Shown in pieces: positions 1 to 64,000 of a stretch of DNA of 64,000 nucleotides. The notes under the pieces were generated by a model, which was not told where the DNA came from, did not search any database, and worked only from the letters and a program-made list of their open reading frames with translations. Source of the DNA: Anaerosolibacter sp. (GTDB taxonomy: Bacteria; Bacillota; Clostridia; Peptostreptococcales; Thermotaleaceae). The stretch is taken from NCBI RefSeq assembly GCF_029240175.1, contig NZ_JARBTM010000006.1, positions 62,001-126,000 of the forward strand. Direction: 5' to 3'. Both the position numbers and the translations under genes were made by a program. Position 1 is the first letter of the stretch, and every line of letters starts with the position of its first letter.

Positions 1-942
1 TTCAGGATAGTTGAATTCACAGAATCTAATCCAACCTGGTGAACAGGAAGTAATCATAGGCAATTTGCCGCCATCTTGAATTCTGTGTAGTAACTCATGA
101 CCTTCTTCCATAATCGTTAAGTCGGCTGCAAAGTTTGTATCATATACTTTATTGAATCCAAGTCTCTTTAGGGCAGCAACCATCTTACCAGTTACTCTTG
201 TACCGATTGGTAAACCAAACTCTTCCCCAAGACCCGCTCTTACTGCAGGAGCTGTTTGCACAACTACATGGATATTTGGATTTTCAATGGCATCCCAAAC
301 TCTTTCGATATCTTCTTTTTCTCTTAGTGCTGCAACTGGACAAGCTACGATACACTGTCCACAGTAGATACATGGCGCATCAGCCATGCTTACTTCGAAA
401 GCAGGTCCTACTGTTGTCTTGAATCCTCTGTTATTGAATTCAAGAATTCCGATGTCTTGTACATTCTTACAGACATTTACACATCTGCCGCAAAGGATAC
501 ACTTGCTGGAATCTCTAACGATAGAATGGGATTTATTATCAAAGAACGCTTCTGTTTTTGCACCTTCAAATGGAACTTCAGTAACATTTAGTTCTTCAGA
601 TAATGACTGTAATTCACAGTTCTTGTTTCTGAAGCAAGTTAAACATTCTCTATTGTGATTGGATAAGATCAATTCAACAGTTGATTTTCTTGCATCTCTA
701 ACTTTTTTTGTATTTGTCTTGATGATCATGCCATCAGCTACTGGGTGTACACATGAAGCCTGTAATCCTCTAGCCCCCTGGATTTCTACTAGACAAACTC
801 TACACGCACCAATTTCATTTACATCTTTCATATAGCACAGTGTAGGAATATTGATACCCACAGACTTTGCCGCTTGAAGTATTGTATAATCTTTAGGCAC
901 TTCAACTTTTATATTATCAATGGTTAAAGTCACTTTTTCCAC
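1..942 (-). CDS. hndD: [FeFe] hydrogenase catalytic subunit HndD-like (C-terminus cut by window edge)
   Basis: Catalytic subunit of a multimeric NAD(P)-linked, probably electron-bifurcating [FeFe] hydrogenase in the cytoplasm. The first 314 codons are in the window. In order they show a [2Fe-2S] ferredoxin domain (CYMKDVNEIGACRVC, about residues 36-50), a His-ligated [4Fe-4S] motif (HNRECLTCFRNKNC, about 95-108), two CxxCxxC clusters (CILCGRCVNVC and CIYCGQC), then the start of the H-cluster domain with TAPAVR and the L1 motif TSCSPGW. Motifs L2 and L3 lie beyond position 1. The start is a GTG at 942, chosen because AAAGGAG lies 9 bases upstream. It is the last gene of the hndA-B-C-D order, 41 bases after hndC. 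The order matches the Desulfovibrio fructosovorans hnd operon (family knowledge). Whether it bifurcates, and whether NAD or NADP is used, is not visible here. Confidence 0.93.
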   Translation of the reverse strand, partial: MEKVTLTIDNIKVEVPKDYTILQAAKSVGINIPTLCYMKDVNEIGACRVCLVEIQGARGLQASCVHPVADGMIIKTNTKKVRDARKSTVELILSNHNRECLTCFRNKNCELQSLSEELNVTEVPFEGAKTEAFFDNKSHSIVRDSSKCILCGRCVNVCKNVQDIGILEFNNRGFKTTVGPAFEVSMADAPCIYCGQCIVACPVAALREKEDIERVWDAIENPNIHVVVQTAPAVRAGLGEEFGLPIGTRVTGKMVAALKRLGFNKVYDTNFAADLTIMEEGHELLHRIQDGGKLPMITSCSPGWIRFCEFNYPE

Positions 943-983
943 TGCTACACGCTCCTTTTCTACTAAAATAGAAGTCCGAATCA

Positions 984-2774
984 TTACTTCTTAATGATCG
1001 CTTTGAATGGACATTTATCAACGCAAGCCCCACACTTCACACACTTATCTGTGTCGATTACGTGTAGTTCTTTCTTCTCTCCTGAGATTGCATTTACTGG
1101 ACACGCCTTTGTACATAATGTACAGCCTTTACATCCATCTGTAATGTGGAAGTTTAGTAAGCCTTGGCATACACCAGCTGGACATTGCTTATGATATACA
1201 TGGGCTTCAAATTCTTCTCTGAAGTATCTTAGTGCGGATAGTACTGGGTTTGGTGCTGTCTGTCCAAGACCACATAGAGAAGATGCCTTGATGTTTTCAG
1301 CCAATTTCTCTAGTTTCTCGATATCTCCTACTTCACCATGACCTTCTGTGATTTTATCTAATAGTTCTAGCATTCTCTTTGTACCGATTCTACATGGAGG
1401 ACACTTACCACAGGACTCATCTACTGTAAAGTCAAGGAAGAATCTTGCGATATCCACCATACAGTTGTCTTCATCCATTACGATCATACCACCAGATCCC
1501 ATCATGGAACCTAGGGAAATTAAGTTATCATAGTCGATTGGCGTATCTAAGCAAGAAGCTGGAATACATCCGCCAGATGGTCCACCAGTTTGAACAGCTT
1601 TAAACTCTTTTCCATTTGGAATACCGCCACCGATTTCAAAAATTACTTCTCTTAAAGTTGTACCCATTGGGATCTCAAGAAGACCTGTATTGTTGATCTT
1701 TCCACCTAGGGCAAACACTTTTGTTCCCTTTGATTTTTCAGTACCGATATTTGCGAACCACTCTGCACCGTTTAAGATGATTTGAGGAACGTTTGCGTAA
1801 GTTTCAACGTTATTTAATAGTGTTGGCTTTTCCCATAGTCCTTTGATAGCTGGGAATGGAGGTCTCGGTCTTGGCATACCTCGCTTGCCTTCAATAGAGT
1901 TTAGAAGGGCTGTTTCTTCCCCACAAACGAAAGCACCTGCACCTAGCTTAATTTCTAAGTCGAATTCGAAGTCTGTGCCAAAAATTCCTTTTCCTAATAG
2001 TCCGTATTCTCTTGCTTGATTAATGGCAATTTGTAATCTATCTACAGCGATTGGATACTCTGCTCTTACATATACATATCCTTGGTTAGATCCTACAGCA
2101 TAAGCAGCGATTGCCATGGCTTCAATCAAAGCATGAGGATCTCCCTCAAGTACAGATCTATCCATGAAAGCACCTGGATCTCCCTCATCGGCATTACATG
2201 CTACATATTTTTGATCTCCCTGGGCCTTGTAAGTGAATTCCCACTTTAATCCTGATGGGAAACCACCGCCCCCACGGCCACGAAGTCCAGATTTCTTAAT
2301 TGTTTCGATAACTTCTTCTCTTGACATCTCAGTTAAAACTTTTGCTAACGCCTTATAGCCATCAAATGCAATATATTCTGTGATATCCTCTGGATCGATA
2401 ACACCACAATTTCTAAGAGCAACCCTTTGCTGCTTCTTGTAGAAATCTACTTCATTGATTGAACGAATTTGATCTTCTACCACAGCTTCTTTAAATAATA
2501 AGTCTGTAACGATTCTTCCCTTTAATAAATGTTCTTCTGTGATTCTTGCGATGTCTTCTACCTTTACGTGGCTGTAGAAAGAACCTTCTGGATATACGAT
2601 AACGATAGGCCCTGCCTCACAAAGCCCAAAACATCCAGTTCTAACTAACTTTACTTCCTTTGCCAAATTGTGTTTCTCTAATTCTTCATTGAACGCCTGC
2701 TCAATGCTTTTTGAACCTGAAGAAGTACATCCCGTACCACCACAGATTAGGACGTGTGATCTATATAATTCCAT
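984..2774 (-). CDS. hndC: NuoF-like flavoprotein subunit of the Hnd hydrogenase (HndC)
   Basis: FMN- and NAD(P)H-binding subunit that exchanges electrons between pyridine nucleotide, ferredoxin and the hydrogenase. The 596 residues split into an N-terminal thioredoxin-like [2Fe-2S] domain (first ~90 residues, CGGTGCTSSG and CFGLCEAGP), a NuoF core with the glycine-rich site GLRGRGGGGFPSGLKW and the FMN/NADH motif CGEETALLNSIEGKRG, the NuoF [4Fe-4S] ligands ESCGKCPPCRIGT plus a later cysteine in SSLCGLGQ, and a C-terminal pair of ferredoxin clusters (CKGCTLCTKACP and CVKCGACVDKCP). The extra domains at both ends distinguish it from plain NuoF and are typical of HydB/HndC. It sits 32 bases after hndB and has the ribosome site AGGAGG 7-8 bases before ATG. 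Confidence 0.95.
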   Translation of the reverse strand: MELYRSHVLICGGTGCTSSGSKSIEQAFNEELEKHNLAKEVKLVRTGCFGLCEAGPIVIVYPEGSFYSHVKVEDIARITEEHLLKGRIVTDLLFKEAVVEDQIRSINEVDFYKKQQRVALRNCGVIDPEDITEYIAFDGYKALAKVLTEMSREEVIETIKKSGLRGRGGGGFPSGLKWEFTYKAQGDQKYVACNADEGDPGAFMDRSVLEGDPHALIEAMAIAAYAVGSNQGYVYVRAEYPIAVDRLQIAINQAREYGLLGKGIFGTDFEFDLEIKLGAGAFVCGEETALLNSIEGKRGMPRPRPPFPAIKGLWEKPTLLNNVETYANVPQIILNGAEWFANIGTEKSKGTKVFALGGKINNTGLLEIPMGTTLREVIFEIGGGIPNGKEFKAVQTGGPSGGCIPASCLDTPIDYDNLISLGSMMGSGGMIVMDEDNCMVDIARFFLDFTVDESCGKCPPCRIGTKRMLELLDKITEGHGEVGDIEKLEKLAENIKASSLCGLGQTAPNPVLSALRYFREEFEAHVYHKQCPAGVCQGLLNFHITDGCKGCTLCTKACPVNAISGEKKELHVIDTDKCVKCGACVDKCPFKAIIKK

Positions 2775-2806
2775 TTACTTACCTCCTCACGAAATGAATT
2801 TATCGA

Positions 2807-3172
2807 TTACTTCGCTGCTCCAATTGTATATTCATCAATCACTTTTCCGTTTACGATGTGCTCAGCAACAATTCTCTTTGCCTTTTCAGGTGTCATTTCC
2901 ACGTAAGTTACCTTTTCTTCGCCCGGTCTGTAAACTTCGATGATTGGCTCAAGTCTACAAACCCCAATACATCCTGTTTGGCTTACGATAACTTCTTGAA
3001 GATTTCTTGTCTTTACTTCCTCAACCAATTGCATTAAAACAGGTCTTGCCCCTGCAGAAATCCCACAAGTTGCCATACCAACAACAATTCTTGTACCTTC
3101 TCTATCATGTCTTATATCAACTTTCTTTAATGCTTCTTCACGAATTTTCGCTAATTCCGCGATAGATTTCAT
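2807..3172 (-). CDS. hndB: Thioredoxin-like [2Fe-2S] ferredoxin subunit HndB
   Basis: Small electron-transfer subunit of the Hnd hydrogenase. The 121-residue protein starts MKSIAELAKIREEALKK and then has a thioredoxin-fold [2Fe-2S] domain with cysteines in GMATCGISAGA and SQTGCIGVCRLEP, the same spacing as the N-terminal domain of the neighbouring HndC. An in-frame ATG exists 8 codons upstream, but the ATG at 3172 is preferred because AGGAGGG sits 8 bases before it. The gene lies between hndA and hndC in the same direction with short gaps, so co-transcription is expected. HndB-like subunits are absent from three-subunit HydABC enzymes, so the presence of this one points to the four-subunit type. 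Confidence 0.9.
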   Translation of the reverse strand: MKSIAELAKIREEALKKVDIRHDREGTRIVVGMATCGISAGARPVLMQLVEEVKTRNLQEVIVSQTGCIGVCRLEPIIEVYRPGEEKVTYVEMTPEKAKRIVAEHIVNGKVIDEYTIGAAK

Positions 3173-3275
3173 TATCCAATCCCTCCTAATAATCATAGTG
3201 GATTCAATTACTCAAATATGCTGTTATAGAAAAACAATCGTTTCCATAGTAGATAAAACTTCTGAGCCTTCCGGC

Positions 3276-3749
3276 TTAGTACTTCGCGATGATGCCAGGA
3301 ACATCACTCTCTACCAATCTTCCATAAACATCTTCATTCACAGTTAATACAGGTGCAAGGCCACATGCGCCAATACATCTTGTTGCAACCAAAGAGAATT
3401 TCCCATCAGCTGATGTGCCGTCAACTTCCACTTTTGCCAATTCTTTAATCTTATCAATGAGTTTTTGTGCACCTTTTACATAACAAGCAGTTCCCAAACA
3501 TACACCTATTACATAATCTCCCTTTGGCTCAAGGGTAAATTGTGAGTAGAATGTCACTACTCCATAAATTTCTGCCAACGGCATGTTTAATTCTTCTGAA
3601 ACCTTCTTTTGGACTTCCAACGGAACACACCCAAAGATTTTTTGTGCTTCATGAAGAATAGGCATTAAAGCTCCTCTTTGTCCTTTGTGCTTTGCAATTA
3701 CAACATCTAGCTTTGCAAAGTTTTCCTGAGTAAAAATATTCTTAGCCAT
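3276..3749 (-). CDS. hndA: NuoE-like [2Fe-2S] subunit HndA
   Basis: NuoE-family thioredoxin-like [2Fe-2S] protein that passes electrons to or from the HndC flavin. The 157 residues carry the usual helical N-terminus (ILHEAQKIFGCVP, GVVTFYSQF) and four cysteines in VCLGTACYVKGA and ATRCIGACGLAPV. The reading frame stays open 31 codons upstream, but the start at 3749 (MAKNIFTQENF) has GGGAGG just ahead and fits the family length. It is the first gene of the operon. A predicted extended -10 promoter lies about 150 bases upstream. Confidence 0.93.
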   Translation of the reverse strand: MAKNIFTQENFAKLDVVIAKHKGQRGALMPILHEAQKIFGCVPLEVQKKVSEELNMPLAEIYGVVTFYSQFTLEPKGDYVIGVCLGTACYVKGAQKLIDKIKELAKVEVDGTSADGKFSLVATRCIGACGLAPVLTVNEDVYGRLVESDVPGIIAKY

Positions 3750-3877
3750 AGTACCTCCCCTTTTCCTTAATACTTTTATTGAATAAAAATCATATTTGAT
3801 TTGCTCAACCTTATCTAAGAAATACCAAGTTAATGCCTTCAAGTTCCAGTTTTTGCAATTATCCTATTGCATTTAAT

Positions 3878-3931
3878 AGGTCCCTTAGGGGTACCCCAAC
3901 TCATTATAACATTTAATTTGTTCTGTGTGTA
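3878..3931 (-). promoter_or_regulatory. Predicted hnd promoter with a GC-rich palindrome at the start point
   Basis: On the minus strand an extended -10 (TGTTATAAT, 3903-3911) lies 17 bases from a weak -35-like TACACA (3926-3931). The transcript would start near 3896, inside the perfect palindrome GGGGTACCCC (3888-3897), and would carry a leader of about 150 bases before hndA. The palindrome may be an operator or a 5' RNA hairpin. That is inference. Confidence 0.5.
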
Positions 3932-4323
3932 GTTTTTTTGTTATAAAATTATCAATTCTTTGTCGAAATGTGTATTTTCTTATGATGTAATTTCTTCAAT
4001 AAAATACATTTTCTGCTATGCAACTATTCCTATTGGAATTCCTTAATTTCTTGATGTTTTCAACACCTTAATCATCATACACTATCTTCTTTCTGGAGTA
4101 AATTCATTTTTGAATAATTTTTATTACAAAATATTAATGGGCTATTCTAAGCATTTCATGGGCATTTGTTAAATATATCTCTAACAACATCCATTTACCC
4201 CTTCATTCCCCATACTTACTTCATAATCTTTCTATTCTATCTTCTCTTGAAATACCCTTTGGAAAAGAATAAAATAATAGTATTGGTTACAATTTCAAAA
4301 AACTAAAGAAAGAAGGGTATGAA
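3932..4323. other. Intergenic region between the hnd operon and the SulP gene
   Basis: This AT-rich stretch separates the divergent hnd and SulP genes and holds no convincing ORF. The only ordered element seen is the inverted repeat TTGTTA-N10-TAACAA at 4166-4187. Its half-sites resemble those of the redox repressor Rex, but the spacer is 10 rather than the usual 6 bases. A weak AAGAAGGG ribosome site lies just before the SulP start. Confidence 0.4.
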
Positions 4324-5826
4324 TTGCTCAGAAAAAATCATCGTTTTGCCTATGACATCAAGAACCTGAAAGGGGATATCCTAGGTGGTTTCACCACAGC
4401 AATCGTGGCACTGCCGCTTGCACTTGCCTTTGGTGTTGCTTCTGGCGCAGGGGCTAAAGCAGGATTGTATTCAGCCATCATCACGGGTATTTTGTCTACG
4501 TTATTTGGGGGAACCCCTGCCCAGGTCAATGGACCTACGGGAGCAATGACAGTGGTATTGATTGAACTCTATGAAAAATTTGGCATAGAGGCTTTGTTTG
4601 CCTCCATGCTTGTGGCTGGTCTTATCCAAATTCTTATCGGCGTGTTTCGATTGGGCAAATATATCCACTTGATACCACAGCCTGTAATTATAGGCTTTAC
4701 CAATGGTATTGGTTTCCTGATTTTTATCAAGATGATCACATATTTTAAAACCAATCCACTTTTGGCTTCTATTACCATACTGATTATGCTGTTATTTCCT
4801 TTATTAACAAAGAAGGTACCTGCTTCTCTGGTCGCCCTCATCGTGGGAAGCGTCATAGGGATATATTTCTTACCTACTGATGCTTTGGTAGGTACTATTC
4901 CCAGCGGACTTCCAAATTTTGCTTTACCAACCTTTAAATTAGATGCACTGTATCAAATTTTACGCTCTGGCTTTGTATTGGCCATGCTGGGCTGCATAGA
5001 ATCTCTTTTGGCTTCTCTCATCGTGGATGAAATGACCAGAACAAAGCATCATTCTAATAGGGAATTGATTGGACAAGGTATTGGAAATACAGTTGCCAGT
5101 CTATTTGGCGCACTCATCGGTACAGGAGCTATCGTTCGTTCCGTTGTAAACGTTAACGCAGGCGGACGAACTAGGTTATCTGGCATCCTCCATGGGCTTA
5201 TACTACTGGTAATCACCTTAAAGTTTGGGTCCCTGGCTTCAACGATTCCCCTTGCCGTTCTAGGAGGTATCCTGATGGGTACAGCCATAAAAATGGTGGA
5301 GTACAACGCCACTCGCACCATTGCCTATGCGTCCAAGCGGGCTGGAACTGTGGTGATCGTAACCACCCTTTTAACCATCTTTACGGACTTAACCATTGCG
5401 GTAGCCTTCGGTACTTTATTATCTATGTTTTTCTTTGTGCTCCGTATGGGTGAAGTTTATCTAAAAAAATACGACATAGATTGTACAGGGCTAACAAAAG
5501 AAGTCGTATCCTATACCATCGAAGGTCCTTTGTTCTTTGGTGTGGCCCATGCCATCATCAGTAAGTTAGAAATTGAAGCTGCTGATGCAGACATCGTTGT
5601 GTTAAATCTTATGAATATGCCTGCCATTGATTCCTCTGGGGCAATCTCTTTGAAAAACATTAAAGAAGTATTGAAGTCTAATGATGTAGAGCTTGTTTTT
5701 GCAGGTCTCAGAGAAAACAGCTTAGATTTACTATTGAAAATGGATGTCCTTACTGAAGAAGAAGTCTCTCTCTCATCTCGTCGTATCGGTGAGGTTTTAG
5801 ATCAGGTGAAAGCTTTGGCTATTTAG
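4324..5826 (+). CDS. SulP-family anion transporter with STAS domain
   Basis: Inner-membrane secondary transporter or channel of the SulP/SLC26 family (sulfate, bicarbonate or related oxyanions). The 500 residues give a hydrophobic transmembrane domain to about residue 385, including the family segments ALPLALAFGVASG and PAQVNGPTGAMTVV, then a C-terminal STAS domain (about 395-495) with the phospho-acceptor-like core NMPAIDSSGAISL. The start is TTG at 4324, with AAGAAGGG 6-7 bases upstream. It stands alone between the hydrogenase operon and the molybdenum cofactor genes, and ends at a shared bidirectional terminator. Substrate cannot be read from sequence. Relatives in the superfamily move molybdate, so molybdate or tungstate is possible but unproven. 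Confidence 0.9.
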   Translation: MLRKNHRFAYDIKNLKGDILGGFTTAIVALPLALAFGVASGAGAKAGLYSAIITGILSTLFGGTPAQVNGPTGAMTVVLIELYEKFGIEALFASMLVAGLIQILIGVFRLGKYIHLIPQPVIIGFTNGIGFLIFIKMITYFKTNPLLASITILIMLLFPLLTKKVPASLVALIVGSVIGIYFLPTDALVGTIPSGLPNFALPTFKLDALYQILRSGFVLAMLGCIESLLASLIVDEMTRTKHHSNRELIGQGIGNTVASLFGALIGTGAIVRSVVNVNAGGRTRLSGILHGLILLVITLKFGSLASTIPLAVLGGILMGTAIKMVEYNATRTIAYASKRAGTVVIVTTLLTIFTDLTIAVAFGTLLSMFFFVLRMGEVYLKKYDIDCTGLTKEVVSYTIEGPLFFGVAHAIISKLEIEAADADIVVLNLMNMPAIDSSGAISLKNIKEVLKSNDVELVFAGLRENSLDLLLKMDVLTEEEVSLSSRRIGEVLDQVKALAI

Positions 5827-5834
5827 AATCAAAT

Positions 5835-5876
5835 AAAAGAAGAACACTCTTCAAACTTGAAGAGTGTTCTTCTTTT
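5835..5876. terminator. Bidirectional terminator between SulP and MOSC genes
   Basis: A near-perfect 20-base stem (left arm 5835-5854, right arm 5857-5876) with AAAA and TTTT at its ends lies between two convergent genes. It can serve both. Confidence 0.9.
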
Positions 5877-6312
5877 ATTCTAAAATAATGATTTCATCTC
5901 CTGCTTTGATCATTCCATCTTTTAATACCTTCGTGAAGATCCCTTCTGTAGGCATCACACAATTTCCTACTTGATGGAAAATGGCACACTTTGTATGACA
6001 TTCCTTTCCGATTTGGGTGACCTCTTGAATCGTTTCACCTATTTGAACCTTTGTTCCGATAGGCAGTGTCCAAAGCTCAATTCCTTCTGTTGTAATATTT
6101 TCTGCAAATTTACCTGTACATAGTCCCTCAATCCCGATGGCCTTCATTTTCTCGATGCTTTCATTTCCCAAAAGACTTACTTGCCTATGCCAGTTCCCAG
6201 CATGGGCATCACCTTCCAGTCCATGGTCTACACGAAACAAACCTTGCTCAACGGTTCTTTTGGGCACTCCTTTTTTCTCGCTGATGTTGATAGCAATCAC
6301 TTTACCCTTCAA
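5875..6312 (-). CDS. MOSC domain protein
   Basis: Single-domain MOSC protein of about 145 residues. MOSC domains are the C-terminal domain family of Moco sulfurase and carry sulfur on a conserved cysteine. Here the cysteines are in [17 protein letters not shown]. The [16 protein letters not shown] segment is typical of the stand-alone bacterial form found in Moco operons. The best start is TTG at 6312 (protein beginning [15 protein letters not shown]), preceded by GAGGGGGAG. A GTG 13 codons upstream is open but poorly placed. It overlaps the end of moaC by 11 bases, so it is the last gene of the Moco operon and probably translationally coupled. Its exact step is unknown. Confidence 0.87.
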
Positions 6313-6793
6313 TACACTCTCCCCCTCGTATATAGGTGCCAGACTTACCACCCGTTTTTTTTATCAATCGAATATTTGAAATGACCATATCCTTATCAAT
6401 GGCTTTACACATATCGTAAATTGTTAGGGCTGCGGTAGCTACACCCTGAAGGGCCTCCATCTCTACCCCTGTTTTTCCAATGGTTTTTACAGTTGCTTCT
6501 ATATGGATCGCGCTTTTTTCGTCATCGATGCTAAAGTTCATCTCTACACCCGAAATAAGTATATTATGGCACATGGGAATTAATTCACTGGTACGCTTTA
6601 CACCCATAATACCAGCCACTTGGGCTACAGCCAGGACATCTCCTTTTTTCATCTTTCCATCTTTAATCATGGATAGGGTTTCTGGCGCCATATGGATCGA
6701 AGCACCAGCTACAGCCACTCGCTGAGTGTCCTCTTTTTCCCCTACATCTACCATTTTCGCTCTTCCATTATCATCTATGTGGGTTAGCTTCAT
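6302..6793 (-). CDS. moaC: Cyclic pyranopterin monophosphate synthase MoaC
   Basis: Converts the 3',8-cyclo-GTP product of MoaA into cyclic pyranopterin monophosphate, the first stable Moco/Tuco precursor. The 163 residues match the family length and contain [33 protein letters not shown] and the catalytic-loop-like MCKAIDKDM, followed by [11 protein letters not shown] at 6793 has AGGAGG 5 bases upstream, placed immediately after the moaA stop, so the two genes are coupled. Confidence 0.96.
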
Positions 6794-6794
6794 G

Positions 6795-7760
6795 TTATCC
6801 TCCTATGCGATACATATCTCTGACGATAGGTTCGTGATCTAAATCGTTTAAGGTATGTTGAGACGGCTTCGATAAAATTGCTTCTTCCAAAAGCTTTCTT
6901 AGATCTCCTATATTATGTCTTAAGGCTGTCTTAATATCAATTTCTTGATTAGAATGGAGACATGGCTTTAATCGTCCATCGGCTGTTAGACGAATACGGT
7001 TGCAGTATTTACAAAAATGACTGCTGATTGGATTAATAAATCCAATCTTACCCACTCCGTCTGGCAATTTGTAGTATTTTGCAGGACTATGTTTATCTCC
7101 ATCATAAATAGGCATCAGTTCTGAAATCCGATCCTTGATTGTACCGTTGGAGATAAACTTATTTTTGGCCCAAGTACTGGCCTGACCAATGGGCATCAGT
7201 TCAATAAAGCGTACTTCAATGTTCTCCTTTAAGGTTAAACCAACAAAATCTTCTACTTCATCATCATTAAAATTCCCTATAATCACTGTATTGATCTTTA
7301 TCGGATTGAGACCAACCTTTTTTGCCGCTTCGATTCCCTCCAACACTGTTTTTAAGTTTCCCCCACGGGTAATCTCTTTATATTTTTCATCCTTCAATGT
7401 ATCTAAGCTTATATTGACTCTGTCTAGTCCTGCATTTTTCAGTTCTTGGGCATATTCCTTTAGCAAAAGACCATTGGTGGTCATTGCTAAATCTCTAATA
7501 CCCTCTAATTGTGCAATGGATTCTATGAACTTTATAATTCCATTTCGCACCAAGGGTTCTCCCCCAGTAATCCTAACCTTATCAACGCCAAGGTCCACGG
7601 CTATTTTTGTCACTTCATAGATTTCCTCTAAAGATAAGATTTCTTTATGGTGCTTTTTCTCAATTCCATTTTGGGGCATACAATACATACATCTCAAATT
7701 GCATAAATCAGTTATGGAAATTCTGAGATAGTTAATATTTCTCCCTGAAGCATCCTTCAT
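6795..7760 (-). CDS. moaA: GTP 3',8-cyclase MoaA (radical SAM)
   Basis: Catalyses the SAM-dependent rearrangement of GTP that starts molybdopterin synthesis. The 321-residue protein has the radical SAM motif CNLRCMYC near residues 18-25, the MRITGGEPL-like segment [13 protein letters not shown], the C-terminal cluster ligands [18 protein letters not shown], and the terminal GG in MYRIGG that the family needs for activity. GGGGGAG lies just before ATG at 7760. It is followed without a gap by moaC and preceded by the moeA-PBP fusion gene. Confidence 0.97.
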
Positions 7761-7776
7761 GGTACTCCCCCTTTGA

Positions 7777-7797
7777 CGTTAGTGGTTAGTTATAACC
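7777..7797. repeat. Short TTAGT-type palindromic repeat
   Basis: The segment contains GGTTAGTTATAACC (7784-7797), a 5-base stem with a 4-base loop, next to another TTAGT unit. It belongs with the longer TTAGT/CTAAC repeats near 9.8, 20.8 and 42.9 kb. Confidence 0.5.
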
Positions 7798-7803
7798 AGC
7801 AAC

Positions 7804-9729
7804 CTAATTTATTAAAATGACTTCTCCCGTGTGATCGAGTTTATATCCTCCTAGTTCTTCAAGGGACTCTTTAAGGGTCTGGGATTTAAGAACATGGATG
7901 AATAGTCCTATCATATCATTGTTCAAATATTTTTGTGGCACCGCAAAATCATAGTCCTCATCCCCTATGGGTATGAAATCCAAGTCCAGGGCTTTAGCTG
8001 CCGATAAAACTCCTACCCCTACATCAGCAGCACCCGATGCAACTGCCGCCGCCACCGCCATATGGGTTGTCATTTCTCGTTCATAACCACTAATAGCTTC
8101 TATATCAATTTTGCTTTCCTTTAATTTATAGTCTACGAGGATTCTTGTGCCCGCACCTCTTTGTCGATTTACAAACTGAATATCTTCTCGGATCAAATCA
8201 TGAAAGTTCTTTATGTTTTTAGGATTCCCTTTCTGCAGTATGAACCCTTGGATTCTTTTTACCCCTTTGATGAGGGCCATATCTAGATTGCCTAGATACT
8301 TCTTCACAAATGAAATGTTGTATTCCCCATGCTCTTCATCCAACAAATGGATTGGCGCCATATGGGCCTCTCCCCTCCGCAAGGCCATCAACCCGCCTAG
8401 GCTGCCTACATGGGCTGAAGAAAGATGATAGGCGGCATTCTGACGATGCATATCGTTTCCAATGATATCCATGATCAAATCATGGCTTCCAATAGAAACA
8501 ATGGTGTGATGGATATCATGGATATCCTTCAATAATTCCACTTGGACTCGTTCCCCTGCTTCTACCCCCTCACTGTTTTGAGGAATAATCAAGATACCAT
8601 CAGCCCTTACTAAGGACATGGTGGCCCCAGCCCCTCTGTTTAGCGGTGTGGCAATCAATTGTTGATCCACCATTCCCAACTTCATGCGTACATATTCTTT
8701 ATGCTTCAATGCGGATACGATCCGTTTCGAAACAACGGCCTCTACCCGAGGGCGATTGGGCACCCTCTGTCCTAAATACTTTGCAATCAAAGGCTTTGCA
8801 AAGGTATCGAAAACAAAATACGCCGATACTGGATATCCTGGTATTCCCATGACAGGTTTTCCTTGAACAATTCCTAGGATAGTCGGTTTACCAGGTCTTG
8901 TGGCGATTCCATGAACCAGAACCTCTCCAAGTTCACGGATCAACTTTACCGTATAGTCCTCTGTTCCTGCTGATGAGCCTGCATTAATGATGACCATATC
9001 ATTTTCTTCTACTGCCTCCAGCACCTGATGTCGGAGCAATTCATAATCATCCTCAACTGGTTTATATCGTTTAGGATCTCCTCCATATTCTTTGACGAGA
9101 CCCTCAAATACTCTGGAATTGGATTCGATGATTTTTCCTTCTGTCATAGATTCCTGAGGTTCGATAATCTCTGTTCCCGTGGGCATGATACCGACCCTAG
9201 GCTTTGCATATACTTCAATCTCTAAGATACCTCCGCTAAGTAATGCGCCTATATCTACTGGCCGTATGGTGTGGTGAGAAGGAACAATCATTTCATGGGC
9301 AACAATATCTTCCCCTATAGGCCGTATATCTTGCCAAGGAGAAGCTGCTTTTATAATTTCAACAGTCTCCTCATCAACTTCCACCACATCCTCTATCATA
9401 ATCACCGCATCAAAGGGTTCTTTTATTGGGTCACCCGTATCAATAAATATAAAGTCCTTATTTCGCTTGAGGCGTATTGGACTGGCTTCAGACGCTCCGA
9501 AGGTGGATTTTGCCTTTACTGCAATACCATCCATGGCTGATGCATTGTGATTTGGAGATGACAATCTAGCAAAAACTGGACTGGCCGTAACCCTTCCCTG
9601 GGCCTCAATAACTGATACCTTTTCCACATTTAGTCCATGAAGATTCTCATCTATCCTCCGAAAGTATAGATCCAATGCCTCTTCCACATCTACGTTGGAA
9701 AGATATAAGTTTCTCTCTTTCTTTTTCAT
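7804..9729 (-). CDS. moeA: MoeA fused to a periplasmic-binding-protein-like domain
   Basis: Molybdopterin molybdenumtransferase-type protein that inserts metal into adenylylated molybdopterin, with a C-terminal domain resembling the LysR/PBP-like molybdate-binding fold. Residues 1 to about 410 are MoeA (NHNASAMDGIAVK, FDAVIMIEDV, INAGSSAGTEDYTVK, HGIATRPGKPT, MGIPGYPVSAYF). Residues about 415-641 form the PBP-like part (IVSIGSHDLIMDIIG, AHVGSLGGLMALRRGEAH, RQRGAGTRILVDYKL, AAVASGAADVGVG). It is cytoplasmic, with no signal peptide. The fusion is a known architecture in clostridia and archaea. It is one of two adjacent MoeA genes, which raises the possibility that one handles Mo and the other W. 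Confidence 0.93.
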   Translation of the reverse strand: MKKKERNLYLSNVDVEEALDLYFRRIDENLHGLNVEKVSVIEAQGRVTASPVFARLSSPNHNASAMDGIAVKAKSTFGASEASPIRLKRNKDFIFIDTGDPIKEPFDAVIMIEDVVEVDEETVEIIKAASPWQDIRPIGEDIVAHEMIVPSHHTIRPVDIGALLSGGILEIEVYAKPRVGIMPTGTEIIEPQESMTEGKIIESNSRVFEGLVKEYGGDPKRYKPVEDDYELLRHQVLEAVEENDMVIINAGSSAGTEDYTVKLIRELGEVLVHGIATRPGKPTILGIVQGKPVMGIPGYPVSAYFVFDTFAKPLIAKYLGQRVPNRPRVEAVVSKRIVSALKHKEYVRMKLGMVDQQLIATPLNRGAGATMSLVRADGILIIPQNSEGVEAGERVQVELLKDIHDIHHTIVSIGSHDLIMDIIGNDMHRQNAAYHLSSAHVGSLGGLMALRRGEAHMAPIHLLDEEHGEYNISFVKKYLGNLDMALIKGVKRIQGFILQKGNPKNIKNFHDLIREDIQFVNRQRGAGTRILVDYKLKESKIDIEAISGYEREMTTHMAVAAAVASGAADVGVGVLSAAKALDLDFIPIGDEDYDFAVPQKYLNNDMIGLFIHVLKSQTLKESLEELGGYKLDHTGEVILIN

Positions 9730-9744
9730 ATGTGCTTCCCCCCT

Positions 9745-9850
9745 TGTTAGGGTTAGTGGATAGTGGTTGGGGGATAGTGGTAAAGTTCTTTTATTCTTCA
9801 GACCTGCAAAAGAGAACTAACCACTAACTACTAACTACTAACTACTAACC
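9745..9850. repeat. Imperfect palindrome built from TTAGTGG / CTAACTA units
   Basis: Left arm (9745-9781) is a series of GTTAGTG/GATAGTG units. The right arm (about 9816-9850) is the complementary series ending with three CTAACTA repeats. AAGTTCTTTT (9783-9792) and AAAAGAGAACT (9809-9819) pair inside it. The element lies between the two moeA genes within the predicted operon, so its RNA could fold into a large hairpin. Related copies occur at 7.8, 20.8 and 42.9 kb. Confidence 0.75.
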
Positions 9851-9903
9851 ATTGAGATATGTTCAATAAGTGCTCACTAAAACAATCTCCACTATACAAA
9901 TGT

Positions 9904-11133
9904 CTAGAATAGTACCACTTTCACCTTTTCACCCTTCTCCACACCCTCTTTGTTTGTATCAATGCGTATGTAGCCGTGGGCCTTTGTCAACAGTGTAATG
10001 GAGCCGGATTTTCCGTGTATTGGTTTTGCAAGATATTCACCATTATCCGATTCTAATACAACCATTTGATAGGTCTCTTTTCCAGGTGAGGAATGGATGT
10101 TAGCAGCTGCAGTGGCATAAATCCCATCATTTACTCCTGATCCCCGGCACAGCAGTCGATTTAAGAGATAGCCTAGAAATACCTTACATACAATCATGGC
10201 TGAGACAGGATGACCGGGCAAGCCAAAAACTGCCTTTCCCTTCGCCTTTCCAATAATCGTTGGTTTCCCCGGCTTTATGGCAATACCATGAACAAAAACA
10301 CCTGGTGTTCCAAGATCATTAATTACCTTTGCCGTGACATCCTTTGTACCTACGGAACTCCCACCTGAAATAATGAGGATATCACAGTGTCCTAAAACTT
10401 CAGCTGCCTTTTCCTTTAACAGGCTATACTCGTCTTGAATGACTTGTCTGTGTACGATATCCCCGCCGAATTCTTCGATCATGGCTGATAAGGCATATGT
10501 ATTGATATCACGGATTTGTCCCAATTCTACCTTCGCAAACGGATCAACGATTTCATCCCCAGTGGAGAGAACAGCCACCTTTGGCCGTTGGAATACATTT
10601 ATATGCTCTATACCCAGGGCAGCTAAAGCGCCAATGTCTTGGGCCTTTATCTTCCGACCTTTTTTAAACAGTAGTTCACCCACTTGCATATCTTCGCCAA
10701 TCTGCATAACGCTTTCCCCAGGTGCAACAGATTGATAAATTGCCAAGGTCAACTCGTCCAAACACTCAGCATGCTCAATCATTACCATGGCATCAGCACC
10801 ATGGGGCACCATTCCTCCCGTTGGAACATATACACATTCTCCGCTGCGAACAGTTAATTCTGTGCTCTTTCCCATCTCAACTTTGCCGATGTTATTTAGA
10901 AAGGTGGGCAGCCCTTCGCTTGCACCAAAGGTATCCTTAGCCAAAACAGCATATCCATCCACGGTGGATCTTCGAAACTCAGGAAGCGCCATGGGTGCTT
11001 CAATATCTTCATATATAATTCTGCCTAAGGCCTCCGTAATATGTATTCGTTGTCCTTCCAATTTCAAATCCGTAAAATATTCTTCCAGCTTTTGTACCAC
11101 TTGTTCTACTGTGTCCACCTTTAGCAACTCCAT
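9904..11133 (-). CDS. moeA: Molybdopterin molybdenumtransferase MoeA
   Basis: Inserts molybdate or tungstate into molybdopterin-AMP to give the active cofactor. The 409-residue protein has the standard MoeA layout: RSTVDGYAVLAKDTFGASE near the N-terminus, GADAMVMIEHAE, VAVLSTGDEIVDP, ISGGSSVGTKD, HGIAIKPGKPTIIG and VFGLPGHPVSAMIV. The open frame runs 28 codons further upstream, but that extension crosses the riboswitch terminator hairpin and is not expected to be translated. ATG at 11133 has AGGGGGA about 7 bases upstream. It is the first gene after the riboswitch and probably heads the operon moeA, moeA-PBP, moaA, moaC, MOSC. Confidence 0.94.
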   Translation of the reverse strand: MELLKVDTVEQVVQKLEEYFTDLKLEGQRIHITEALGRIIYEDIEAPMALPEFRRSTVDGYAVLAKDTFGASEGLPTFLNNIGKVEMGKSTELTVRSGECVYVPTGGMVPHGADAMVMIEHAECLDELTLAIYQSVAPGESVMQIGEDMQVGELLFKKGRKIKAQDIGALAALGIEHINVFQRPKVAVLSTGDEIVDPFAKVELGQIRDINTYALSAMIEEFGGDIVHRQVIQDEYSLLKEKAAEVLGHCDILIISGGSSVGTKDVTAKVINDLGTPGVFVHGIAIKPGKPTIIGKAKGKAVFGLPGHPVSAMIVCKVFLGYLLNRLLCRGSGVNDGIYATAAANIHSSPGKETYQMVVLESDNGEYLAKPIHGKSGSITLLTKAHGYIRIDTNKEGVEKGEKVKVVLF

Positions 11134-11170
11134 CTCTCGTCCCCCTCTATTCAAAGAACCAAAGCAAAAA

Positions 11171-11210
11171 AACAATAAAAACAATAAAAACAATCCTAGA
11201 AAGGATTGTT
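11171..11210 (-). terminator. Intrinsic terminator of the Moco/Tuco riboswitch
   Basis: On the minus strand a 9-base stem (arms 11202-11210 and 11189-11197) with a 4-base loop is followed by a U-rich run (11171-11188). It lies 21 bases after the aptamer and before the moeA ribosome site, as expected for a transcription-attenuation expression platform. Confidence 0.85.
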
Positions 11211-11231
11211 CGCTCATAAGATCTTATTTTT

Positions 11232-11319
11232 CCTTTCCAAGCACGGGAGGTATAAGAATTTCTTCTTATACCCGAAGGTCATACTCTCTTAGCATAGTAC
11301 TTTAGACAATATGACTCGG
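11232..11319 (-). ncRNA. Moco/Tuco-type riboswitch aptamer
   Basis: The minus-strand RNA upstream of moeA folds into a closing stem CCGAG (11315-11319) with CUUGG, an inner stem GUCAUA/UAUGAC, a UUCG hairpin ACC-UUCG-GGU or alternatively a perfect 10-base hairpin GGUAUAAGAA/UUCUUAUACC capped by GAAA, then CCUCCCGUGCUUGGAAAGG. That 3' block and the GNRA hairpin resemble the conserved core of the molybdenum-cofactor RNA motif as I recall it. Gene context (moeA, moaA, moaC, MOSC and nearby AOR) agrees. Binding of cofactor presumably favours the downstream terminator. Whether it reads Moco or Tuco cannot be decided by eye. Related RNAs said to respond to the tungsten form have a simplified middle stem, and the middle region here is short. 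Confidence 0.8.
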
Positions 11320-11370
11320 AAAAAATTTTCAATTGACTACCATTTTTTGAAATTTACTGAATCTTTAAAA

Positions 11371-11399
11371 ATTATAACATAGGAAATTTGAAAAAACTA
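11371..11399 (-). promoter_or_regulatory. Predicted promoter of the riboswitch-moeA operon
   Basis: An extended -10 TGTTATAAT lies at 11371-11379 on the minus strand, with only a poor -35 (near TAGTTT) upstream. The same extended -10 occurs before hndA. The start would fall near 11364, some 45 bases ahead of the aptamer. Confidence 0.5.
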
Positions 11400-11407
11400 T
11401 AGATTTT

Positions 11408-12025
11408 TTATGATATATTCATAACATACTCTTCGTTTTGTAAGTATTTCTTCAAATCATCCGCTGAATTCAAGTTTGTAAACATTTCCCAATCCGATGT
11501 AAATCCTCTTGCAATTTCTTCTTCCACATACAAAACATCGCAGCTCTTTAAAATTAACGACAACCGCTTCTGACCATTTTCGATACCATGTTTTAATGGA
11601 TAGACGAAGTTCTTGTGGTAAAAGGCATTAAAGGGTTCAATCCATTGTCCGTATTTTGTGACCAGTCCATCATATTCCTTCAACGATTTTTGAAGCAAGT
11701 TCCTCATATAATCAATATAGTTATAGTTTATGACAGGCATGTCACATGCTAGAACATAATTATAAATAGATGTAGAATGTTTTAATCCAGTATAAAGCCC
11801 GCCTAGTACGCCAATTCCTTCAAATTCATCCTGAATGACTTCACAGGAGCAATTTAAAAACAGTGTTTTGTCATCCGTAACCAAAATAACCCTTGAAAAT
11901 GTTTTATACAGTTTTTCAACTTGATAATCAACCATGGTCTTCTTTTCGATCTCGATAAATCTCTTATCAAACCCCATTCTGCGGCTTTTGCCTCCTGCCA
12001 ATAATATAGCCGTATTCATTTCCAC
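11408..12025 (-). CDS. mobA: Molybdenum cofactor guanylyltransferase MobA-like
   Basis: Nucleotidyltransferase that adds GMP to molybdopterin, giving the dinucleotide cofactor used by formate dehydrogenases and DMSO-reductase-type enzymes. It has the signature AILLAGGKSRRMGFDKRFIEI at the N-terminus, GVLGGLYTGLKHS and VLACDMPVINYNYI for GTP and metal binding. Length of about 205 residues is normal. GTG at 12025 is preferred for its spacing to GGAGGAGGG; the ATG two codons later (MNTAILLAGG) is an alternative. The gene is upstream of the riboswitch and ends before its promoter, so it is likely a separate unit. AOR itself does not need the nucleotide form, so another Mo/W enzyme should exist elsewhere. 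Confidence 0.87.
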   Translation of the reverse strand: MEMNTAILLAGGKSRRMGFDKRFIEIEKKTMVDYQVEKLYKTFSRVILVTDDKTLFLNCSCEVIQDEFEGIGVLGGLYTGLKHSTSIYNYVLACDMPVINYNYIDYMRNLLQKSLKEYDGLVTKYGQWIEPFNAFYHKNFVYPLKHGIENGQKRLSLILKSCDVLYVEEEIARGFTSDWEMFTNLNSADDLKKYLQNEEYVMNIS

Positions 12026-12261
12026 GGGTATCCCTCCTCCCACGATTTCACGGACAATCCAAATCATATCTCATGTTCAGTTAACCCTCAAAAGTAAAAT
12101 CGTTAAATAAAAAATAATCATTTTTTATTCGTATTATATATTCTTTATTATAACTTCATTATATTTTAAATTTTATAATCCTTGTTTTCAAAATAATTAC
12201 AGAATTTCATAAAATTCTCGAATACGATTTCTAGGACTCCTGCTTGATATAAAAATAATAA

Positions 12262-12291
12262 TTGTTTTAATCTTCTAAACATTCTTATAAT
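12262..12291 (+). promoter_or_regulatory. Predicted sigma-A promoter of the alcohol dehydrogenase
   Basis: TTGTTT (12262-12267) and TATAAT (12286-12291) are 18 bases apart in an AT-rich gap of about 330 bases between mobA and the next plus-strand ORF. Nothing else is evident in that gap. Confidence 0.6.
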
Positions 12292-12353
12292 ATCTTAATA
12301 AAATAGTCTGTCTACCTAACAAGCACTTATCATTCCATTCAAAGGAGGTGAAA

Positions 12354-12410
12354 ATGACCCTATTACCAAAACAAATTGGACATTCAAGACATGACCTTAT
12401 TTTATCATGA
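12354..12410 (+). CDS. 18-codon upstream ORF ahead of the alcohol dehydrogenase
   Basis: A short ORF reads [18 protein letters not shown] and stops at TGA 12408-12410. Its ribosome site AAAGGAGGTGAAA is close to a perfect anti-16S match and stronger than that of the dehydrogenase 31 bases downstream. It could be a leader peptide that tunes translation or attenuation, or an incidental ORF. No runs of one amino acid suggest a specific sensed metabolite, and no obvious terminator hairpin follows it. Function unknown. Confidence 0.45.
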
Positions 12411-12441
12411 TCTTATAAAAATAAAAAAGGGGGAAATTATC

Positions 12442-13593
12442 ATGACAGTAAGTGCATATTTTATTCCTACGGTAAATCTAATCGGCGCGGGATGTGTAAA
12501 TGAGGTTGGAACCCGTATGAAGGTTTTAGGTGGCAGTAAGGTTCTGGTTGTCACCGATGCTGGTCTTGTAAAAATGGGAGTAGCTGATAAAATCAAATCC
12601 ATCCTTGAGGGTGCCGGACTTGAAGCTGTTGTTTTTGGCGGTGCTGAACCTAATCCAACAGATCATAATGTCGATGCAGGCTTTAAAGTATGGCAAGAAG
12701 AAAAATGTGATGCCATCGTTTCCCTAGGCGGCGGTTCTTCCCACGACTGTGCAAAAGGAGTTGGGCTGCTCGCTGCAAATGGTGGAAAAATCCATGATTA
12801 CGAAGGTGTAGATCAATCTTCAAATCCCATGGTGCCATTTATCGCTGTAAATACAACGGCAGGAACAGCATCTGAAATGACTCGTTTCTGTATCATTACA
12901 GATACAAGCAGAAAAGTAAAGATGGCCATTGTAGATTGGCGTGTAACACCTGCCCTCTCTATTAATGATCCAGAATTGATGGCTGGTATGCCGCCAGCAC
13001 TAACTGCAGCTACAGGGATGGATGCACTAACCCATGCCATTGAAGCTTATGTTTCAATCGCCGCCACACCATTGACAGATTCAGCAGCTTTGATGGCTAT
13101 TCAGCTTATCGCTAAGTATCTTCCTGCAGCTGTTGCAAACGGAACCAATATGGTAGCAAGAGAAAAAATGGCTTATGCCCAATTCCTAGGTGGAATGGCA
13201 TTCAACAATGCTTCCCTAGGCTACGTCCATGCCATGGCCCACCAGCTTGGTGGTTTCTATAACCTACCTCACGGTGTATGTAATGCCATCCTATTGCCTC
13301 ATGTAGAGCAGTTTAACTTAATTGCTTGTGCCGATCGTTTCAAAGATATCGCCATCGCCATGGGTGAAAACGTTGAAGGTCTTTCTGTAAATGAAGCTGC
13401 ACAAAAGGCGATTGAAGCTATTAAGAAGTTGTCTGTATCCGTAGGCATTCCTTCAGGGCTCGCTGAACTTGGCGTGAAAGAAGAAGATTTTGAAGTAATG
13501 GCTGTAAATGCAAAGAAGGATGCTTGTCAATTGACAAATCCACGTTTGGCTACACTACAGGAAGTCATTCAAATATTCAAGAATGCAATGTAG
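12442..13593 (+). CDS. Iron-containing alcohol dehydrogenase
   Basis: NAD(P)-dependent type III alcohol dehydrogenase that interconverts aldehydes and primary alcohols (butanol/ethanol/1,3-propanediol dehydrogenase group). The 383-residue protein carries the nucleotide motif [27 protein letters not shown], and the iron ligands within [11 protein letters not shown] and [16 protein letters not shown]. The frame is open 22 codons upstream, but ATG at 12442 ([12 protein letters not shown]) is the family start and has GGGGGAAA just ahead. Position near aor suggests a pair that converts acids to alcohols through free aldehyde. That link is inference from proximity. Confidence 0.95.
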
Positions 13594-13601
13594 TCATTAA
13601 T

Positions 13602-13641
13602 AAAAGACAGAAGGCGATATGGACATCGCCTTCTGTCTTTT
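13602..13641. terminator. Bidirectional terminator between the dehydrogenase and FNT genes
   Basis: A 17-base perfect stem (13602-13618 with 13625-13641) has a 6-base loop and A/T tracts on both flanks. It separates convergent genes. Confidence 0.92.
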
Positions 13642-13649
13642 TATAAATA

Positions 13650-14519
13650 CTATGCCGCCATTTTTTTCACTGATGCTTGCTTATTGTTTTTCATGTAAAC
13701 AAACCAGTAAACACCGCCGACAAACATGCTCCCGCCTATGATATTGCCTAGTGTTACAGGAATTAAGTTATTCACAATGAATGTGCTCCAATTTAAGTTG
13801 GCAAGCTGTTCTGCTGCAAGATGGGAAGCCTCTGCCCATGCTGGATTCGCCTTTGCCATAATTCCTGCAGGTATATAGTACATGTTGGCAATACTATGCT
13901 CAAACCCAGAAGTGATGAATAACCATATGGGAAAGAAAATCCCAAATATTTTCCCCACCATATCCTTTGCTCCATAAGCAAGCCACACAGCCAAGCATAC
14001 AAGCCAGTTGCACATAATGCCCAGGTAAAATGCCTGCATAAAAGTAAGCCCTACCTTATAGGATGCTATTTTAATCGTTACACCCCCCAGTACATTGGCG
14101 CCGCTGTTTAATAATCCTGACTGTACCATCATATGCGCAATTAGTAAAGAACCAATTAAGTTACCCAAATAAACAAAAAACCAGTTTTTCAACATTTCTC
14201 TTACTTTCACCTTGCCATCAAGGATACCCATAACAATCAAGGTATTTCCAGTGAAAAGCTCACCACCAGCCAAAACTACGAGCATTAGGCCTGTTCCGAA
14301 AATTGCCCCAGCCAATACTTTACCAAGGCCGTAGGTTTCTGGTTTGGCAAACAAATTGAAAGCAGCCATATTGGAACCTTCCGCTGCAAATGCAATAAAA
14401 GCACCTGCTAAGATTCCTAAAAGCAGTTGGTGCAGCCAAGCTAATCTTACTTTTTTCATACCTGTTTGAATTGTGGTTTCTGCAATCTCTCCAGGTGTTA
14501 GATAGTTTTTCCCTTCCAT
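13650..14519 (-). CDS. Formate/nitrite transporter family (FNT) channel
   Basis: Pentameric inner-membrane channel for formate, nitrite or hydrosulfide. The 289 residues hold about six membrane helices and the family signatures AGGELFTGNTL (second half of helix 2 region) and MCNWLVCLAVWLAYGAKD. An N-terminal cytoplasmic segment begins MEGKNYLTPGEIAE. In an organism with hydrogenase, MobA and AOR, formate is the most likely cargo, but the selectivity is not readable. The gene is divergent from the sigma-54 activator, with about 310 bases between them. No formate-lyase or formate dehydrogenase gene is adjacent. Confidence 0.92.
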   Translation of the reverse strand: MEGKNYLTPGEIAETTIQTGMKKVRLAWLHQLLLGILAGAFIAFAAEGSNMAAFNLFAKPETYGLGKVLAGAIFGTGLMLVVLAGGELFTGNTLIVMGILDGKVKVREMLKNWFFVYLGNLIGSLLIAHMMVQSGLLNSGANVLGGVTIKIASYKVGLTFMQAFYLGIMCNWLVCLAVWLAYGAKDMVGKIFGIFFPIWLFITSGFEHSIANMYYIPAGIMAKANPAWAEASHLAAEQLANLNWSTFIVNNLIPVTLGNIIGGSMFVGGVYWFVYMKNNKQASVKKMAA

Positions 14520-14831
14520 TTTCTCTACCCTTTCTATTCGTGGACTATAGGTATTTTAGATATGCTAATCATACTATACGAATCCAACGTCACCAAATCG
14601 TCGAAATCATTCGTGTGAACCCATTCAATTTTAGCATACTTCTTGTATATTGTGTTACTTTGGCGAAAATTACAATACTGCCTATTCTTTGGCATTCCTT
14701 AGAATTTTGATTTATTTCATATGTAATCTGCGATATAATAGAATAAAGTATTTTTTGAATTTTCTACTAAATATAATTTGTATTCTATGTAGTTCGCCGG
14801 AGAGTTTACTTATTCGTCTGGGGGGATTTGA
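14520..14831. other. Divergent intergenic region between FNT and sigma-54 activator
   Basis: Holds TATAAT at 14734-14739 in the plus direction, which could be the -10 of the activator gene, although no good -35 sits at standard distance. No sigma-54 -24/-12 element, no TGTTC-N7-GAACA site and no convincing ORF were seen. Confidence 0.4.
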
Positions 14832-16787
14832 TTGAAACCTATACAAGCGATCATGGAGAAAAAATATATTCCGCGTTCCCATGCCAGGTGTCGAGAGATG
14901 GGTATCGACACAGCAAGGGTTTTTAGCAGCCTCATTTTATCTGATGATGCCCTGCGCAGAAAGTTGGAGGAAAAAAGGGACTTAATGGTGGCTGCAGAAC
15001 CATTCATGAATCAACTCTATAATTTTGTGAAAGGTTCTAACTTTTTTTCTATCTTAACCGATGAAGAGGGCTGTATTCTCAGTGTTATTGGGGATGAAGA
15101 TATTTTATCCCAAGCCTTTAATCTTAAGATGGTGCCTGGCTCCTATATGGATGAATCCCACATAGGTACCAATGCCATGGGTACTGCCCTGGCAGAAGAA
15201 ATGCCTGTGCAAGTTTCCGGAGATGAGCACTTTATAAAAGCCTATCACCGCTGGACCTGCTCCGCTTCACCTATTCGAAATCCAGAAGGAAAGATTATAG
15301 GCATCTTGGACTTAACAGGATATAGTGAGTTGGTTCATTCCCATACCCTGGGTATGGTTGTGGCAGCAGCCAACGCCATTGAGAAGATGCTTGAAGTTAA
15401 AAGCTATACAGATAAACTGGTACTGGCCAAACAACACATCGAAACCATTATCGATTCTATACCCACAGGAATTCTGACCTGCGATCTGTATGGTACAATC
15501 CAATCAGCAAACAAACACATTACTGAAATGTTTGGTTTCAAAGAGAACGAGATTTTGCAAATGAAAACCTGGGAAATTTTCGAAGGCTGGAATCATGTTA
15601 AAACCACCCTGGCTGCCAAAGGAAGCTTCATGGACGAGGATGTCTATGTCAGCGCCAGAAAAAACAAATTGCAATTTAGCCTTAGCGCTTACCCTTTTAC
15701 CGATAAAGAAGAAAATCTCAAAGAGATTATTTGTGTTTTCAAAGAAGTCAAAAAAGGTCGTAAGCTGGCCAATAGAATCATGGAACGCCATGCCATCTAT
15801 ACCTTTGATAAAATCATTGGGAAGAATGATCGTTTTCTTCAAAATATCGATTACGCCAAGAAAATAGCCGATAGCAAATCTACAATTTTGATTTTAGGTG
15901 AAAGCGGTACTGGCAAGGAAGTCTTTGCTCAATCCATCCATAACCATAGTATTCGTAAAGAAGAAGCTTTTGTGGCCGTAAATTGTGGTGCAATTCCTCG
16001 CAATCTTATCGAGTCTGAGTTGTTTGGTTATGAGGAAGGGGCATTTACAGGGGCAAGACGGGGAGGTAATCCCGGAAAATTTGAAATGGCCGATGGTGGT
16101 ACCATATTCTTAGATGAAATTGGTGAAATGCCCGTAGAAATGCAGCCTAATCTATTACGGGTGATCGAAGAAGGAATTGTATCTAGGATTGGAAGCACCA
16201 GACAGATTCCCGTAAATGTACGGATTATCGCCGCCACGAATAAGGATTTGCGTAAAGAAGTAGAATTGGGCAATTTTCGAAAGGATCTCTATTATCGATT
16301 GAATGTTTTACCCCTTTATCTTTGTCCCCTTCGAGAGCGTAAAGAAGATATTCCACTACTTATCGATTATTTTATGGACACCATTGCAAAGAGGTTGAAT
16401 AAGCGCAAGGTAAACATATCCTTTGAGTACATGGAGCATTTAATTCAATATGACTGGCCTGGCAATATCCGTGAATTGGAAAATATCGTAGAACTGATCG
16501 TCAACACCGAATCTCTGCCCTTGGACTTGAATAAAAAGAATCTTGGTATTCAGCCCAATTCCGAGCCATTAAAGGATCCTTGTCTGAAGCTTGAACATCT
16601 TGAGCATCAACATATTGTTTATGTTTTGAAGAAGTTCAAAGGAAATATTTCCTTGGCTGCCGAAGCCCTGGATATCGGACGAAACACCCTTTACCGAAAA
16701 ATTGAAAAGTACAACATTGATTGTTCCAATTTTGAACATTGTTCCATTTCAGAACAAGCATATTTTCCTCATGCTGTTCTGTTTTAG
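14832..16787 (+). CDS. Sigma-54-dependent transcriptional activator (AcoR-like, GAF-PAS-AAA-Fis)
   Basis: Enhancer-binding protein that opens sigma-54 promoters by ATP hydrolysis. Its 651 residues comprise an N-terminal GAF-like sensor (about 60-195, with SHIGTNAMGTALAEEMPVQV as in AcoR proteins), a PAS domain (about 200-310), an AAA+ domain with Walker A GESGTGKE near 356, the sigma-54 contact loop GAFTGA near 403 and FLDEIGEMP, then a Fis-type helix-turn-helix (about 605-640, AAEALDIGRNTLYRKIEKY). The start is TTG at 14832 behind GGGGGG. It lies immediately upstream of aor, which has a canonical -24/-12 promoter, so aor is the obvious target. The inducer is unknown; GAF and PAS suggest a small molecule or redox cue. 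Confidence 0.94.
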   Translation: MKPIQAIMEKKYIPRSHARCREMGIDTARVFSSLILSDDALRRKLEEKRDLMVAAEPFMNQLYNFVKGSNFFSILTDEEGCILSVIGDEDILSQAFNLKMVPGSYMDESHIGTNAMGTALAEEMPVQVSGDEHFIKAYHRWTCSASPIRNPEGKIIGILDLTGYSELVHSHTLGMVVAAANAIEKMLEVKSYTDKLVLAKQHIETIIDSIPTGILTCDLYGTIQSANKHITEMFGFKENEILQMKTWEIFEGWNHVKTTLAAKGSFMDEDVYVSARKNKLQFSLSAYPFTDKEENLKEIICVFKEVKKGRKLANRIMERHAIYTFDKIIGKNDRFLQNIDYAKKIADSKSTILILGESGTGKEVFAQSIHNHSIRKEEAFVAVNCGAIPRNLIESELFGYEEGAFTGARRGGNPGKFEMADGGTIFLDEIGEMPVEMQPNLLRVIEEGIVSRIGSTRQIPVNVRIIAATNKDLRKEVELGNFRKDLYYRLNVLPLYLCPLRERKEDIPLLIDYFMDTIAKRLNKRKVNISFEYMEHLIQYDWPGNIRELENIVELIVNTESLPLDLNKKNLGIQPNSEPLKDPCLKLEHLEHQHIVYVLKKFKGNISLAAEALDIGRNTLYRKIEKYNIDCSNFEHCSISEQAYFPHAVLF

Positions 16788-16791
16788 AACA
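16722..16791 (+). promoter_or_regulatory. Three TGTTC-N7-GAACA activator sites upstream of aor
   Basis: Three perfect 17-base inverted repeats of the form TGTTC-N7-GAACA occur at 16722-16738, 16740-16756 and 16775-16791, with centres 18 and 35 bases apart. They lie about 50-110 bases upstream of the -24/-12 promoter, where enhancer sites are expected, and overlap the 3' end of the activator gene including its stop codon. Binding by the adjacent activator is inference. Confidence 0.75.
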
Positions 16792-16804
16792 CGGCTTCTC
16801 CAAC

Positions 16805-16832
16805 AACCCCTATTATCAGGGGTTTCTTTTTT
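16805..16832 (+). terminator. Terminator of the sigma-54 activator gene
   Basis: AACCCC (16805-16810) pairs with GGGGTT (16819-16824) across an 8-base loop and is followed by TCTTTTTT. It isolates aor from readthrough, leaving it dependent on its own promoter. Confidence 0.8.
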
Positions 16833-16847
16833 GGCATCGACCTTGCA
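16832..16847 (+). promoter_or_regulatory. Sigma-54 (-24/-12) promoter of aor
   Basis: TGGCATCGACCTTGCA has the invariant GG and GC elements exactly 10 bases apart and matches the consensus TGGCAC-N5-TTGCW closely. It lies 46 bases before the aor ATG and directly downstream of the activator gene and its putative binding sites. Confidence 0.9.
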
Positions 16848-16892
16848 TTACATATAGATGAACAAAGAAAACAAATTCGAAGGGGGATTCAA

Positions 16893-18728
16893 ATGTACGG
16901 ATATGCTGGAAAAGTTTTAAGAGTAAATCTTAAAGAAAGAAGCTGGAAGGTTGAAGCCTTAGACGTTGAGAAAGCAAAAAAATATATCGGTGGTAGAGGT
17001 TTAGGAACTAAAATACTTACCGAAGAAGTCAGCCCTGAAGTCGAACCCCTTAGTCCAGAAAATAAGCTGATCTTCATCACAGGTCCTTTATCTGGTACAC
17101 CTACGCCTACCGGCGGCCGATATATGGTCGTTACAAAATCTCCTTTAACAGGAACAGTTGCATGTTCAAACTCAGGGGGATACTGGGGTGCTGAGCTAAA
17201 ATTCAGCGGCTTCGATATGGTTATCGTTGAAGATAAAGCTGATGTACCTGTTTATTTAAATATCGTTGACGATCAAATCGAAATTCGAGATGCTGCTCAT
17301 CTTTGGGGCAAAGTTGTATCTGAAACCACTCAAATTCTTGAAAAAGAATGTGCTGAGAAGGCAAAGGTACTCACAATTGGACCTGCCGGTGAAAAATTAT
17401 CTAGACTTGCTTCTATCATGAATGATTATTCCCGTGCTGCAGGACGTTCCGGCGTTGGTGCTGTAATGGGTTCTAAAAACTTAAAAGCCATCGTTGTAAA
17501 AGGAAGTCAAAAAGTTCAACTCTTTAACCACGACCAATTAAAGGAAGTTGTGTCTAACTGTACAAAAAAAATCCGTGAGAACGGCGTTACAGGTCAGGGT
17601 CTTCCTGCCTATGGTACTGCGGTATTGGTAAACATCATCAACGAGAACGGTGTTTTCCCTACAAACAATTTCCAGACTGCAGTTTTTGATAAAGCTGAAG
17701 AAATCAGCGGCGAAACCCTTGCCGAAAAATATTTAGTGAAAAAAGATCCTTGTTATCGCTGTCCAATCGCCTGCGGTCGATACTGTAAGGTAGATGACAT
17801 CGAAGGCGGAGGACCTGAATATGAAACAATTTGGGCATTTGGTTCAGACTGTGGCGTATCCGATCTAGGTGCGGTTATCAAGGCTAACTATTGGTGTAAT
17901 GAAATGGGCTTGGATACAATTTCTGCCGGTGCTACCATCGCAGCTGCCATGGAGCTCTATGAAAAAGGCTATATCAAGGAAGATGAATTAAATGGTGTTG
18001 GCCTTGAGTTTGGTAATGCCGAAGCAGTAATCGAGTGGACGAAGCGTATGGGCTTAAGAGATGGCCTAGGTGACAAGCTTGCTGAAGGTTCCTATAGATT
18101 GGCTGAAATGTATGGTGTACCAGAGTACTCCATGACTGTTAAGAAACAAGAACTTCCTGCCTACGATCCAAGAGGTATTCAAGGCCATGGATTACAATAT
18201 GCTACTTCAAACCGCGGTGGCTGCCACGTAAGAGGTTATATGATCTCTCCTGAGATCCTTGGATTGCCTGAAAAACTTGACCGTTTTACATTAGAGGGCA
18301 AAGCATTATGGGCGAAAATATTCCAAGACTTAACAGCTGCTATTGATGCTTCCGGCTTGTGTTTATTCACTTCTTTTGCTATGGGCGCTCAAGATTATGC
18401 TGACATGTTAAACGCAGCCGTTGGTACTGACTTTACTGCCCAAGATGTACTCGATGCTGGTGAAAGAATCTGGAATATCGAAAAATTGTTCAACCTCCAG
18501 GCTGGTATTGATCCTTCTCAAGATACATTGCCAAGCAGATTATTAAATGAAGGAATTCCTGAAGGACCTTCTCAGGGCCTCGTTCATAGACTTTCTGAAC
18601 TGTTGCCTGAATACTATAGCCTACGGGGCTGGGATACTCAAGGTATACCAACAGTTGATAGATTAAACAAGCTGCAGATTTCTGAGAGCGCTTTAACTAC
18701 TGAAGAAGTGGCAGCAGGAGATAAATAA
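16893..18728 (+). CDS. aor: Aldehyde:ferredoxin oxidoreductase (tungsten-type AOR)
   Basis: Cytoplasmic enzyme that oxidises aldehydes to acids with ferredoxin, or reduces acids when ferredoxin is very reduced. The 611 residues match the family length. The N-terminal domain starts MYGYAGKVLRVNL and contains GGRGLGTKIL and GPLSGTPTPTGGRYMV. The [4Fe-4S] ligands are in DPCYRCPIACGRYC (about 285-295), and the distal cysteine is in DASGLCLF near residue 490. The pterin-binding segments PAYDPRGIQGHGLQYATSNRG and GRSGVGAVMGSKNLKAIVVKG are clear. GAAGGGGG precedes ATG. The downstream genes encode a radical SAM maturase, a MoaD-like protein, an E1-like enzyme and MoaB, which fits a dedicated tungstopterin supply. 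Confidence 0.97.
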   Translation: MYGYAGKVLRVNLKERSWKVEALDVEKAKKYIGGRGLGTKILTEEVSPEVEPLSPENKLIFITGPLSGTPTPTGGRYMVVTKSPLTGTVACSNSGGYWGAELKFSGFDMVIVEDKADVPVYLNIVDDQIEIRDAAHLWGKVVSETTQILEKECAEKAKVLTIGPAGEKLSRLASIMNDYSRAAGRSGVGAVMGSKNLKAIVVKGSQKVQLFNHDQLKEVVSNCTKKIRENGVTGQGLPAYGTAVLVNIINENGVFPTNNFQTAVFDKAEEISGETLAEKYLVKKDPCYRCPIACGRYCKVDDIEGGGPEYETIWAFGSDCGVSDLGAVIKANYWCNEMGLDTISAGATIAAAMELYEKGYIKEDELNGVGLEFGNAEAVIEWTKRMGLRDGLGDKLAEGSYRLAEMYGVPEYSMTVKKQELPAYDPRGIQGHGLQYATSNRGGCHVRGYMISPEILGLPEKLDRFTLEGKALWAKIFQDLTAAIDASGLCLFTSFAMGAQDYADMLNAAVGTDFTAQDVLDAGERIWNIEKLFNLQAGIDPSQDTLPSRLLNEGIPEGPSQGLVHRLSELLPEYYSLRGWDTQGIPTVDRLNKLQISESALTTEEVAAGDK

Positions 18729-18735
18729 TGTTTAT

Positions 18736-18762
18736 ATAAGGGCTTCCATTGGAAGTCCTTAT
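18736..18762 (+). terminator. Hairpin between aor and the radical SAM gene
   Basis: A 12-pair stem with one G-T pair (ATAAGGGCTTCC with GGAAGTCCTTAT, 3-base loop) follows the aor stop and is trailed by TCTT only. It may be a weak terminator or an RNA-stabilising hairpin that lowers expression of the maturation genes relative to aor. Confidence 0.55.
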
Positions 18763-18792
18763 TCTTAATCTATAAAGAAATTGGGTGATATG

Positions 18793-19833
18793 ATGACCAT
18801 TCATAAGTTATATCTAGAGCTTACCGATCGATGTAATTTAGACTGTAGTATATGCTATCGTAAATCCTGGAGTAGTCCACCCACTGATCTTGATATGAAT
18901 AGTTTGAACCATCTAGCCATGGAAATGAATAACCAGAGTACCATAAAAGAAGTTGTAATTGGCGGCATTGGTGAACCCACCTTCGCCCCTCTTTTTCTGG
19001 AGACTGTCCAAATGCTTAAGAACTACCACCTTACCCTCACCACCAATGGCACCCTTCTTCACGGAGAAACATTGGATATGATCATAAACCATGTAGATGT
19101 TATTACAGTTTCAATCGATGGACTAGACGAACATTTTGAAAGCATTCGTGGTGTTCCTCTTGAAAAAGTACTTCACAACTTAAGAAATCTTCAATTATAT
19201 AAAAAACAGTTGGGTAAAAACACACCCATTCTTCAGCTTCAATTTGTGGCTTCATTCGATAATATAGATGACATTTTTCGAGTGATTGATCTAGCGTCAA
19301 CCCTTAATGCCCAGAGTGTTATCATTTCAAATTTACTTCCCCAGTGTAAAGAAAATGCTGAGAAAATTCTTTATACAAGGTATGAAAATCCTGAAATGAA
19401 AGCACTTTATAATAAAATTAGAAATTATTCTTTTAAGAAGGGTATTCAGATGCTTTTACCGAATTATGAATTAAAAACCGAAAGAAGATGTAATTTTATC
19501 GAGCAGGATGCTGTTTTTGTCTGCGCCTCAGGAGATGTGGTTCCTTGTTATAGGCTATCTCACCCATATCGAGAATATGTCTTTGGTAGAGAAAAACAGG
19601 TAGGTCGTCATTCCTTTGGCAATGTGAAAGATCATTCTCTTTATGAAATCTGGCATCAAAAGTCTTATGTAGATTTTCGTCAAACAATCTATCATAATCT
19701 CTATCCATCTTGTATTGATTGTGACTTGGTAGAGGGATGTGATATGGTAAGGAACACAGAAGCTGATTGTTATGGAGTGAACCCTTCCTGTGGCGATTGT
19801 CTGTGGACTAGAAAATTCGTTATGTGCCCTTAG
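18793..19833 (+). CDS. Radical SAM/SPASM protein, probable AOR tungsten-cofactor maturase
   Basis: Radical SAM enzyme with the cluster motif CNLDCSICY at about residues 13-21 and a cysteine-rich SPASM-type C-terminus (VFVCASGDVVPCY, CIDCDLVEGC, CYGVNPSCGDCLW). Proteins of this layout are regularly found beside tungsten AOR genes and are annotated as tungsten-cofactor oxidoreductase maturases. Their chemistry is not established. An upstream TTG at 18781 is possible, but ATG at 18793 (MTIHKLYLELTDRCN) begins the conserved sequence with GGGTGA ahead of it; ATG 18790 is equally open. The gene runs into the moaD-like gene with the spacing of one operon. Confidence 0.88.
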   Translation: MTIHKLYLELTDRCNLDCSICYRKSWSSPPTDLDMNSLNHLAMEMNNQSTIKEVVIGGIGEPTFAPLFLETVQMLKNYHLTLTTNGTLLHGETLDMIINHVDVITVSIDGLDEHFESIRGVPLEKVLHNLRNLQLYKKQLGKNTPILQLQFVASFDNIDDIFRVIDLASTLNAQSVIISNLLPQCKENAEKILYTRYENPEMKALYNKIRNYSFKKGIQMLLPNYELKTERRCNFIEQDAVFVCASGDVVPCYRLSHPYREYVFGREKQVGRHSFGNVKDHSLYEIWHQKSYVDFRQTIYHNLYPSCIDCDLVEGCDMVRNTEADCYGVNPSCGDCLWTRKFVMCP

Positions 19834-19844
19834 GAGGTGAAACC

Positions 19845-20069
19845 ATGAGCATCAAAGTGCGACTCTTTGCTACCCTTCGTAATGGCCGTGGTAAAGAACT
19901 TATTGTTGATCTTGAAACAAACCGTACACCTAATGAAGTGATTAATGGACTAGATATCCCTACGGAAGACGTGGCCATCTTATTGGTCAATGGTCGGGAT
20001 GGTACTTTAGATCAACTTTTACAAGATGGCGATACGGTCTCTATATTTCCCCCTGTGGGAGGCGGTTAA
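19845..20069 (+). CDS. moaD: MoaD/ThiS-family sulfur carrier
   Basis: Ubiquitin-like sulfur carrier of 74 residues that would carry a C-terminal thiocarboxylate to cyclic pyranopterin monophosphate. It begins MSIKVRLFATLRNGRGKEL, a typical MoaD start, and ends FPPVGGG, with the Gly-Gly tail needed for adenylation. ATG at 19845 has TAGGAGGTGAAA ahead of it. The E1-like gene follows after 2 bases. A MoaE partner is not in the window, so the dithiolene-forming complex must be completed from elsewhere, or this carrier has an AOR-specific role. Confidence 0.9.
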   Translation: MSIKVRLFATLRNGRGKELIVDLETNRTPNEVINGLDIPTEDVAILLVNGRDGTLDQLLQDGDTVSIFPPVGGG

Positions 20070-20071
20070 TC

Positions 20072-20749
20072 ATGAGAAGATATGAAAGGAATATGACTAC
20101 TTTATCCTTGTCTGAGAATGAAAGCCTTAAGAATTTCAAAGTTTGTGTCGTGGGTTGTGGAGGATTAGGTGGTTATCTCATAGAGATGCTGGGTAGGTTA
20201 GGTATTGGTTCCATTACTGCCGTTGACGGAGATTATTTTGATGAAACGAACTTGAATCGCCAGCTCCTGTCAGATGTGGCATCCCTTGGTGTTTCAAAGG
20301 CTATGAAAGCCCAGGAACGTATGGGCCATGTTAATCCTTTCATTAAGATTCATCCCGTTACCCAAAGACTTACCCATGAGAATGCCGTGGAAATCCTCCA
20401 AGGCCATCATCTTGTCATGGATGCCTTGGATAATATTCCATCTCGCGTGACTGTCCAAAATGTTGCAGAGGATTTGGGTGTCCCTATGGTTCATGGAGCC
20501 ATTGCCGGTTGGTATGGCCAGGTAACAACCATTCTGCCGGGAGACCGTACCTTAGACCTCATCTACCCTGCAGAAAGTGTCAAGGGCATCGAGCAAACCC
20601 TAGGGAATCCATCTTTCACCCCTGCCTTGGTAGCTTCCATTCAAGTCAGTGAAGCATTAAAGATTCTCATTGGCCGCGGCGAATTATTGAGGAAAAAAAT
20701 TCTATATATAAACTTATTAGACAATGAATTCGAAACTATTGACTTGTAG
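20072..20749 (+). CDS. ThiF/MoeB/HesA-family E1-like adenylyltransferase
   Basis: Activates the C-terminus of a ubiquitin-like sulfur carrier by adenylation, almost certainly the MoaD-like protein encoded 2 bases upstream. The 225 residues contain the ATP loop VCVVGCGGLGGYL, DGDYFDETNLNRQLL and DALDNIPSRV. It is short and has only two cysteines, both near the ATP loop, so it lacks the two CxxC zinc pairs of classical MoeB and has no rhodanese domain. It therefore resembles the compact HesA/ThiF type. GGGAGGCGG sits before ATG inside the end of the preceding gene. Confidence 0.9.
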   Translation: MRRYERNMTTLSLSENESLKNFKVCVVGCGGLGGYLIEMLGRLGIGSITAVDGDYFDETNLNRQLLSDVASLGVSKAMKAQERMGHVNPFIKIHPVTQRLTHENAVEILQGHHLVMDALDNIPSRVTVQNVAEDLGVPMVHGAIAGWYGQVTTILPGDRTLDLIYPAESVKGIEQTLGNPSFTPALVASIQVSEALKILIGRGELLRKKILYINLLDNEFETIDL

Positions 20750-20757
20750 TTTTTCTG

Positions 20758-20790
20758 ACCACTAACTACTAACCGCTATCCACTAACCCC
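20758..20790. repeat. CTAAC-type repeat between the E1 gene and moaB
   Basis: Four CTAAC/CTATC units (ACCACTAACTACTAACCGCT and following CCACTAACC) fill the gap before the moaB ribosome site. It resembles the right arm of the element at 9745-9850. Confidence 0.6.
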
Positions 20791-20810
20791 ATCACAAAGG
20801 AGGACTTTAC

Positions 20811-21302
20811 ATGTTTACATTAGGTATTATCATAGCCAGTGATAAAGGATCTAAAGGCGAACGTATTGATGAAAGCGGAAAGGTGATTCAGCAAATGATG
20901 GAATCACATGGTTATATGACAAAAAAATATGTGGTGCTGCCTGATGAGGTCGATGCTTTGTCTCAAGAGATGATTCTTATGAGCGATGAATTGAAGGTTG
21001 ATTTAATCTTAACCTCTGGTGGAACAGGATTTTCTAAGCGGGATATCACACCAGAAGCTACCCTTCAAGTTATTCATCGACTTACCCCAGGAATCTCTGA
21101 AGCCATCCGTTATAATAGTTTGCAAATCACCCCAAGGGCCATGCTCTCTAGGGCGATTTCTGGCATAAGGGATAATACATTGATCATAAACCTTCCCGGA
21201 AGCCCCAAGGCTGTTCGAGAGAGCTTAGACTACATCTTGCCAAGCCTTGCCCATGGCCTTGAAATTCTAAAAGGCTCCGCATCAGAATGTGCCACAAAAT
21301 AA
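20811..21302 (+). CDS. moaB: MoaB/Mog-type molybdopterin adenylyltransferase
   Basis: Adenylylates molybdopterin to prepare it for metal insertion by MoeA. The 163-residue protein has the family signature LTSGGTGFSKRDITPEAT and the segment INLPGSPKAVRESLDYILPSL. In tungsten organisms the MoaB form does this job (family knowledge). AAAGGAGG precedes ATG by about 7 bases. It is the last gene of the aor cluster and ends at a strong bidirectional terminator. No second mog/moaB gene occurs with the Moco operon at 5.9-11 kb, so this copy may serve both. Confidence 0.93.
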   Translation: MFTLGIIIASDKGSKGERIDESGKVIQQMMESHGYMTKKYVVLPDEVDALSQEMILMSDELKVDLILTSGGTGFSKRDITPEATLQVIHRLTPGISEAIRYNSLQITPRAMLSRAISGIRDNTLIINLPGSPKAVRESLDYILPSLAHGLEILKGSASECATK

Positions 21303-21339
21303 GAATCAAGGCGGAGAATTTTCCCCGCCTTGATTCTTT
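21302..21339. terminator. Bidirectional terminator between moaB and hprK
   Basis: A 14-base perfect stem (21302-21315 with 21326-21339) with a 10-base loop lies between convergent genes and is followed by T-rich sequence. Confidence 0.92.
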
Positions 21340-21340
21340 C

Positions 21341-22270
21341 TTATTTATCTGTACCTTCATTCATCTGCTTGAGGAGTCGATTGTTTAATGTTTCTGCTGC
21401 ATTAAACCCCATTCTTTTTTGGCGATGATTTCTAGCGGCTACTTCAACAATCATTGCCAAGTTTCTACCAGGTTTGATGGGAATGGTATTTTTAGGTAAA
21501 TCTACACCCAATATATTGATATACTCTTCATCCATTCCTAAACGGTCATATTGTTTTTGATCCTTCCAGTTTTCTAATTCTATCACCAAATCTATGGCTT
21601 TTGTATTTCTCACGGCGCCAACGCCAAACAACTGAACCACATCCAAAATACCTACCCCGCGAATCTCCATGAAATGTCGGATCACCTCTGGAGCACTTCC
21701 CACCAAAGTACTGTTATCAACTCTTTTGATTTCCACTGCATCATCGGCTACCAGCCGGTGGCCCCTCTTGATTAGTTCCAAGGCTGTTTCACTCTTCCCT
21801 ATTCCGCTTTCTCCAACCATCAGTATCCCGATACCATAAACCTCAACCAATACACCATGTCTTGTAATCACTGGTGCCAGCTTATCCTCTAAATAGCTTA
21901 TCAGTACACTTACAAACTTTGTCGTAGACATATTTGTCCTCAACAGAGGTATATCAAACTTCACGGCCGCCTCCAATAGTTCCTCATACACCTCTAGATC
22001 CCTTGCAATAACCACACAGGGAATGGGATAGGAAAAAAGCTCTTTCGCTCTCTGCTTCCTGAGTTGAGGTGTGAGGGTTTCAAAGTAATTCCACTCTACC
22101 TTTCCAATGATTTGTACCCGCTCATAGGCAAATGATTTGTAAAAGCCTGTGAGCTGCAGTCCTGGCCGATTCACATCATTCACAGTGATTTTGATGTCTC
22201 CTTGATTTGACTTATGAATGACCTCTAAATTTAAATCCTTACATAATTCTCCAATGCTAACGCTTCTCAC
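21341..22270 (-). CDS. hprK: HPr kinase/phosphorylase
   Basis: Phosphorylates HPr on the regulatory serine and removes the phosphate again, controlling carbon catabolite repression in Firmicutes. The 309 residues show the Walker A GESGIGKSETALELIKRGH near residue 153, VADDAVEI, the family signature MEIRGVGILDVVQLFG, and the C-terminal segment PIKPGRNLAMIVEVAARNHR. It begins at a GTG right after the uvrC stop, so the two genes are coupled. The protein length and motifs are complete. Confidence 0.96.
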   Translation of the reverse strand: MRSVSIGELCKDLNLEVIHKSNQGDIKITVNDVNRPGLQLTGFYKSFAYERVQIIGKVEWNYFETLTPQLRKQRAKELFSYPIPCVVIARDLEVYEELLEAAVKFDIPLLRTNMSTTKFVSVLISYLEDKLAPVITRHGVLVEVYGIGILMVGESGIGKSETALELIKRGHRLVADDAVEIKRVDNSTLVGSAPEVIRHFMEIRGVGILDVVQLFGVGAVRNTKAIDLVIELENWKDQKQYDRLGMDEEYINILGVDLPKNTIPIKPGRNLAMIVEVAARNHRQKRMGFNAAETLNNRLLKQMNEGTDK

Positions 22271-22273
22271 AGC

Positions 22274-24154
22274 TTATCCCTGCCTTTCATCTTGTCTTCC
22301 TCTATCAAAATATTCCCTGATCTGCTCTGCCGCCCTTCTATTCATTCCCTCTACCTCACACAAAGCTTCAATATCTGCCTTCTTTATTTTATCAATAGAT
22401 TGGAAATGTTTGAGAAGTGCAATTCTTCTCTTCTCGCCAATTCCAGGTATTTCATCCAGTACAGACTGTACTGCTGTTTTCCCCCTTAGACTTTTATGGT
22501 AAGTAATGGCGAAACGATGGGCTTCTTCCTGAACCTTCGCAACCAACAAAAATGCATTGGATGTTTTATTTAAACCCAATTCCACTCCTTTATAAATCAA
22601 GTCCTTTGTTCGATGTCTATCATCTTTTATCATCCCAGCAGTTGGAATATCTACATGCAGCGCAGACAATACGGCTGCCGCAGCATTTACCTGCCCCAAA
22701 CCACCATCGATCAATATAAGATCAGGTAACCTGGAAAATTTACCTTCATCATCCACAATCCCTTTCTTTTCCATGGTTTCCTTTTCTTCTAATCCCCGCT
22801 TAAATCTTCTATAAATAACCTCTTGCATACTGCCATAATCATTGGGTCCCTCTATGGTTTTTATTTTAAATCTTCGATAGTCACTATATTTCGGCTTTCC
22901 ACCCTCAAATACCACCATTGAAGCTACAGAATGAACCCCTTGGGTATTCGATATATCAAAGGCCTCTATCCGATAAGGCTTTCTACTTAATCCCATATAC
23001 TCAGCCAGCTCTTCTAAAGCTCCCAAGCTTTTCTGTCTCTCTCTGATCAGTTTTTCACTAAATTGCTCGAATATTTCTACTGCATTTTTATGGACCATGT
23101 CCAGAAGCTCTTTCTTCTCTCCTTTTTTAGGGTTCTTCACGCTCACTTTACCATCCTTCTTCATGGACAGCCATTCACCAATGAGTTCCCCGTCTTCCAG
23201 TTCTTCCTCCAGAAGTATTTCTTTAGGTATAAATGCGGTACCTCCGTAAAACTGCTTTAAAAAGGAACTCAAAATCTCCCTTCTTTCATCTTCTTCTGAG
23301 GCTGTTACCATATAATGCTCTCTTCCCATGAGCTTTCCTCCCCGTAGGAAAAAGACCATGATGCAGACCTCATCAATCCCCCGTGCCATAGCAATCACAT
23401 CTTGATCAATATCTGTAGCAAAGATCACTTTTTGCTTCTCCAGTATGCTTTGAATCGCTATGATTTGATCTCTATATTCTGCCGCCCTCTCAAAGTCCAT
23501 ATTTTCAGCTGACGCCTGCATTTTCCTTGTAATCTCCTTCACCAATTCATCCTGCTTTCCACTGAGAAAAAGTATGATTTCTTGGATCATCTTATTATAG
23601 GCCTCCATATTCACCTGGCCCGTACAAGGTCCAAGGCATTTTCCAATATGATAGTTCAGACAGGGCCGTTCTTGAGGCTTATCTAGATTTTTACTGCAGG
23701 TTCGCAGTGGATAAAATTTCTTCAATATCTCAATGGTTTGGTTTACTGCGCCCACATGGATATAAGGTCCAAAATACCGGGCTCCATCTTTAATCACTTT
23801 TCTAGTCTTCATTACCCTCGGGTATTTTTCGCCTAGGGTAACCTTTATATATGGATAATGCTTATCATCTCTCAGGAGCACGTTATACTTTGGCCTGTGC
23901 TTTTTGATGAGATTGCTCTCCAGCATCAATGCTTCGACTTCTGAATCTGTAATAATATACTCAAAATCATATATATTCTCTACCATCGCTCGAACCTTCG
24001 GCGGATGATTCTTTGCAGATTGAAAGTATTGTCTTACTCTATTTTTCAAGGAGATGGCCTTACCTACATAAATGATTTCTCCATGAATGTCTTTCATCAG
24101 ATAAACACCTGGTTTGTCTGGCAGCTTTTTCAGTTGTTCACTTAGATCAACCAT
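22274..24154 (-). CDS. uvrC: Excinuclease ABC subunit C
   Basis: Makes both incisions in nucleotide excision repair after UvrA and UvrB locate damage. The 626-residue protein has an N-terminal GIY-YIG nuclease (PGVYLMKDIHGEIIYVGKA, about 14-90), a UVR motif for UvrB contact (about 200-235), an RNase H-like C-terminal nuclease (IEAFDISNTQGVHSVASMVV, DLILIDGGLGQVNAA) and a tandem helix-hairpin-helix tail (DEIPGIGEKRRIALLKHF). It is transcribed with hprK. The uvrB-uvrA pair lies 2.4 kb upstream on the same strand but is separated by other genes. Confidence 0.97.
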   Translation of the reverse strand: MVDLSEQLKKLPDKPGVYLMKDIHGEIIYVGKAISLKNRVRQYFQSAKNHPPKVRAMVENIYDFEYIITDSEVEALMLESNLIKKHRPKYNVLLRDDKHYPYIKVTLGEKYPRVMKTRKVIKDGARYFGPYIHVGAVNQTIEILKKFYPLRTCSKNLDKPQERPCLNYHIGKCLGPCTGQVNMEAYNKMIQEIILFLSGKQDELVKEITRKMQASAENMDFERAAEYRDQIIAIQSILEKQKVIFATDIDQDVIAMARGIDEVCIMVFFLRGGKLMGREHYMVTASEEDERREILSSFLKQFYGGTAFIPKEILLEEELEDGELIGEWLSMKKDGKVSVKNPKKGEKKELLDMVHKNAVEIFEQFSEKLIRERQKSLGALEELAEYMGLSRKPYRIEAFDISNTQGVHSVASMVVFEGGKPKYSDYRRFKIKTIEGPNDYGSMQEVIYRRFKRGLEEKETMEKKGIVDDEGKFSRLPDLILIDGGLGQVNAAAAVLSALHVDIPTAGMIKDDRHRTKDLIYKGVELGLNKTSNAFLLVAKVQEEAHRFAITYHKSLRGKTAVQSVLDEIPGIGEKRRIALLKHFQSIDKIKKADIEALCEVEGMNRRAAEQIREYFDRGRQDERQG

Positions 24155-24196
24155 ATTATATTCCTCACGTTTCTAAGAATTCAATTACTTACCTTT

Positions 24197-24237
24197 ATTG
24201 TACCAAAATTGATACTTAAATCAAATTTGTATATAAT
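24197..24237. promoter_or_regulatory. Overlapping divergent promoters of uvrC and the 24273 gene
   Basis: Plus strand: TTGATA (24209-24214) and TATAAT (24232-24237) at the ideal 17-base spacing. Minus strand, for uvrC: TTGATT (24219-24224) and TACAAT (24197-24202), 16 bases apart. The two promoters overlap, so they may compete. Confidence 0.7.
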
Positions 24238-24272
24238 AGATGAGAAAATCATTTTATACAAGGAGATGAACA

Positions 24273-24920
24273 ATGATGAGCAATTCTCAACGCAGCATTA
24301 GCTTTACGGTGGGTTTACTAGGTGCTATCCTGTTTATGATGATTCTAGATCCCTTTCTTCCAAAATTACTATTTTCAACACCTCTGCTCTTATATCCTTT
24401 TATTTATGTCCTTTTATTTGTTTTTCTGCAAAATGGATATAAGTATTTGTTGATTAAAAAGATGACACCCCAGTCTAGTCACCTACTAGATGGACAACCT
24501 ATTCAACGGTCGATATTTAATCATTTATATTATTATGGTATTTTGCTTCTTTTATCAATCAGGAATATACAGGTCTTAGATTTTTCTACTTCCTTCATCA
24601 TACAGTTCTTGATTGCAGCCTTATCTGTAGAATTGATACTTTGGTATGGGAGCAGATCTCTCCAAGCTGAATTTACCCAAGCCGCTGTTATCATAAAGGG
24701 ATTTGATTCTCGTATGGATATCCCTTTAAATACAACGATTTATAATCATCCAGGCATATATTTCTATTCGGATATTCAGGATTATGCATTAGAGGGCAAT
24801 CAGCTAACACTAACCTTACATCATCACCGAGGACGTCTCCATTTCCATTCTTCTATGGAGATGCAGCGACAGCTCATGGGTCTCTTCCAAGCAAAAGGAG
24901 TACCTGCAAAAATGAAATAA
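24273..24920 (+). CDS. Membrane protein of unknown function
   Basis: Not recognised. The 215-residue protein has about four hydrophobic helices in the first 130 residues (for example GLLGAILFMMILDPFL, LLLYPFIYVLLFVFL, YYGILLLLSIRN and FIIQFLIAALSVELILWY) and then a soluble tail of about 80 residues, on the cytoplasmic side if helices pair evenly. The tail resembles a small beta-rich domain such as the bacterial PH-like tails of similar membrane proteins, but this is a guess. It has AAGGAGATG before ATG and a consensus promoter. The next gene follows after 70 bases in the same direction. Confidence 0.7.
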   Translation: MMSNSQRSISFTVGLLGAILFMMILDPFLPKLLFSTPLLLYPFIYVLLFVFLQNGYKYLLIKKMTPQSSHLLDGQPIQRSIFNHLYYYGILLLLSIRNIQVLDFSTSFIIQFLIAALSVELILWYGSRSLQAEFTQAAVIIKGFDSRMDIPLNTTIYNHPGIYFYSDIQDYALEGNQLTLTLHHHRGRLHFHSSMEMQRQLMGLFQAKGVPAKMK

Positions 24921-24990
24921 CGACTTTTATGTATATTTTTAAAAAAATTGGTTAATCCTCTCAATATCAACAATATAGAGGGGGAAATCT

Positions 24991-25548
24991 ATGAAACGCG
25001 CATTCATCAAAACGTCTATGATATTTTTTATTACATGTATCATTTCAACATCTATGGTAGTGGCACTGCCGCCACTGGAAGCCATTCAGGTTTTTCTCAA
25101 AGATGTTAACCTTCGATTTGATAATGAACCACCCATTGCGGTCAGTGCGATTGTCCATAAAGATCGGATCTATCTACCCATTCGGTTTATAGCTGAACAG
25201 CTCGATGCCAATATTCACTGGAATGAATCAGAAAATACAGTTTCAATACAACCCGTTCATGCTTTCAAAGATTTTCCTGAAGCAGACCCACTGGGTCAAG
25301 AAAAGTTCATATATGGAGAAATATTGGCCATCGATCCATTAAAAAATCGTATAACCATCGAAGAACATTACGATAATCGGTATACCTATGTAGAACCAAA
25401 TCTACAAGTAGCTGAAGATGCTATCATCATCCTTCAAAGAAACGATAAACAAATGAATCTTTCATTCAAAGATCTAAAAGTTGGAGATTACATAGGCGTG
25501 GTATTAGCCAAAAACCAGCAGGTTCGTGGCATCATTATTAACGATTAG
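24991..25548 (+). CDS. Exported protein with copper amine oxidase N-terminal-like domain
   Basis: Secreted or surface protein of 185 residues. A signal peptide (MKRAFIKTSMIFFITCIIST and on to about residue 26) is followed by a copper amine oxidase N-terminal-type domain (about 33-88: VNLRFDNEPPIAVSAIVHKD, IYLPIRFIAEQLDANIHWNE), a small wall-associated fold common in Firmicutes and unrelated to amine oxidation by itself. The remaining ~95 residues look like a beta-rich domain (GEILAIDPLKNRITIEEHYD, LKVGDYIGVVLAKN). AGAGGGGG lies before ATG. Role unknown. Confidence 0.8.
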   Translation: MKRAFIKTSMIFFITCIISTSMVVALPPLEAIQVFLKDVNLRFDNEPPIAVSAIVHKDRIYLPIRFIAEQLDANIHWNESENTVSIQPVHAFKDFPEADPLGQEKFIYGEILAIDPLKNRITIEEHYDNRYTYVEPNLQVAEDAIIILQRNDKQMNLSFKDLKVGDYIGVVLAKNQQVRGIIIND

Positions 25549-25595
25549 CTAATGATCTATTTTGGAAAATAAATTGCATCGTTTTCTATATACAT

Positions 25596-25628
25596 AAAAG
25601 AGCCAGTATAAATATTACTAGCTCTTTT
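25596..25628. terminator. Bidirectional terminator between the exported-protein gene and the PilZ gene
   Basis: AAAAGAGC-c-AGTA pairs with TACT-a-GCTCTTTT around a 7-base loop, with one internal mismatch. It overlaps the last codons of the PilZ gene. Confidence 0.7.
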
Positions 25629-26250
25629 GCCTTTTAAAGTGAATCTGGGATCGAAAAACAAATGCCCTGATTTTTTGCACATCTCGGTCATCCAGTGCGA
25701 CAAACTGCCCACCCATGGCATAGCCTTCTTCACAGGTCAGATTCCTTAGTATTCTTACGGTAACAAGAATCAATTCTTCCCCAAGGGGTAACTCTAGTAC
25801 AATCACTGTATCTATAGGTAAGGATAAACTAGAATGCAGCAGTAAGCCTCCTATGCTTAAATCCTTTACGATTGCTGGAATAAATTTATCATTATCGATT
25901 TCCTGGTCTCCATAGCCTCTTATATAGCAATTTACTGGAATATCAACGCCTACTCTAACTTCCGCTCTACGCCTCAGTTGTTTTATATCAGAGGCTTTTG
26001 GTCTCTTCAGCGTCAAGGCCCTTCCCTTTATAGCATAGATGAGAGAGTTGAACTCGCAGGCATTTCCCTGTTGATCCCAAATCGTACAGTCAACCTTAAG
26101 CTCACTCTTATTATGTATAAAATGATAGTCCAGGTGAACATAAATGATATTCTCCGAAATGTCTTCAACATTTCCAGCCAATTCTACTTCACCAGGCTCA
26201 TTGGTAAGCTTCATCCGAATTCTGTTATTTACTGTCAGTGGACTTGTCAT
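25618..26250 (-). CDS. PilZ domain c-di-GMP-binding protein (YcgR-like)
   Basis: Cytoplasmic c-di-GMP receptor. The C-terminal PilZ domain (about residues 90-205) has the two binding signatures: RRRAEVRVGVDIPVNCYIRG (RxxxR) and DLSIGGLLLHSS (DxSxxG). The N-terminal ~85 residues are beta-rich, as in the YcgR/YpfA flagellar brake family. Length of 210 is typical. AGGAGG lies before ATG at 26250. No flagellar genes are nearby. A GAF-GGDEF cyclase is encoded 6 kb away and could supply the ligand. Confidence 0.9.
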   Translation of the reverse strand: MTSPLTVNNRIRMKLTNEPGEVELAGNVEDISENIIYVHLDYHFIHNKSELKVDCTIWDQQGNACEFNSLIYAIKGRALTLKRPKASDIKQLRRRAEVRVGVDIPVNCYIRGYGDQEIDNDKFIPAIVKDLSIGGLLLHSSLSLPIDTVIVLELPLGEELILVTVRILRNLTCEEGYAMGGQFVALDDRDVQKIRAFVFRSQIHFKRQKS

Positions 26251-26378
26251 GCTCGGCCTCCTACCTAAATGCCTATACCTATATATTGGCTATAAGATAG
26301 TAAAATCCTTCTTCTCAATATAGTACTATAGTAATATTTTTAATATTATTATTGCATCTGTTAAAATAATATTTAACT

Positions 26379-26577
26379 AACAAAAGCATTTCATGCTCTA
26401 AAATCTAAGGAAATGCTTTTGTTATTCACAGGGAACTAATAGTTCCCTATGACGCTTCGCTGTAACCCTCCAATTATTGGACATAAAGGGGTGAACCCCT
26501 TTAAAAATCCCCAATGTTAAGGAAATTGAGAACCATAATTTCCTTAACATTAGAGAGCCTAGCATACGCTAGGCTCT
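26379..26577. repeat. Run of five consecutive hairpins downstream of uvrA
   Basis: Perfect inverted repeats follow one another: 26379-26392 with 26410-26423 (14-base arms, long loop), 26431-26447 (GGGAACT/AGTTCCC), 26475-26492 (AAAGGGG/CCCCTTT), 26513-26527 with 26537-26551 (15-base arms), and 26554-26577 (AGAGCCTAGC/GCTAGGCTCT). The last one overlaps the uvrA stop and may act as its terminator, although no long U-run follows. The others have no clear job. This is most of the 318-base gap between uvrA and the PilZ gene. Confidence 0.7.
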
Positions 26578-29406
26578 TGCATCTCGATCCAATATTTTCT
26601 TTAAGAACATTCCCGTATAGGATTGAGGAATCTTTACGATATCCTCTGGTGTTCCTTGCCCAACGATAAGACCGCCCTTGTCCCCGCCTTCTGGTCCAAG
26701 GTCGACGATATAATCACTGGTCTTGATCACATCCAGATTATGTTCAATGACCAGCACTGTATTTCCACCTTCTACAAGCCTGTTTAATACGCCGATAAGC
26801 TTATGGATGTCTGCAATATGAAGCCCCGTGGTAGGTTCATCCAATATATATAGCGTTCTACCTGTGCTTCGCTTGCTGAGCTCTGTCGCCAGCTTAATCC
26901 GCTGGGCCTCTCCCCCAGACAACTGGGTAGATGGCTGTCCCAGTTTGATATACCCTAAACCTACTTCATGCAAGGTTTCTAGCTTTCTTTTGATTCCTGG
27001 TACATTTTGGAAGAAAACCACAGCCTCTTCTACTGTCATATCTAACACTTCAGAGATAGATTTTCCCTTGTACTTTACCTCTAAGGTTTCACGATTATAC
27101 CGTTTGCCCTTACATACATCACAAGGTACATATACATCGGGTAGGAAGTGCATTTCAATCTTTATAATTCCATCACCCTTGCAAGCCTCACATCTACCGC
27201 CCTTCACATTGAAGCTAAATCGTCCCTTTTGATATCCTCTGACTTTGGCTTCTGGTACTTGGGCAAAAACATCGCGAATGATATCAAAGACCCCTGTATA
27301 GGTAGCTGGATTAGATCGAGGTGTTCTTCCAATAGGTGACTGATCTATATCGATAACTTTATCAATATATTCTAAACCACGAACTTCTTCGTGCTTTCCA
27401 GGCTTACTCTTGGCCCTATGCAGCTCCATGGACAATTTTTTATAAAGGATTTCATTAATCAATGTACTTTTTCCAGAACCTGAGACACCCGTTACCGATA
27501 CAAATAAGCCCAAAGGTATTTTCACCGTCAGATCCTTCAGGTTGTTTTCCTTAGCACCTACCACTTCAAGCCATTTTCCATTAGGTTCTCTTCTCACTTC
27601 TGGGATCTCAATCTTTTTCTTACCTCGAAGGTACTGCCCTGTAATGGAGTCCTCACAATTCATAATGTCATCTACAGTGCCCTGAGCAATGATCTGCCCC
27701 CCATTGGCCCCAGCGCCAGGTCCTATATCAATAATATGATCGGCTGCAAACATGGTATCCTCATCATGTTCGACAACAATCAATGTATTTCCTAAATCTG
27801 TTAAGTTTCGCAGGGTTTTTAGAAGCTTTTCATTGTCTCTTTGATGCAGCCCGATACTTGGTTCATCTAGGATATACAGTACACCTACCAGACTAGAACC
27901 TATCTGAGTAGCTAGACGAATTCGTTGAGATTCCCCTCCCGAAAGGGTTCCTGCAGCCCTAGATAAGGTTAGATAATCTAAGCCCACGTCTACCAAAAAT
28001 CCTAACCGTTCATTGATTTCTTTTAAAATCTGTCGGGCAATCATGGTATTTTTCTCTGAAAGCCCTAGATTTCCAAAGAACTCCAGTGCACTTCTTACGG
28101 AGAATTCCGTTGCCTCTGCGATATTTTTTCCAGCAATTCTTACGGCAAGAACCTCAGGCTTTAATCTCATCCCCTGACAACTGTCACAGGGTGTTAAGCT
28201 CATAAACTCTTCGATTTTTTCTCGCATATAATCTGAGTTTGTTTCCTTATATCGTCGTTCTAAATTTTTAATGATTCCTTCGAAGGGAGATCGATATTTT
28301 TTCATACCGCCGAATTTACTCTCATAGGTAAATTCGATGGCTCGCTTTCCTGTACCATAAAGAACCTCTTGAATAAAGGTTTCCGGCAGCTGTTCCAGGG
28401 GTGTATCCAAATCTACCCCATGATCCTTAGCCAAAGCATCAATCATTTCATAATAGTAGGTACCTTCTGCCGAATTAGACAAAGGAGCAACGGCGCCTCC
28501 ACGTATGCTTAACGAAGCATTAGGGATAATCAAGTCAGCGTCAATTTTCTGTAAATACCCTATACCATTACAGTCCGAGCATGCACCGAAGGGACTATTA
28601 AAGGAAAACATCCTTGGTTCAAGCTCCTCTATGCCAATACCATGTTCTGGACAGGAAAACTTCGTACTAAACAACATATCTTCCCCATCAATAATATTAA
28701 CGATGAGCAAGCCCTCCGACAACGCCAACGTTGTTTCGATAGAATCGGATAAGCGTTTTTCGATGCCTTCCTTTATTACAATTCTATCAACAACCACTTC
28801 TATGGTATGCTTCTTATTTTTTTCCAACTTGATTTCTTCCGTGATCTCTCTAACTTCTCCATCGATACGAACCCTTACATATCCATCCCTTTTAATACCC
28901 TCCAGCACCTTGGTATGCTCGCCCTTCCTGCCTCGAACCAAGGGTGCCAGTAATTGTATTTTTGTTCTTTCTTCCATGGTCATAATCTTATCCACAATTT
29001 GATCCACTGTCTGCTGGGCAATTTCTCTGCCACAGATAGGACAATGGGGCGTACCAACCCTAGCAAACAATAATCTCAAATAATCATAAATCTCTGTTAC
29101 CGTACCAACGGTGGAGCGTGGATTTCGGCTCGTTGTTTTTTGATCAATGGAAATAGCTGGCGAAAGGCCTTCAATATATTCCACATCTGGCTTTTCCATT
29201 TGGCCTAAGAACTGTCTGGCATAGGCTGATAAGCTTTCCACATAACGCCTTTGCCCTTCGGCATAGATTGTGTCGAAGGCTAGGGAAGATTTACCCGATC
29301 CACTCAACCCAGTCATTACAACAAATTTATCTCTAGGAATTTCGATATCTATATTTTTTAAATTGTGCTCCTTGGCACCCTTTACCACAATACTATTCTT
29401 TGCCAT
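26569..29406 (-). CDS. uvrA: Excinuclease ABC subunit A
   Basis: Damage-sensing ATPase of nucleotide excision repair. The 945 residues have two ABC ATPase modules: Walker [14 protein letters not shown] near residue 32 and [13 protein letters not shown] near 645, with signatures [14 protein letters not shown] and [15 protein letters not shown]. Zinc-binding cysteines are in [18 protein letters not shown] and [11 protein letters not shown]...CDVCKGKR. Length is normal. It starts 4 bases after the uvrB stop, so the two are one operon. Confidence 0.98.
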
Positions 29407-29410
29407 CTCT

Positions 29411-31399
29411 TCACCTCATGTTTTCCAACGTATCTTTTAACTCAAGAACCTTGTCCCTTAATTCAGCCGCTCTCTCAAATTGAAGATTCATCGCAGCTTC
29501 CTTCATTTCCGTTTCCAGGCGTTTGATATTATCGAGGATATCTTCCTTCTCCATGGCATCTAGCTTGTCTTCAATACCATATCGTTCCTTATCCTCTGCC
29601 ACCTTTGTGGCTTCAATGACATCCCGAACCTTCTTGGTGATGCCTTGGGGAATGATGCCATGTTCTTTATTATAGGCTTCTTGAATAGCTCTTCTTCTAT
29701 TGGTTTCACCAATTGCCCTATTCATAGAATCTGTCATTCTATCAGCATACATGATGACCTTTCCCTGAATGTTCCTGGCAGCCCTTCCGATGGTCTGAAT
29801 AAGGGAAGTTTCAGAGCGAAGAAAACCCTCTTTATCAGCATCCAGTATAGCCACCAAAGCGACCTCCGGCAAATCCAATCCTTCTCGCAGCAGGTTGATC
29901 CCAACCAGCACATCAAAAACACCTAACCTAAGGTCTCGAATAATCTCCATTCTTTCTAATGTATCGATGTCTGAATGGAGATATCTTACCTTTATATTTA
30001 CATCTTTAAGGTAGCTGGTCAAATCCTCCGCCATTTTCTTCGTCAATGTGGTGACCAGAACTCTTTGCTTATTTTGTATCACACCATGAATTTCCCCGAT
30101 CAAATCATCTATTTGTCCTTTAATAGGCCTTACAATAATGTCAGGGTCAATCAATCCTGTGGGTCGAATAATTTGCTCTACTGTATTTTCACTATGTTCT
30201 TTTTCATAGGGTCCCGGTGTTGCACTGACATAAACGATTTGGTTCACCAAGCTTTCAAACTCTCCAAAGTTTAAAGGACGGTTGTCATAGGCAGAGGGCA
30301 ATCGGAAGCCATATTCTACAAGACTTTCCTTCCGAGAGCGGTCACCGGCATACATCCCTCGAACCTGTGGAATGGTCACGTGGGACTCGTCCACAACGAT
30401 CAAAAAATCATCAGGGAAATAGTCAATTAGCGTAAACGGTCTGCTTCCTGGCGGTCTTTGAGAGATGTGTCTCGAATAGTTCTCAATGCCTTGACAGAAT
30501 CCTACCTCCTGCAGCATCTCGATATCGTACATGGTCCGCTGTTGGATACGCTGGGCTTCAATGAGCTTTTCATTGTCCTTAAAATACTGAACTCTGTCTT
30601 TCAACTCACCCTCTATATCCATGATGGCTTTCTTCAGCTTGTCATGGGTAGTGACATAGTGAGACGCAGGGAATATAGAGATATGGCTTCGAAGGCCCAC
30701 AATCTCCCCTGTCAATGCATTCACTTCAGTTATTCGATCGATCTCATCTCCAAATAGTTCAATCCGAACCGCATTCTCCGATGAGGCAGCAGGGAAAACT
30801 TCAATAACATCTCCTCGAACCCGGAAGGTTCCCCTGACAAAGTTAATGTCGTTCCGCATATATTGGATGTCCACCAATTTCCTCAATATCTCATCTCGAC
30901 TTTTCATCATTCCAGGTCGAATGGACAATACCTGGGTTTCATAATCCAAGGGGTCTCCTAATCCATATATACAGGACACACTAGCCACCACAATCACATC
31001 CCGTCGTTCATATAGGGAAGCTGTGGCCGAGTGCCGTAATTTATCAATTTCATCATTAATTTGCGCATCTTTTTCAATGTAGGTATCTGTATGGGCAACA
31101 TAGGCTTCTGGCTGATAATAATCGTAGTAGCTCACGAAAAATTCAACAGCATTGTTAGGGAAAAACTCTTTGAACTCACTGCATAGCTGAGCTGCCAATG
31201 TTTTGTTATGGGCAATCACTAAAGTAGGCTTTTGCACCTTCTCAATGACATTGGCCATGGTAAATGTTTTTCCTGATCCTGTTACACCCAATAGAGTCTG
31301 ATGTTTTTTTCCATTTGTAATACCTTGACACAGGGATTCAATCGCCTTTGGCTGGTCCCCGGTAGGCTTGTATTCCGATGCAATTTCAAATCTACTCAT
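29411..31399 (-). CDS. uvrB: Excinuclease ABC subunit B
   Basis: Helicase-like damage-verification subunit that loads UvrC. The protein of about 662 residues has Walker [20 protein letters not shown], the beta-hairpin region [11 protein letters not shown], helicase motifs [11 protein letters not shown] and QTIGRAARN, and a C-terminal UVR domain (about 625-660, [15 protein letters not shown]) that contacts UvrC. An upstream in-frame ATG exists 8 codons earlier, but ATG at 31399 ([10 protein letters not shown]) has GAGGAG at good spacing and fits family alignment. It is the first gene of the uvrBA operon. Confidence 0.98.
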
Positions 31400-31608
31400 C
31401 CTACATACTCCTCTTTTCAGCATTCATACAAATTATAACATACCTATTTTCACTGCATGATAAACAAAAAATGGCAAATCAAACACTTGTTCGTATCCTT
31501 AATTATATCCTTCTATTTTTTTAAAGTCAATGTATATAATGTAAAACTTTACGGTAGAATACTTGGCGAAAACACCCTATTCTTGATTAAGCTGCTACTG
31601 TAGTAAGA

Positions 31609-31821
31609 TGCGGCATAATCTTGATATTGGTAGGGGCGATTCACGAATCGCCCGCCGACCACAGATACCAACCTACCTATCATCCAGAACGTAGTGAATG
31701 CTCTGATATTTGGTTTTATGTAGGAGTCGCATAGTATGCGGCCCGGCGAAATAGCCTAGACCCAAAGCGGGTTGCATACTATGCAACCCCTACGGATTCT
31801 TAGCTTGATCTCGATCTTACG
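31609..31821. repeat. GTAGGGG-bounded palindromic intergenic element
   Basis: The element is bounded by TGCGGCATAATC (31609-31620) and CTTGATCTCGATCTT (31804-31818). Inside it GTAGGGG (near 31630) and CCCCTAC (near 31790) pair, enclosing perfect hairpins at 31634-31653 (GGGCGATTC/GAATCGCCC), around CGCATAGTATGCG, and at about 31770-31788 (GGTTGCATA/TATGCAACC). The same boundary words occur around the element at 56.5 kb. It fills most of the 558-base gap between uvrB and the GGDEF gene. The rest of the gap is AT-rich with nothing distinct. Confidence 0.75.
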
Positions 31822-31957
31822 TCGCAATATTTATCTTTCCCGTTAAAAACTCACTATTACCATAACTCAAATAATATTATAAACCGTGAAGGAAAATAAA
31901 CATCATTATCGAATAATTTAATAATGACTTGAATTATAAAACACGAAGGTGACTTAC

Positions 31958-33223
31958 ATGAGTAAAAATAGAAAAACAGTTTCATTTGCTGTCTTAGGTT
32001 TATTGGCCTTGTTATCCCCTTTTATTGCGGCTTGGCTGGTAGACATATTGGGGTTGCAGTCTAAAATACTTTTTCCTATACTGACAACAGTTTTATTAGG
32101 AATCTTTGGACTAGCACATATTCATGGACTGAATGAACATTATAAAATCCTTGAAAAACAATCTGCAACGATTTCAAATATCACGCATCTGAACGAGGAA
32201 CTCGAGAGACACAATCTACTAAAAGAGTCCATGCTGGGGATCAGCAACTCTATTCTAGATATTAAAGACTTTGATGAGTTTTTACATAGTGTCATAAAAA
32301 CTGCCGTTCACCTCATTGACAATGCCGATGCCGGCAGCATCCTGATCATGAATGATCAGAATCGCCTAGAATTTAAAGCTGCTGAAGGTTATGACTTAAA
32401 AGGACTATCAAAAATAAATATGGTCGTGGAAGAAACCTTCTTATACCAGTACACCCTAGGCAATTATTCGAAGCCATGTATTATTGAGGATCCACTAAAA
32501 TTTAATCAAAGATTCTTGAATAAAGAAAACTATAGTAAATTTGAAGATGCAGAGGCCCTATCCCTTAAGGCCACCATTTCTGCACCGATCTTAATTGGCG
32601 GTGAACTCTATGGAATGATCAATGTAGATAACAGCAAGTGTGAAGATGCTTTTACTTTTCGAGATACTGAAATTATGGAGTATTTGGCAAATCAACTCAG
32701 CATAGCCATTAAAAATGTACAATTGTTAGAGAAAACCCTATTCCTTTCCCGTTATGATGGGTTGACAAGAGTATATAACCGGCATTATTTTGATGAATTA
32801 TTTGAAAGTATCTATAAAAGAGCCAAGCGTTATGATGAAAACTTTTGTCTCTGTGTGATCGACTTAAATGACTTGAAAATTATCAACGATATGCATGGTC
32901 ATCAAGCCGGAGACTTAGCCTTGAAAACTTTCTCTTCCACCATGTTGGAGAATATTCGGGAATCCGATATCATAGGAAGATATGGCGGCGATGAATTTGT
33001 CATTATCTTTTTAAATACAACCTCTGAAAGCGGGCATGAAAAGCTTCAGCAGATTTCCCAGTTCTTAAAGGAAAGGCCCCTCTCTATAGACAATAAAGAA
33101 GTCCAGATAACCTTTAGTTATGGTATTGCCTGTTTTCCAGAAGAGGCTTCGGATAGCAAGGAACTGTTCCGAACTGCTGATGTTCGAATGTATAAGCATA
33201 AATTACATCAAAAGACAATTTAA
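31958..33223 (+). CDS. GAF-GGDEF diguanylate cyclase
   Basis: Membrane-bound enzyme making c-di-GMP from two GTP. The 421 residues begin with two membrane helices (about 8-28 and 35-55), then a short coiled-coil linker, a GAF sensor domain (about 95-250, with TISAPILIGGELYGMINVDN) and a GGDEF domain (about 262-420). The active site is RYGGDEFVIIF, intact, and an inhibitory-site RxxD (RESD) sits 5 residues before it, so product feedback is expected. ATG at 31958 has GAAGGTGA upstream; a GTG 3 codons earlier is less likely. Ligand of GAF unknown. Confidence 0.93.
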   Translation: MSKNRKTVSFAVLGLLALLSPFIAAWLVDILGLQSKILFPILTTVLLGIFGLAHIHGLNEHYKILEKQSATISNITHLNEELERHNLLKESMLGISNSILDIKDFDEFLHSVIKTAVHLIDNADAGSILIMNDQNRLEFKAAEGYDLKGLSKINMVVEETFLYQYTLGNYSKPCIIEDPLKFNQRFLNKENYSKFEDAEALSLKATISAPILIGGELYGMINVDNSKCEDAFTFRDTEIMEYLANQLSIAIKNVQLLEKTLFLSRYDGLTRVYNRHYFDELFESIYKRAKRYDENFCLCVIDLNDLKIINDMHGHQAGDLALKTFSSTMLENIRESDIIGRYGGDEFVIIFLNTTSESGHEKLQQISQFLKERPLSIDNKEVQITFSYGIACFPEEASDSKELFRTADVRMYKHKLHQKTI

Positions 33224-33244
33224 AGACCAGCTGAGGCTGGTCTT
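33223..33244. terminator. Bidirectional terminator between the GGDEF and PDZ genes
   Basis: AAGACCAGC pairs with GCTGGTCTT across the loop TGAG, followed by CTTTATTT. It begins at the GGDEF gene stop codon. Confidence 0.85.
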
Positions 33245-33246
33245 CT

Positions 33247-34380
33247 TTATTTAATTCTTTCAATCCATCTTTTCACGAAGCTTGCCGATAGATTTAGCTC
33301 AAAAATAACTGACGAGGTTTTGGGTACAATAATCAATCCTAAATGATGAATGCCATACTCATTTTTGTATTCTATGGTCCTATGCTTTCCTCCTGTATCC
33401 ACGACCTCCATCCATATTCCCTTCGGTAAACCGCTGAGAATGCTGCGAATATCTTCCTTATGATCTATTTGTTGATTATTCATTCGTAGGATTACATCAC
33501 CGGGGTATAGGTCAATTTTTTCTCCAAATGGATCTTTTTTCACATCCAATATGGTAATGCCTTGGCGGTGATGCCTAAATAATGGTGCTTTTTTTTGCTC
33601 TTCCCTCTGTCCCCACAGTACCAGCCCTTCATGTCCCAATGGCGCAAAAACCACAGATATCCATCGAAATAGGATATATTCCCTTGCCATCATTGAAAAA
33701 GAAATAAGTATCAAACTATATATTAGAAGTCTTATGGCAGATCTTTGTGATTTTTTCCTGGGCGTACTGGATAAAGCAATATCGCTGTATCCTAAGGCTG
33801 CTATCACCACGGAAAGATGTAATGGCAGAGCGTTACCCTCCAGCGCCCCTATCATCACCAATATAACGATCAATGGTATGGGCCAAAAACGCTGCAATAG
33901 GAACCCTCCGATGACTCCATATTTCTCATCCTCTAAAAAAATAGGTGTCGCATGCTGATATCCATCGCACCATATTAATACACTTTCTACCAGATGTAGT
34001 ACCCCAACGATAGCCATGAGATTTGATATATCTAACCTTGGAACACCCAAAACAAGACTCATAATACCTAGCAGACCGCCTCCATAAGCGAAACATATAT
34101 ACCGGGCATTAATCATCATTAATAGCAACGAAACGGGTAATAGATATGTAAAATCGCCTAGTCTAACTTTGATCCCTAGTAATAGAATAACGATGGTTCC
34201 TAAAATACCGCCCAAAACCCCAATTCCTGTGGCATCCAACATTTTCTTTTTCAGTGTTGTCTTTGTAAAGCCCATATTTTTATATTCAAAGTTATGAATT
34301 TTTCTGTACTGACTAAATAGCATACCTCCTGCGATGAATATCACGCCTATTATTTTATACAATTCTAAGAACTCTCCCAT
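33247..34380 (-). CDS. Polytopic membrane protein with C-terminal PDZ domain
   Basis: Integral membrane protein of 377 residues with about seven to eight hydrophobic segments in the first ~245 residues (for example VLGGILGTIVILLLGIKV, YLLPVSLLLMMINARYI, LVLGVPRLDISNLMAIVGVL) and a PDZ domain at about 265-345 (GITILDVKKDPFGEKIDLYP, GDVILRMNNQQIDHKEDIRS). This order of helices then PDZ is shared with the Bacillus cell-division adaptor MinJ and related sporulation/competence proteins. No protease residues are seen. A MinJ-like role is a family-level guess only. AAGGGAG lies ahead of ATG. Confidence 0.75.
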   Translation of the reverse strand: MGEFLELYKIIGVIFIAGGMLFSQYRKIHNFEYKNMGFTKTTLKKKMLDATGIGVLGGILGTIVILLLGIKVRLGDFTYLLPVSLLLMMINARYICFAYGGGLLGIMSLVLGVPRLDISNLMAIVGVLHLVESVLIWCDGYQHATPIFLEDEKYGVIGGFLLQRFWPIPLIVILVMIGALEGNALPLHLSVVIAALGYSDIALSSTPRKKSQRSAIRLLIYSLILISFSMMAREYILFRWISVVFAPLGHEGLVLWGQREEQKKAPLFRHHRQGITILDVKKDPFGEKIDLYPGDVILRMNNQQIDHKEDIRSILSGLPKGIWMEVVDTGGKHRTIEYKNEYGIHHLGLIIVPKTSSVIFELNLSASFVKRWIERIK

Positions 34381-34607
34381 TTATAACGCTCCCTTTCCCA
34401 TACTTACTAAAGATTATAGCCATAAATTTATCAATTTCTTACCACTATGCTTAAAAAAATGGTATTAAAACTTCGGATTCAATCATATATATATCCTTGT
34501 GTTTAAAAAAATAGTGAAATCGGTCATTTCTATTCAACCCTTACATATACATTAATAAGGTTGTCTAATCGACCTACTAATCTATAAGAAAGGAGGCATC
34601 CACACCT

Positions 34608-36530
34608 ATGGAGACCTTATTGTTAAATCCTGAAACCATTGGGGATTTTCAGAGAGGAGAACATTATCGCTGCTATAACTTTTTTGGTGCCCATCCAGTG
34701 ATAAAAGATGGTTCACCAGGCTTTCAATTTACCCTTTGGGCGCCCAATGCCGCAGCTGTTTATTTGATTGGAGACTTTAACAATTGGAAAGGAAGCCTTC
34801 ATCCATTGGAATTAATCGACCTGTCAGGTATTTGGTCTCTATTTGTTCCTGGTCTTAAGGAAGGTGTCCTATATAAATATGAGATTCATACATCAAAAGG
34901 TGTTATTTTTCATAAGGCAGATCCCTATGGCTTTTTCACTGAAAAAAGACCTGGCACAGCTTCAAAAACCTACAATCTCCATAAATATTCATGGGCTGAT
35001 GAGGTGTGGCGAAAGCAGCAAATCAAAAACATCAATCATAGTAGACCTATAAACATCTACGAGGTCCATTTAGGTTCATGGAAAAGAACATGTAATGGAG
35101 ACTTCTATACTTATAGGGACTTGGCCCATGGGTTGATCCCTTATGTTGTGGAAATGGGCTATACCCATGTTGAATTGTTACCTCTTACTGAACATCCCTT
35201 TGATGGTTCATGGGGCTACCAATCTACAGGATATTTTGCTGTCACAAGTCGGTATGGAACCCCAGAGGATTTTATGTATTTTGTAGACATCTGTCATCAA
35301 AACGGTATTGGGGTTATTCTAGATTGGGTTCCTGGTCATTTCTGCGCTGATGCCCATGGTCTTGCCCAATTTGATGGCGCCCCCCTTTATGAATATCAGG
35401 ATCTCAAGCAATCTATGAATCACCAATGGGGCACCCATAACTTTGATTATACAAAACCTCAGGTCTGGTCTTTCCTGATTTCTGGTGCCCTCTTTTGGTT
35501 GGATATCTATCACATTGACGGTTTGCGCGTAGATGCAGTGGCATTCATGCTTTATCTGGATTTTGGAAAGTCTCATGATCAATGGACACCCAATCGTTAC
35601 GGTGGTAGGGAAAACCTTGAGGCTATTGCTTTTATGAAACAGTTAAATGAAACAACGCGTCAAGCATATCCCCACGTATTTATGTTTGCCGAAGAATCAT
35701 CCACATGGCCCTCCGTAACCAAACCTGCGTATCTAGGTGGTTTGGGTTACACTTATAAATGGAACATGGGATGGATGAACGACATGCTTCGTTATATGGA
35801 AATGGAGCCCATTCATCGTAAATGGCATCATGAATTGGTTACTTTTTCCCTCATGTATGCCTTTTCAGAAAATTTCGTTTTACCCCTCTCCCATGATGAA
35901 GTCGTCCATGGAAAAAAGTCTTTATTAAATAAGATGCCCGGGGATTATTGGCAAAAGTTCGCCAATCTTCGAGCCTTTTACGGCTATATGATGGCCCACC
36001 CCGGCAAAAAACTTCTATTTATGGGAGGTGAGTTTGGGCAATTCATTGAGTGGAGAGATGATCAGTGCCTTGACTGGCTGCTTTTAGATTTTGACATGCA
36101 TGCTAAGCTCCATCATTATGTCCGAGCTTTAAATCATTTCTATCGATCCCAATCCTCACTATGGGAAATAGATCATACCTGGGATGGTTTTCAGTGGATA
36201 GATCCCCATGACTCCGACCAGAGTGTAATCACCTTCATGCGTAAGTCATGGAATCCTAAAGACTATCTGATCGTTCTTTGCAATTTTACACCCTTGGTAC
36301 GGAAGGAATATCGTATTGGTGTTCCTCACCTAGGAGAATATCTTGAAGTATTTAATAGTGATTTGGACAATTTTGGTGGCTCCCATCAAATAAACGACAT
36401 TCCCTTAAGGGCTGAAGCCATTCCTTGGCACAATCAACCTTATTCCCTAACCGTAAAGCTTCCACCCCTTGCCACCATCTATATAAAACCAAAAACCTGT
36501 AAAAAGAAATGGAACCTATTAAGGAGGTAG
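34608..36530 (+). CDS. glgB: 1,4-alpha-glucan branching enzyme
   Basis: Introduces alpha-1,6 branches into glycogen. The 640-residue protein has an N-terminal CBM48 domain (about 25-120, [20 protein letters not shown]) and a GH13 catalytic barrel with [15 protein letters not shown] (nucleophile Asp), [11 protein letters not shown] (acid Glu) and [13 protein letters not shown] (third Asp), then a C-terminal beta domain. It opens a five-gene glycogen operon in the B. subtilis order glgB-C-D-A-P. AAGGAGG precedes ATG, and glgC follows 4 bases after the stop. Confidence 0.97.
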
Positions 36531-36534
36531 AAAG

Positions 36535-37743
36535 ATGCATAAAAAAGAATGTATTGCCATGATACTGGCTGGCGGCCAAGGCAGCAGACTTGGTACGCTT
36601 ACAAAAAAACTGGCAAAGCCTGCGGTTCCTTTCGGAGGAAAGTACCGTATCATTGACTTTACCCTAAGTAACTGCTGCCACTCAGATATCGATACAGTAG
36701 GTGTAGTTACCCAGTATAAACCCCTCGTACTCAATTCCTATATTGGTACAGGTGCACCTTGGAATCTTGACAGTAAGGATGGAGGCGTTACTGTACTTCC
36801 CCCATATGTCAAGGAGTTGGGTGGCGAGTGGTATAAGGGCACTGCTAATGCAATTTATCAAAACATCGATTTTATCGACCATTATCATCCAGAATATGTC
36901 CTTATTCTATCCGGTGACCACATATATAAAATGGATTATGCCCTTATGCTGGATGCTCATATAAAAAAGCAAGCCCATGGTACCATATCAGTGATCGAGG
37001 TGCCTTTGGATGAAGCCAGCCGCTTTGGTATTATGAATACAAATGAACAGGATCAAATCATAGAATTTGATGAAAAGCCTCAATATCCCAAAAACAATCT
37101 CGCTTCCATGGGAATCTACATTTTTAATTGGCAGCTGCTGAAGAAATATCTTGAGGAGGATGATGCAGATCCCTCATCAAGTCATGATTTTGGAAAAAAT
37201 ATCATTCCTAAGATGCTTCAAGGGGATCAGAGGATGTTCGCCTATCGTTTTTCCGGCTATTGGAAGGATGTTGGCACAATTGAAAGCTATTGGGAAGCCA
37301 ACATGGATTTATTATCGGACTATCCTGAGCTCGACCTATACGATCGTAACTGGAGAATCTATTCAGTCAATCCAACACAACCCCCTAACTACATCGCACC
37401 TAGTGCAGATATCCGTCGCTCCTTAATCAATGAAGGCTGCCAAATCCACGGTGAGGTTGAAAATTCAGTAATCTTCCCAGGCGTTTATGTGGGTCCTGGT
37501 TCCCGGGTTGTAGACTCAGTCCTTATGCCCTATGTAAAGGTAGGTGCCAATGTAACCATCAAGAAGTCAATTATAGGTGAACATACAGTCATTCGTAGAA
37601 ATAGTGCTGTCGGCTATCAGGAGATGGAAGATTTGTTTCGCAGTAGCTCGGAAAGGAGCATCACTGTGGTTAGTGAAGGAATGGACCTGCCTCAAGGAAC
37701 AAAAATTCCTAAAGGGCTATTGTTTGACCAAGACATCGTTTAG
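36535..37743 (+). CDS. glgC: Glucose-1-phosphate adenylyltransferase, catalytic subunit
   Basis: Makes ADP-glucose, the donor for glycogen synthesis. The 402 residues contain the nucleotide-binding signature [20 protein letters not shown] with the adjacent [15 protein letters not shown], the sugar-phosphate region [19 protein letters not shown], and a C-terminal left-handed beta-helix (hexapeptide-like, about 300-390). Complete signatures mark it as the catalytic partner of the neighbouring GlgD. AAGGAGG lies before ATG and inside the end of glgB, so translation is coupled. Confidence 0.97.
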
Positions 37744-37757
37744 AAAGGAGTGTACAT

Positions 37758-38867
37758 ATGGGTGATTTGATGGGCATTGTAAACAATACAAAGAGCGGTA
37801 CCCTTTTAAAGGAGTTATCGGATAATCGATATACAGCTGCAGTTCCCTTTGGTGGACGTTATAGAATGATTGACTTCGTTTTATCCAACATGGTAAATTC
37901 AGGCGTTCGAAACGTTGGCATTCTTGTCCAGGATAAATATCGTTCTCTCATGGATCATCTTCGTTCAGGTAAAGAATGGGGATTGGCAAGGAAAAGGGAT
38001 GGTTTGTTCATCCTAACGCCCCCATACCATGACAGCATCAGAAAGGGAGATTTAGATAATTTTCATTGTAATCGCGAATATCTTGAAAAAAGCCATCAGA
38101 AGTACGTAGTCGTCTCTGGAAGCAATATCGTTTGCAATATTAATTATATGGATGCCTTACATTTCCACAAACAGTATGGTGGTGATATTACAGTCCTTTA
38201 TACAGAAGAAAATACTTCCACAGCAGACCTTGGCAATGCCACTGTCTTAAGCATGAACGCCGATGGTCAGATACTATCTATGGAAGTTAGCCCCAACAAA
38301 CCAAAAAGTAATCTGATTTCCATGGATATGATGATTATGGAAAAGTCACTTCTTATAGATCTCATTGATGAAGCCATTTCCAAAGGCGGTCATGATTTCC
38401 TTATGGATTGCATCATTCGAAATCTGCCTCGGTTGAAGGTATTTGGCTATCATCATCCCGGTTACGTGGGAAGAATCCATTCCGTTCAAAGCTATTTCAA
38501 ACACAATATGGATTTACTCCATACGGATATTTGGGAAGAAATCTTTCTAAAAGGCGGACCCATATATACCAAGGTGAAAGATCAAGGACCTGTAAAATAC
38601 ATGGATAGCGCTATAGTCAAGAATTCCTTGATTGCCAATGGCTGTATTATTGAGGGCACCGTTGAGAACAGCATTCTTTTTCGTGGTGTTCGGGTTCACA
38701 AAGGAGCCATTATCAAAGACAGTATTATCTTGCAGTACTGTGAAATTGATGCAAAATCTGAGTTAAAACATATCATTCTCGATAAGGATGTTCATGTTAC
38801 CCAAAATAATAAACTGAGGGGTTCTATGGAATATCCTATCATCGTTGAAAAAAACACCAGTCTATAA
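37758..38867 (+). CDS. glgD: Glucose-1-phosphate adenylyltransferase subunit GlgD
   Basis: Non-catalytic or modulatory paralogue of GlgC that forms a mixed complex in Firmicutes. The 369 residues align with GlgC (AAVPFGGRYRMIDFVLSNMVNS, VGRIHSVQSYFKHNMDLL and a C-terminal beta-helix with GCIIEGTVENSILFRGV). However, the N-terminus MGDLMGIVNNTKSG lacks the LAGGxGxRL nucleotide loop and several catalytic residues, as in other GlgD proteins. AAAGGAG precedes ATG. The gene lies 14 bases after glgC. Confidence 0.95.
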   Translation: MGDLMGIVNNTKSGTLLKELSDNRYTAAVPFGGRYRMIDFVLSNMVNSGVRNVGILVQDKYRSLMDHLRSGKEWGLARKRDGLFILTPPYHDSIRKGDLDNFHCNREYLEKSHQKYVVVSGSNIVCNINYMDALHFHKQYGGDITVLYTEENTSTADLGNATVLSMNADGQILSMEVSPNKPKSNLISMDMMIMEKSLLIDLIDEAISKGGHDFLMDCIIRNLPRLKVFGYHHPGYVGRIHSVQSYFKHNMDLLHTDIWEEIFLKGGPIYTKVKDQGPVKYMDSAIVKNSLIANGCIIEGTVENSILFRGVRVHKGAIIKDSIILQYCEIDAKSELKHIILDKDVHVTQNNKLRGSMEYPIIVEKNTSL

Positions 38868-38885
38868 AGAAAGGATGATAAACAT

Positions 38886-40328
38886 ATGCTTAAAATCCTT
38901 CATATTGCTGCAGAAGCCTCACCCTTCATCAAAACTGGAGGATTGGCTGATGTCATTGGGTCCTTGCCAAAAGCCCTTCTATCAAAGGGGTTGGACGTCC
39001 GGGTCGTCCTCCCCAAGTACGGAACCATCGCCCAAGACTGGAAAGATCAGATGGTTTGGGAAAAAAGTATTACCGTTCCCTTAGCTTGGCGTAACCAATT
39101 TTGCGGCATCGAAACAATCCATCATGAAGGCATTACCTTCTATTTTCTTGACAATGAGTATTATTATAACCGTGACCGTATCTACGGTTATGAAGATGAT
39201 GGGGAGAGATTTGCTTTCTTTTGCCGTGCAGCATTGGCATTTTTATCTCATATAGACTTCCAACCCCAAATTCTCCATTGTCATGATTGGCATGCTGGAC
39301 TTGTCAGTGTATTCTGGGAAGCATTCTACAGCCACCTTCCTTTTTATAAGAATATGAGAACAATCTTTACGATCCATAATCTTCAATACCAAGGGGTGTT
39401 TCCTCAATACTTCCTTGGAGATGTTTTAGGATTAGATCATCGTTATTTCACCATTGATGGTTTGGAGTACCAAGGCCAGATCAATTATATGAAAGCTGGG
39501 CTTGTCTTTTCAGATTTACTTACCACAGTCAGTAAGAGCTATAGCGAGGAGATACAAACACCCTATTTTGGAGAAACCCTAGATGGTTTGCTGAGAAAGA
39601 AAAGAAAACAGCTTTTCGGCATCGTCAATGGCATTGATTATGACCTTTATTCTCCTAGCAAGGACCCCTATATTTATCTTCCCTATCACGACGACTTGCA
39701 GGATAAATCCTTTAATAAAATCAAGCTTCAAGAAGAAGTTGGTCTTCAGGTAGATTCAAATATGCCCATGATCGCCATTGTTTCCAGGCTGGTCAGCTCA
39801 AAGGGCCTGGATCTTGTTGTCCATATACTGGATGAACTTCTTACCCGTGATGTACAGTTGGTTGTACTAGGAACAGGGGATGAAAAATACGAGACCTTTT
39901 TTCAACAGGCTGTGGTGAGATATCCATCCAAACTATCGGTTCATATACAGTTTGATGATGCTTTGGCGAGAAAGATCTATGCAGCTTCAGATCTCTTCCT
40001 CATGCCATCACGCTATGAGCCTTGTGGCATTGGTCAATTGATTGCCCTGCGCTATGGTTCTATTCCTATTGTACGGGAAACTGGAGGGCTCAAGGATACC
40101 GTTCAGGCATATAATGATTATAAATGTACGGGTAATGGCTTTAGCTTTACCCATTATAATGCCCATGACATGTTATTTACCATTCAACGGGCCCTTAAGT
40201 CCTTTCAGGACAAAAAATTATGGCGCAAAGTTTTCCTTAATGCTGTTCATAGTGACTTCAGCTGGCATCAATCTGCACAACAATACATCAACCTATACAA
40301 AACATTAACTTTTCAAGGTCAAAAATGA
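38886..40328 (+). CDS. glgA: Glycogen synthase (ADP-glucose dependent)
   Basis: Extends glycogen chains using ADP-glucose. The 480-residue GT5 protein begins MLKILHIAAEASPFIKTGGL, where the KTGGL motif binds ADP-glucose, and has the C-terminal GT-B signatures IVSRLVSSKGLDL and PSRYEPCGIGQLIALRYGSIP with the EPCG catalytic glutamate. Length is typical. It sits 18 bases after glgD with AAAGGATG upstream. Confidence 0.97.
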   Translation: MLKILHIAAEASPFIKTGGLADVIGSLPKALLSKGLDVRVVLPKYGTIAQDWKDQMVWEKSITVPLAWRNQFCGIETIHHEGITFYFLDNEYYYNRDRIYGYEDDGERFAFFCRAALAFLSHIDFQPQILHCHDWHAGLVSVFWEAFYSHLPFYKNMRTIFTIHNLQYQGVFPQYFLGDVLGLDHRYFTIDGLEYQGQINYMKAGLVFSDLLTTVSKSYSEEIQTPYFGETLDGLLRKKRKQLFGIVNGIDYDLYSPSKDPYIYLPYHDDLQDKSFNKIKLQEEVGLQVDSNMPMIAIVSRLVSSKGLDLVVHILDELLTRDVQLVVLGTGDEKYETFFQQAVVRYPSKLSVHIQFDDALARKIYAASDLFLMPSRYEPCGIGQLIALRYGSIPIVRETGGLKDTVQAYNDYKCTGNGFSFTHYNAHDMLFTIQRALKSFQDKKLWRKVFLNAVHSDFSWHQSAQQYINLYKTLTFQGQK

Positions 40329-40349
40329 TAGGGAGTGATTTCAATACCC

Positions 40350-42776
40350 ATGAATAAAGGACTTTTCAAACAATTGTTTTTAGAAAAATTTGAAACCATG
40401 CATGGTCAGACCATTGAAGAAGCATCCCCTATGGACATTTATATGACATTGGGTACCATGATCAGGGATTATATGAGTCGTAAATGGATCGCTACCAACA
40501 AGGCCTATGTTGATCAAGAAAAAAAGCAGGTATATTACTTTTCTATGGAGTTCCTATTGGGTAAGATGATGGAAAGAAACCTCCTTTATTTAGGTTGGAA
40601 GGAAATAGTAGAAGAGGCTTTTGGAGAACTAGCTGTGGACTTAGAATCCATTTTGTCCCTAGAACCCGATGCAGGCCTGGGCAATGGCGGTCTAGGACGA
40701 TTGGCAGCATGCTTTCTTGATTCTTTTGCTTCTCTTCAATTACCAGGTCATGGCTGCGGTATCCGCTACAAATATGGTTTTTTTGATCAGAAAATCGTAG
40801 ATGGTTATCAAGTGGAGCTTCCCGACCCATGGTTAAAGAATGGGAACGTGTGGGAAATCCGGAAGGCAGATAAAGCTGTGGAGGTCCGTTTTGGCGGCAA
40901 TGTCCGTTTAGACCATCATGACAATACAACCATATTCATCCATGAGAACTATGATTCTGTTTTAGCAGTTCCCTATGATTCTCCCATAGTTGGTTTTCGA
41001 AACAACACTGTGAATACCCTCCGTTTATGGAGTGCAGAAACAACCATGCGAGATTTTGATTTCTCTACTTTCAATCGTGGTGATTATCTTAATGCGGTAA
41101 AATACAAACATGAAGTAGAATCTATCTCTCAAATATTATATCCTGATGATCAACACCAGGAAGGGAGAATTCTTCGACTTAAACAACAATATTTCTTGGT
41201 CTCTGCCAGTTTGCAGAGCATTATCCATCGATACAAGAAAAAAGGCGGTTCTCTCGATGAATTTTCCCATAAGATCGCAATTCACATCAACGACACCCAT
41301 CCTGTATTGGCGATCCCTGAACTCATGAGGATATTCATCGATGAAGAGGAGATGGGTTGGGATCAAGCGTGGCAAATTACAACGGAAACCATTTCCTATA
41401 CCAATCACACCATTTTGCCGGAAGCTTTAGAGAAATGGCCAATTGATCTATTCCAAATCCTTTTGCCACGAATCTATATGATCGTTCATGAGATCAACGA
41501 GCGTTTCTGTCATGAGCTCTGGCAGCGATATCCCAATAACTGGGATAAAATTGGTCAAATGGCTGTGGTGGCCGATGGTTATGTTCATATGGCTCACCTG
41601 GCTGTGGTAGGTAGCCATAGTATCAATGGCGTGGCAGAAATTCACTCAGAAATTCTAAAAAAACAAGTGATGCGCCACTTCCATGAATTGTTTCCTCACA
41701 AGTTCAACAATAAGACCAATGGCATTACACCCCGTCGTTGGCTTTTAAAATCTAATCCTTCTCTTGCACAGCTGATTACAGATACCATTGGACCTGCTTG
41801 GCGCAATGATTCATCAGAGTTAATACAACTTATGAAACATACTGATGACGCCTATATCAGAGATCAGGTTTTTACAATCAAGCATAATAACAAATTACGT
41901 TTAGCTAAAATCATCGAAGAAAAAACGTCTATAAAGGTAGACCCGTCTTCCATCTTTGATGTCCAAATCAAACGGATCCATGGCTACAAACGGCAAGTCC
42001 TCAATGTACTTCATATTATGGATTTATATAACCGATTGCGGGAGAATCCTGATCTTAATATACTGCCACGAACCTTTGTTTTTGCAGGCAAATCCGCACC
42101 CAGCTATTATCAAGCGAAACAAACGATCAAGCTCATTCATAGCTTGGCAGATTTAATCAACAAAGATGCTTCCATCAAAAACAAACTAAAAGTTGTCTTC
42201 CTTGAAAACTACAGTGTTTCTTTGGCTGAAAAAATTTTTCCCGCTGCAGAAGTCAGCGAACAGATTTCTACCGCCAGCAAAGAGGCATCTGGAACAGGAA
42301 ATATGAAATTCATGATGAATGGTGCCATTACCCTAGGTACATTGGATGGTGCAAATATTGAAATCAAAGACGCTGTAGGTGAAGAAAATATAGTGATTTT
42401 TGGTCTAACGGCCCATGATGTTTTAGCCTATTATCGTGATGGAGGATATAATGCTTGGGATATGTACCACCAGGATCCAAGAATAAAAATGATTCTCACC
42501 CAGCTCATCAATGGTTTTTTACCCGGAGCCCAAGATGAATTTAGGAGTGTTTACGATGCCCTCCTTTATCAAAATGATGAATACTTTGTTCTAAAGGACT
42601 TTTCTTCCTATGTGGATGCCCATAATCGCGTGAATACCCTATATAGTAATCGTAATCAATGGCTGAAAATGAGCATCTGTAACATTGCCCAATCAGGAAG
42701 ATTCTCCAGCGACCGTACCATTTCTGAGTATGCCTCGGGTATATGGAAAATTGAGCCGGTGTATATTGCAGAGTGA
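40350..42776 (+). CDS. glgP: Glycogen phosphorylase
   Basis: PLP-dependent GT35 enzyme that releases glucose-1-phosphate from glycogen. The protein of about 808 residues carries DAGLGNGGLGRLAACFLDS near residue 105, the PLP lysine motif EASGTGNMKFMMNGAITLGT near 650, and FDVQIKRIHGYKRQ. The start is uncertain. A GTG at 40335 overlaps the GGGAG ribosome site, so the ATG at 40350 is preferred despite a longer spacer. Synthesis and breakdown genes are in one operon, so flux is likely set at the enzyme level. Confidence 0.96.
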   Translation: MNKGLFKQLFLEKFETMHGQTIEEASPMDIYMTLGTMIRDYMSRKWIATNKAYVDQEKKQVYYFSMEFLLGKMMERNLLYLGWKEIVEEAFGELAVDLESILSLEPDAGLGNGGLGRLAACFLDSFASLQLPGHGCGIRYKYGFFDQKIVDGYQVELPDPWLKNGNVWEIRKADKAVEVRFGGNVRLDHHDNTTIFIHENYDSVLAVPYDSPIVGFRNNTVNTLRLWSAETTMRDFDFSTFNRGDYLNAVKYKHEVESISQILYPDDQHQEGRILRLKQQYFLVSASLQSIIHRYKKKGGSLDEFSHKIAIHINDTHPVLAIPELMRIFIDEEEMGWDQAWQITTETISYTNHTILPEALEKWPIDLFQILLPRIYMIVHEINERFCHELWQRYPNNWDKIGQMAVVADGYVHMAHLAVVGSHSINGVAEIHSEILKKQVMRHFHELFPHKFNNKTNGITPRRWLLKSNPSLAQLITDTIGPAWRNDSSELIQLMKHTDDAYIRDQVFTIKHNNKLRLAKIIEEKTSIKVDPSSIFDVQIKRIHGYKRQVLNVLHIMDLYNRLRENPDLNILPRTFVFAGKSAPSYYQAKQTIKLIHSLADLINKDASIKNKLKVVFLENYSVSLAEKIFPAAEVSEQISTASKEASGTGNMKFMMNGAITLGTLDGANIEIKDAVGEENIVIFGLTAHDVLAYYRDGGYNAWDMYHQDPRIKMILTQLINGFLPGAQDEFRSVYDALLYQNDEYFVLKDFSSYVDAHNRVNTLYSNRNQWLKMSICNIAQSGRFSSDRTISEYASGIWKIEPVYIAE

Positions 42777-42835
42777 TTCAACGTTATAACGGATTCTCAG
42801 TAGCCTTCTTTCTCCTGGAATATGCTCTTTATCTT

Positions 42836-42895
42836 GTTAGCCGTTAGCGGGTTAGCGGTTTAAAATCTTTTACGGCTAACGGCTAACTGCTAACC
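42836..42895. repeat. GTTAGC palindromic repeat between glgP and the GH13 gene
   Basis: Left arm units GTTAGCCGTTAGCGGGTTAG (42836-42855) face right arm CGGCTAACGGCTAACTGCTA (42873-42892) across a short AT loop. The arms are imperfectly complementary and built from the same GTTAG/CTAAC unit as the elements at 7.8, 9.8 and 20.8 kb. The rest of the 209-base gap shows nothing distinct. Confidence 0.7.
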
Positions 42896-42985
42896 TGTAA
42901 AAGAATAAATTCTAGTACAGCTTTATTGTGTAAGTACACATCAAAACTTGATATATGACTACTCTACAGAAAGGCTGGTGATCCA

Positions 42986-44950
42986 TTGTCTATTCCTTGG
43001 ATTCATCATGATTCTTATCAATCTTTTTATCGTAAACCCTTTGGCGCAGTACCCTGTAATCAAAAAATTTCTTTACGCTTATCTATTCGTACCGAAGGAG
43101 AAACCATCCATCAAGTTCATTTGCGCCTTTGGACTGATCAGGAGGGTGAGAAGAAGATGCCCATGGATCAACTGGAACCTATGAACCATGGACAGATCTA
43201 TGGAGGTACTTTCGATACGCCTTCTTTCCCTTGCCTAATATGGTATTATTTTATCGTTACCACGGATAAAGGGACTTACTTCTATGGTAATAATTCACTT
43301 CAACAAGGCGGCATGGGACAAATCTATCACCAGGAGCCCCCTGCTTATCAAATTACTGTATATAAAGAAAATAGTTCCGTACCTTCTTGGTATAAGTCCT
43401 CCATCATGTATCAGATTTTTGTAGATCGATTTTATAATGGCACAGAAGATGGGAAAATCATGAACCCCAAACCAGGAGCATACCTTTATACCGATTGGTA
43501 TGCTCCTCCTTCCTATATCCGTGATCATAAAACGGGTGCCATTCAGCAATATGATTTCTTCGGCGGAAACCTGCTGGGTATTCGCAAAAAACTTTCTTAT
43601 TTGAACTCACTTGGTATTAATATCCTCTATTTGAATCCAATTTTCGAATCTCCCAGCAACCATAAATATGACACAGCTGATTATAAAGAAGTTGACCCTA
43701 TGTACGGTGATACAGATACGTTCCGCCTGCTCTGCCAAGAAGCCAAGGCGCTTGGAATTTCAATTATCTTGGATGGGGTTTTCAGTCATACGTGCAGTGA
43801 CAGCATTTATTTCAATAAAAATAGTACTTATCCAAGCCTTGGTGCATATCAATCTCCTGCTTCCCCGTACTACTCATGGTATCGCTTTGCAGTTTATCCC
43901 GATCAATATGAATGCTGGTGGGGAATTGATACCATGCCCAATACCAATGAAATAGCTCCTAGCTTTCAAAACTTCATTATCCATGATGCAACAAGTGTTG
44001 TCCAACATTGGATGAATTTAGGCACTAAGGGTTGGCGTTTGGATGTGGCTGATGAATTGCCCGGGTCATTTATTAAAGCTTTTCGGAAACGGATCAAGCA
44101 AATAGATCCTGATAGTATTCTTATTGGAGAAGTCTGGGAGGACGCATCCAATAAAGTTAGTCATGGAGAATCAAGAGAATATTTATTCGGCGAAGAATTG
44201 GATTCTGTCATGAATTATCCCTTTCGCCGCATTCTTTTAGACTTTATCTTAGGTCATTCCAATGGTCAAGAAACCCATGGCTCCCTTATGCATTTATATG
44301 AAAACTATCCTCTCCACCACTTTTATGCTGCCATGAATCTTGTAGGTAGCCACGATGTACCTAGAATACTAACCTTATTGGGGGATGCACCGCCTGAATC
44401 AGCCCTAAGCAAGGATGAACAAAGCCGTTACCAGCTCTCCATTGAACAAAAGAAAAAAGCCTTAAAAAGGTTAAAACTCCTTAGTTTACTTCAAATGACT
44501 TTTCCAGGTATCCCTTGTATATACTATGGAGATGAAGCAGGACTAGAAGGCTATAGCGACCCATTAAATCGCAGAACATATCCATGGGGGAAAGAAAATC
44601 AAGACTTGCTTGGTTGGTATAAAAACATCATAAAAATCCGTCGTCAATATGATGCCCTTTCCACAGGGGATTGGATTTCCTGGCCCATTCATGAAGATAT
44701 TTATGGTTTTATGCGCAGCATTGAATTTGGGCGGGATGTGTTTGGAGAAGAGAAACACAATAGCCGAATCTTTGTATTTGCCAATAGAAGCCTTCTGCAT
44801 GAGATTCACTTTTCCATTGATGTGGTCCTACTGGGTGATCATGCCTGGATCGATATACTCCATGACAACAACGAAATCCCAGTTCTTAATGGAAAGTTAA
44901 ATATTACATTAAAACCCCTGGAAGGCAAAATAATCGTGCAGATGCTGTAA
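42986..44950 (+). CDS. GH13 alpha-glycosidase (neopullulanase/cyclomaltodextrinase-like)
   Basis: Hydrolyses alpha-1,4 and possibly alpha-1,6 links in maltodextrins or glycogen fragments. The 654 residues have an N-terminal beta-sandwich (about 1-125, starting MSIPWIHHDSYQSFYRKPFG), a GH13 barrel with SSIMYQIFVDRFYNG, GINILYLNPIFESPSNHKYD, WRLDVADELP (nucleophile), LIGEVWEDAS (acid) and LVGSHDVPRILT (third Asp), then a C-terminal beta domain. No signal peptide, so it is intracellular and probably completes glycogen breakdown with GlgP. The start is TTG at 42986 behind GGTGA. It lies 209 bases after glgP, past a repeat, and may have its own promoter. Confidence 0.9.
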   Translation: MSIPWIHHDSYQSFYRKPFGAVPCNQKISLRLSIRTEGETIHQVHLRLWTDQEGEKKMPMDQLEPMNHGQIYGGTFDTPSFPCLIWYYFIVTTDKGTYFYGNNSLQQGGMGQIYHQEPPAYQITVYKENSSVPSWYKSSIMYQIFVDRFYNGTEDGKIMNPKPGAYLYTDWYAPPSYIRDHKTGAIQQYDFFGGNLLGIRKKLSYLNSLGINILYLNPIFESPSNHKYDTADYKEVDPMYGDTDTFRLLCQEAKALGISIILDGVFSHTCSDSIYFNKNSTYPSLGAYQSPASPYYSWYRFAVYPDQYECWWGIDTMPNTNEIAPSFQNFIIHDATSVVQHWMNLGTKGWRLDVADELPGSFIKAFRKRIKQIDPDSILIGEVWEDASNKVSHGESREYLFGEELDSVMNYPFRRILLDFILGHSNGQETHGSLMHLYENYPLHHFYAAMNLVGSHDVPRILTLLGDAPPESALSKDEQSRYQLSIEQKKKALKRLKLLSLLQMTFPGIPCIYYGDEAGLEGYSDPLNRRTYPWGKENQDLLGWYKNIIKIRRQYDALSTGDWISWPIHEDIYGFMRSIEFGRDVFGEEKHNSRIFVFANRSLLHEIHFSIDVVLLGDHAWIDILHDNNEIPVLNGKLNITLKPLEGKIIVQML

Positions 44951-44964
44951 GCTTCTGCACGATT
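44932..44964. terminator. Bidirectional terminator between GH13 and ctpA
   Basis: AATCGTGCAGA pairs with TCTGCACGATT across an 11-base loop that contains the GH13 stop codon. AT-rich sequence flanks both sides, between convergent genes. Confidence 0.75.
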
Positions 44965-44969
44965 CATTA

Positions 44970-46193
44970 TTATTGATTCGCCATCTTTTGTCTTAATACT
45001 TCAATGCCCTTTTGAAGCTGAACATCATCAGCATCCTTAACTTCTTCTTGAACAGTTTCTTCTTCAGGAGCTTCCACCACAATATCTGGCTCAATGCCCT
45101 TCCCGTGGATATAGGTACCATTCGGTGTAAAGTATTGGGAGGTAGTAAGCTTAAATCCCGTTCCATCTTCTAAAGGTTTCACCCTCTGCACCAAACCCTT
45201 TCCAAAGGTCGTCGTTCCGATTAGGGTTCCAGACTTCGTATCCTTTACAGCACCTGACAGAATCTCTGACGCACTGGCACTTCCTTTGTTTACCAGAATC
45301 ACATATGGAACCTCAACTTTTCCAGCGTTGGAATATTCATATTCCCTTTCGCCAGAACGATCTTGGGTATAGACTACCACTGTCTTACCCAATAATTCAT
45401 CGGCAATTTTTACACACTCACTGAGAAGGCCTCCAGGATTGTTCCTTAGGTCAATGACCAACCCTTTCATGTTCTTCTTTTGCAATTCTGTAAGCTGCGT
45501 CTTGAAATCCTCTGCAGTCATCTCATCGAACATGGTAACCCGTATATAACCCAGGTCATTCTCCAGCATTCTAGACTTTACTGTCTTTAAGCGAATCTCT
45601 TCTCGAACAATCTCTACATCAAAGGGCTGCATCTTTCCTTCTCTATAAACCGATAAGGTTACCTTGGTACCAGGATCACCCTTTATAATCGCCACTGCTT
45701 CATCCAGTTTTTCACCAGAATATTCTTTTCCATTTACTTTCAAGATCTTGTCTCCAGATTTTAGACCTGCTCGTTCTCCTGGTGTATCCTCAATAGGAGA
45801 TACGACTGTAATGTAGCCGTCCTCTCCAGGGGTCATGATGACGCCAATCCCCCCATAGGTTCCTTTGGTATGAGTCATAAAATCTTCAAATTCTTTTTTA
45901 TTCATATAGACGGAGTATGGATCTTCTAAAGATTGAAATAGTCCTTTAATGATCCCATCCTCAATTTTGCTTTCATCTACTTCCTTATAATAATTGGTTT
46001 CGATAAAATCTTTCAAACTAAGGACCTTATTGTATGTTTTTGATATGTCCTTATAATAGTCGTAATTCTTTTTGGTAATGATAACTTTTTCTCCTACACT
46101 CAATGCGAACACATTTGTAACGGTGAAAGTAATCACACTGGTTAGCAGTACCAAAATCATGGCACCTAATATGGCATTCTTTTTACTGATCAT
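44970..46193 (-). CDS. Carboxyl-terminal processing protease (S41, CtpA/CtpB type)
   Basis: Exported membrane-anchored serine protease that trims or degrades extracytoplasmic proteins. The protein of about 407 residues has one N-terminal helix (about 5-27, NAILGAMILVLLTSVITFTV), a PDZ domain (about 95-180, DTPGERAGLKSGDKILKVNG) and the S41 catalytic domain with serine in NKGSASASEILSGAVKD and lysine in TTFGKGLVQRV. A C-terminal acidic stretch EAPEEETVQEEVKDADD is unusual but harmless-looking. Of several ATGs, 46193 is preferred: it has GAGGTG at proper spacing and directly precedes the signal anchor. Confidence 0.95.
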   Translation of the reverse strand: MISKKNAILGAMILVLLTSVITFTVTNVFALSVGEKVIITKKNYDYYKDISKTYNKVLSLKDFIETNYYKEVDESKIEDGIIKGLFQSLEDPYSVYMNKKEFEDFMTHTKGTYGGIGVIMTPGEDGYITVVSPIEDTPGERAGLKSGDKILKVNGKEYSGEKLDEAVAIIKGDPGTKVTLSVYREGKMQPFDVEIVREEIRLKTVKSRMLENDLGYIRVTMFDEMTAEDFKTQLTELQKKNMKGLVIDLRNNPGGLLSECVKIADELLGKTVVVYTQDRSGEREYEYSNAGKVEVPYVILVNKGSASASEILSGAVKDTKSGTLIGTTTFGKGLVQRVKPLEDGTGFKLTTSQYFTPNGTYIHGKGIEPDIVVEAPEEETVQEEVKDADDVQLQKGIEVLRQKMANQ

Positions 46194-46392
46194 ATTATGC
46201 TTCACCTCATTTAAGAATAATTGGTACTGTTTGCGCGGACTCATCAGCATAATTTATATTATTCCTTACCTGACTTGAATATAACAATATTTTATACGCT
46301 TTTATCAAACACAACAGTAGGACGCTTCAAATATCATTTAAGTTCTTTTACCTATCAATTATACCATCTATTTCTTTCTTTGCAAATTTATC

Positions 46393-46508
46393 CGATGGAT
46401 AACACGACTTGGCGTTCAGGTGGAGTTACCTGTGCCCGCGGGTGCAAACTCCATCTGAACGCCAAGTCTTAGTTGATAAGCCGGGTGTGAAACCCGGCGA
46501 ACTCATCG
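46393..46508. repeat. Large two-hairpin palindromic element, possible structured RNA
   Basis: A 22-pair stem (46406-46427 with 46447-46468) encloses a GC-rich loop with CCCGCGGG. A second perfect stem GCCGGGT/ACCCGGC (46480-46486 and 46492-46498) follows. CGATG (46393) and CATCG (46508) could close both into a three-way junction. The only imperfection in the long stem is a G-U pair if the plus strand is transcribed, or an A-C clash if the minus strand is. Against that, TATAAT on the minus strand (46510-46515) would start a transcript almost at the closing stem. The strand is therefore unresolved. The remaining gap between ctpA and the aminotransferase holds nothing else. Confidence 0.65.
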
Positions 46509-46536
46509 TATTATATCCTTTCGAAATCATAACGAT

Positions 46537-47379
46537 CTAAGATGACCATATCTTACAAGAATTTGTGTATTCGATCATATCAGCTTGGTATCCCTGGGCT
46601 ATCTTTTCTGTAACAGAATGGTGTATGTCCGTAAAAACATGATTCCCAATGCTGTGAATTGGTAGAACATTGACTGAAGTTCCTGTCATAAAAGCACCCT
46701 CCATTTGAAGCATTTCCTTCTCATGGATATGCTCCTCTATTACATTTACTCCCACTTTTTCGCAAATCTCCATGATTCGCATCCTGGTTACACCTAGCAG
46801 TACTTCCCCTGGCGGTGCAGTATATGCTTGCTCACCTTTTACAAAAAATATATTGGATCGACTACCTTCCGTTATGTATCCTTCTTGATTAACCAATATC
46901 GCTTCGAAAGCCCCCTCCAACTTCATTTTTTCACTAATTTTCTTTCTCAAATCCAAATTCACGACCTTGGCATTGGGGTTTTCACGCTGAGAATGGAATA
47001 AAATAGTATGAATTCCCTTATCATAAATCTTTTCTTCTGGATAATGGCTTTCTACAAAGTACTGAAGAAACAAATGATTTTTCTCATGGAAGTTACTGCA
47101 CAGTAATTTTATATTCATTTCTGGCCCTTTATTTGCCTCAATCAGCTTTTTCATCTCGTCAATGATTTCTTGATCACTCTTAAGAATCTTATATCCCAAA
47201 AGTTCTGCTGATTTTCTCATTCTTTCCAAATGAGCCTCTAGGTATAGGGGAATGCGATCCATCACACGGATTACCTCATATATGCTTTGAGACTGAATAT
47301 GTTGGAATATCTCATCTTCTTTCGTAGAATATAGGCCGCCATTTGCTATAAAAAAGTCAAGTATTGCCTCTTTCTTCAT
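46537..47379 (-). CDS. Class IV PLP-dependent aminotransferase
   Basis: Fold-type IV aminotransferase or lyase (branched-chain aminotransferase, D-amino-acid transaminase or aminodeoxychorismate lyase group). The 280 residues have the N-terminal YEVIRVMDRIPLYLEAHLERM segment, a PLP lysine in NAKVVNLDLRKKI, and the cofactor-ring motif ITEGSRSNIFFVKG. Substrate cannot be decided; no pab or ilv gene is adjacent. GAGGTGACAAA precedes ATG. It lies 90 bases downstream of the peptide importer operon on the same strand and might be co-transcribed, which would fit amino-acid use, but that is speculative. Confidence 0.87.
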   Translation of the reverse strand: MKKEAILDFFIANGGLYSTKEDEIFQHIQSQSIYEVIRVMDRIPLYLEAHLERMRKSAELLGYKILKSDQEIIDEMKKLIEANKGPEMNIKLLCSNFHEKNHLFLQYFVESHYPEEKIYDKGIHTILFHSQRENPNAKVVNLDLRKKISEKMKLEGAFEAILVNQEGYITEGSRSNIFFVKGEQAYTAPPGEVLLGVTRMRIMEICEKVGVNVIEEHIHEKEMLQMEGAFMTGTSVNVLPIHSIGNHVFTDIHHSVTEKIAQGYQADMIEYTNSCKIWSS

Positions 47380-47469
47380 TTTGTCACCTCGAAATTTTAG
47401 TCATGGTCCACACGAGTATTATATCCTAAAACCTGCACTCTTTACCAGTTCCTTCCCCATCAATAATTC

Positions 47470-48249
47470 TTACAGCATCGCTTCTATCAGCTGCTTTGTA
47501 TAATCATTCCTTGGATTTAGCATAATCTGTTCCTTGTCTCCCATTTCAACAATTCTTCCCTTGAACATGACGGCAATACGGTCGCAAATATGCTGGACCA
47601 CTTTTAAATCATGGGAAATAAATAGATAGGTCAGTGACAGTTCCTTTTTGAGATCAATCAATAGATTCAATATCTGGCCTTGTACAGAAACATCCAATGC
47701 AGATACAGGTTCATCACAAATGACCAATTTAGGTCTCGAAGCAATGGCACGGGCAATCCCTATCCGTTGTTTCTGCCCACCACTCAGCTGATATGTATAC
47801 TTATTTTTATCTTTCCCAGTCAATCCAACCATATTCAAAAGCCTATCAACTTCAGCCTCTATCTCTGTTGCTGGCACAATACTATAAATCCGTAGGGGGG
47901 CAGCAATAATCTCACCAATCGTTACTTTGGGATCAAGGGTTTCTTGGGCCTGCTGAAAAATAATTTGAATATCTTTTCTCTTTCTTCGCATATTCTTTTC
48001 ATCCATCTGTAACACATTTTCACCTTGGAAGAATACACGCCCAGTATCTGCGTGAATCAACCTGAGAATCAGTTCTCCCGTTGTGGTTTTTCCGCTCCCG
48101 CTTTCACCAATAAGACCTAAGGTCTCTCCATGATCAATGTCAAAAGAGATATTATCAACAGCTTTTATCAGTATTTTGGGAGAAATTAAATTTTTTTTCA
48201 CTACATAGTGTTTCGAGAGATTTTCAACCTGTAACAACGCTTCCCTCAT
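47470..48249 (-). CDS. Oligopeptide/dipeptide-type ABC transporter ATPase (OppF/DppF-like)
   Basis: Cytoplasmic ATPase of a peptide/nickel-family importer. The 259 residues hold Walker A GESGSGKTT (near 53), the signature LSGGQKQRIGIARAI and Walker B LVICDEPVSALDVS. It lacks the ~60-residue C-terminal cysteine-rich oligo_HPY extension that its partner has, ending at DYTKQLIEAML, so it is the short form. It is the fourth gene of the operon, 14 bases after the OppD-like gene. Confidence 0.93.
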   Translation of the reverse strand: MREALLQVENLSKHYVVKKNLISPKILIKAVDNISFDIDHGETLGLIGESGSGKTTTGELILRLIHADTGRVFFQGENVLQMDEKNMRRKRKDIQIIFQQAQETLDPKVTIGEIIAAPLRIYSIVPATEIEAEVDRLLNMVGLTGKDKNKYTYQLSGGQKQRIGIARAIASRPKLVICDEPVSALDVSVQGQILNLLIDLKKELSLTYLFISHDLKVVQHICDRIAVMFKGRIVEMGDKEQIMLNPRNDYTKQLIEAML

Positions 48250-48263
48250 AGCTCACCCTCCCC

Positions 48264-49232
48264 CTAATTTGATACTGCCTGTATGCATCTAACTCTTCTA
48301 TTGTTTTCTCCGTTCACCATCGGCGGTATACCTTGGTTACATTGATCCATTCTTTGTTTGCATCTTTCAAAGAAAGGACATTCATTCTTTAATTCATAGG
48401 GATTCGGCGGTACGCCTTCAAGGCTGTATAGGGATGATTCTCCTACATTCAATGAATTCACACATTTCAACAACTCCACCGTGTATGGGTGCATGGGCTT
48501 TTCCAATACATCCCGCACCTCTCCTTCTTCCATAACAAGGCCGCCATACATAATCACGACCCTATGGCACAGGAACCTAGCCACATCAAAGTCATGGGTA
48601 ATAATCATGATAGCTGTCCCATATTTTTCATTTATACCCCTAAAAATATTCAATACCTTTCGCCGTAAAGAAGCATCTATGGCACTGGTTGGTTCATCTG
48701 CAATCATCAACTTAGGCTTGCAGATAACAGCCATGGCAATATTTAATCTCTGACATTGACCTCCACTCAACTGAAAGGGGTACATATCATAGATCAGTTT
48801 GGCATCGGCTAGTCCGATTTCCTCCATAGTTTTTAATATTTCTTCCTTTTCAACCTTTATGCCATGTACCTTGACAGCTTCTTGTATTTGCTTACCTACT
48901 TTTCGATAGGGATTTAGGGATGCCACAGGATCTTGAAATATGTAGGCGATCTCCTTTCCTCGAATACTTTCTAAAGCACGTTCTGGCAGCTTCAATAGGT
49001 CCTGATCTTTGAACCGTATCTCTCCTCCATCTATTCTTCCATCTCCATCAGAAACCAATCCCAAAATGGCCGTTGAACTAACCGTTTTACCACTTCCTGA
49101 CTCCCCTAAAATTCCTACAATTTCTCCCTGATAAACATCTAAATCAATCTCCCGAACCACTTGTATCCGATTTTGACCATAGGCAAAAGAGATTTTAAGA
49201 TCTTTTATCTGCAATAACTTTCTATCCTCCAT
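48264..49232 (-). CDS. Oligopeptide/dipeptide-type ABC transporter ATPase (OppD/DppD-like)
   Basis: Partner ATPase of the same importer. The 322 residues contain Walker A GESGSGKTVSS, the signature LSGGQCQRLNIAMAV, Walker B LMIADEPTSAIDAS, and a full C-terminal oligo_HPY tail with cysteines in CPFFERCKQRMDQC and a later cysteine in VRCIQ. In Dpp/Opp proteins such cysteines can hold an Fe-S cluster (family knowledge). GTGAGG precedes ATG, 16 bases after the fused permease gene. Confidence 0.94.
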   Translation of the reverse strand: MEDRKLLQIKDLKISFAYGQNRIQVVREIDLDVYQGEIVGILGESGSGKTVSSTAILGLVSDGDGRIDGGEIRFKDQDLLKLPERALESIRGKEIAYIFQDPVASLNPYRKVGKQIQEAVKVHGIKVEKEEILKTMEEIGLADAKLIYDMYPFQLSGGQCQRLNIAMAVICKPKLMIADEPTSAIDASLRRKVLNIFRGINEKYGTAIMIITHDFDVARFLCHRVVIMYGGLVMEEGEVRDVLEKPMHPYTVELLKCVNSLNVGESSLYSLEGVPPNPYELKNECPFFERCKQRMDQCNQGIPPMVNGENNRRVRCIQAVSN

Positions 49233-49248
49233 AGCGCCTCACATCCAA

Positions 49249-51552
49249 TTAATGATTATTGTTTTTTAAGGTTTCAAGTAAACTTTTACCCAATTCATCA
49301 AGGGTTAGTAATTTGTTTGTATTCCCCTTATCTTCTTGCATACTTAAAATAATGGTAGGTGTATTGACCTCATAGTAGAGAATCTTATCCATATAATTTT
49401 CCCCCTTGGCACCAGGGTACATATCTACCTTATACTCATTTTGAACAACATTCCTTTTTGCTATTGCATTTTCCAATTGATGGTTAAAACTAAAGGAAAA
49501 ATATCTGGTGATCGGTGCCTGCCTGCTGTTATAGTATAGATGACCCTTATCTGTATAAATCCTCGTTAAGTCTACATATAATTCACTTTTTTCCGGATTA
49601 TACAAAGGCTGCTTTCCATAGGCTGTTTTACCGTTGTAAGAATCACTTACCGTTCCATCCCAGAATACGAAAATAATCGTTCTACGCTTCTCCTGATCCA
49701 TCTGAATCAATTTCCTTGCAAGCTCTAAGCCCCACAGAATCCTTTTCTCTCCAATTTCTTTCTGATTCCTGTCGTAGTTATAGCCTATGCCAATAATGAT
49801 GGCTTCCTCTCCAACCATTTTATCATTGCCGGGGATCATACCTGCAACATTTCTTCCAATATTTTCTAACTCTCTGCTCTTTAGCACGATCTGTACGTCA
49901 CTGCCCGATAACTGCTTCAAACGATTTCCCGCCTCAGGTGTAACCCACATGACGACACCGTTATATACCTCATTTCCCATGGGATACGGCAGTGCTTTTT
50001 TTGCTGGTAGAATGCAAAAGATCCCTTTTACTTCTGATTCTGTCATGATTTTCTTTACTAGGTACTGAAATCCTTTCTCTGAGTAAATATTGCTGTCCAA
50101 TAACACAAACTGATCCTTCATATTTGTAAAATCTATGGTAGAAAGCAGTTCCATTTCCGATGCATCATAAAGCTCACCATTTAGCTCCTTATTTCCAAAG
50201 CTTTGGAATACAAAGTCTGTTTGGTGGACAAATTCCTCTATTTCCATGGCTGTAGATACCACCTTTAACCTGGCTTCCGTAGGAACATAGATCTTCTCCG
50301 TTGTATATTCTGAGATATATCCCTTTTCAGACATTGGTTTGAGTCCAATTTTCATAAGGGAATCACCAATATTCTGTGCCATTTTTTTACTCTGCTCAGT
50401 ACCAATCAAAACTTCATCGAAAGCCTCATGGACGAATATCTCCTTAGCATCCGTATATTGAAAAACTGCTGAATACTGATTCCATGCACCTATACCCATA
50501 ACCGCTAGGAAAGCACAAGATACACTTATTACTATGTAAATCTTCTGTTTTCTAGCCACAGTCGACTTTTGCCTAACAAACAGTTTTAACTTCCCAAAAC
50601 TCAACATACCCCTTAAGCCTGTTAAATACACTGAATTTTTTTCCTGAAATTCCTTTCTCAATCCCTCACCAATGAGGTTAAAGCCTAAAATACTGATAAA
50701 GAAAGCGATCCCAGGAAAAATTACTGTCCAAGGGGCTAACCGTATGTAATTTCTTGCACTGCCCAACATGCTTGCCCATTCAGGTTCATAGCTAATATTT
50801 AGAAATGTAGTCTGCCCGCCCTCTGTATCTGCTATGAATCCCATGTTTCCAACAAATACACCGAAAATACCGAACTGCATCATCATCGTTAGAACCCTTG
50901 CGATTTCCATAAAAAACAAAATTACCAATTCTGCAGTCAAATGAGGGATGACATTTTCAAGGGTAATTTGTAACCTGCTCTTTCCTATGGCAATTTCTCC
51001 TTTGATAAAGGGCTTCCCTAAAGTCTCTTGGACTCTTTCCATAATCATTTTTCCAAGCTTGGCCCAATCAACAATCGTTAAGACCAGCACAAAAGCAACG
51101 ATTGATTGTTCCCTATACAAATTGGTAAAAAAATTCATCTTCAAAATGATGACCCCAATGAGTAATGCCGGAAGAGCCGTAAAGATAATACTGCATTGTT
51201 CAATAATCATTTTTGAGGTATAACTTCCAAATCCTGCCGCTACGCCTAAGGGCAATGCCAACAGAAATCTACCTATAACTACAAATATGCTTATGGTCAA
51301 CGTAAGCTTTGTACCATAGATAATAAAGGCTAAAATATCTCTTCCCATCTCGTCGGTACCTAATGGGTTCTCTTCAGATGGTGGAAAAGGCGGTGCTTGA
51401 AGGTTCAACTCACCATTTTCATAATTCCATGTTCGCATTGTTTGTGCAGTATACGGATTTATATCTGTTAGCAGGCTAGGGAAGTTTATAGTAAATATTA
51501 AAACAACCAAGATACAACTCCCTATGATAAGGGATAGATTTTTCTTTTTCAT
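49249..51552 (-). CDS. DppC-type permease fused to a degenerate M28-like extracellular domain
   Basis: Second permease of the peptide importer with an unusual C-terminal extension. Residues 1 to about 310 are a complete DppC-type permease: an N-terminal helix, ENPLGTDEMGRDILAFIIYG, and an EAA loop around GEIAIGKSRLQITLENVIPHL. A further helix (about 334-355, IYIVISVSCAFLAVMGIGAW) leads to an outside domain of ~410 residues. Parts of it align by eye with the M28 peptidase in the neighbouring protein: NVAGMIPGNDKMVGEEAIII with NILGKIQGKKQDAGYVIVSA, and RRTIIFVFWDG with DKTILFVGWNN. The zinc ligands are missing (GIGYNYD in place of AHIDHV, WDGTV in place of WNNEE), so it is probably a non-catalytic, binding or docking domain. 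It overlaps the upstream gene by 4 bases (ATGA). Confidence 0.85.
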   Translation of the reverse strand: MKKKNLSLIIGSCILVVLIFTINFPSLLTDINPYTAQTMRTWNYENGELNLQAPPFPPSEENPLGTDEMGRDILAFIIYGTKLTLTISIFVVIGRFLLALPLGVAAGFGSYTSKMIIEQCSIIFTALPALLIGVIILKMNFFTNLYREQSIVAFVLVLTIVDWAKLGKMIMERVQETLGKPFIKGEIAIGKSRLQITLENVIPHLTAELVILFFMEIARVLTMMMQFGIFGVFVGNMGFIADTEGGQTTFLNISYEPEWASMLGSARNYIRLAPWTVIFPGIAFFISILGFNLIGEGLRKEFQEKNSVYLTGLRGMLSFGKLKLFVRQKSTVARKQKIYIVISVSCAFLAVMGIGAWNQYSAVFQYTDAKEIFVHEAFDEVLIGTEQSKKMAQNIGDSLMKIGLKPMSEKGYISEYTTEKIYVPTEARLKVVSTAMEIEEFVHQTDFVFQSFGNKELNGELYDASEMELLSTIDFTNMKDQFVLLDSNIYSEKGFQYLVKKIMTESEVKGIFCILPAKKALPYPMGNEVYNGVVMWVTPEAGNRLKQLSGSDVQIVLKSRELENIGRNVAGMIPGNDKMVGEEAIIIGIGYNYDRNQKEIGEKRILWGLELARKLIQMDQEKRRTIIFVFWDGTVSDSYNGKTAYGKQPLYNPEKSELYVDLTRIYTDKGHLYYNSRQAPITRYFSFSFNHQLENAIAKRNVVQNEYKVDMYPGAKGENYMDKILYYEVNTPTIILSMQEDKGNTNKLLTLDELGKSLLETLKNNNH

Positions 51553-54002
51553 TGTATCCCCTCCCTTTTTAGCGGATTTACCATAAATGCTAACAATGCA
51601 AATCCTGCGTTAAGCACAACGTACATGATCCCTAAAGACAGAGACAACCCTATGAAGGTTGCTTGATCACTTTCCTGATATGCCTTTAAGAGCATATATA
51701 TTACCCCAGGATAATGAAAAAAATATTCTACTACAATCAAGTTTGAGATGATAATGGGTACCACCGAGGATAAGGAATCTATCACTTTCATGGTTACACC
51801 AATCAATAGGTGTAATGTTAATATCTTATTTTTTGAAAGACCTTTGGCTCTTGCAGCTTTAACATATCCTTTTCTCATTTCTTCATGAATAACGATGGTG
51901 GTTATCCTCGCCATATATACTGAAGGAACCACAGATAAACAAATTAGTGGAAGAACGAATTTTCTCGTGATCTCTTTGGTCATTACGGGTACTAAAATAT
52001 TGTACTTATACATAAAAACAACTAGCAATTGAACTCCTATCACAATAAGGACATCTGGGATTGACAAAGCTACCAATGTTCCCATAGTTCTGAGACTGTC
52101 ATTGTTTTGATTTCTATAACCATCCAAAATGCCCTTTATAATCCCTATAATTGTTGAGAAAATCAAGGTAGAAGCAATAAGCACCATGCTCTTGCTAAAA
52201 GAGTTCACTACAATCTTCATAATATCCTGCTGTCCAATGGATTTTCCAAAGCCATTACTAAGCAAGTTTCGAATATAAAGTATACTTTTTTTCACTGTCA
52301 GAGAAATCGATAGGTTGGTATATACACTTCCTTGATCAAGGATTAGATTAAAATTAGTAGGTATATTTGCAATAAACACCAACATAAATACGACAATGGT
52401 CGTTAGAAAAACATAATGATAAATCCTTGTTACAATGCGAAAGGGCATTGAATAGTATATATCCTCTATCTTTAGATTGCCTATCACATAATCAGGTTTT
52501 CCTTTGTTAAAATAATAGATCAGATATATCACTATGCCCAATAGGATCAACCCACTTAAAAAACTCCACTCTTGCGCATTTAAGTAGTCTGGCAGGAAGT
52601 CTCCATAGACTTCACTATTAATATAATCTAGGAGCGTAACTGCTACTTTTGATAAATTTTCTTTGCTAATGTTATCGATATTATCCTCGTAGGTGTGGAT
52701 CTTATGTTTATGTCCTATGTCCTCAAAATTATCTTCAATAAGAATAGCAGGCACACCTTTCTCAATAAAAGGTCCATGATCGCTGGATAAAAAGCTGCTT
52801 TCCTTTGACTTGAAACCTCTGAGGTCTGCTAATTGCTTAAATTTATTTCGCAGCAATTGCCCTTTTGTCCCTGCAGAAGCGAAGTCGATTTCCTGCATTG
52901 TCACTGAGCCTATACAGTCCAGCTGAATGAGCTGGGTCTTTTCAAGGGGATAGATCGGATTATTTGTATAATATCTAGACCCTGCAAGACCACCTTCTTC
53001 GTTATTCCACCCAACAAATAAGATGGTCTTATCCGGTGGTGATTTTTGAGCCTTTATTACCCTGGCCATTTCCATTACCATAGCAGTTCCCGATGCATCA
53101 TCCAATGCACCTGGAAAGTATGGACCATCATCGTATTCTGCACCCACATGATCTATATGGGCGGAAACGATTACATACCCTGCATCTTGTTTTTTTCCCT
53201 GTATTTTTCCAAGGATATTTGCGGTATTTACAGGATGAAAATCGTATTCATAGCCGATTTGAGCCTTATAGTTTTTTGATGCATACCGCTTTAAATTCAC
53301 GAACTCTGGCATTTTTACATAGTGGAGGATGATTCCCGGATCATCAATCCTATGTAAATTCCCTGAACCCTTTATCATTCTTACGGGTTCAACCCTTCGT
53401 CTGGGATCCAATCTCCAGTCACGGTCATTTATAGTAGCTACGATAGCTTTTGCACCACATGCTTTGGCATAATGAATGTCCTCTTCCCGTAAGAGAATAT
53501 CTGCCAAAAGTATCTTATCTCGTATTTCATGATCTGAATAACTCGTAATATACATGGATAGGTACAGCAATTCCCCTTCAATTTTCCCCCGTCCATCAAA
53601 AGAATCCCGATATTCCTGTCTAATACTATATTCCTCTATCCGATTTCCTTTCTCATCAGTGATATAAAAATAAGGCTTTTCGCTATAGGATGCTATCATA
53701 TGTTCAAATTCCTGATAGTAGCTTCCCTTTTCTCCTCCTGGTTCTACGCCTATTTCCTTAAAATAATCCTCAACATATTTCAGTGCCAACTGGTTTCCAG
53801 CTGTACCTGGCAGACGTCCATTGTATTTGGGGGATGCAAGCTCTTCAATATGATTGTATACCCGCTCCACATCAAAGAAGGTTTCATCAAATTGTCGCTG
53901 CCATCCATTCAAAAGAATACTGCCGATGAATACTATCAACAAACACCAGATGATATAAACAGTGCTGCTTCTATTTGGTGTTTTCTCAAATCGTTTTTTC
54001 AT
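51549..54002 (-). CDS. M28 zinc aminopeptidase fused to a DppB-type ABC permease
   Basis: First gene of the importer operon. It encodes about 817 residues: a membrane helix (about 14-34), an outside M28 metallopeptidase (about 45-470) with an inserted PA-like segment (ILLADILLREEDIHYAKACG), a second helix (about 478-500), and a DppB-type permease (about 520-817) with an EAA loop around AARAKGLSKNKILTLHLLIG. All M28 residues are present: His282 and the AHIDHVG context, Asp301 in GALDDASG, Glu335-Glu336 in NNEEGG, Asp362 in QLDCIG and His409 in SSDHGPF. It should cut N-terminal residues from peptides right at the transporter mouth. The frame extends 31 codons upstream, but ATG at 54002 has GGGTGGGA ahead and directly precedes the first helix. 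The fusion is not one I recognise as described. Confidence 0.9.
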   Translation of the reverse strand: MKKRFEKTPNRSSTVYIIWCLLIVFIGSILLNGWQRQFDETFFDVERVYNHIEELASPKYNGRLPGTAGNQLALKYVEDYFKEIGVEPGGEKGSYYQEFEHMIASYSEKPYFYITDEKGNRIEEYSIRQEYRDSFDGRGKIEGELLYLSMYITSYSDHEIRDKILLADILLREEDIHYAKACGAKAIVATINDRDWRLDPRRRVEPVRMIKGSGNLHRIDDPGIILHYVKMPEFVNLKRYASKNYKAQIGYEYDFHPVNTANILGKIQGKKQDAGYVIVSAHIDHVGAEYDDGPYFPGALDDASGTAMVMEMARVIKAQKSPPDKTILFVGWNNEEGGLAGSRYYTNNPIYPLEKTQLIQLDCIGSVTMQEIDFASAGTKGQLLRNKFKQLADLRGFKSKESSFLSSDHGPFIEKGVPAILIEDNFEDIGHKHKIHTYEDNIDNISKENLSKVAVTLLDYINSEVYGDFLPDYLNAQEWSFLSGLILLGIVIYLIYYFNKGKPDYVIGNLKIEDIYYSMPFRIVTRIYHYVFLTTIVVFMLVFIANIPTNFNLILDQGSVYTNLSISLTVKKSILYIRNLLSNGFGKSIGQQDIMKIVVNSFSKSMVLIASTLIFSTIIGIIKGILDGYRNQNNDSLRTMGTLVALSIPDVLIVIGVQLLVVFMYKYNILVPVMTKEITRKFVLPLICLSVVPSVYMARITTIVIHEEMRKGYVKAARAKGLSKNKILTLHLLIGVTMKVIDSLSSVVPIIISNLIVVEYFFHYPGVIYMLLKAYQESDQATFIGLSLSLGIMYVVLNAGFALLAFMVNPLKREGIQ

Positions 54003-54194
54003 GAAGTCCCACCCTTTTTCTTTATAAATCAGAAAATTCCATTGGTCATCATAATGATCATGTCGTTTTCCAGTCACCCAGTTTCTTTTAAACATAAGAT
54101 TACTATTCTACTTCTTCATACTATTACAAATTTTATGAAATATCAAAGCAATATGCAATTTGTTACTTTTTTGTAAAATCTATTAAGACCAATA

Positions 54195-54222
54195 AAAAAA
54201 CGGATGTTTCCATCCGTTTTTT
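54195..54222 (-). terminator. Rubrerythrin terminator
   Basis: AAAAAACGGATG pairs with CATCCGTTTTTT across the loop TTTC, just after the rubrerythrin stop. It separates that gene from the peptide importer operon downstream. Confidence 0.92.
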
Positions 54223-54236
54223 ATCTAAGCTAACAA

Positions 54237-54731
54237 CTAATATTTAATGAACTTTTCTCCTGGCACGTTACAGATAAAACACTTCTCTGGAACTGCCTTT
54301 TCAATATTTCCACACACTGGACATAAATAATAGAATACTTCCTCATCACTATCCATGTCTGCAAGGGCTTCTTCATATAATTTCGCATGGACTTCTTCTG
54401 CCTTTAGTGCATATGTAAATGTACGAATTGCAGCTTGATTGCCTTCCTCTTCAGCGGCCTTTAAAAACTCTGGATACATATCCTTATACTCATACGTTTC
54501 CCCAGCTACTGCATCCTTCAGATTTGCTGCAGTATCCTTAATTTTTCCTGCTACTTCAAAATGTTTATGGGCATGAAGGGTTTCTGCTTCAGCAGCCGCT
54601 CTAAACAATTTTGCAGCATTGATTTTTCCTTCCGCTTCTGCTTTTTTCGCATAAGCTAAATACTTTCTGTTGGCTTGAGATTCCCCAGCAAATGCAGCCA
54701 TCAAGTGTTCTAATGTTTTTTTGTTTTCCAT
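54237..54731 (-). CDS. rbr: Rubrerythrin
   Basis: Non-heme diiron peroxidase that detoxifies hydrogen peroxide in anaerobes. The 164 residues have a ferritin-like four-helix domain (about 1-130) with metal-binding glutamates in AAFAGESQANRKY, AAAEAETLHAHKH, EGNQAAIRTF and KAEEVHAKLYEEAL. The C-terminal rubredoxin-type centre is CPVCGNIEKAVPEKCFIC (CxxC pairs). GGAGGT precedes ATG. A PerR-like box lies about 50 bases upstream, so peroxide induction is expected. Confidence 0.97.
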   Translation of the reverse strand: MENKKTLEHLMAAFAGESQANRKYLAYAKKAEAEGKINAAKLFRAAAEAETLHAHKHFEVAGKIKDTAANLKDAVAGETYEYKDMYPEFLKAAEEEGNQAAIRTFTYALKAEEVHAKLYEEALADMDSDEEVFYYLCPVCGNIEKAVPEKCFICNVPGEKFIKY

Positions 54732-54778
54732 TATTCATACCTCCATAAAGTAAATTTATTTAAATAAAATTTATTAAC

Positions 54779-54793
54779 TAATAATTATTATAA
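54779..54793 (-). promoter_or_regulatory. PerR-like box upstream of rubrerythrin
   Basis: TAATAATTATTATAA matches the 15-base PerR consensus TTATAATNATTATAA at all but one specified position. PerR commonly represses rubrerythrin in clostridia (family knowledge). No other feature was seen in the 54732-54947 gap. Confidence 0.75.
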
Positions 54794-54947
54794 ATTAGAA
54801 GGCGCAAAAACGCAACCTTTAATTTCCATTTTTGTAAAGCCTAAACACTCATTACTAAACAATAGATACCCAAGTTATAAACGTTCAAACATTTTTTATA
54901 AATTTATTTTCATTCATTTTTTATGATCATAGAATCAGCAGTTTCCT

Positions 54948-56309
54948 TCATGCCATATATTGATAAATGTTTTTACGTTTATACAAAATAAAGCTTAACA
55001 CAAACCGGAAAGCTAAATCTAAGGTCATAGCCAACCAAACGCCGATAATATTGAACCCAAAGTTTAGGGATAAGAGATATGCGAAAGGTAATCGCACTAG
55101 CCATAAGCCCGTGCCTGCCACAATCATAGGTACCTTTGTAAAGCCAGCACCGCGCAATGCACCATTCAGTACCCCTGCCACATTTTGAGGAATCTGAACG
55201 ATTGCCATAAGCATCAAATACTTTACGCCTAATCCAATGACGCCAGCATCATTGGTCAGCAAACCCATAACCTTCCCGGGCAAAAACAGCAAGATCGCAA
55301 CGCTAAAACTGGTGAGTATAATTGAACCTTTCACAATTTCAGTTATATATTTCTTCCCTAGTTCCTGATCCTTGCGTCCGATGGCTTGACCTACAAAGGC
55401 AGTGGCAGCAATGCTAAACCCTGCTGCAGGCATATAGGAGATGGCCTCCGCTTGCAATCCCAATTGATGGGCAGCTAAAGATTCAACGCCAAACTTCAAA
55501 ATCAATCGTGTCAATAGGATGGTACATACCTGCCAGAAGATGGATTCAAAAGCTGTAGGCATACCCATTCTGTATATCTCTTGTATCTTTTCTTTATCAA
55601 GCTTTAGAAAGCTAGTAGTCAGTAGACCCGACAGAATACCGTCTTTGCAAAATAGAACATATAGCCCTATGCAGGCGCCGACAAATTGGGCACACGCTGT
55701 TCCTATAGCAGCACCTATAATACCTAAAGAAGGAAATCCCAGCTTACCAAAAATCAGTACATAGCTGACACAAATATTAACTATATTCATGATGAATGCT
55801 ATTTTCATGGGCGTTTTTGTGTTTCCCATTCCTTGAAGCACACCGGCAACCACCAACATGATGGCAAGGAAAGGAAGGCCGAGGGATACAGTTTTTAAAT
55901 AGATCAGACTCTTCTCTAATAACTCACCATCAGCGTTAAACCAACCAATAAAAAAATCTGTTTTCCAAAAAATTAGCTGCTGAATTCCAATGACAAATAG
56001 AACAGATGAAATAAGGGTCTGCTGAATGACATTTCTAAGTTTTTTATGATCCTGGGCTCCGTAAGCCTGGGCAGCATAAACTGTCCCTCCTGTGGCAATT
56101 CCTTTGAACAATGCCCATACAATCTGGGTAATACGCATGCTCAACCCCATGGCCGACACTGCCAAAGCCCCAGTCCATCCAATCATGGCTGTCGATATGA
56201 AACCTGCCAACATCTGCAGAACATTTTCCATACAAATCGGAATAACCATGGTATATATTTTCTTTCGTACTTCCACATTGGAAACTGCTTTCTTCTCTGC
56301 AAGTATCAT
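54948..56309 (-). CDS. MATE-family multidrug/cation exporter
   Basis: Inner-membrane exporter coupled to sodium or protons. About 453 residues with twelve hydrophobic helices. It begins MILAEKKAVSNVEVRKKIYT and contains the MATE segments IPICMENVLQMLAGFISTAMIG and ALRGAGFTKVPMIVAGTGLW at matching places in the two halves. The frame extends 32 codons upstream to 56405, but ATG at 56309 gives the normal family length. Only a weak ribosome site (GTGGG) is seen. Substrate unknown. It is a single gene with no regulator adjacent. Confidence 0.92.
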   Translation of the reverse strand: MILAEKKAVSNVEVRKKIYTMVIPICMENVLQMLAGFISTAMIGWTGALAVSAMGLSMRITQIVWALFKGIATGGTVYAAQAYGAQDHKKLRNVIQQTLISSVLFVIGIQQLIFWKTDFFIGWFNADGELLEKSLIYLKTVSLGLPFLAIMLVVAGVLQGMGNTKTPMKIAFIMNIVNICVSYVLIFGKLGFPSLGIIGAAIGTACAQFVGACIGLYVLFCKDGILSGLLTTSFLKLDKEKIQEIYRMGMPTAFESIFWQVCTILLTRLILKFGVESLAAHQLGLQAEAISYMPAAGFSIAATAFVGQAIGRKDQELGKKYITEIVKGSIILTSFSVAILLFLPGKVMGLLTNDAGVIGLGVKYLMLMAIVQIPQNVAGVLNGALRGAGFTKVPMIVAGTGLWLVRLPFAYLLSLNFGFNIIGVWLAMTLDLAFRFVLSFILYKRKNIYQYMA

Positions 56310-56474
56310 ATCGTCAACCCACTTTTCTAATATGTATTTCGTCACCCTAATCATTATATAATATTTTTTTGAAACATAGAATTTATTTTTTATGGTTAGG
56401 TACAAAATTATAGCCTATCTCAGAATTTTACGCTGATATAGGCTGTATTCGTAACAAATAAAGGATACGACAGA

Positions 56475-56628
56475 AGATCGAGATCAAGATTGAGATCGAG
56501 TAAAGACGGTAGGGGCGCGGGTTTTCCCGCCCGAAGACCTAAGAGATCAGCAGAAGAAGGGCAGGATGACCCTGTCCCTACGGGTTTCAATCTGGATCTC
56601 GATCTTGATCTGCGGCATTTATGCCGCA
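56475..56628. repeat. GTAGGGG-bounded palindromic intergenic element, second copy
   Basis: Outer arms AGATCGAGATCAAGATTGAG (56475-56494) and GATCTCGATCTTGATCT (56595-56611) are complementary. Within them GTAGGGG (56509-56515) and TCCCTAC (56575-56581) face each other, around the hairpins GCGGG-TTTT-CCCGC and GGGCAGG/CCTGTCC. TGCGGCAT-TT-ATGCCGCA (56611-56628) follows. It shares its boundary words with the element at 31609-31821, with parts in opposite orientation. It occupies most of the 437-base gap between the MATE and mutY genes. Confidence 0.75.
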
Positions 56629-56746
56629 TTATCCTACTTTTACGCCACATACATCCGTAATGGCGTTTTTCTTTCCCGGCATCATCTTCCCAATAGTTAT
56701 TCCATAGTCCCGAATTCTCTTCTGTCCCTTCATCGCTATCCCCCGT

Positions 56747-57844
56747 CTATCTATTGATCTTTCTCAGTACTTTCATAAAAGCTGTAGGTATGGCATAGTT
56801 CCCTATCTCATCCAGGGTAACCCATTGAACTTGTGGATATTCAAGTACTACTTTTGAAGATAGTTTGCAGTCATACACCTTCATATTCCACTTCAGGTGG
56901 GTAAATACATGCTGAGCATCGAACACATAGGTTATATCATCCACTATTATGCCATATTCCTCGTCCAAGACTTCAATGATGTTGCTTCCTGGCTCCCATC
57001 CTTTTTCTCTGACTGCTGAAGGTAATGCCCAAAGGCTTGCCAAAAGCCCATCTTCTGGTCTTTTCATAATGAGAACCTTATCGTCGTTCCACACCAGTGC
57101 TACTTCTAGCTCTACTTCTTTTACAGCCTGCTTCTTCTTTTTGATAGGCAGTTTATTTTGAATGCCCCTTTGCGCAGCACAACACTGGTCATATACTGGA
57201 CAAGCATTGCATTTAGGTGACGTGGGCGTGCAGATGAGTGCACCCAGCTCCATCAGTCCTTGATTAAAGGAAGACGGGTTTTCTCTAGGCACAACTACAC
57301 ACCCAATCTTCTCCATCTCACTTCTGGTCTTTCCTTCAGAAATATCATCTTCTATACAAAACAATCGTGAAAAAACCCGCATTACATTGCCATCTACAGC
57401 GGGAACAGCCTGATCATAGGCGATACTTAGAACAGCTCCTGCTGTATAGGGTCCAATCCCTGGTATCTTCTTAATTTCCTGGAGATCCTTAGGTACCTGT
57501 CCCCCGTATTGTTCCACGACAACTTTCGCTCCCCGTTGAAGGTTTCGCACCCGGGAGTAGTACCCTAATCCTTCCCAAGCCTTCAAGACTTCTTCTTCAT
57601 GGGCTTGGGCTAAGTCTTCCATGGTAGGAAACTTTTCAATGAAGTTTAAAAAGTACGGAATTACCGTATCCACTCTGGTCTGTTGAAGCATTACCTCTGA
57701 GATCCATATATAGTAGGGATCACTGGTTTCCCTCCAAGGAAGTTTTCGATGATTTTTCCCATACCAATCCGTCAATTCTCTTTGAATACCAAGTACCTTT
57801 ACTTGATCCAAATTATCCCAATCACCTGCTCTATACATTGCCAT
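56747..57844 (-). CDS. mutY: A/G-specific adenine glycosylase MutY
   Basis: Removes adenine mispaired with 8-oxoguanine. The 365 residues have the helix-hairpin-helix IPGIGPYTAGAVLSIAYD followed by the catalytic Asp in VPAVDGNVMRV, the [4Fe-4S] ligands in CTPTSPKCNACPVYDQC (C-x6-C-x2-C-x5-C), and a C-terminal NUDIX-like domain (about 235-360) for 8-oxoG recognition. The catalytic Glu is in SEVMLQQTRVDTVI. GAAGGAG precedes ATG. It follows the natAB-like genes on the same strand after about 50 bases. Confidence 0.97.
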   Translation of the reverse strand: MAMYRAGDWDNLDQVKVLGIQRELTDWYGKNHRKLPWRETSDPYYIWISEVMLQQTRVDTVIPYFLNFIEKFPTMEDLAQAHEEEVLKAWEGLGYYSRVRNLQRGAKVVVEQYGGQVPKDLQEIKKIPGIGPYTAGAVLSIAYDQAVPAVDGNVMRVFSRLFCIEDDISEGKTRSEMEKIGCVVVPRENPSSFNQGLMELGALICTPTSPKCNACPVYDQCCAAQRGIQNKLPIKKKKQAVKEVELEVALVWNDDKVLIMKRPEDGLLASLWALPSAVREKGWEPGSNIIEVLDEEYGIIVDDITYVFDAQHVFTHLKWNMKVYDCKLSSKVVLEYPQVQWVTLDEIGNYAIPTAFMKVLRKINR

Positions 57845-57897
57845 AGCTTATTCTCCTTCTATTCTGTCTTATCCTATTATACCATTGATGCACCCCA

Positions 57898-59076
57898 TCA
57901 AGACCTAAAAATTACCCACTCCTGGTCAAACATATACTTTGCAAAAAATATGGCTGCCAGCACCAACACCCCCGAAACCCCGAAGGTAATACCTATGTGT
58001 AAAGGATTAATCACAAACAATGCTTCTTTGATGAGGAGTACCGCGTTCAATATTGGTATAAAGAACATCACATCAGAAGTTGTTTTGATATCTGAAAACA
58101 TAGTTAAGTACACAGGTACCATCAGTACAATGGTTAATGGGCTCATATACGTGGTAGCTTCCTTGTAAGATCTTGCAAAGATACTAATGACCAGTAAAAT
58201 GGCACTGATAATCATGGCAATCACAATAGAGATACATGCCATAATCAGTATGCCTAGGGCGGAAATGGTGATATCCGTAGGCAGCATCTCCGGCGAAGTT
58301 CTTGATGCAATCACTAAGCCAGTCAACGATGCCACAACGCCTAATACCGATGCAAAGGTCACTGTTATATATTTACCGATCAATATTGACAGTCGACTGG
58401 CACCTGTAGAGAGCAAAGGCTCCAGTGACTGTCTTTCCTTTTCTCCCGCGGCCAAATCTATAGACACTGGAATACCCCCAATGATGGGGTATAATACCAG
58501 CAGCATAGGCAGTAAGAAAGACAACATAAATAATCCCGGACCTGAATTCTCCTTTGTGATTGTTTCTTCCTCTAATCGAATGGGTGTCAATATGGACGGA
58601 TCAATGCCGCGATCCGCTAATCTTTGACTAACAACTTGATTGTTATAGTCTTCCAATACACCTTTTATCTTCGGTAAAGCGAAGCTTGATTCTGTACTGG
58701 ATTCGTCATACTTTATGGTGATCTCCCCTTGCTGTCCATTACTTAATTTTTGTTCAAAGCTACTGCCGATCACAACAATGGCTTTAATTCTACCTTTCTC
58801 TAAAGCCTGGTGGGGATTCTCTTCCTGTGTGACCTCTATAATAGGGTCATCATCTAATTTCTTTATTACCCTTTCTCCATCTAAGGGGGCTTCTACTGCT
58901 ATTTTGATTCCTGCATTCACTGATTTTTCCACCTTATCCATGCCACTTCCCATTAAATTGAACAATACAGGGAAAAGCAAGGTAGGAATCAAAATACTGG
59001 CAATCCAGGTTCTCTTGTCACGGAATATCCCCTTCAATTCTTTTTTCAGAACGATCCCTACGTGCTTCCAGTTCAT
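57898..59076 (-). CDS. ABC-2 type exporter permease (NatB-like)
   Basis: Membrane subunit of an ABC-2 exporter. The 392 residues begin with a cytoplasmic end and first helix (RTWIASILIPTLLFPVLFNL), a large outside loop of ~150 residues, and five more helices in the C-terminal half, with the conserved AAGEKERQSLEPLLSTGASR between helices 2 and 3. This matches the NatB/YhaP group that exports sodium or unknown substrates. It overlaps the ATPase gene by 4 bases (ATGA), so the two form one transporter. Confidence 0.92.
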   Translation of the reverse strand: MNWKHVGIVLKKELKGIFRDKRTWIASILIPTLLFPVLFNLMGSGMDKVEKSVNAGIKIAVEAPLDGERVIKKLDDDPIIEVTQEENPHQALEKGRIKAIVVIGSSFEQKLSNGQQGEITIKYDESSTESSFALPKIKGVLEDYNNQVVSQRLADRGIDPSILTPIRLEEETITKENSGPGLFMLSFLLPMLLVLYPIIGGIPVSIDLAAGEKERQSLEPLLSTGASRLSILIGKYITVTFASVLGVVASLTGLVIASRTSPEMLPTDITISALGILIMACISIVIAMIISAILLVISIFARSYKEATTYMSPLTIVLMVPVYLTMFSDIKTTSDVMFFIPILNAVLLIKEALFVINPLHIGITFGVSGVLVLAAIFFAKYMFDQEWVIFRS

Positions 59077-59834
59077 CGCCCATCACCTACCAATCTTACA
59101 AAAATATCCTCAAGGGTTTTACCCTGGTACTTTTCCTTTAACTCATCGATTGTACCCACGGCAATAATGCTTCCTTTATGAATAATAGCGATTCTGTCAC
59201 AAAGCTTTTCTACCTCATGCATGGTATGACTGGAAAATATAACGGCTTTCCCCAAGTCTTTGCATTCCTTTATAAAATCATGAATTAATCTGGCGGCTGT
59301 TACATCTAGTCCCGATGTAGGCTCATCGAAAAGCATAATCAGCGGGTCATGAATGATGCAGCGGGCAATGGAAACTTTTTGTTTCATTCCCTTGGAGAAT
59401 TTGCCTGCCCTGCGATCTAAGTAATCTTCCATCCCCAGTTTCTTGGCCAATAATTCAATCCGGGTGTCCATCTCGTCTTTCTTCATGTTGTTCAATGCAC
59501 CAAAATAAGCGATATTTTCCCTGGCCGTCAATTTGTCATACAATCCTACCTCACCACCAAACAATATACCGATTTGGCTTCTCACTTGTTCTGGCTCCCG
59601 TATAAGATCTACGCCATTAATGAATGCCGTCCCTGATGTGGGCATTAACATGGTTGCCAACATACGCAGGGTCGTTGTTTTTCCCGCACCATTTTCTCCT
59701 AGGAGCCCCAAAACCTCTCCAGCCTTCACAGAGAATTCTATTCCATTTACAGCATGGATTTCCTTTGTTAGCTTTTTCAGTCCTTTTCCTTGGACATCTT
59801 TAAATACCTTGCTAAGTTTTCTTACCTCAATCAT
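59073..59834 (-). CDS. ABC exporter ATPase (NatA-like)
   Basis: ATPase partner of the NatB-like permease. About 253 residues with Walker A LLGENGAGKTTTLRML, the signature FSKGMKQKVSIARCI, Walker B LIMLFDEPTSGLD and the switch histidine in FSSHTMHE. An upstream ATG 8 codons earlier is open, but ATG at 59834 (MIEVRKLSKVFKD) has GGGGGTGG at good spacing. Substrate unknown; Na+ export is the nearest characterised function. Confidence 0.93.
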   Translation of the reverse strand: MIEVRKLSKVFKDVQGKGLKKLTKEIHAVNGIEFSVKAGEVLGLLGENGAGKTTTLRMLATMLMPTSGTAFINGVDLIREPEQVRSQIGILFGGEVGLYDKLTARENIAYFGALNNMKKDEMDTRIELLAKKLGMEDYLDRRAGKFSKGMKQKVSIARCIIHDPLIMLFDEPTSGLDVTAARLIHDFIKECKDLGKAVIFSSHTMHEVEKLCDRIAIIHKGSIIAVGTIDELKEKYQGKTLEDIFVRLVGDGR

Positions 59835-59892
59835 TCTGCCACCCCCATATATTTCCATTTACATTATAGTCTAATTACCCATCAATAACAAG

Positions 59893-59925
59893 AAAAGTCA
59901 TATACTTTTTCAGTATATGACTTTT
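59893..59925 (-). terminator. Terminator of the ftsEX-M23 operon
   Basis: AAAAGTCATATACT pairs perfectly with AGTATATGACTTTT across a 5-base loop, just past the stop codon of the M23 gene and before the NatA-like promoter region. Confidence 0.85.
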
Positions 59926-59933
59926 CATAATTT

Positions 59934-61061
59934 TTATTTTACCCATGGAATAGGATCCACATAGTTTCCGTTTTTCCTTACTTCAAAGTGAAGGTGAGGG
60001 CCTGTTGACATTCCTGTACTACCCGCTTTCGCGATGGTCTGGCCTTTTTTCACTTTCGCGCCATCATTTACAGATAAGCTGGAATTGTGGGCGTAAAGGG
60101 TAACGATACCGCCCCCATGGTCAATCATGATCACTTTTCCATATCCCCCTAACCAGTCGGAATGGATTACCGTTCCATCACCAGCGGCCACAACACTTTT
60201 TCCCAATGGAATTCCTATATCGATGCCCGTGTGAAGCTTCTTTGTCTTAAGAATTGGATGTATCCTATATCCAAAGGGTGATGTAATTCTCGTGTATCCT
60301 GGTGCTGGCCAAGCCATCTCTCCTCCTGTATAGTCGCCCTTAGATTGCTTTCTTCTAATTTCTTCTGCGATCTTTTGTGCATAGTCATTCAAATCGTCAA
60401 TTTGCTTTTCCAAGGCTACATTATCCTGCTGAACCTTTTGCTTTTCTTTTGCAACCTGTCCCCGACTTAATGCTAGCTCATTTTGCTTTACTTCCATTTT
60501 ATTTTTCATAGAAACCATTTGTCCTTCATAGGCCTCAAGCTTCTTTTTCTTGTCATCAATAGCTTCCCGCTGTTCCTTCATGTATTTCAAAAGTCCAGTA
60601 TCGTGGTCTATCACCTTCTGCACCATGTCCATCTTTGAAAAGAAATCTACGATATTTGCCGATGCCAGCAATACCTCGGCGTAGCCTACATTTCCATTCT
60701 TATACATAACCCGTAGTCGAGCATTAAGGACATCATTCTTGCTAGCAATATTGCTCTCGGCTTTCTGTAGTTCGGCTCTTGTTTTTTCAATTTGAGATTT
60801 GGTCATGGTGATCTGATTACTGATACTGCCGATCTCCTGCTCAGTTTGGTCAATTTTTTGATCTAATGTCTTTATTTGGGTCGTCAGATTTTTTTCCTGC
60901 TTTTTATTGGCATTCATTTTTTGCTGAAAGTTCTTAATCTGCTGGGTAATCTGATTTAATTTTTTTTGTTCACTGGCAGCATCTGACGCAAAGCCCTGCG
61001 CTGTAAATGTAAAAATCAATAATATGCTCATTATCCATATCCAAAAACGCTTTTGCTTCAT
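59934..61061 (-). CDS. Secreted coiled-coil M23 peptidoglycan hydrolase (EnvC/PcsB-like)
   Basis: Cell-wall hydrolase or hydrolase activator driven by FtsEX. The 375 residues start with a signal peptide (MKQKRFWIWIMSILLIFTFT up to SDA), then a long coiled coil (about 30-240, rich in K, Q and E heptads), and a C-terminal M23 domain (about 255-375) with zinc ligands in KLHTGIDIG and GPHLHFEVR plus DHGGGIVTLYAH. The ligands are intact, so it may be an active endopeptidase rather than only an activator. Of two ATGs, 61061 has GGGGG at normal spacing. The gene follows ftsX by 25 bases. Confidence 0.95.
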   Translation of the reverse strand: MKQKRFWIWIMSILLIFTFTAQGFASDAASEQKKLNQITQQIKNFQQKMNANKKQEKNLTTQIKTLDQKIDQTEQEIGSISNQITMTKSQIEKTRAELQKAESNIASKNDVLNARLRVMYKNGNVGYAEVLLASANIVDFFSKMDMVQKVIDHDTGLLKYMKEQREAIDDKKKKLEAYEGQMVSMKNKMEVKQNELALSRGQVAKEKQKVQQDNVALEKQIDDLNDYAQKIAEEIRRKQSKGDYTGGEMAWPAPGYTRITSPFGYRIHPILKTKKLHTGIDIGIPLGKSVVAAGDGTVIHSDWLGGYGKVIMIDHGGGIVTLYAHNSSLSVNDGAKVKKGQTIAKAGSTGMSTGPHLHFEVRKNGNYVDPIPWVK

Positions 61062-61086
61062 TTTCATCCCCCTTTGACGCTTGCTA

Positions 61087-61989
61087 CTATACTCTTAGGA
61101 ATTTTCTCATGGAAAAGATGCTTCCTAGTGCTCCAATACCAGCCCCTAAAACAATAAAAATAACTGCCAGATTTTGAATGGCTATGGTTGAAGGAATCAT
61201 GTGGGCAGACAACATCACATATAGTTTTTGCGTAACCACATCCACTGCAATTTTATATCCATATCCTACAACACTCAAAGCAATCAGGGCACCTATACAA
61301 CCCAGTACAAGACCCTCTATAAGGAAAGGCCATCTGATAAACCAATTGGTTGCCCCAACATATTTCATAATATTGATTTCCCGATATCTCGAAGCTACCG
61401 CCAGCTTAATGGTATTTGCAATAATAAACATAGAAATACCAATCAGGATTACAATCAATCCTATTCCTACCATTCGAATAAAGTGGGTAATTTTCAGAAG
61501 GTTGTCCACAATATCTTTATAGTACTTTACCTCTTCAATTCCATCCTGGTTCTTAAGGGCATTTACAACCCCATCGGCATAGCTTACATCTTTCATCTTA
61601 ATTACATAGGAATTCGGCAGGGGATTGGTCTCAAGGCCTTCAAGCAAATAACCTTGATCTCCCCACTGGCTTTTCATGTTTTCCAGTGCTTCATCCTTGG
61701 ATAAAAAATCTATTTCATCAATGCCCTCCACTGCAATAATCGCCTCACCAATTTTCTCAATACCAGCTGCATCTACTTCATCTTTTATATATACCTGAAC
61801 AGAATCAAATTGCTCCTTTGCTGACTCTGCCAAGCTATTGATATTCAAGACCAACATGAAAACAATGCCTAAAATCACCAGTGCTGACGCCACCGATCCA
61901 ATGGAAGCTATGCTCATCATCCTGTTTCGCCAAATACTCGTTAATCCCTGCTTGATCATATATGAAACGGTTCTAATCCTCATAGCCAT
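61087..61989 (-). CDS. ftsX: Cell division protein FtsX
   Basis: Membrane subunit of the FtsEX complex that transmits ATPase motion to the extracellular hydrolase. About 300 residues: helix 1 (about 23-45, IGSVASALVILGIVFMLVLN), an outside loop of ~125 residues, then three helices in the C-terminal half (for example IRMVGIGLIVILIGISMFII). The conserved MKYVGATNWFIRWPFLIEG precedes helix 3. ATG at 61989 has GGAAGGG at good spacing and overlaps the end of ftsE by 17 bases; a GTG-type extension upstream is unlikely. Confidence 0.95.
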   Translation of the reverse strand: MAMRIRTVSYMIKQGLTSIWRNRMMSIASIGSVASALVILGIVFMLVLNINSLAESAKEQFDSVQVYIKDEVDAAGIEKIGEAIIAVEGIDEIDFLSKDEALENMKSQWGDQGYLLEGLETNPLPNSYVIKMKDVSYADGVVNALKNQDGIEEVKYYKDIVDNLLKITHFIRMVGIGLIVILIGISMFIIANTIKLAVASRYREINIMKYVGATNWFIRWPFLIEGLVLGCIGALIALSVVGYGYKIAVDVVTQKLYVMLSAHMIPSTIAIQNLAVIFIVLGAGIGALGSIFSMRKFLRV

Positions 61990-62659
61990 ATACACCCTTC
62001 CTGTCATCCCGTACAACTCTTCCTTGTTCCAAAGCGATTACTCGCTGCTGCATCACGTCTACGATTTCTTTGGCATGGGTGGCCATGACAATAGTTGTTC
62101 CTCTGCGATTGATTTGTTTGAGCAATTTCATAATCTCCCAAGCAGTTTCAGGATCTAAATTTCCAGTAGGCTCGTCCGCTATCAATACAGCTGGATTGTT
62201 CACTATCGCTCGGGCAATCGATACTCTCTGTTGTTCTCCGCCTGAAAGCTGATCAGGATACATATTTGATTTACCGCTCAAGCCTACCATGCTAAGAATC
62301 ATAGGCACCTGTCTTCTAACTTCCTTAGGGTGGGCCTCAATAATCTCCATGGCAAAGGCCACATTTTCATAAACCGTTTTATTGGGAAGTAGACGGAAGT
62401 CCTGAAAGACTACACCCATTTTTCTTCTTAGTTGAGGAACCTTCCTTCTGGATAGGGTTGTGGCTTCTAAATCATCGATAATGATTTTTCCCTCTGTGGG
62501 ATCTACCTCCTTGAGCAGCATCTTAATAAAAGTAGATTTCCCGGCACCACTGGGTCCCACAAGAAAAACAAAATCCCCTTTGTCGATTTTTATATTAATA
62601 TTTGAAAGGGCCATTGTCCCGTTTGTATACTGTTTGGTTACATTCAAGAGTTCTATCAT
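61973..62659 (-). CDS. ftsE: Cell division ATP-binding protein FtsE
   Basis: ATPase of the FtsEX complex. The 228 residues carry Walker A LVGPSGAGKSTFIKMLLKE, the signature LSGGEQQRVSIARAI, Walker B VLIADEPTGNLDPETAW, and the FtsE-typical RRKMGVVFQDFRLLP around the Q-loop. AGGAGATGG lies ahead of ATG. First gene of the ftsE-ftsX-M23 operon. Confidence 0.96.
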   Translation of the reverse strand: MIELLNVTKQYTNGTMALSNINIKIDKGDFVFLVGPSGAGKSTFIKMLLKEVDPTEGKIIIDDLEATTLSRRKVPQLRRKMGVVFQDFRLLPNKTVYENVAFAMEIIEAHPKEVRRQVPMILSMVGLSGKSNMYPDQLSGGEQQRVSIARAIVNNPAVLIADEPTGNLDPETAWEIMKLLKQINRRGTTIVMATHAKEIVDVMQQRVIALEQGRVVRDDRKGVYGYED

Positions 62660-62899
62660 CTCACCATCTCCTACTATAATTTACAATTCTACATATTCAT
62701 TCATTTTCCTCTACTATTTTACCACGAATTTCATGTTGCTTTGTGATAAATCTGTGAGGATAACAAATATTTCTACTTTTTTCCCCATATTCTATTATAT
62801 AATGAATTTAAAGATTTCCAAATAGTTATAAATTACCATAGTTCAACATCTGCTATCTTGTTTGATAAGGATACTTATCTTGGTTTGGAGGGATAACGT

Positions 62900-63469
62900 T
62901 TGAAGAATCAGATTCGTAAAGAAAAATTGAATATGAGAAGTACATTAACTGACGAAGAATTACAGCAGAAGAGTTTCAATATTTTCCAAAAACTAAAGAA
63001 CTTCCCCTTGGTCCAGGAAGCCAAAAATATATCGGTATATGTGGATTTTAGAAATGAAGTAAAAACAGACCAAATCATTCAGCACTTTCTTTCCGTTGGA
63101 AAAAAAGTCATGGTCCCTATTAGTATTCCCTCTACGAAACAACTGCTTTTTTCCCAGCTTATCGATCCAGAAAAAGACTTAATACCTGGAAATTATGGAA
63201 TTCTGGAACCGAGACAAGATGCTATACGTATCGTTGACCCCGATTGCTTGGATTTAATCCTCGTTCCTGGTGTAGCCTTTGACCTTCAGGGTTATCGAAT
63301 AGGCTACGGCGGTGGATACTATGATCGCTTCTTTAGTCAACAGAAGAAAAGAATTTCAGCGATAGCCTTAGCATTTGATCTTCAAATTGCAGAAGCTCTG
63401 CCTAGTGAACCCTTTGATCACCCAGTTGACTATATCATCACAGAAACCCGTATCATCACATGCAAATAG
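62900..63469 (+). CDS. 5-formyltetrahydrofolate cyclo-ligase
   Basis: Converts 5-formyl-THF to 5,10-methenyl-THF with ATP. The 189-residue protein matches the family: an N-terminal basic stretch KNQIRKEKLNMRS, a folate-pocket region, and the signature RIGYGGGYYDRF near residue 135 with LVPGVAFDLQGY just before. The start is TTG at 62900 behind GGAGGGATAACG. It is a lone gene divergent from ftsE and convergent with the Lon-type gene. Confidence 0.95.
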   Translation: MKNQIRKEKLNMRSTLTDEELQQKSFNIFQKLKNFPLVQEAKNISVYVDFRNEVKTDQIIQHFLSVGKKVMVPISIPSTKQLLFSQLIDPEKDLIPGNYGILEPRQDAIRIVDPDCLDLILVPGVAFDLQGYRIGYGGGYYDRFFSQQKKRISAIALAFDLQIAEALPSEPFDHPVDYIITETRIITCK

Positions 63470-63491
63470 GGCAGGAAAACCTGCCCTATTT
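63464..63491. terminator. Bidirectional terminator between the cyclo-ligase and Lon-type genes
   Basis: AAATAGGGCAGG pairs perfectly with CCTGCCCTATTT across AAAA and includes the cyclo-ligase stop codon. It separates convergent genes. Confidence 0.9.
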
Positions 63492-63497
63492 CAATGT

Positions 63498-64000
63498 TCA
63501 TTCTTTTTTATCTTCTTCATCAATATCTTTTGAAAACTCCTCTAGTTTCTTTTCTACAAGATCGTAAATCGTACCCATAGAATACTTTCCGTTTTGATCT
63601 TTCACACCTGCCGGTACATCTGTAAGTATTTCAATGCCTTCGTCAATGGTATGGATTGAATATATGTTGAACATGCCTGTCTCTACAGCCTTCATAACTT
63701 CATCATTCAGCATCAAATTCTTCACATTCTGATGAGGAATCATTACACCTTGATGACCTGTTAAACCTTTTAGCTTACATACCTTAAAGAATCCTTCAAT
63801 TTTTTCATTCACGCCGCCGATGGGCTGAATCTCACCCTTCTGGTTTACGGAACCTGTCACTGCAATATATTGTTTTATCGGCACACCTGAAAGGCTGGAA
63901 AGCAGTGCATAAAGTTCGGTACTGGAGGCACTATCCCCATCAACGCCAGAGTACAATTGCTCGAATACAATATTGGCGGATAGTGAAAGTGGTCTTTTTT
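63498..64000 (-). CDS. Lon-type (S16) ATP-dependent protease, C-terminal part only
   Basis: C-terminal proteolytic domain of a Lon-related protease; the N-terminal and ATPase parts lie outside the window. The visible ~167 codons read [13 protein letters not shown], then the catalytic serine motif [20 protein letters not shown] and the catalytic lysine in [15 protein letters not shown], as in the LonB-like group (COG1067 type) where this domain ends the protein. The tail is acidic and lysine-rich ([17 protein letters not shown]). The frame is open to the window edge, so a start within the window is not proposed. Confidence 0.92.

Follow-up and report, generated by a model that had tools for sequence, protein, structure and literature searches.

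An ABC permease pair carrying M28-fold domains in Anaerosolibacter and related Clostridia, with a possible role in peptide capture and trimming at the pore

The 64,000-nucleotide stretch of Anaerosolibacter sp. DNA analyzed here (the window) contains a gene that appears to place a zinc peptidase and a peptide permease in a single protein. A sequence-only reading of the locus had proposed that such a transporter trims peptides at its own entrance and imports the products. The locus raises the question of whether a peptidase domain cuts peptides for the pore to which it is joined, or whether it has some other role there. We investigated the gene and its operon, the state of the active site in relatives, and whether a binding protein is encoded nearby.

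The fused permeases and their operon

The M28-DppB fusion gene was placed at 51549..54002 on the minus strand (817 aa), using Pfam, the ribosome-binding site, and the start of the nearest relative; all window features described below lie on the same strand. The longest open frame spans 51549..54095 (848 aa). The start at 54002 was preferred, as it is preceded by a Shine-Dalgarno-like AAGGGTGG and coincides with the first residue of the open reading frame in the nearest relative (G001), which bears out the 817-aa extent given to the protein initially. The start at 54095 had no clear ribosome-binding site and was absent from the nearest relative. In G001, the single TAA within the match lies among the six codons preceding the G001 start.

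Pfam identified both families within this single chain, Peptidase_M28 with an E-value of 5.6e-39 and BPD_transp_1 with an E-value of 1.2e-15, which agrees with the proposed joining of an M28 peptidase to a DppB permease. Hydropathy indicated an N-terminal membrane anchor with its N terminus inside (aa 13-31; 53910..53966) and a second helix returning to the cytoplasm (aa 480-498; 52509..52565). Between them lies the Peptidase_M28 catalytic domain (PF04389; aa 262-460; 52623..53219), hereafter the DppB head, which was assigned through Pfam, its residues, and comparison with solved zinc aminopeptidases. The BPD_transp_1 core of the DppB-type permease follows (aa 624-811; 51570..52133; Pfam and phmmer) and contains the EAA loop AARAKGLSKNK. 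The head scored 134.3 bits against a curated Peptidase_M28 cut-off of 21.3, and all six active-site residues were present (H282, D301, E335, E336, D362, and H409 in the 817-aa numbering), so the five metal ligands and the catalytic Glu that had been claimed were all found. The head motifs pair in alignment with those of the solved aminopeptidase 2ek8. The best solved relatives of the chain were YwaD (E 5.6e-17) and, by phmmer, OppB (1.5e-13) and DppB (2e-13).

The next gene, with a start that overlaps the M28-DppB stop by 4 nt, encodes a 767-aa DppC-type permease with a C-terminal M28-like domain (49249..51552). The permease part (approximately aa 1-315; 50608..51552) was recognized through NCBIfam Opp2C with an E-value of 2.6e-35, which falls under the family cut-off; Pfam gave no match above its cut-off for this part, and the assignment was also based on its similarity to fused homologues of DppC that Pfam recognizes. 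A helix (aa 338-356) precedes the M28-like domain, which lacks metal ligands and is predicted to lie outside (aa 357-767; 49252..50484). No Pfam family scored above cut-off for this DppC head of ~410 residues. Its relationship to the M28 fold came from hhalign, in which a profile of the DppC head (10 sequences) matched the M28 part of DppB (4 sequences) with a probability of 96.3 and an E-value of 1.8e-9 over 357 columns, spanning nearly the full length. Among fused relatives, the DppC of locus L039 reached 25.3 bits for Peptidase_M28 (cut-off 21.3), and in L032, L029, and L034 the match was under the cut-off or absent. A search of the DppC-head profile against solved structures matched none (best E 0.041). 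The window's DppC head reads G-I-T-V-T-K at the six active-site places, and zinc binding of the M28 kind is consequently not expected of it. Judged by these residues, it is a catalytically dead M28 homologue. Within the head (window 49249-50517), a Q-A/S-P-x-T/S-R motif was conserved in ten aligned sequences of the paired layout described below, with Q, P, and R invariant, making it a candidate site for binding or contact.

Two ATPase genes complete the cassette. The DppD-type ATPase (48264..49232) contained Pfam ABC_tran and a complete oligo_HPY, whereas the 259-aa DppF-type ATPase (47470..48249; ABC_tran) matched oligo_HPY over only 25 of 65 positions, under the cut-off. A terminator-like hairpin (54195..54222) lies between the upstream rubrerythrin gene and the cassette; it is a consensus match only, and six such sites were found in the region vs. 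4.5 expected. PADLOC returned zero anti-phage defence matches for the M28-DppB or the DppC-M28 chain. The flanking genes were also inspected for neighbors that could name a substrate, and among the 24 selected, no family recurred beyond closely related loci. In two loci (L133:3211-4698 and L157:3217-4608), a gene for a protein with S-layer homology and Peptidase_M15_4 (D-Ala-D-Ala carboxypeptidase) domains lies directly upstream of the cassette, which hints at cell-wall peptides as a substrate in those two genomes.

Topology was derived from hydropathy with the cytoplasmic EAA loops as the anchor. Five helices separate the head from its own EAA loop in DppB and three do so in DppC, and these counts place both heads outside. 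The number of helices after the DppB EAA loop varied with the threshold, which does not affect the count of five. Both M28 heads are therefore predicted to be extracellular, and the earlier placement of the peptidase between two helices and facing outward is upheld by this prediction. AlphaFold2, run with four sequences for each chain, gave mean pLDDT values of 35.0 (DppB) and 36.8 (DppC), and these models were not used.

Distribution, descent, and loss of the active site

Profiles built from the DppC and DppB chains were used to find relatives, whose loci were then read. The genome searches scored at most the best two or three first-look candidates per genome, so the distribution counts given here are lower bounds. 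In the paired layout (T1), M28-DppB is followed by DppC-M28 and usually by the ATPases. T1 occurred in at least 24 of 297 genomes in the order sample and at least four of 391 in the class sample; in the phylum sample (398 genomes), it was seen in the window's own genome alone among the candidates scored. These samples overlap, and T1 was read in 26 genomes altogether. DppC-M28 directly followed M28-DppB in all 26 T1 loci, with ATPase genes next in 24; the exceptions were L028, where the ATPases are not next, and L030, which ends at a contig end. The M28-DppB of L132 has lost its N terminus to a contig end. A further observation from these loci is that both cassette ATPases are fused into a single 614-aa chain at L129:10895-12739. 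In the second layout (T2), DppC-M28 is accompanied by a plain DppB, or no DppB is in view; T2 was found in at least 11 of 297 genomes (order sample; this count takes in shorter forms of ~640 aa) and at least nine of 391 (class sample; this count takes in G643, in which the DppC part is broken over two frames). In G374 (L150:8416-10744), DppC and the M28-like part are two separate frames, adjacent and overlapping. A DppC-M28 gene with a dead head has, at L148:1-3724, a neighbor that encodes a free M28 peptidase with a complete active site.

The window's fusion belongs to a clade of four sequences (57-74% identity to the window). Its near relatives, from the same genus and family, are those of Anaerosolibacter carboniphilus at 74% and of Geosporobacter subterraneus and Geosporobacter ferrireducens at 58%. 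The fused chains come from 26 genomes that include three named isolates, and that of G. ferrireducens is a complete chromosome. An error that joined two genes had been named initially as what could undo the fusion. Since the same architecture recurs in 26 loci of 26 genomes, each directly followed by the same kind of partner gene, chance and artefacts of assembly or sequencing can for practical purposes be discounted as its source. A search for the architecture in other genomes, suggested by the sequence-only reading, was in this way productive.

Some other M28 proteins were considered and set aside. Lokiarchaeal loci L050-L053 contained M28 proteins that are not fused to permeases. Free M28 proteins with approximately six C-terminal helices (L031:7621-9735, L036:6426-8597, L035:9221-11341, L037:5362-7485, and L183:742-2829) are ~700 aa long, with an N-terminal M28-like domain and an incomplete site. 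They were ruled out as permease fusions, as their helical part matched the DppB and DppC profiles with probabilities of 0.1 and 0.3%, compared with 97.9% for DppB vs. DppC. Two of them, in L031 and L036, adjoin standard dpp operons that include a binding protein.

A complete active site was found in four of 26 DppB heads (the window, L025, L026, and L027). All four belong to the window's family, and the six residues are invariant among them. None of the 51 DppC heads with readable columns had a complete site; one further DppC head (L030) is cut. The dead DppB heads read differently from one another at the six places (NNREGH, GDEKEP, HNELEY, HKHENA, and others). Taken in order, the six residues survive in 6, 2, 4, 7, 5, and 2 of the 21 dead rows in the tree alignment, and no row retains more than three of them. 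By comparison, 18 of 23 free M28 rows had a complete site, and the other five were the M28 proteins with C-terminal helices. The family evidently does not depend on cleavage, as 22 of 26 DppB heads lack a complete site.

The dead DppB heads are nevertheless kept as open frames. Pairwise dN/dS values were 0.12 (L028/L120), 0.16 (L125/L126), 0.18 (L127/L128), 0.26 (L130/L131), 0.05 (L135/L139), 0.32 (L137/L138), and 0.13 (L029/L030), and these are rough because dS exceeded 1 in six of the seven pairs; the lone pair with low dS, L137/L138, had the highest value. A further pair, L141/L142, gave no value. Heads diverged faster than permeases in eight of ten DppB pairs and in all 11 DppC pairs.

Trees were used to examine the descent of the heads. 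A quick M28-domain tree (48 rows) joined the active clade to L028/L120, a dead pair (98), within a set of dead heads, whereas a careful tree (34 rows, with nine of the 23 free M28 rows included) placed the active clade beside all the dead ones (87/88, unstarred). The permease tree left the active clade in an open fork. The survival pattern of the six residues in dead rows is suggestive, though not proof, of several losses of catalysis. T1 formed one well-supported group, both in the DppC permease tree (96, starred) and in the joined DppB and DppC tree (100/100). In the DppC permease tree, 50 fused rows were split from 28 plain rows by one branch with weak support (76), which is compatible with, and weakly supports, a common origin of all DppC-M28 fusions. 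A simple reading would be that DppC gained an M28-like domain first, a step with weak support, and that DppB did so later, once. These trees cover the rows that remained after removal of the cut DppB head L132, the loose pieces L143_7255 and L150_9413, the fragment L185, L163 (the same gene as L158), L002, and L050-L053 from the M28 trees; two rows with fewer than 230 permease residues from the DppC trees, and L029 from the DppC permease tree; and L029 and L030 from the joined tree.

Binding protein and possible roles of the heads

The presence of an SBP_bac_5 binding protein near the fused genes was also investigated. None was found in any of the 52 stretches holding a fused gene, 11 of which are shorter than 10 kb. 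The first profile used contained some of its own positive controls, and the test was repeated with a profile from the window genome's two SBP_bac_5 proteins, with the same outcome. This profile recovered five of five SBP_bac_5 proteins in L031 and L036, both stretches with plain permeases, and over the 52 fused-gene stretches it found none, even at E-values up to 10. Away from the fused genes, at least two SBP_bac_5 proteins are encoded in every one of the 26 T1 genomes. In the window genome, one of the two is beside a plain dppBCDF set; the other stands alone (G000:C24:90659-91765; L188:7396-9021), with a quinolinate phosphoribosyltransferase gene adjoining it and no permease gene nearby. At L157:11230-12252, a protein of the NMT1_3 type, a periplasmic binding kind from another family than SBP_bac_5, is encoded 218 bases past the T1 cassette on the same strand.

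From these observations, we propose that the cassette encodes a Dpp/Opp-type peptide importer in which extracellular M28-fold heads, built into both permeases, replace the separate binding protein, and in which an active head trims. We regard this reading as evenly poised between right and wrong. The paired heads would hold an oligopeptide at the pore mouth, in place of a soluble binding protein. The DppB head of the window's clade, a zinc exopeptidase by its residues, would trim the held peptide, and the product may then pass through DppB-DppC, with DppD and DppF driving the passage. In most relatives, catalysis would have been lost and capture alone would remain. Three features that did not figure in the sequence-only reading, namely the metal-free DppC head, the operon lacking SBP_bac_5, and the 22 of 26 DppB heads with an incomplete site, suggest that a receptor-like role is more general than a peptidase role. 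The family's general role is thus probably non-catalytic, with the heads capturing peptides as a binding protein otherwise would. Peptidase activity is likely in the window's own clade, where the site is complete in four of four sequences. The cut-and-import machine of the sequence-only reading is consequently plausible for that clade, given its complete M28 site and predicted outward orientation; cleavage as a rule did not hold, since it would require the site that most DppB heads lack.

The transporter could instead still use a lipoprotein binding protein encoded elsewhere, with the M28 heads feeding it by cutting nearby or acting as accessories. Such a protein may act in trans, as the T1 genomes carry SBP_bac_5 proteins elsewhere and one of the window genome's two has no permease of its own; DppBCDF of Pseudomonas aeruginosa is reported to work with five separate DppA proteins. 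The consistent absence of SBP_bac_5 from the fused-gene stretches speaks against this, and heads carried on both subunits and retained though dead call for another reason, so that we consider this explanation unlikely while still giving it some weight. A simpler role for the fusion would be that of a mere tether, by which the head supplies amino acids or peptides near the membrane generally and hands nothing over to its own pore. The complete-looking M28 site, and the resemblance of the domain to free aminopeptidases such as YwaD, would suit a tether, which nonetheless leaves the dead DppC head and the dead majority of DppB heads unexplained and seems improbable to us.

We also considered the opposite direction of transport, with the system as an exporter whose head matures or screens an exported peptide. 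SapBCDF permeases are among the weak NCBIfam matches, SapBCDF is reported as a putrescine exporter, and an SBP_bac_5 gene is missing beside the cassette. Against export, the permeases score highest with importer families, albeit under the cut-offs, and no peptide precursor was noticed among the neighbors inspected (outside the window, genes of at least 120 aa). An exporter is, in our estimate, very unlikely. Returning to the importer with built-in heads, its extension to a whole class of clostridial ABC importers for peptides, where a pair of permease-fused M28 heads replaced the soluble binding protein, catalysis was usually lost, and one head in the window's clade still cuts at the entrance, is proposed tentatively and with slightly less than even confidence.

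Relation to known systems and implications

The cassette resembles the Dpp/Opp importers (DppBCDF and OppBCDF) in having a pair of Dpp/Opp-type permeases and a pair of ATPases that contain oligo_HPY. It differs from them in the extracellular M28-fold domains predicted on both permeases and in an operon without an SBP_bac_5 gene; furthermore, these permeases score under the curated thresholds of the NCBIfam families for permeases with which they were compared. Bacillus subtilis YwaD, a free M28 aminopeptidase, has the same six active-site residues and is a separate protein, whereas the enzyme here is part of a permease chain. The transferrin receptor is an example of the M28 fold turning from enzyme to receptor, its ectodomain being of that fold and no longer catalytic, and the M28 profile matches it weakly (E ~4e-4); unlike the cassette, it is eukaryotic and is not an ABC transporter subunit. 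M1 peptidases fused to ABC permeases also combine a peptidase and a permease in one chain, and they differ from M28-DppB in peptidase family. Tethered domains are also present in the ABC importers GlnPQ and OpuA, in which binding domains are fused to the permease and such tethered receptors are reported to function. The predicted topology likewise places the heads described here, as candidate receptors, outside and tethered to the permeases, with the difference that GlnPQ and OpuA carry binding-protein folds and the present heads have the M28 peptidase fold, with the active site intact in one of them. Among the open-access papers listed in our searches, none described a fusion of M28 to a permease. 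The parts come from known families; what looks new is the way they are combined, together with the set of dead heads.

Geosporobacter ferrireducens is one host of the active form. It is named, in the Stickland-reaction section of PMC6615313, among species with a PrdR-controlled operon, and from this context we infer that a supply of peptides may lie at the heart of its energy metabolism. If the proposed reading is true, this family would represent a Dpp/Opp-type importer that uses an enzyme fold, rather than a binding-protein fold, as its receptor, and the natural series from active to dead heads would allow one to ask what the fold does once cutting is lost. In the window's clade, recognition, hydrolysis, and import would be one machine, and the system offers a direct test of the coupling of extracellular hydrolysis to uptake within one complex.
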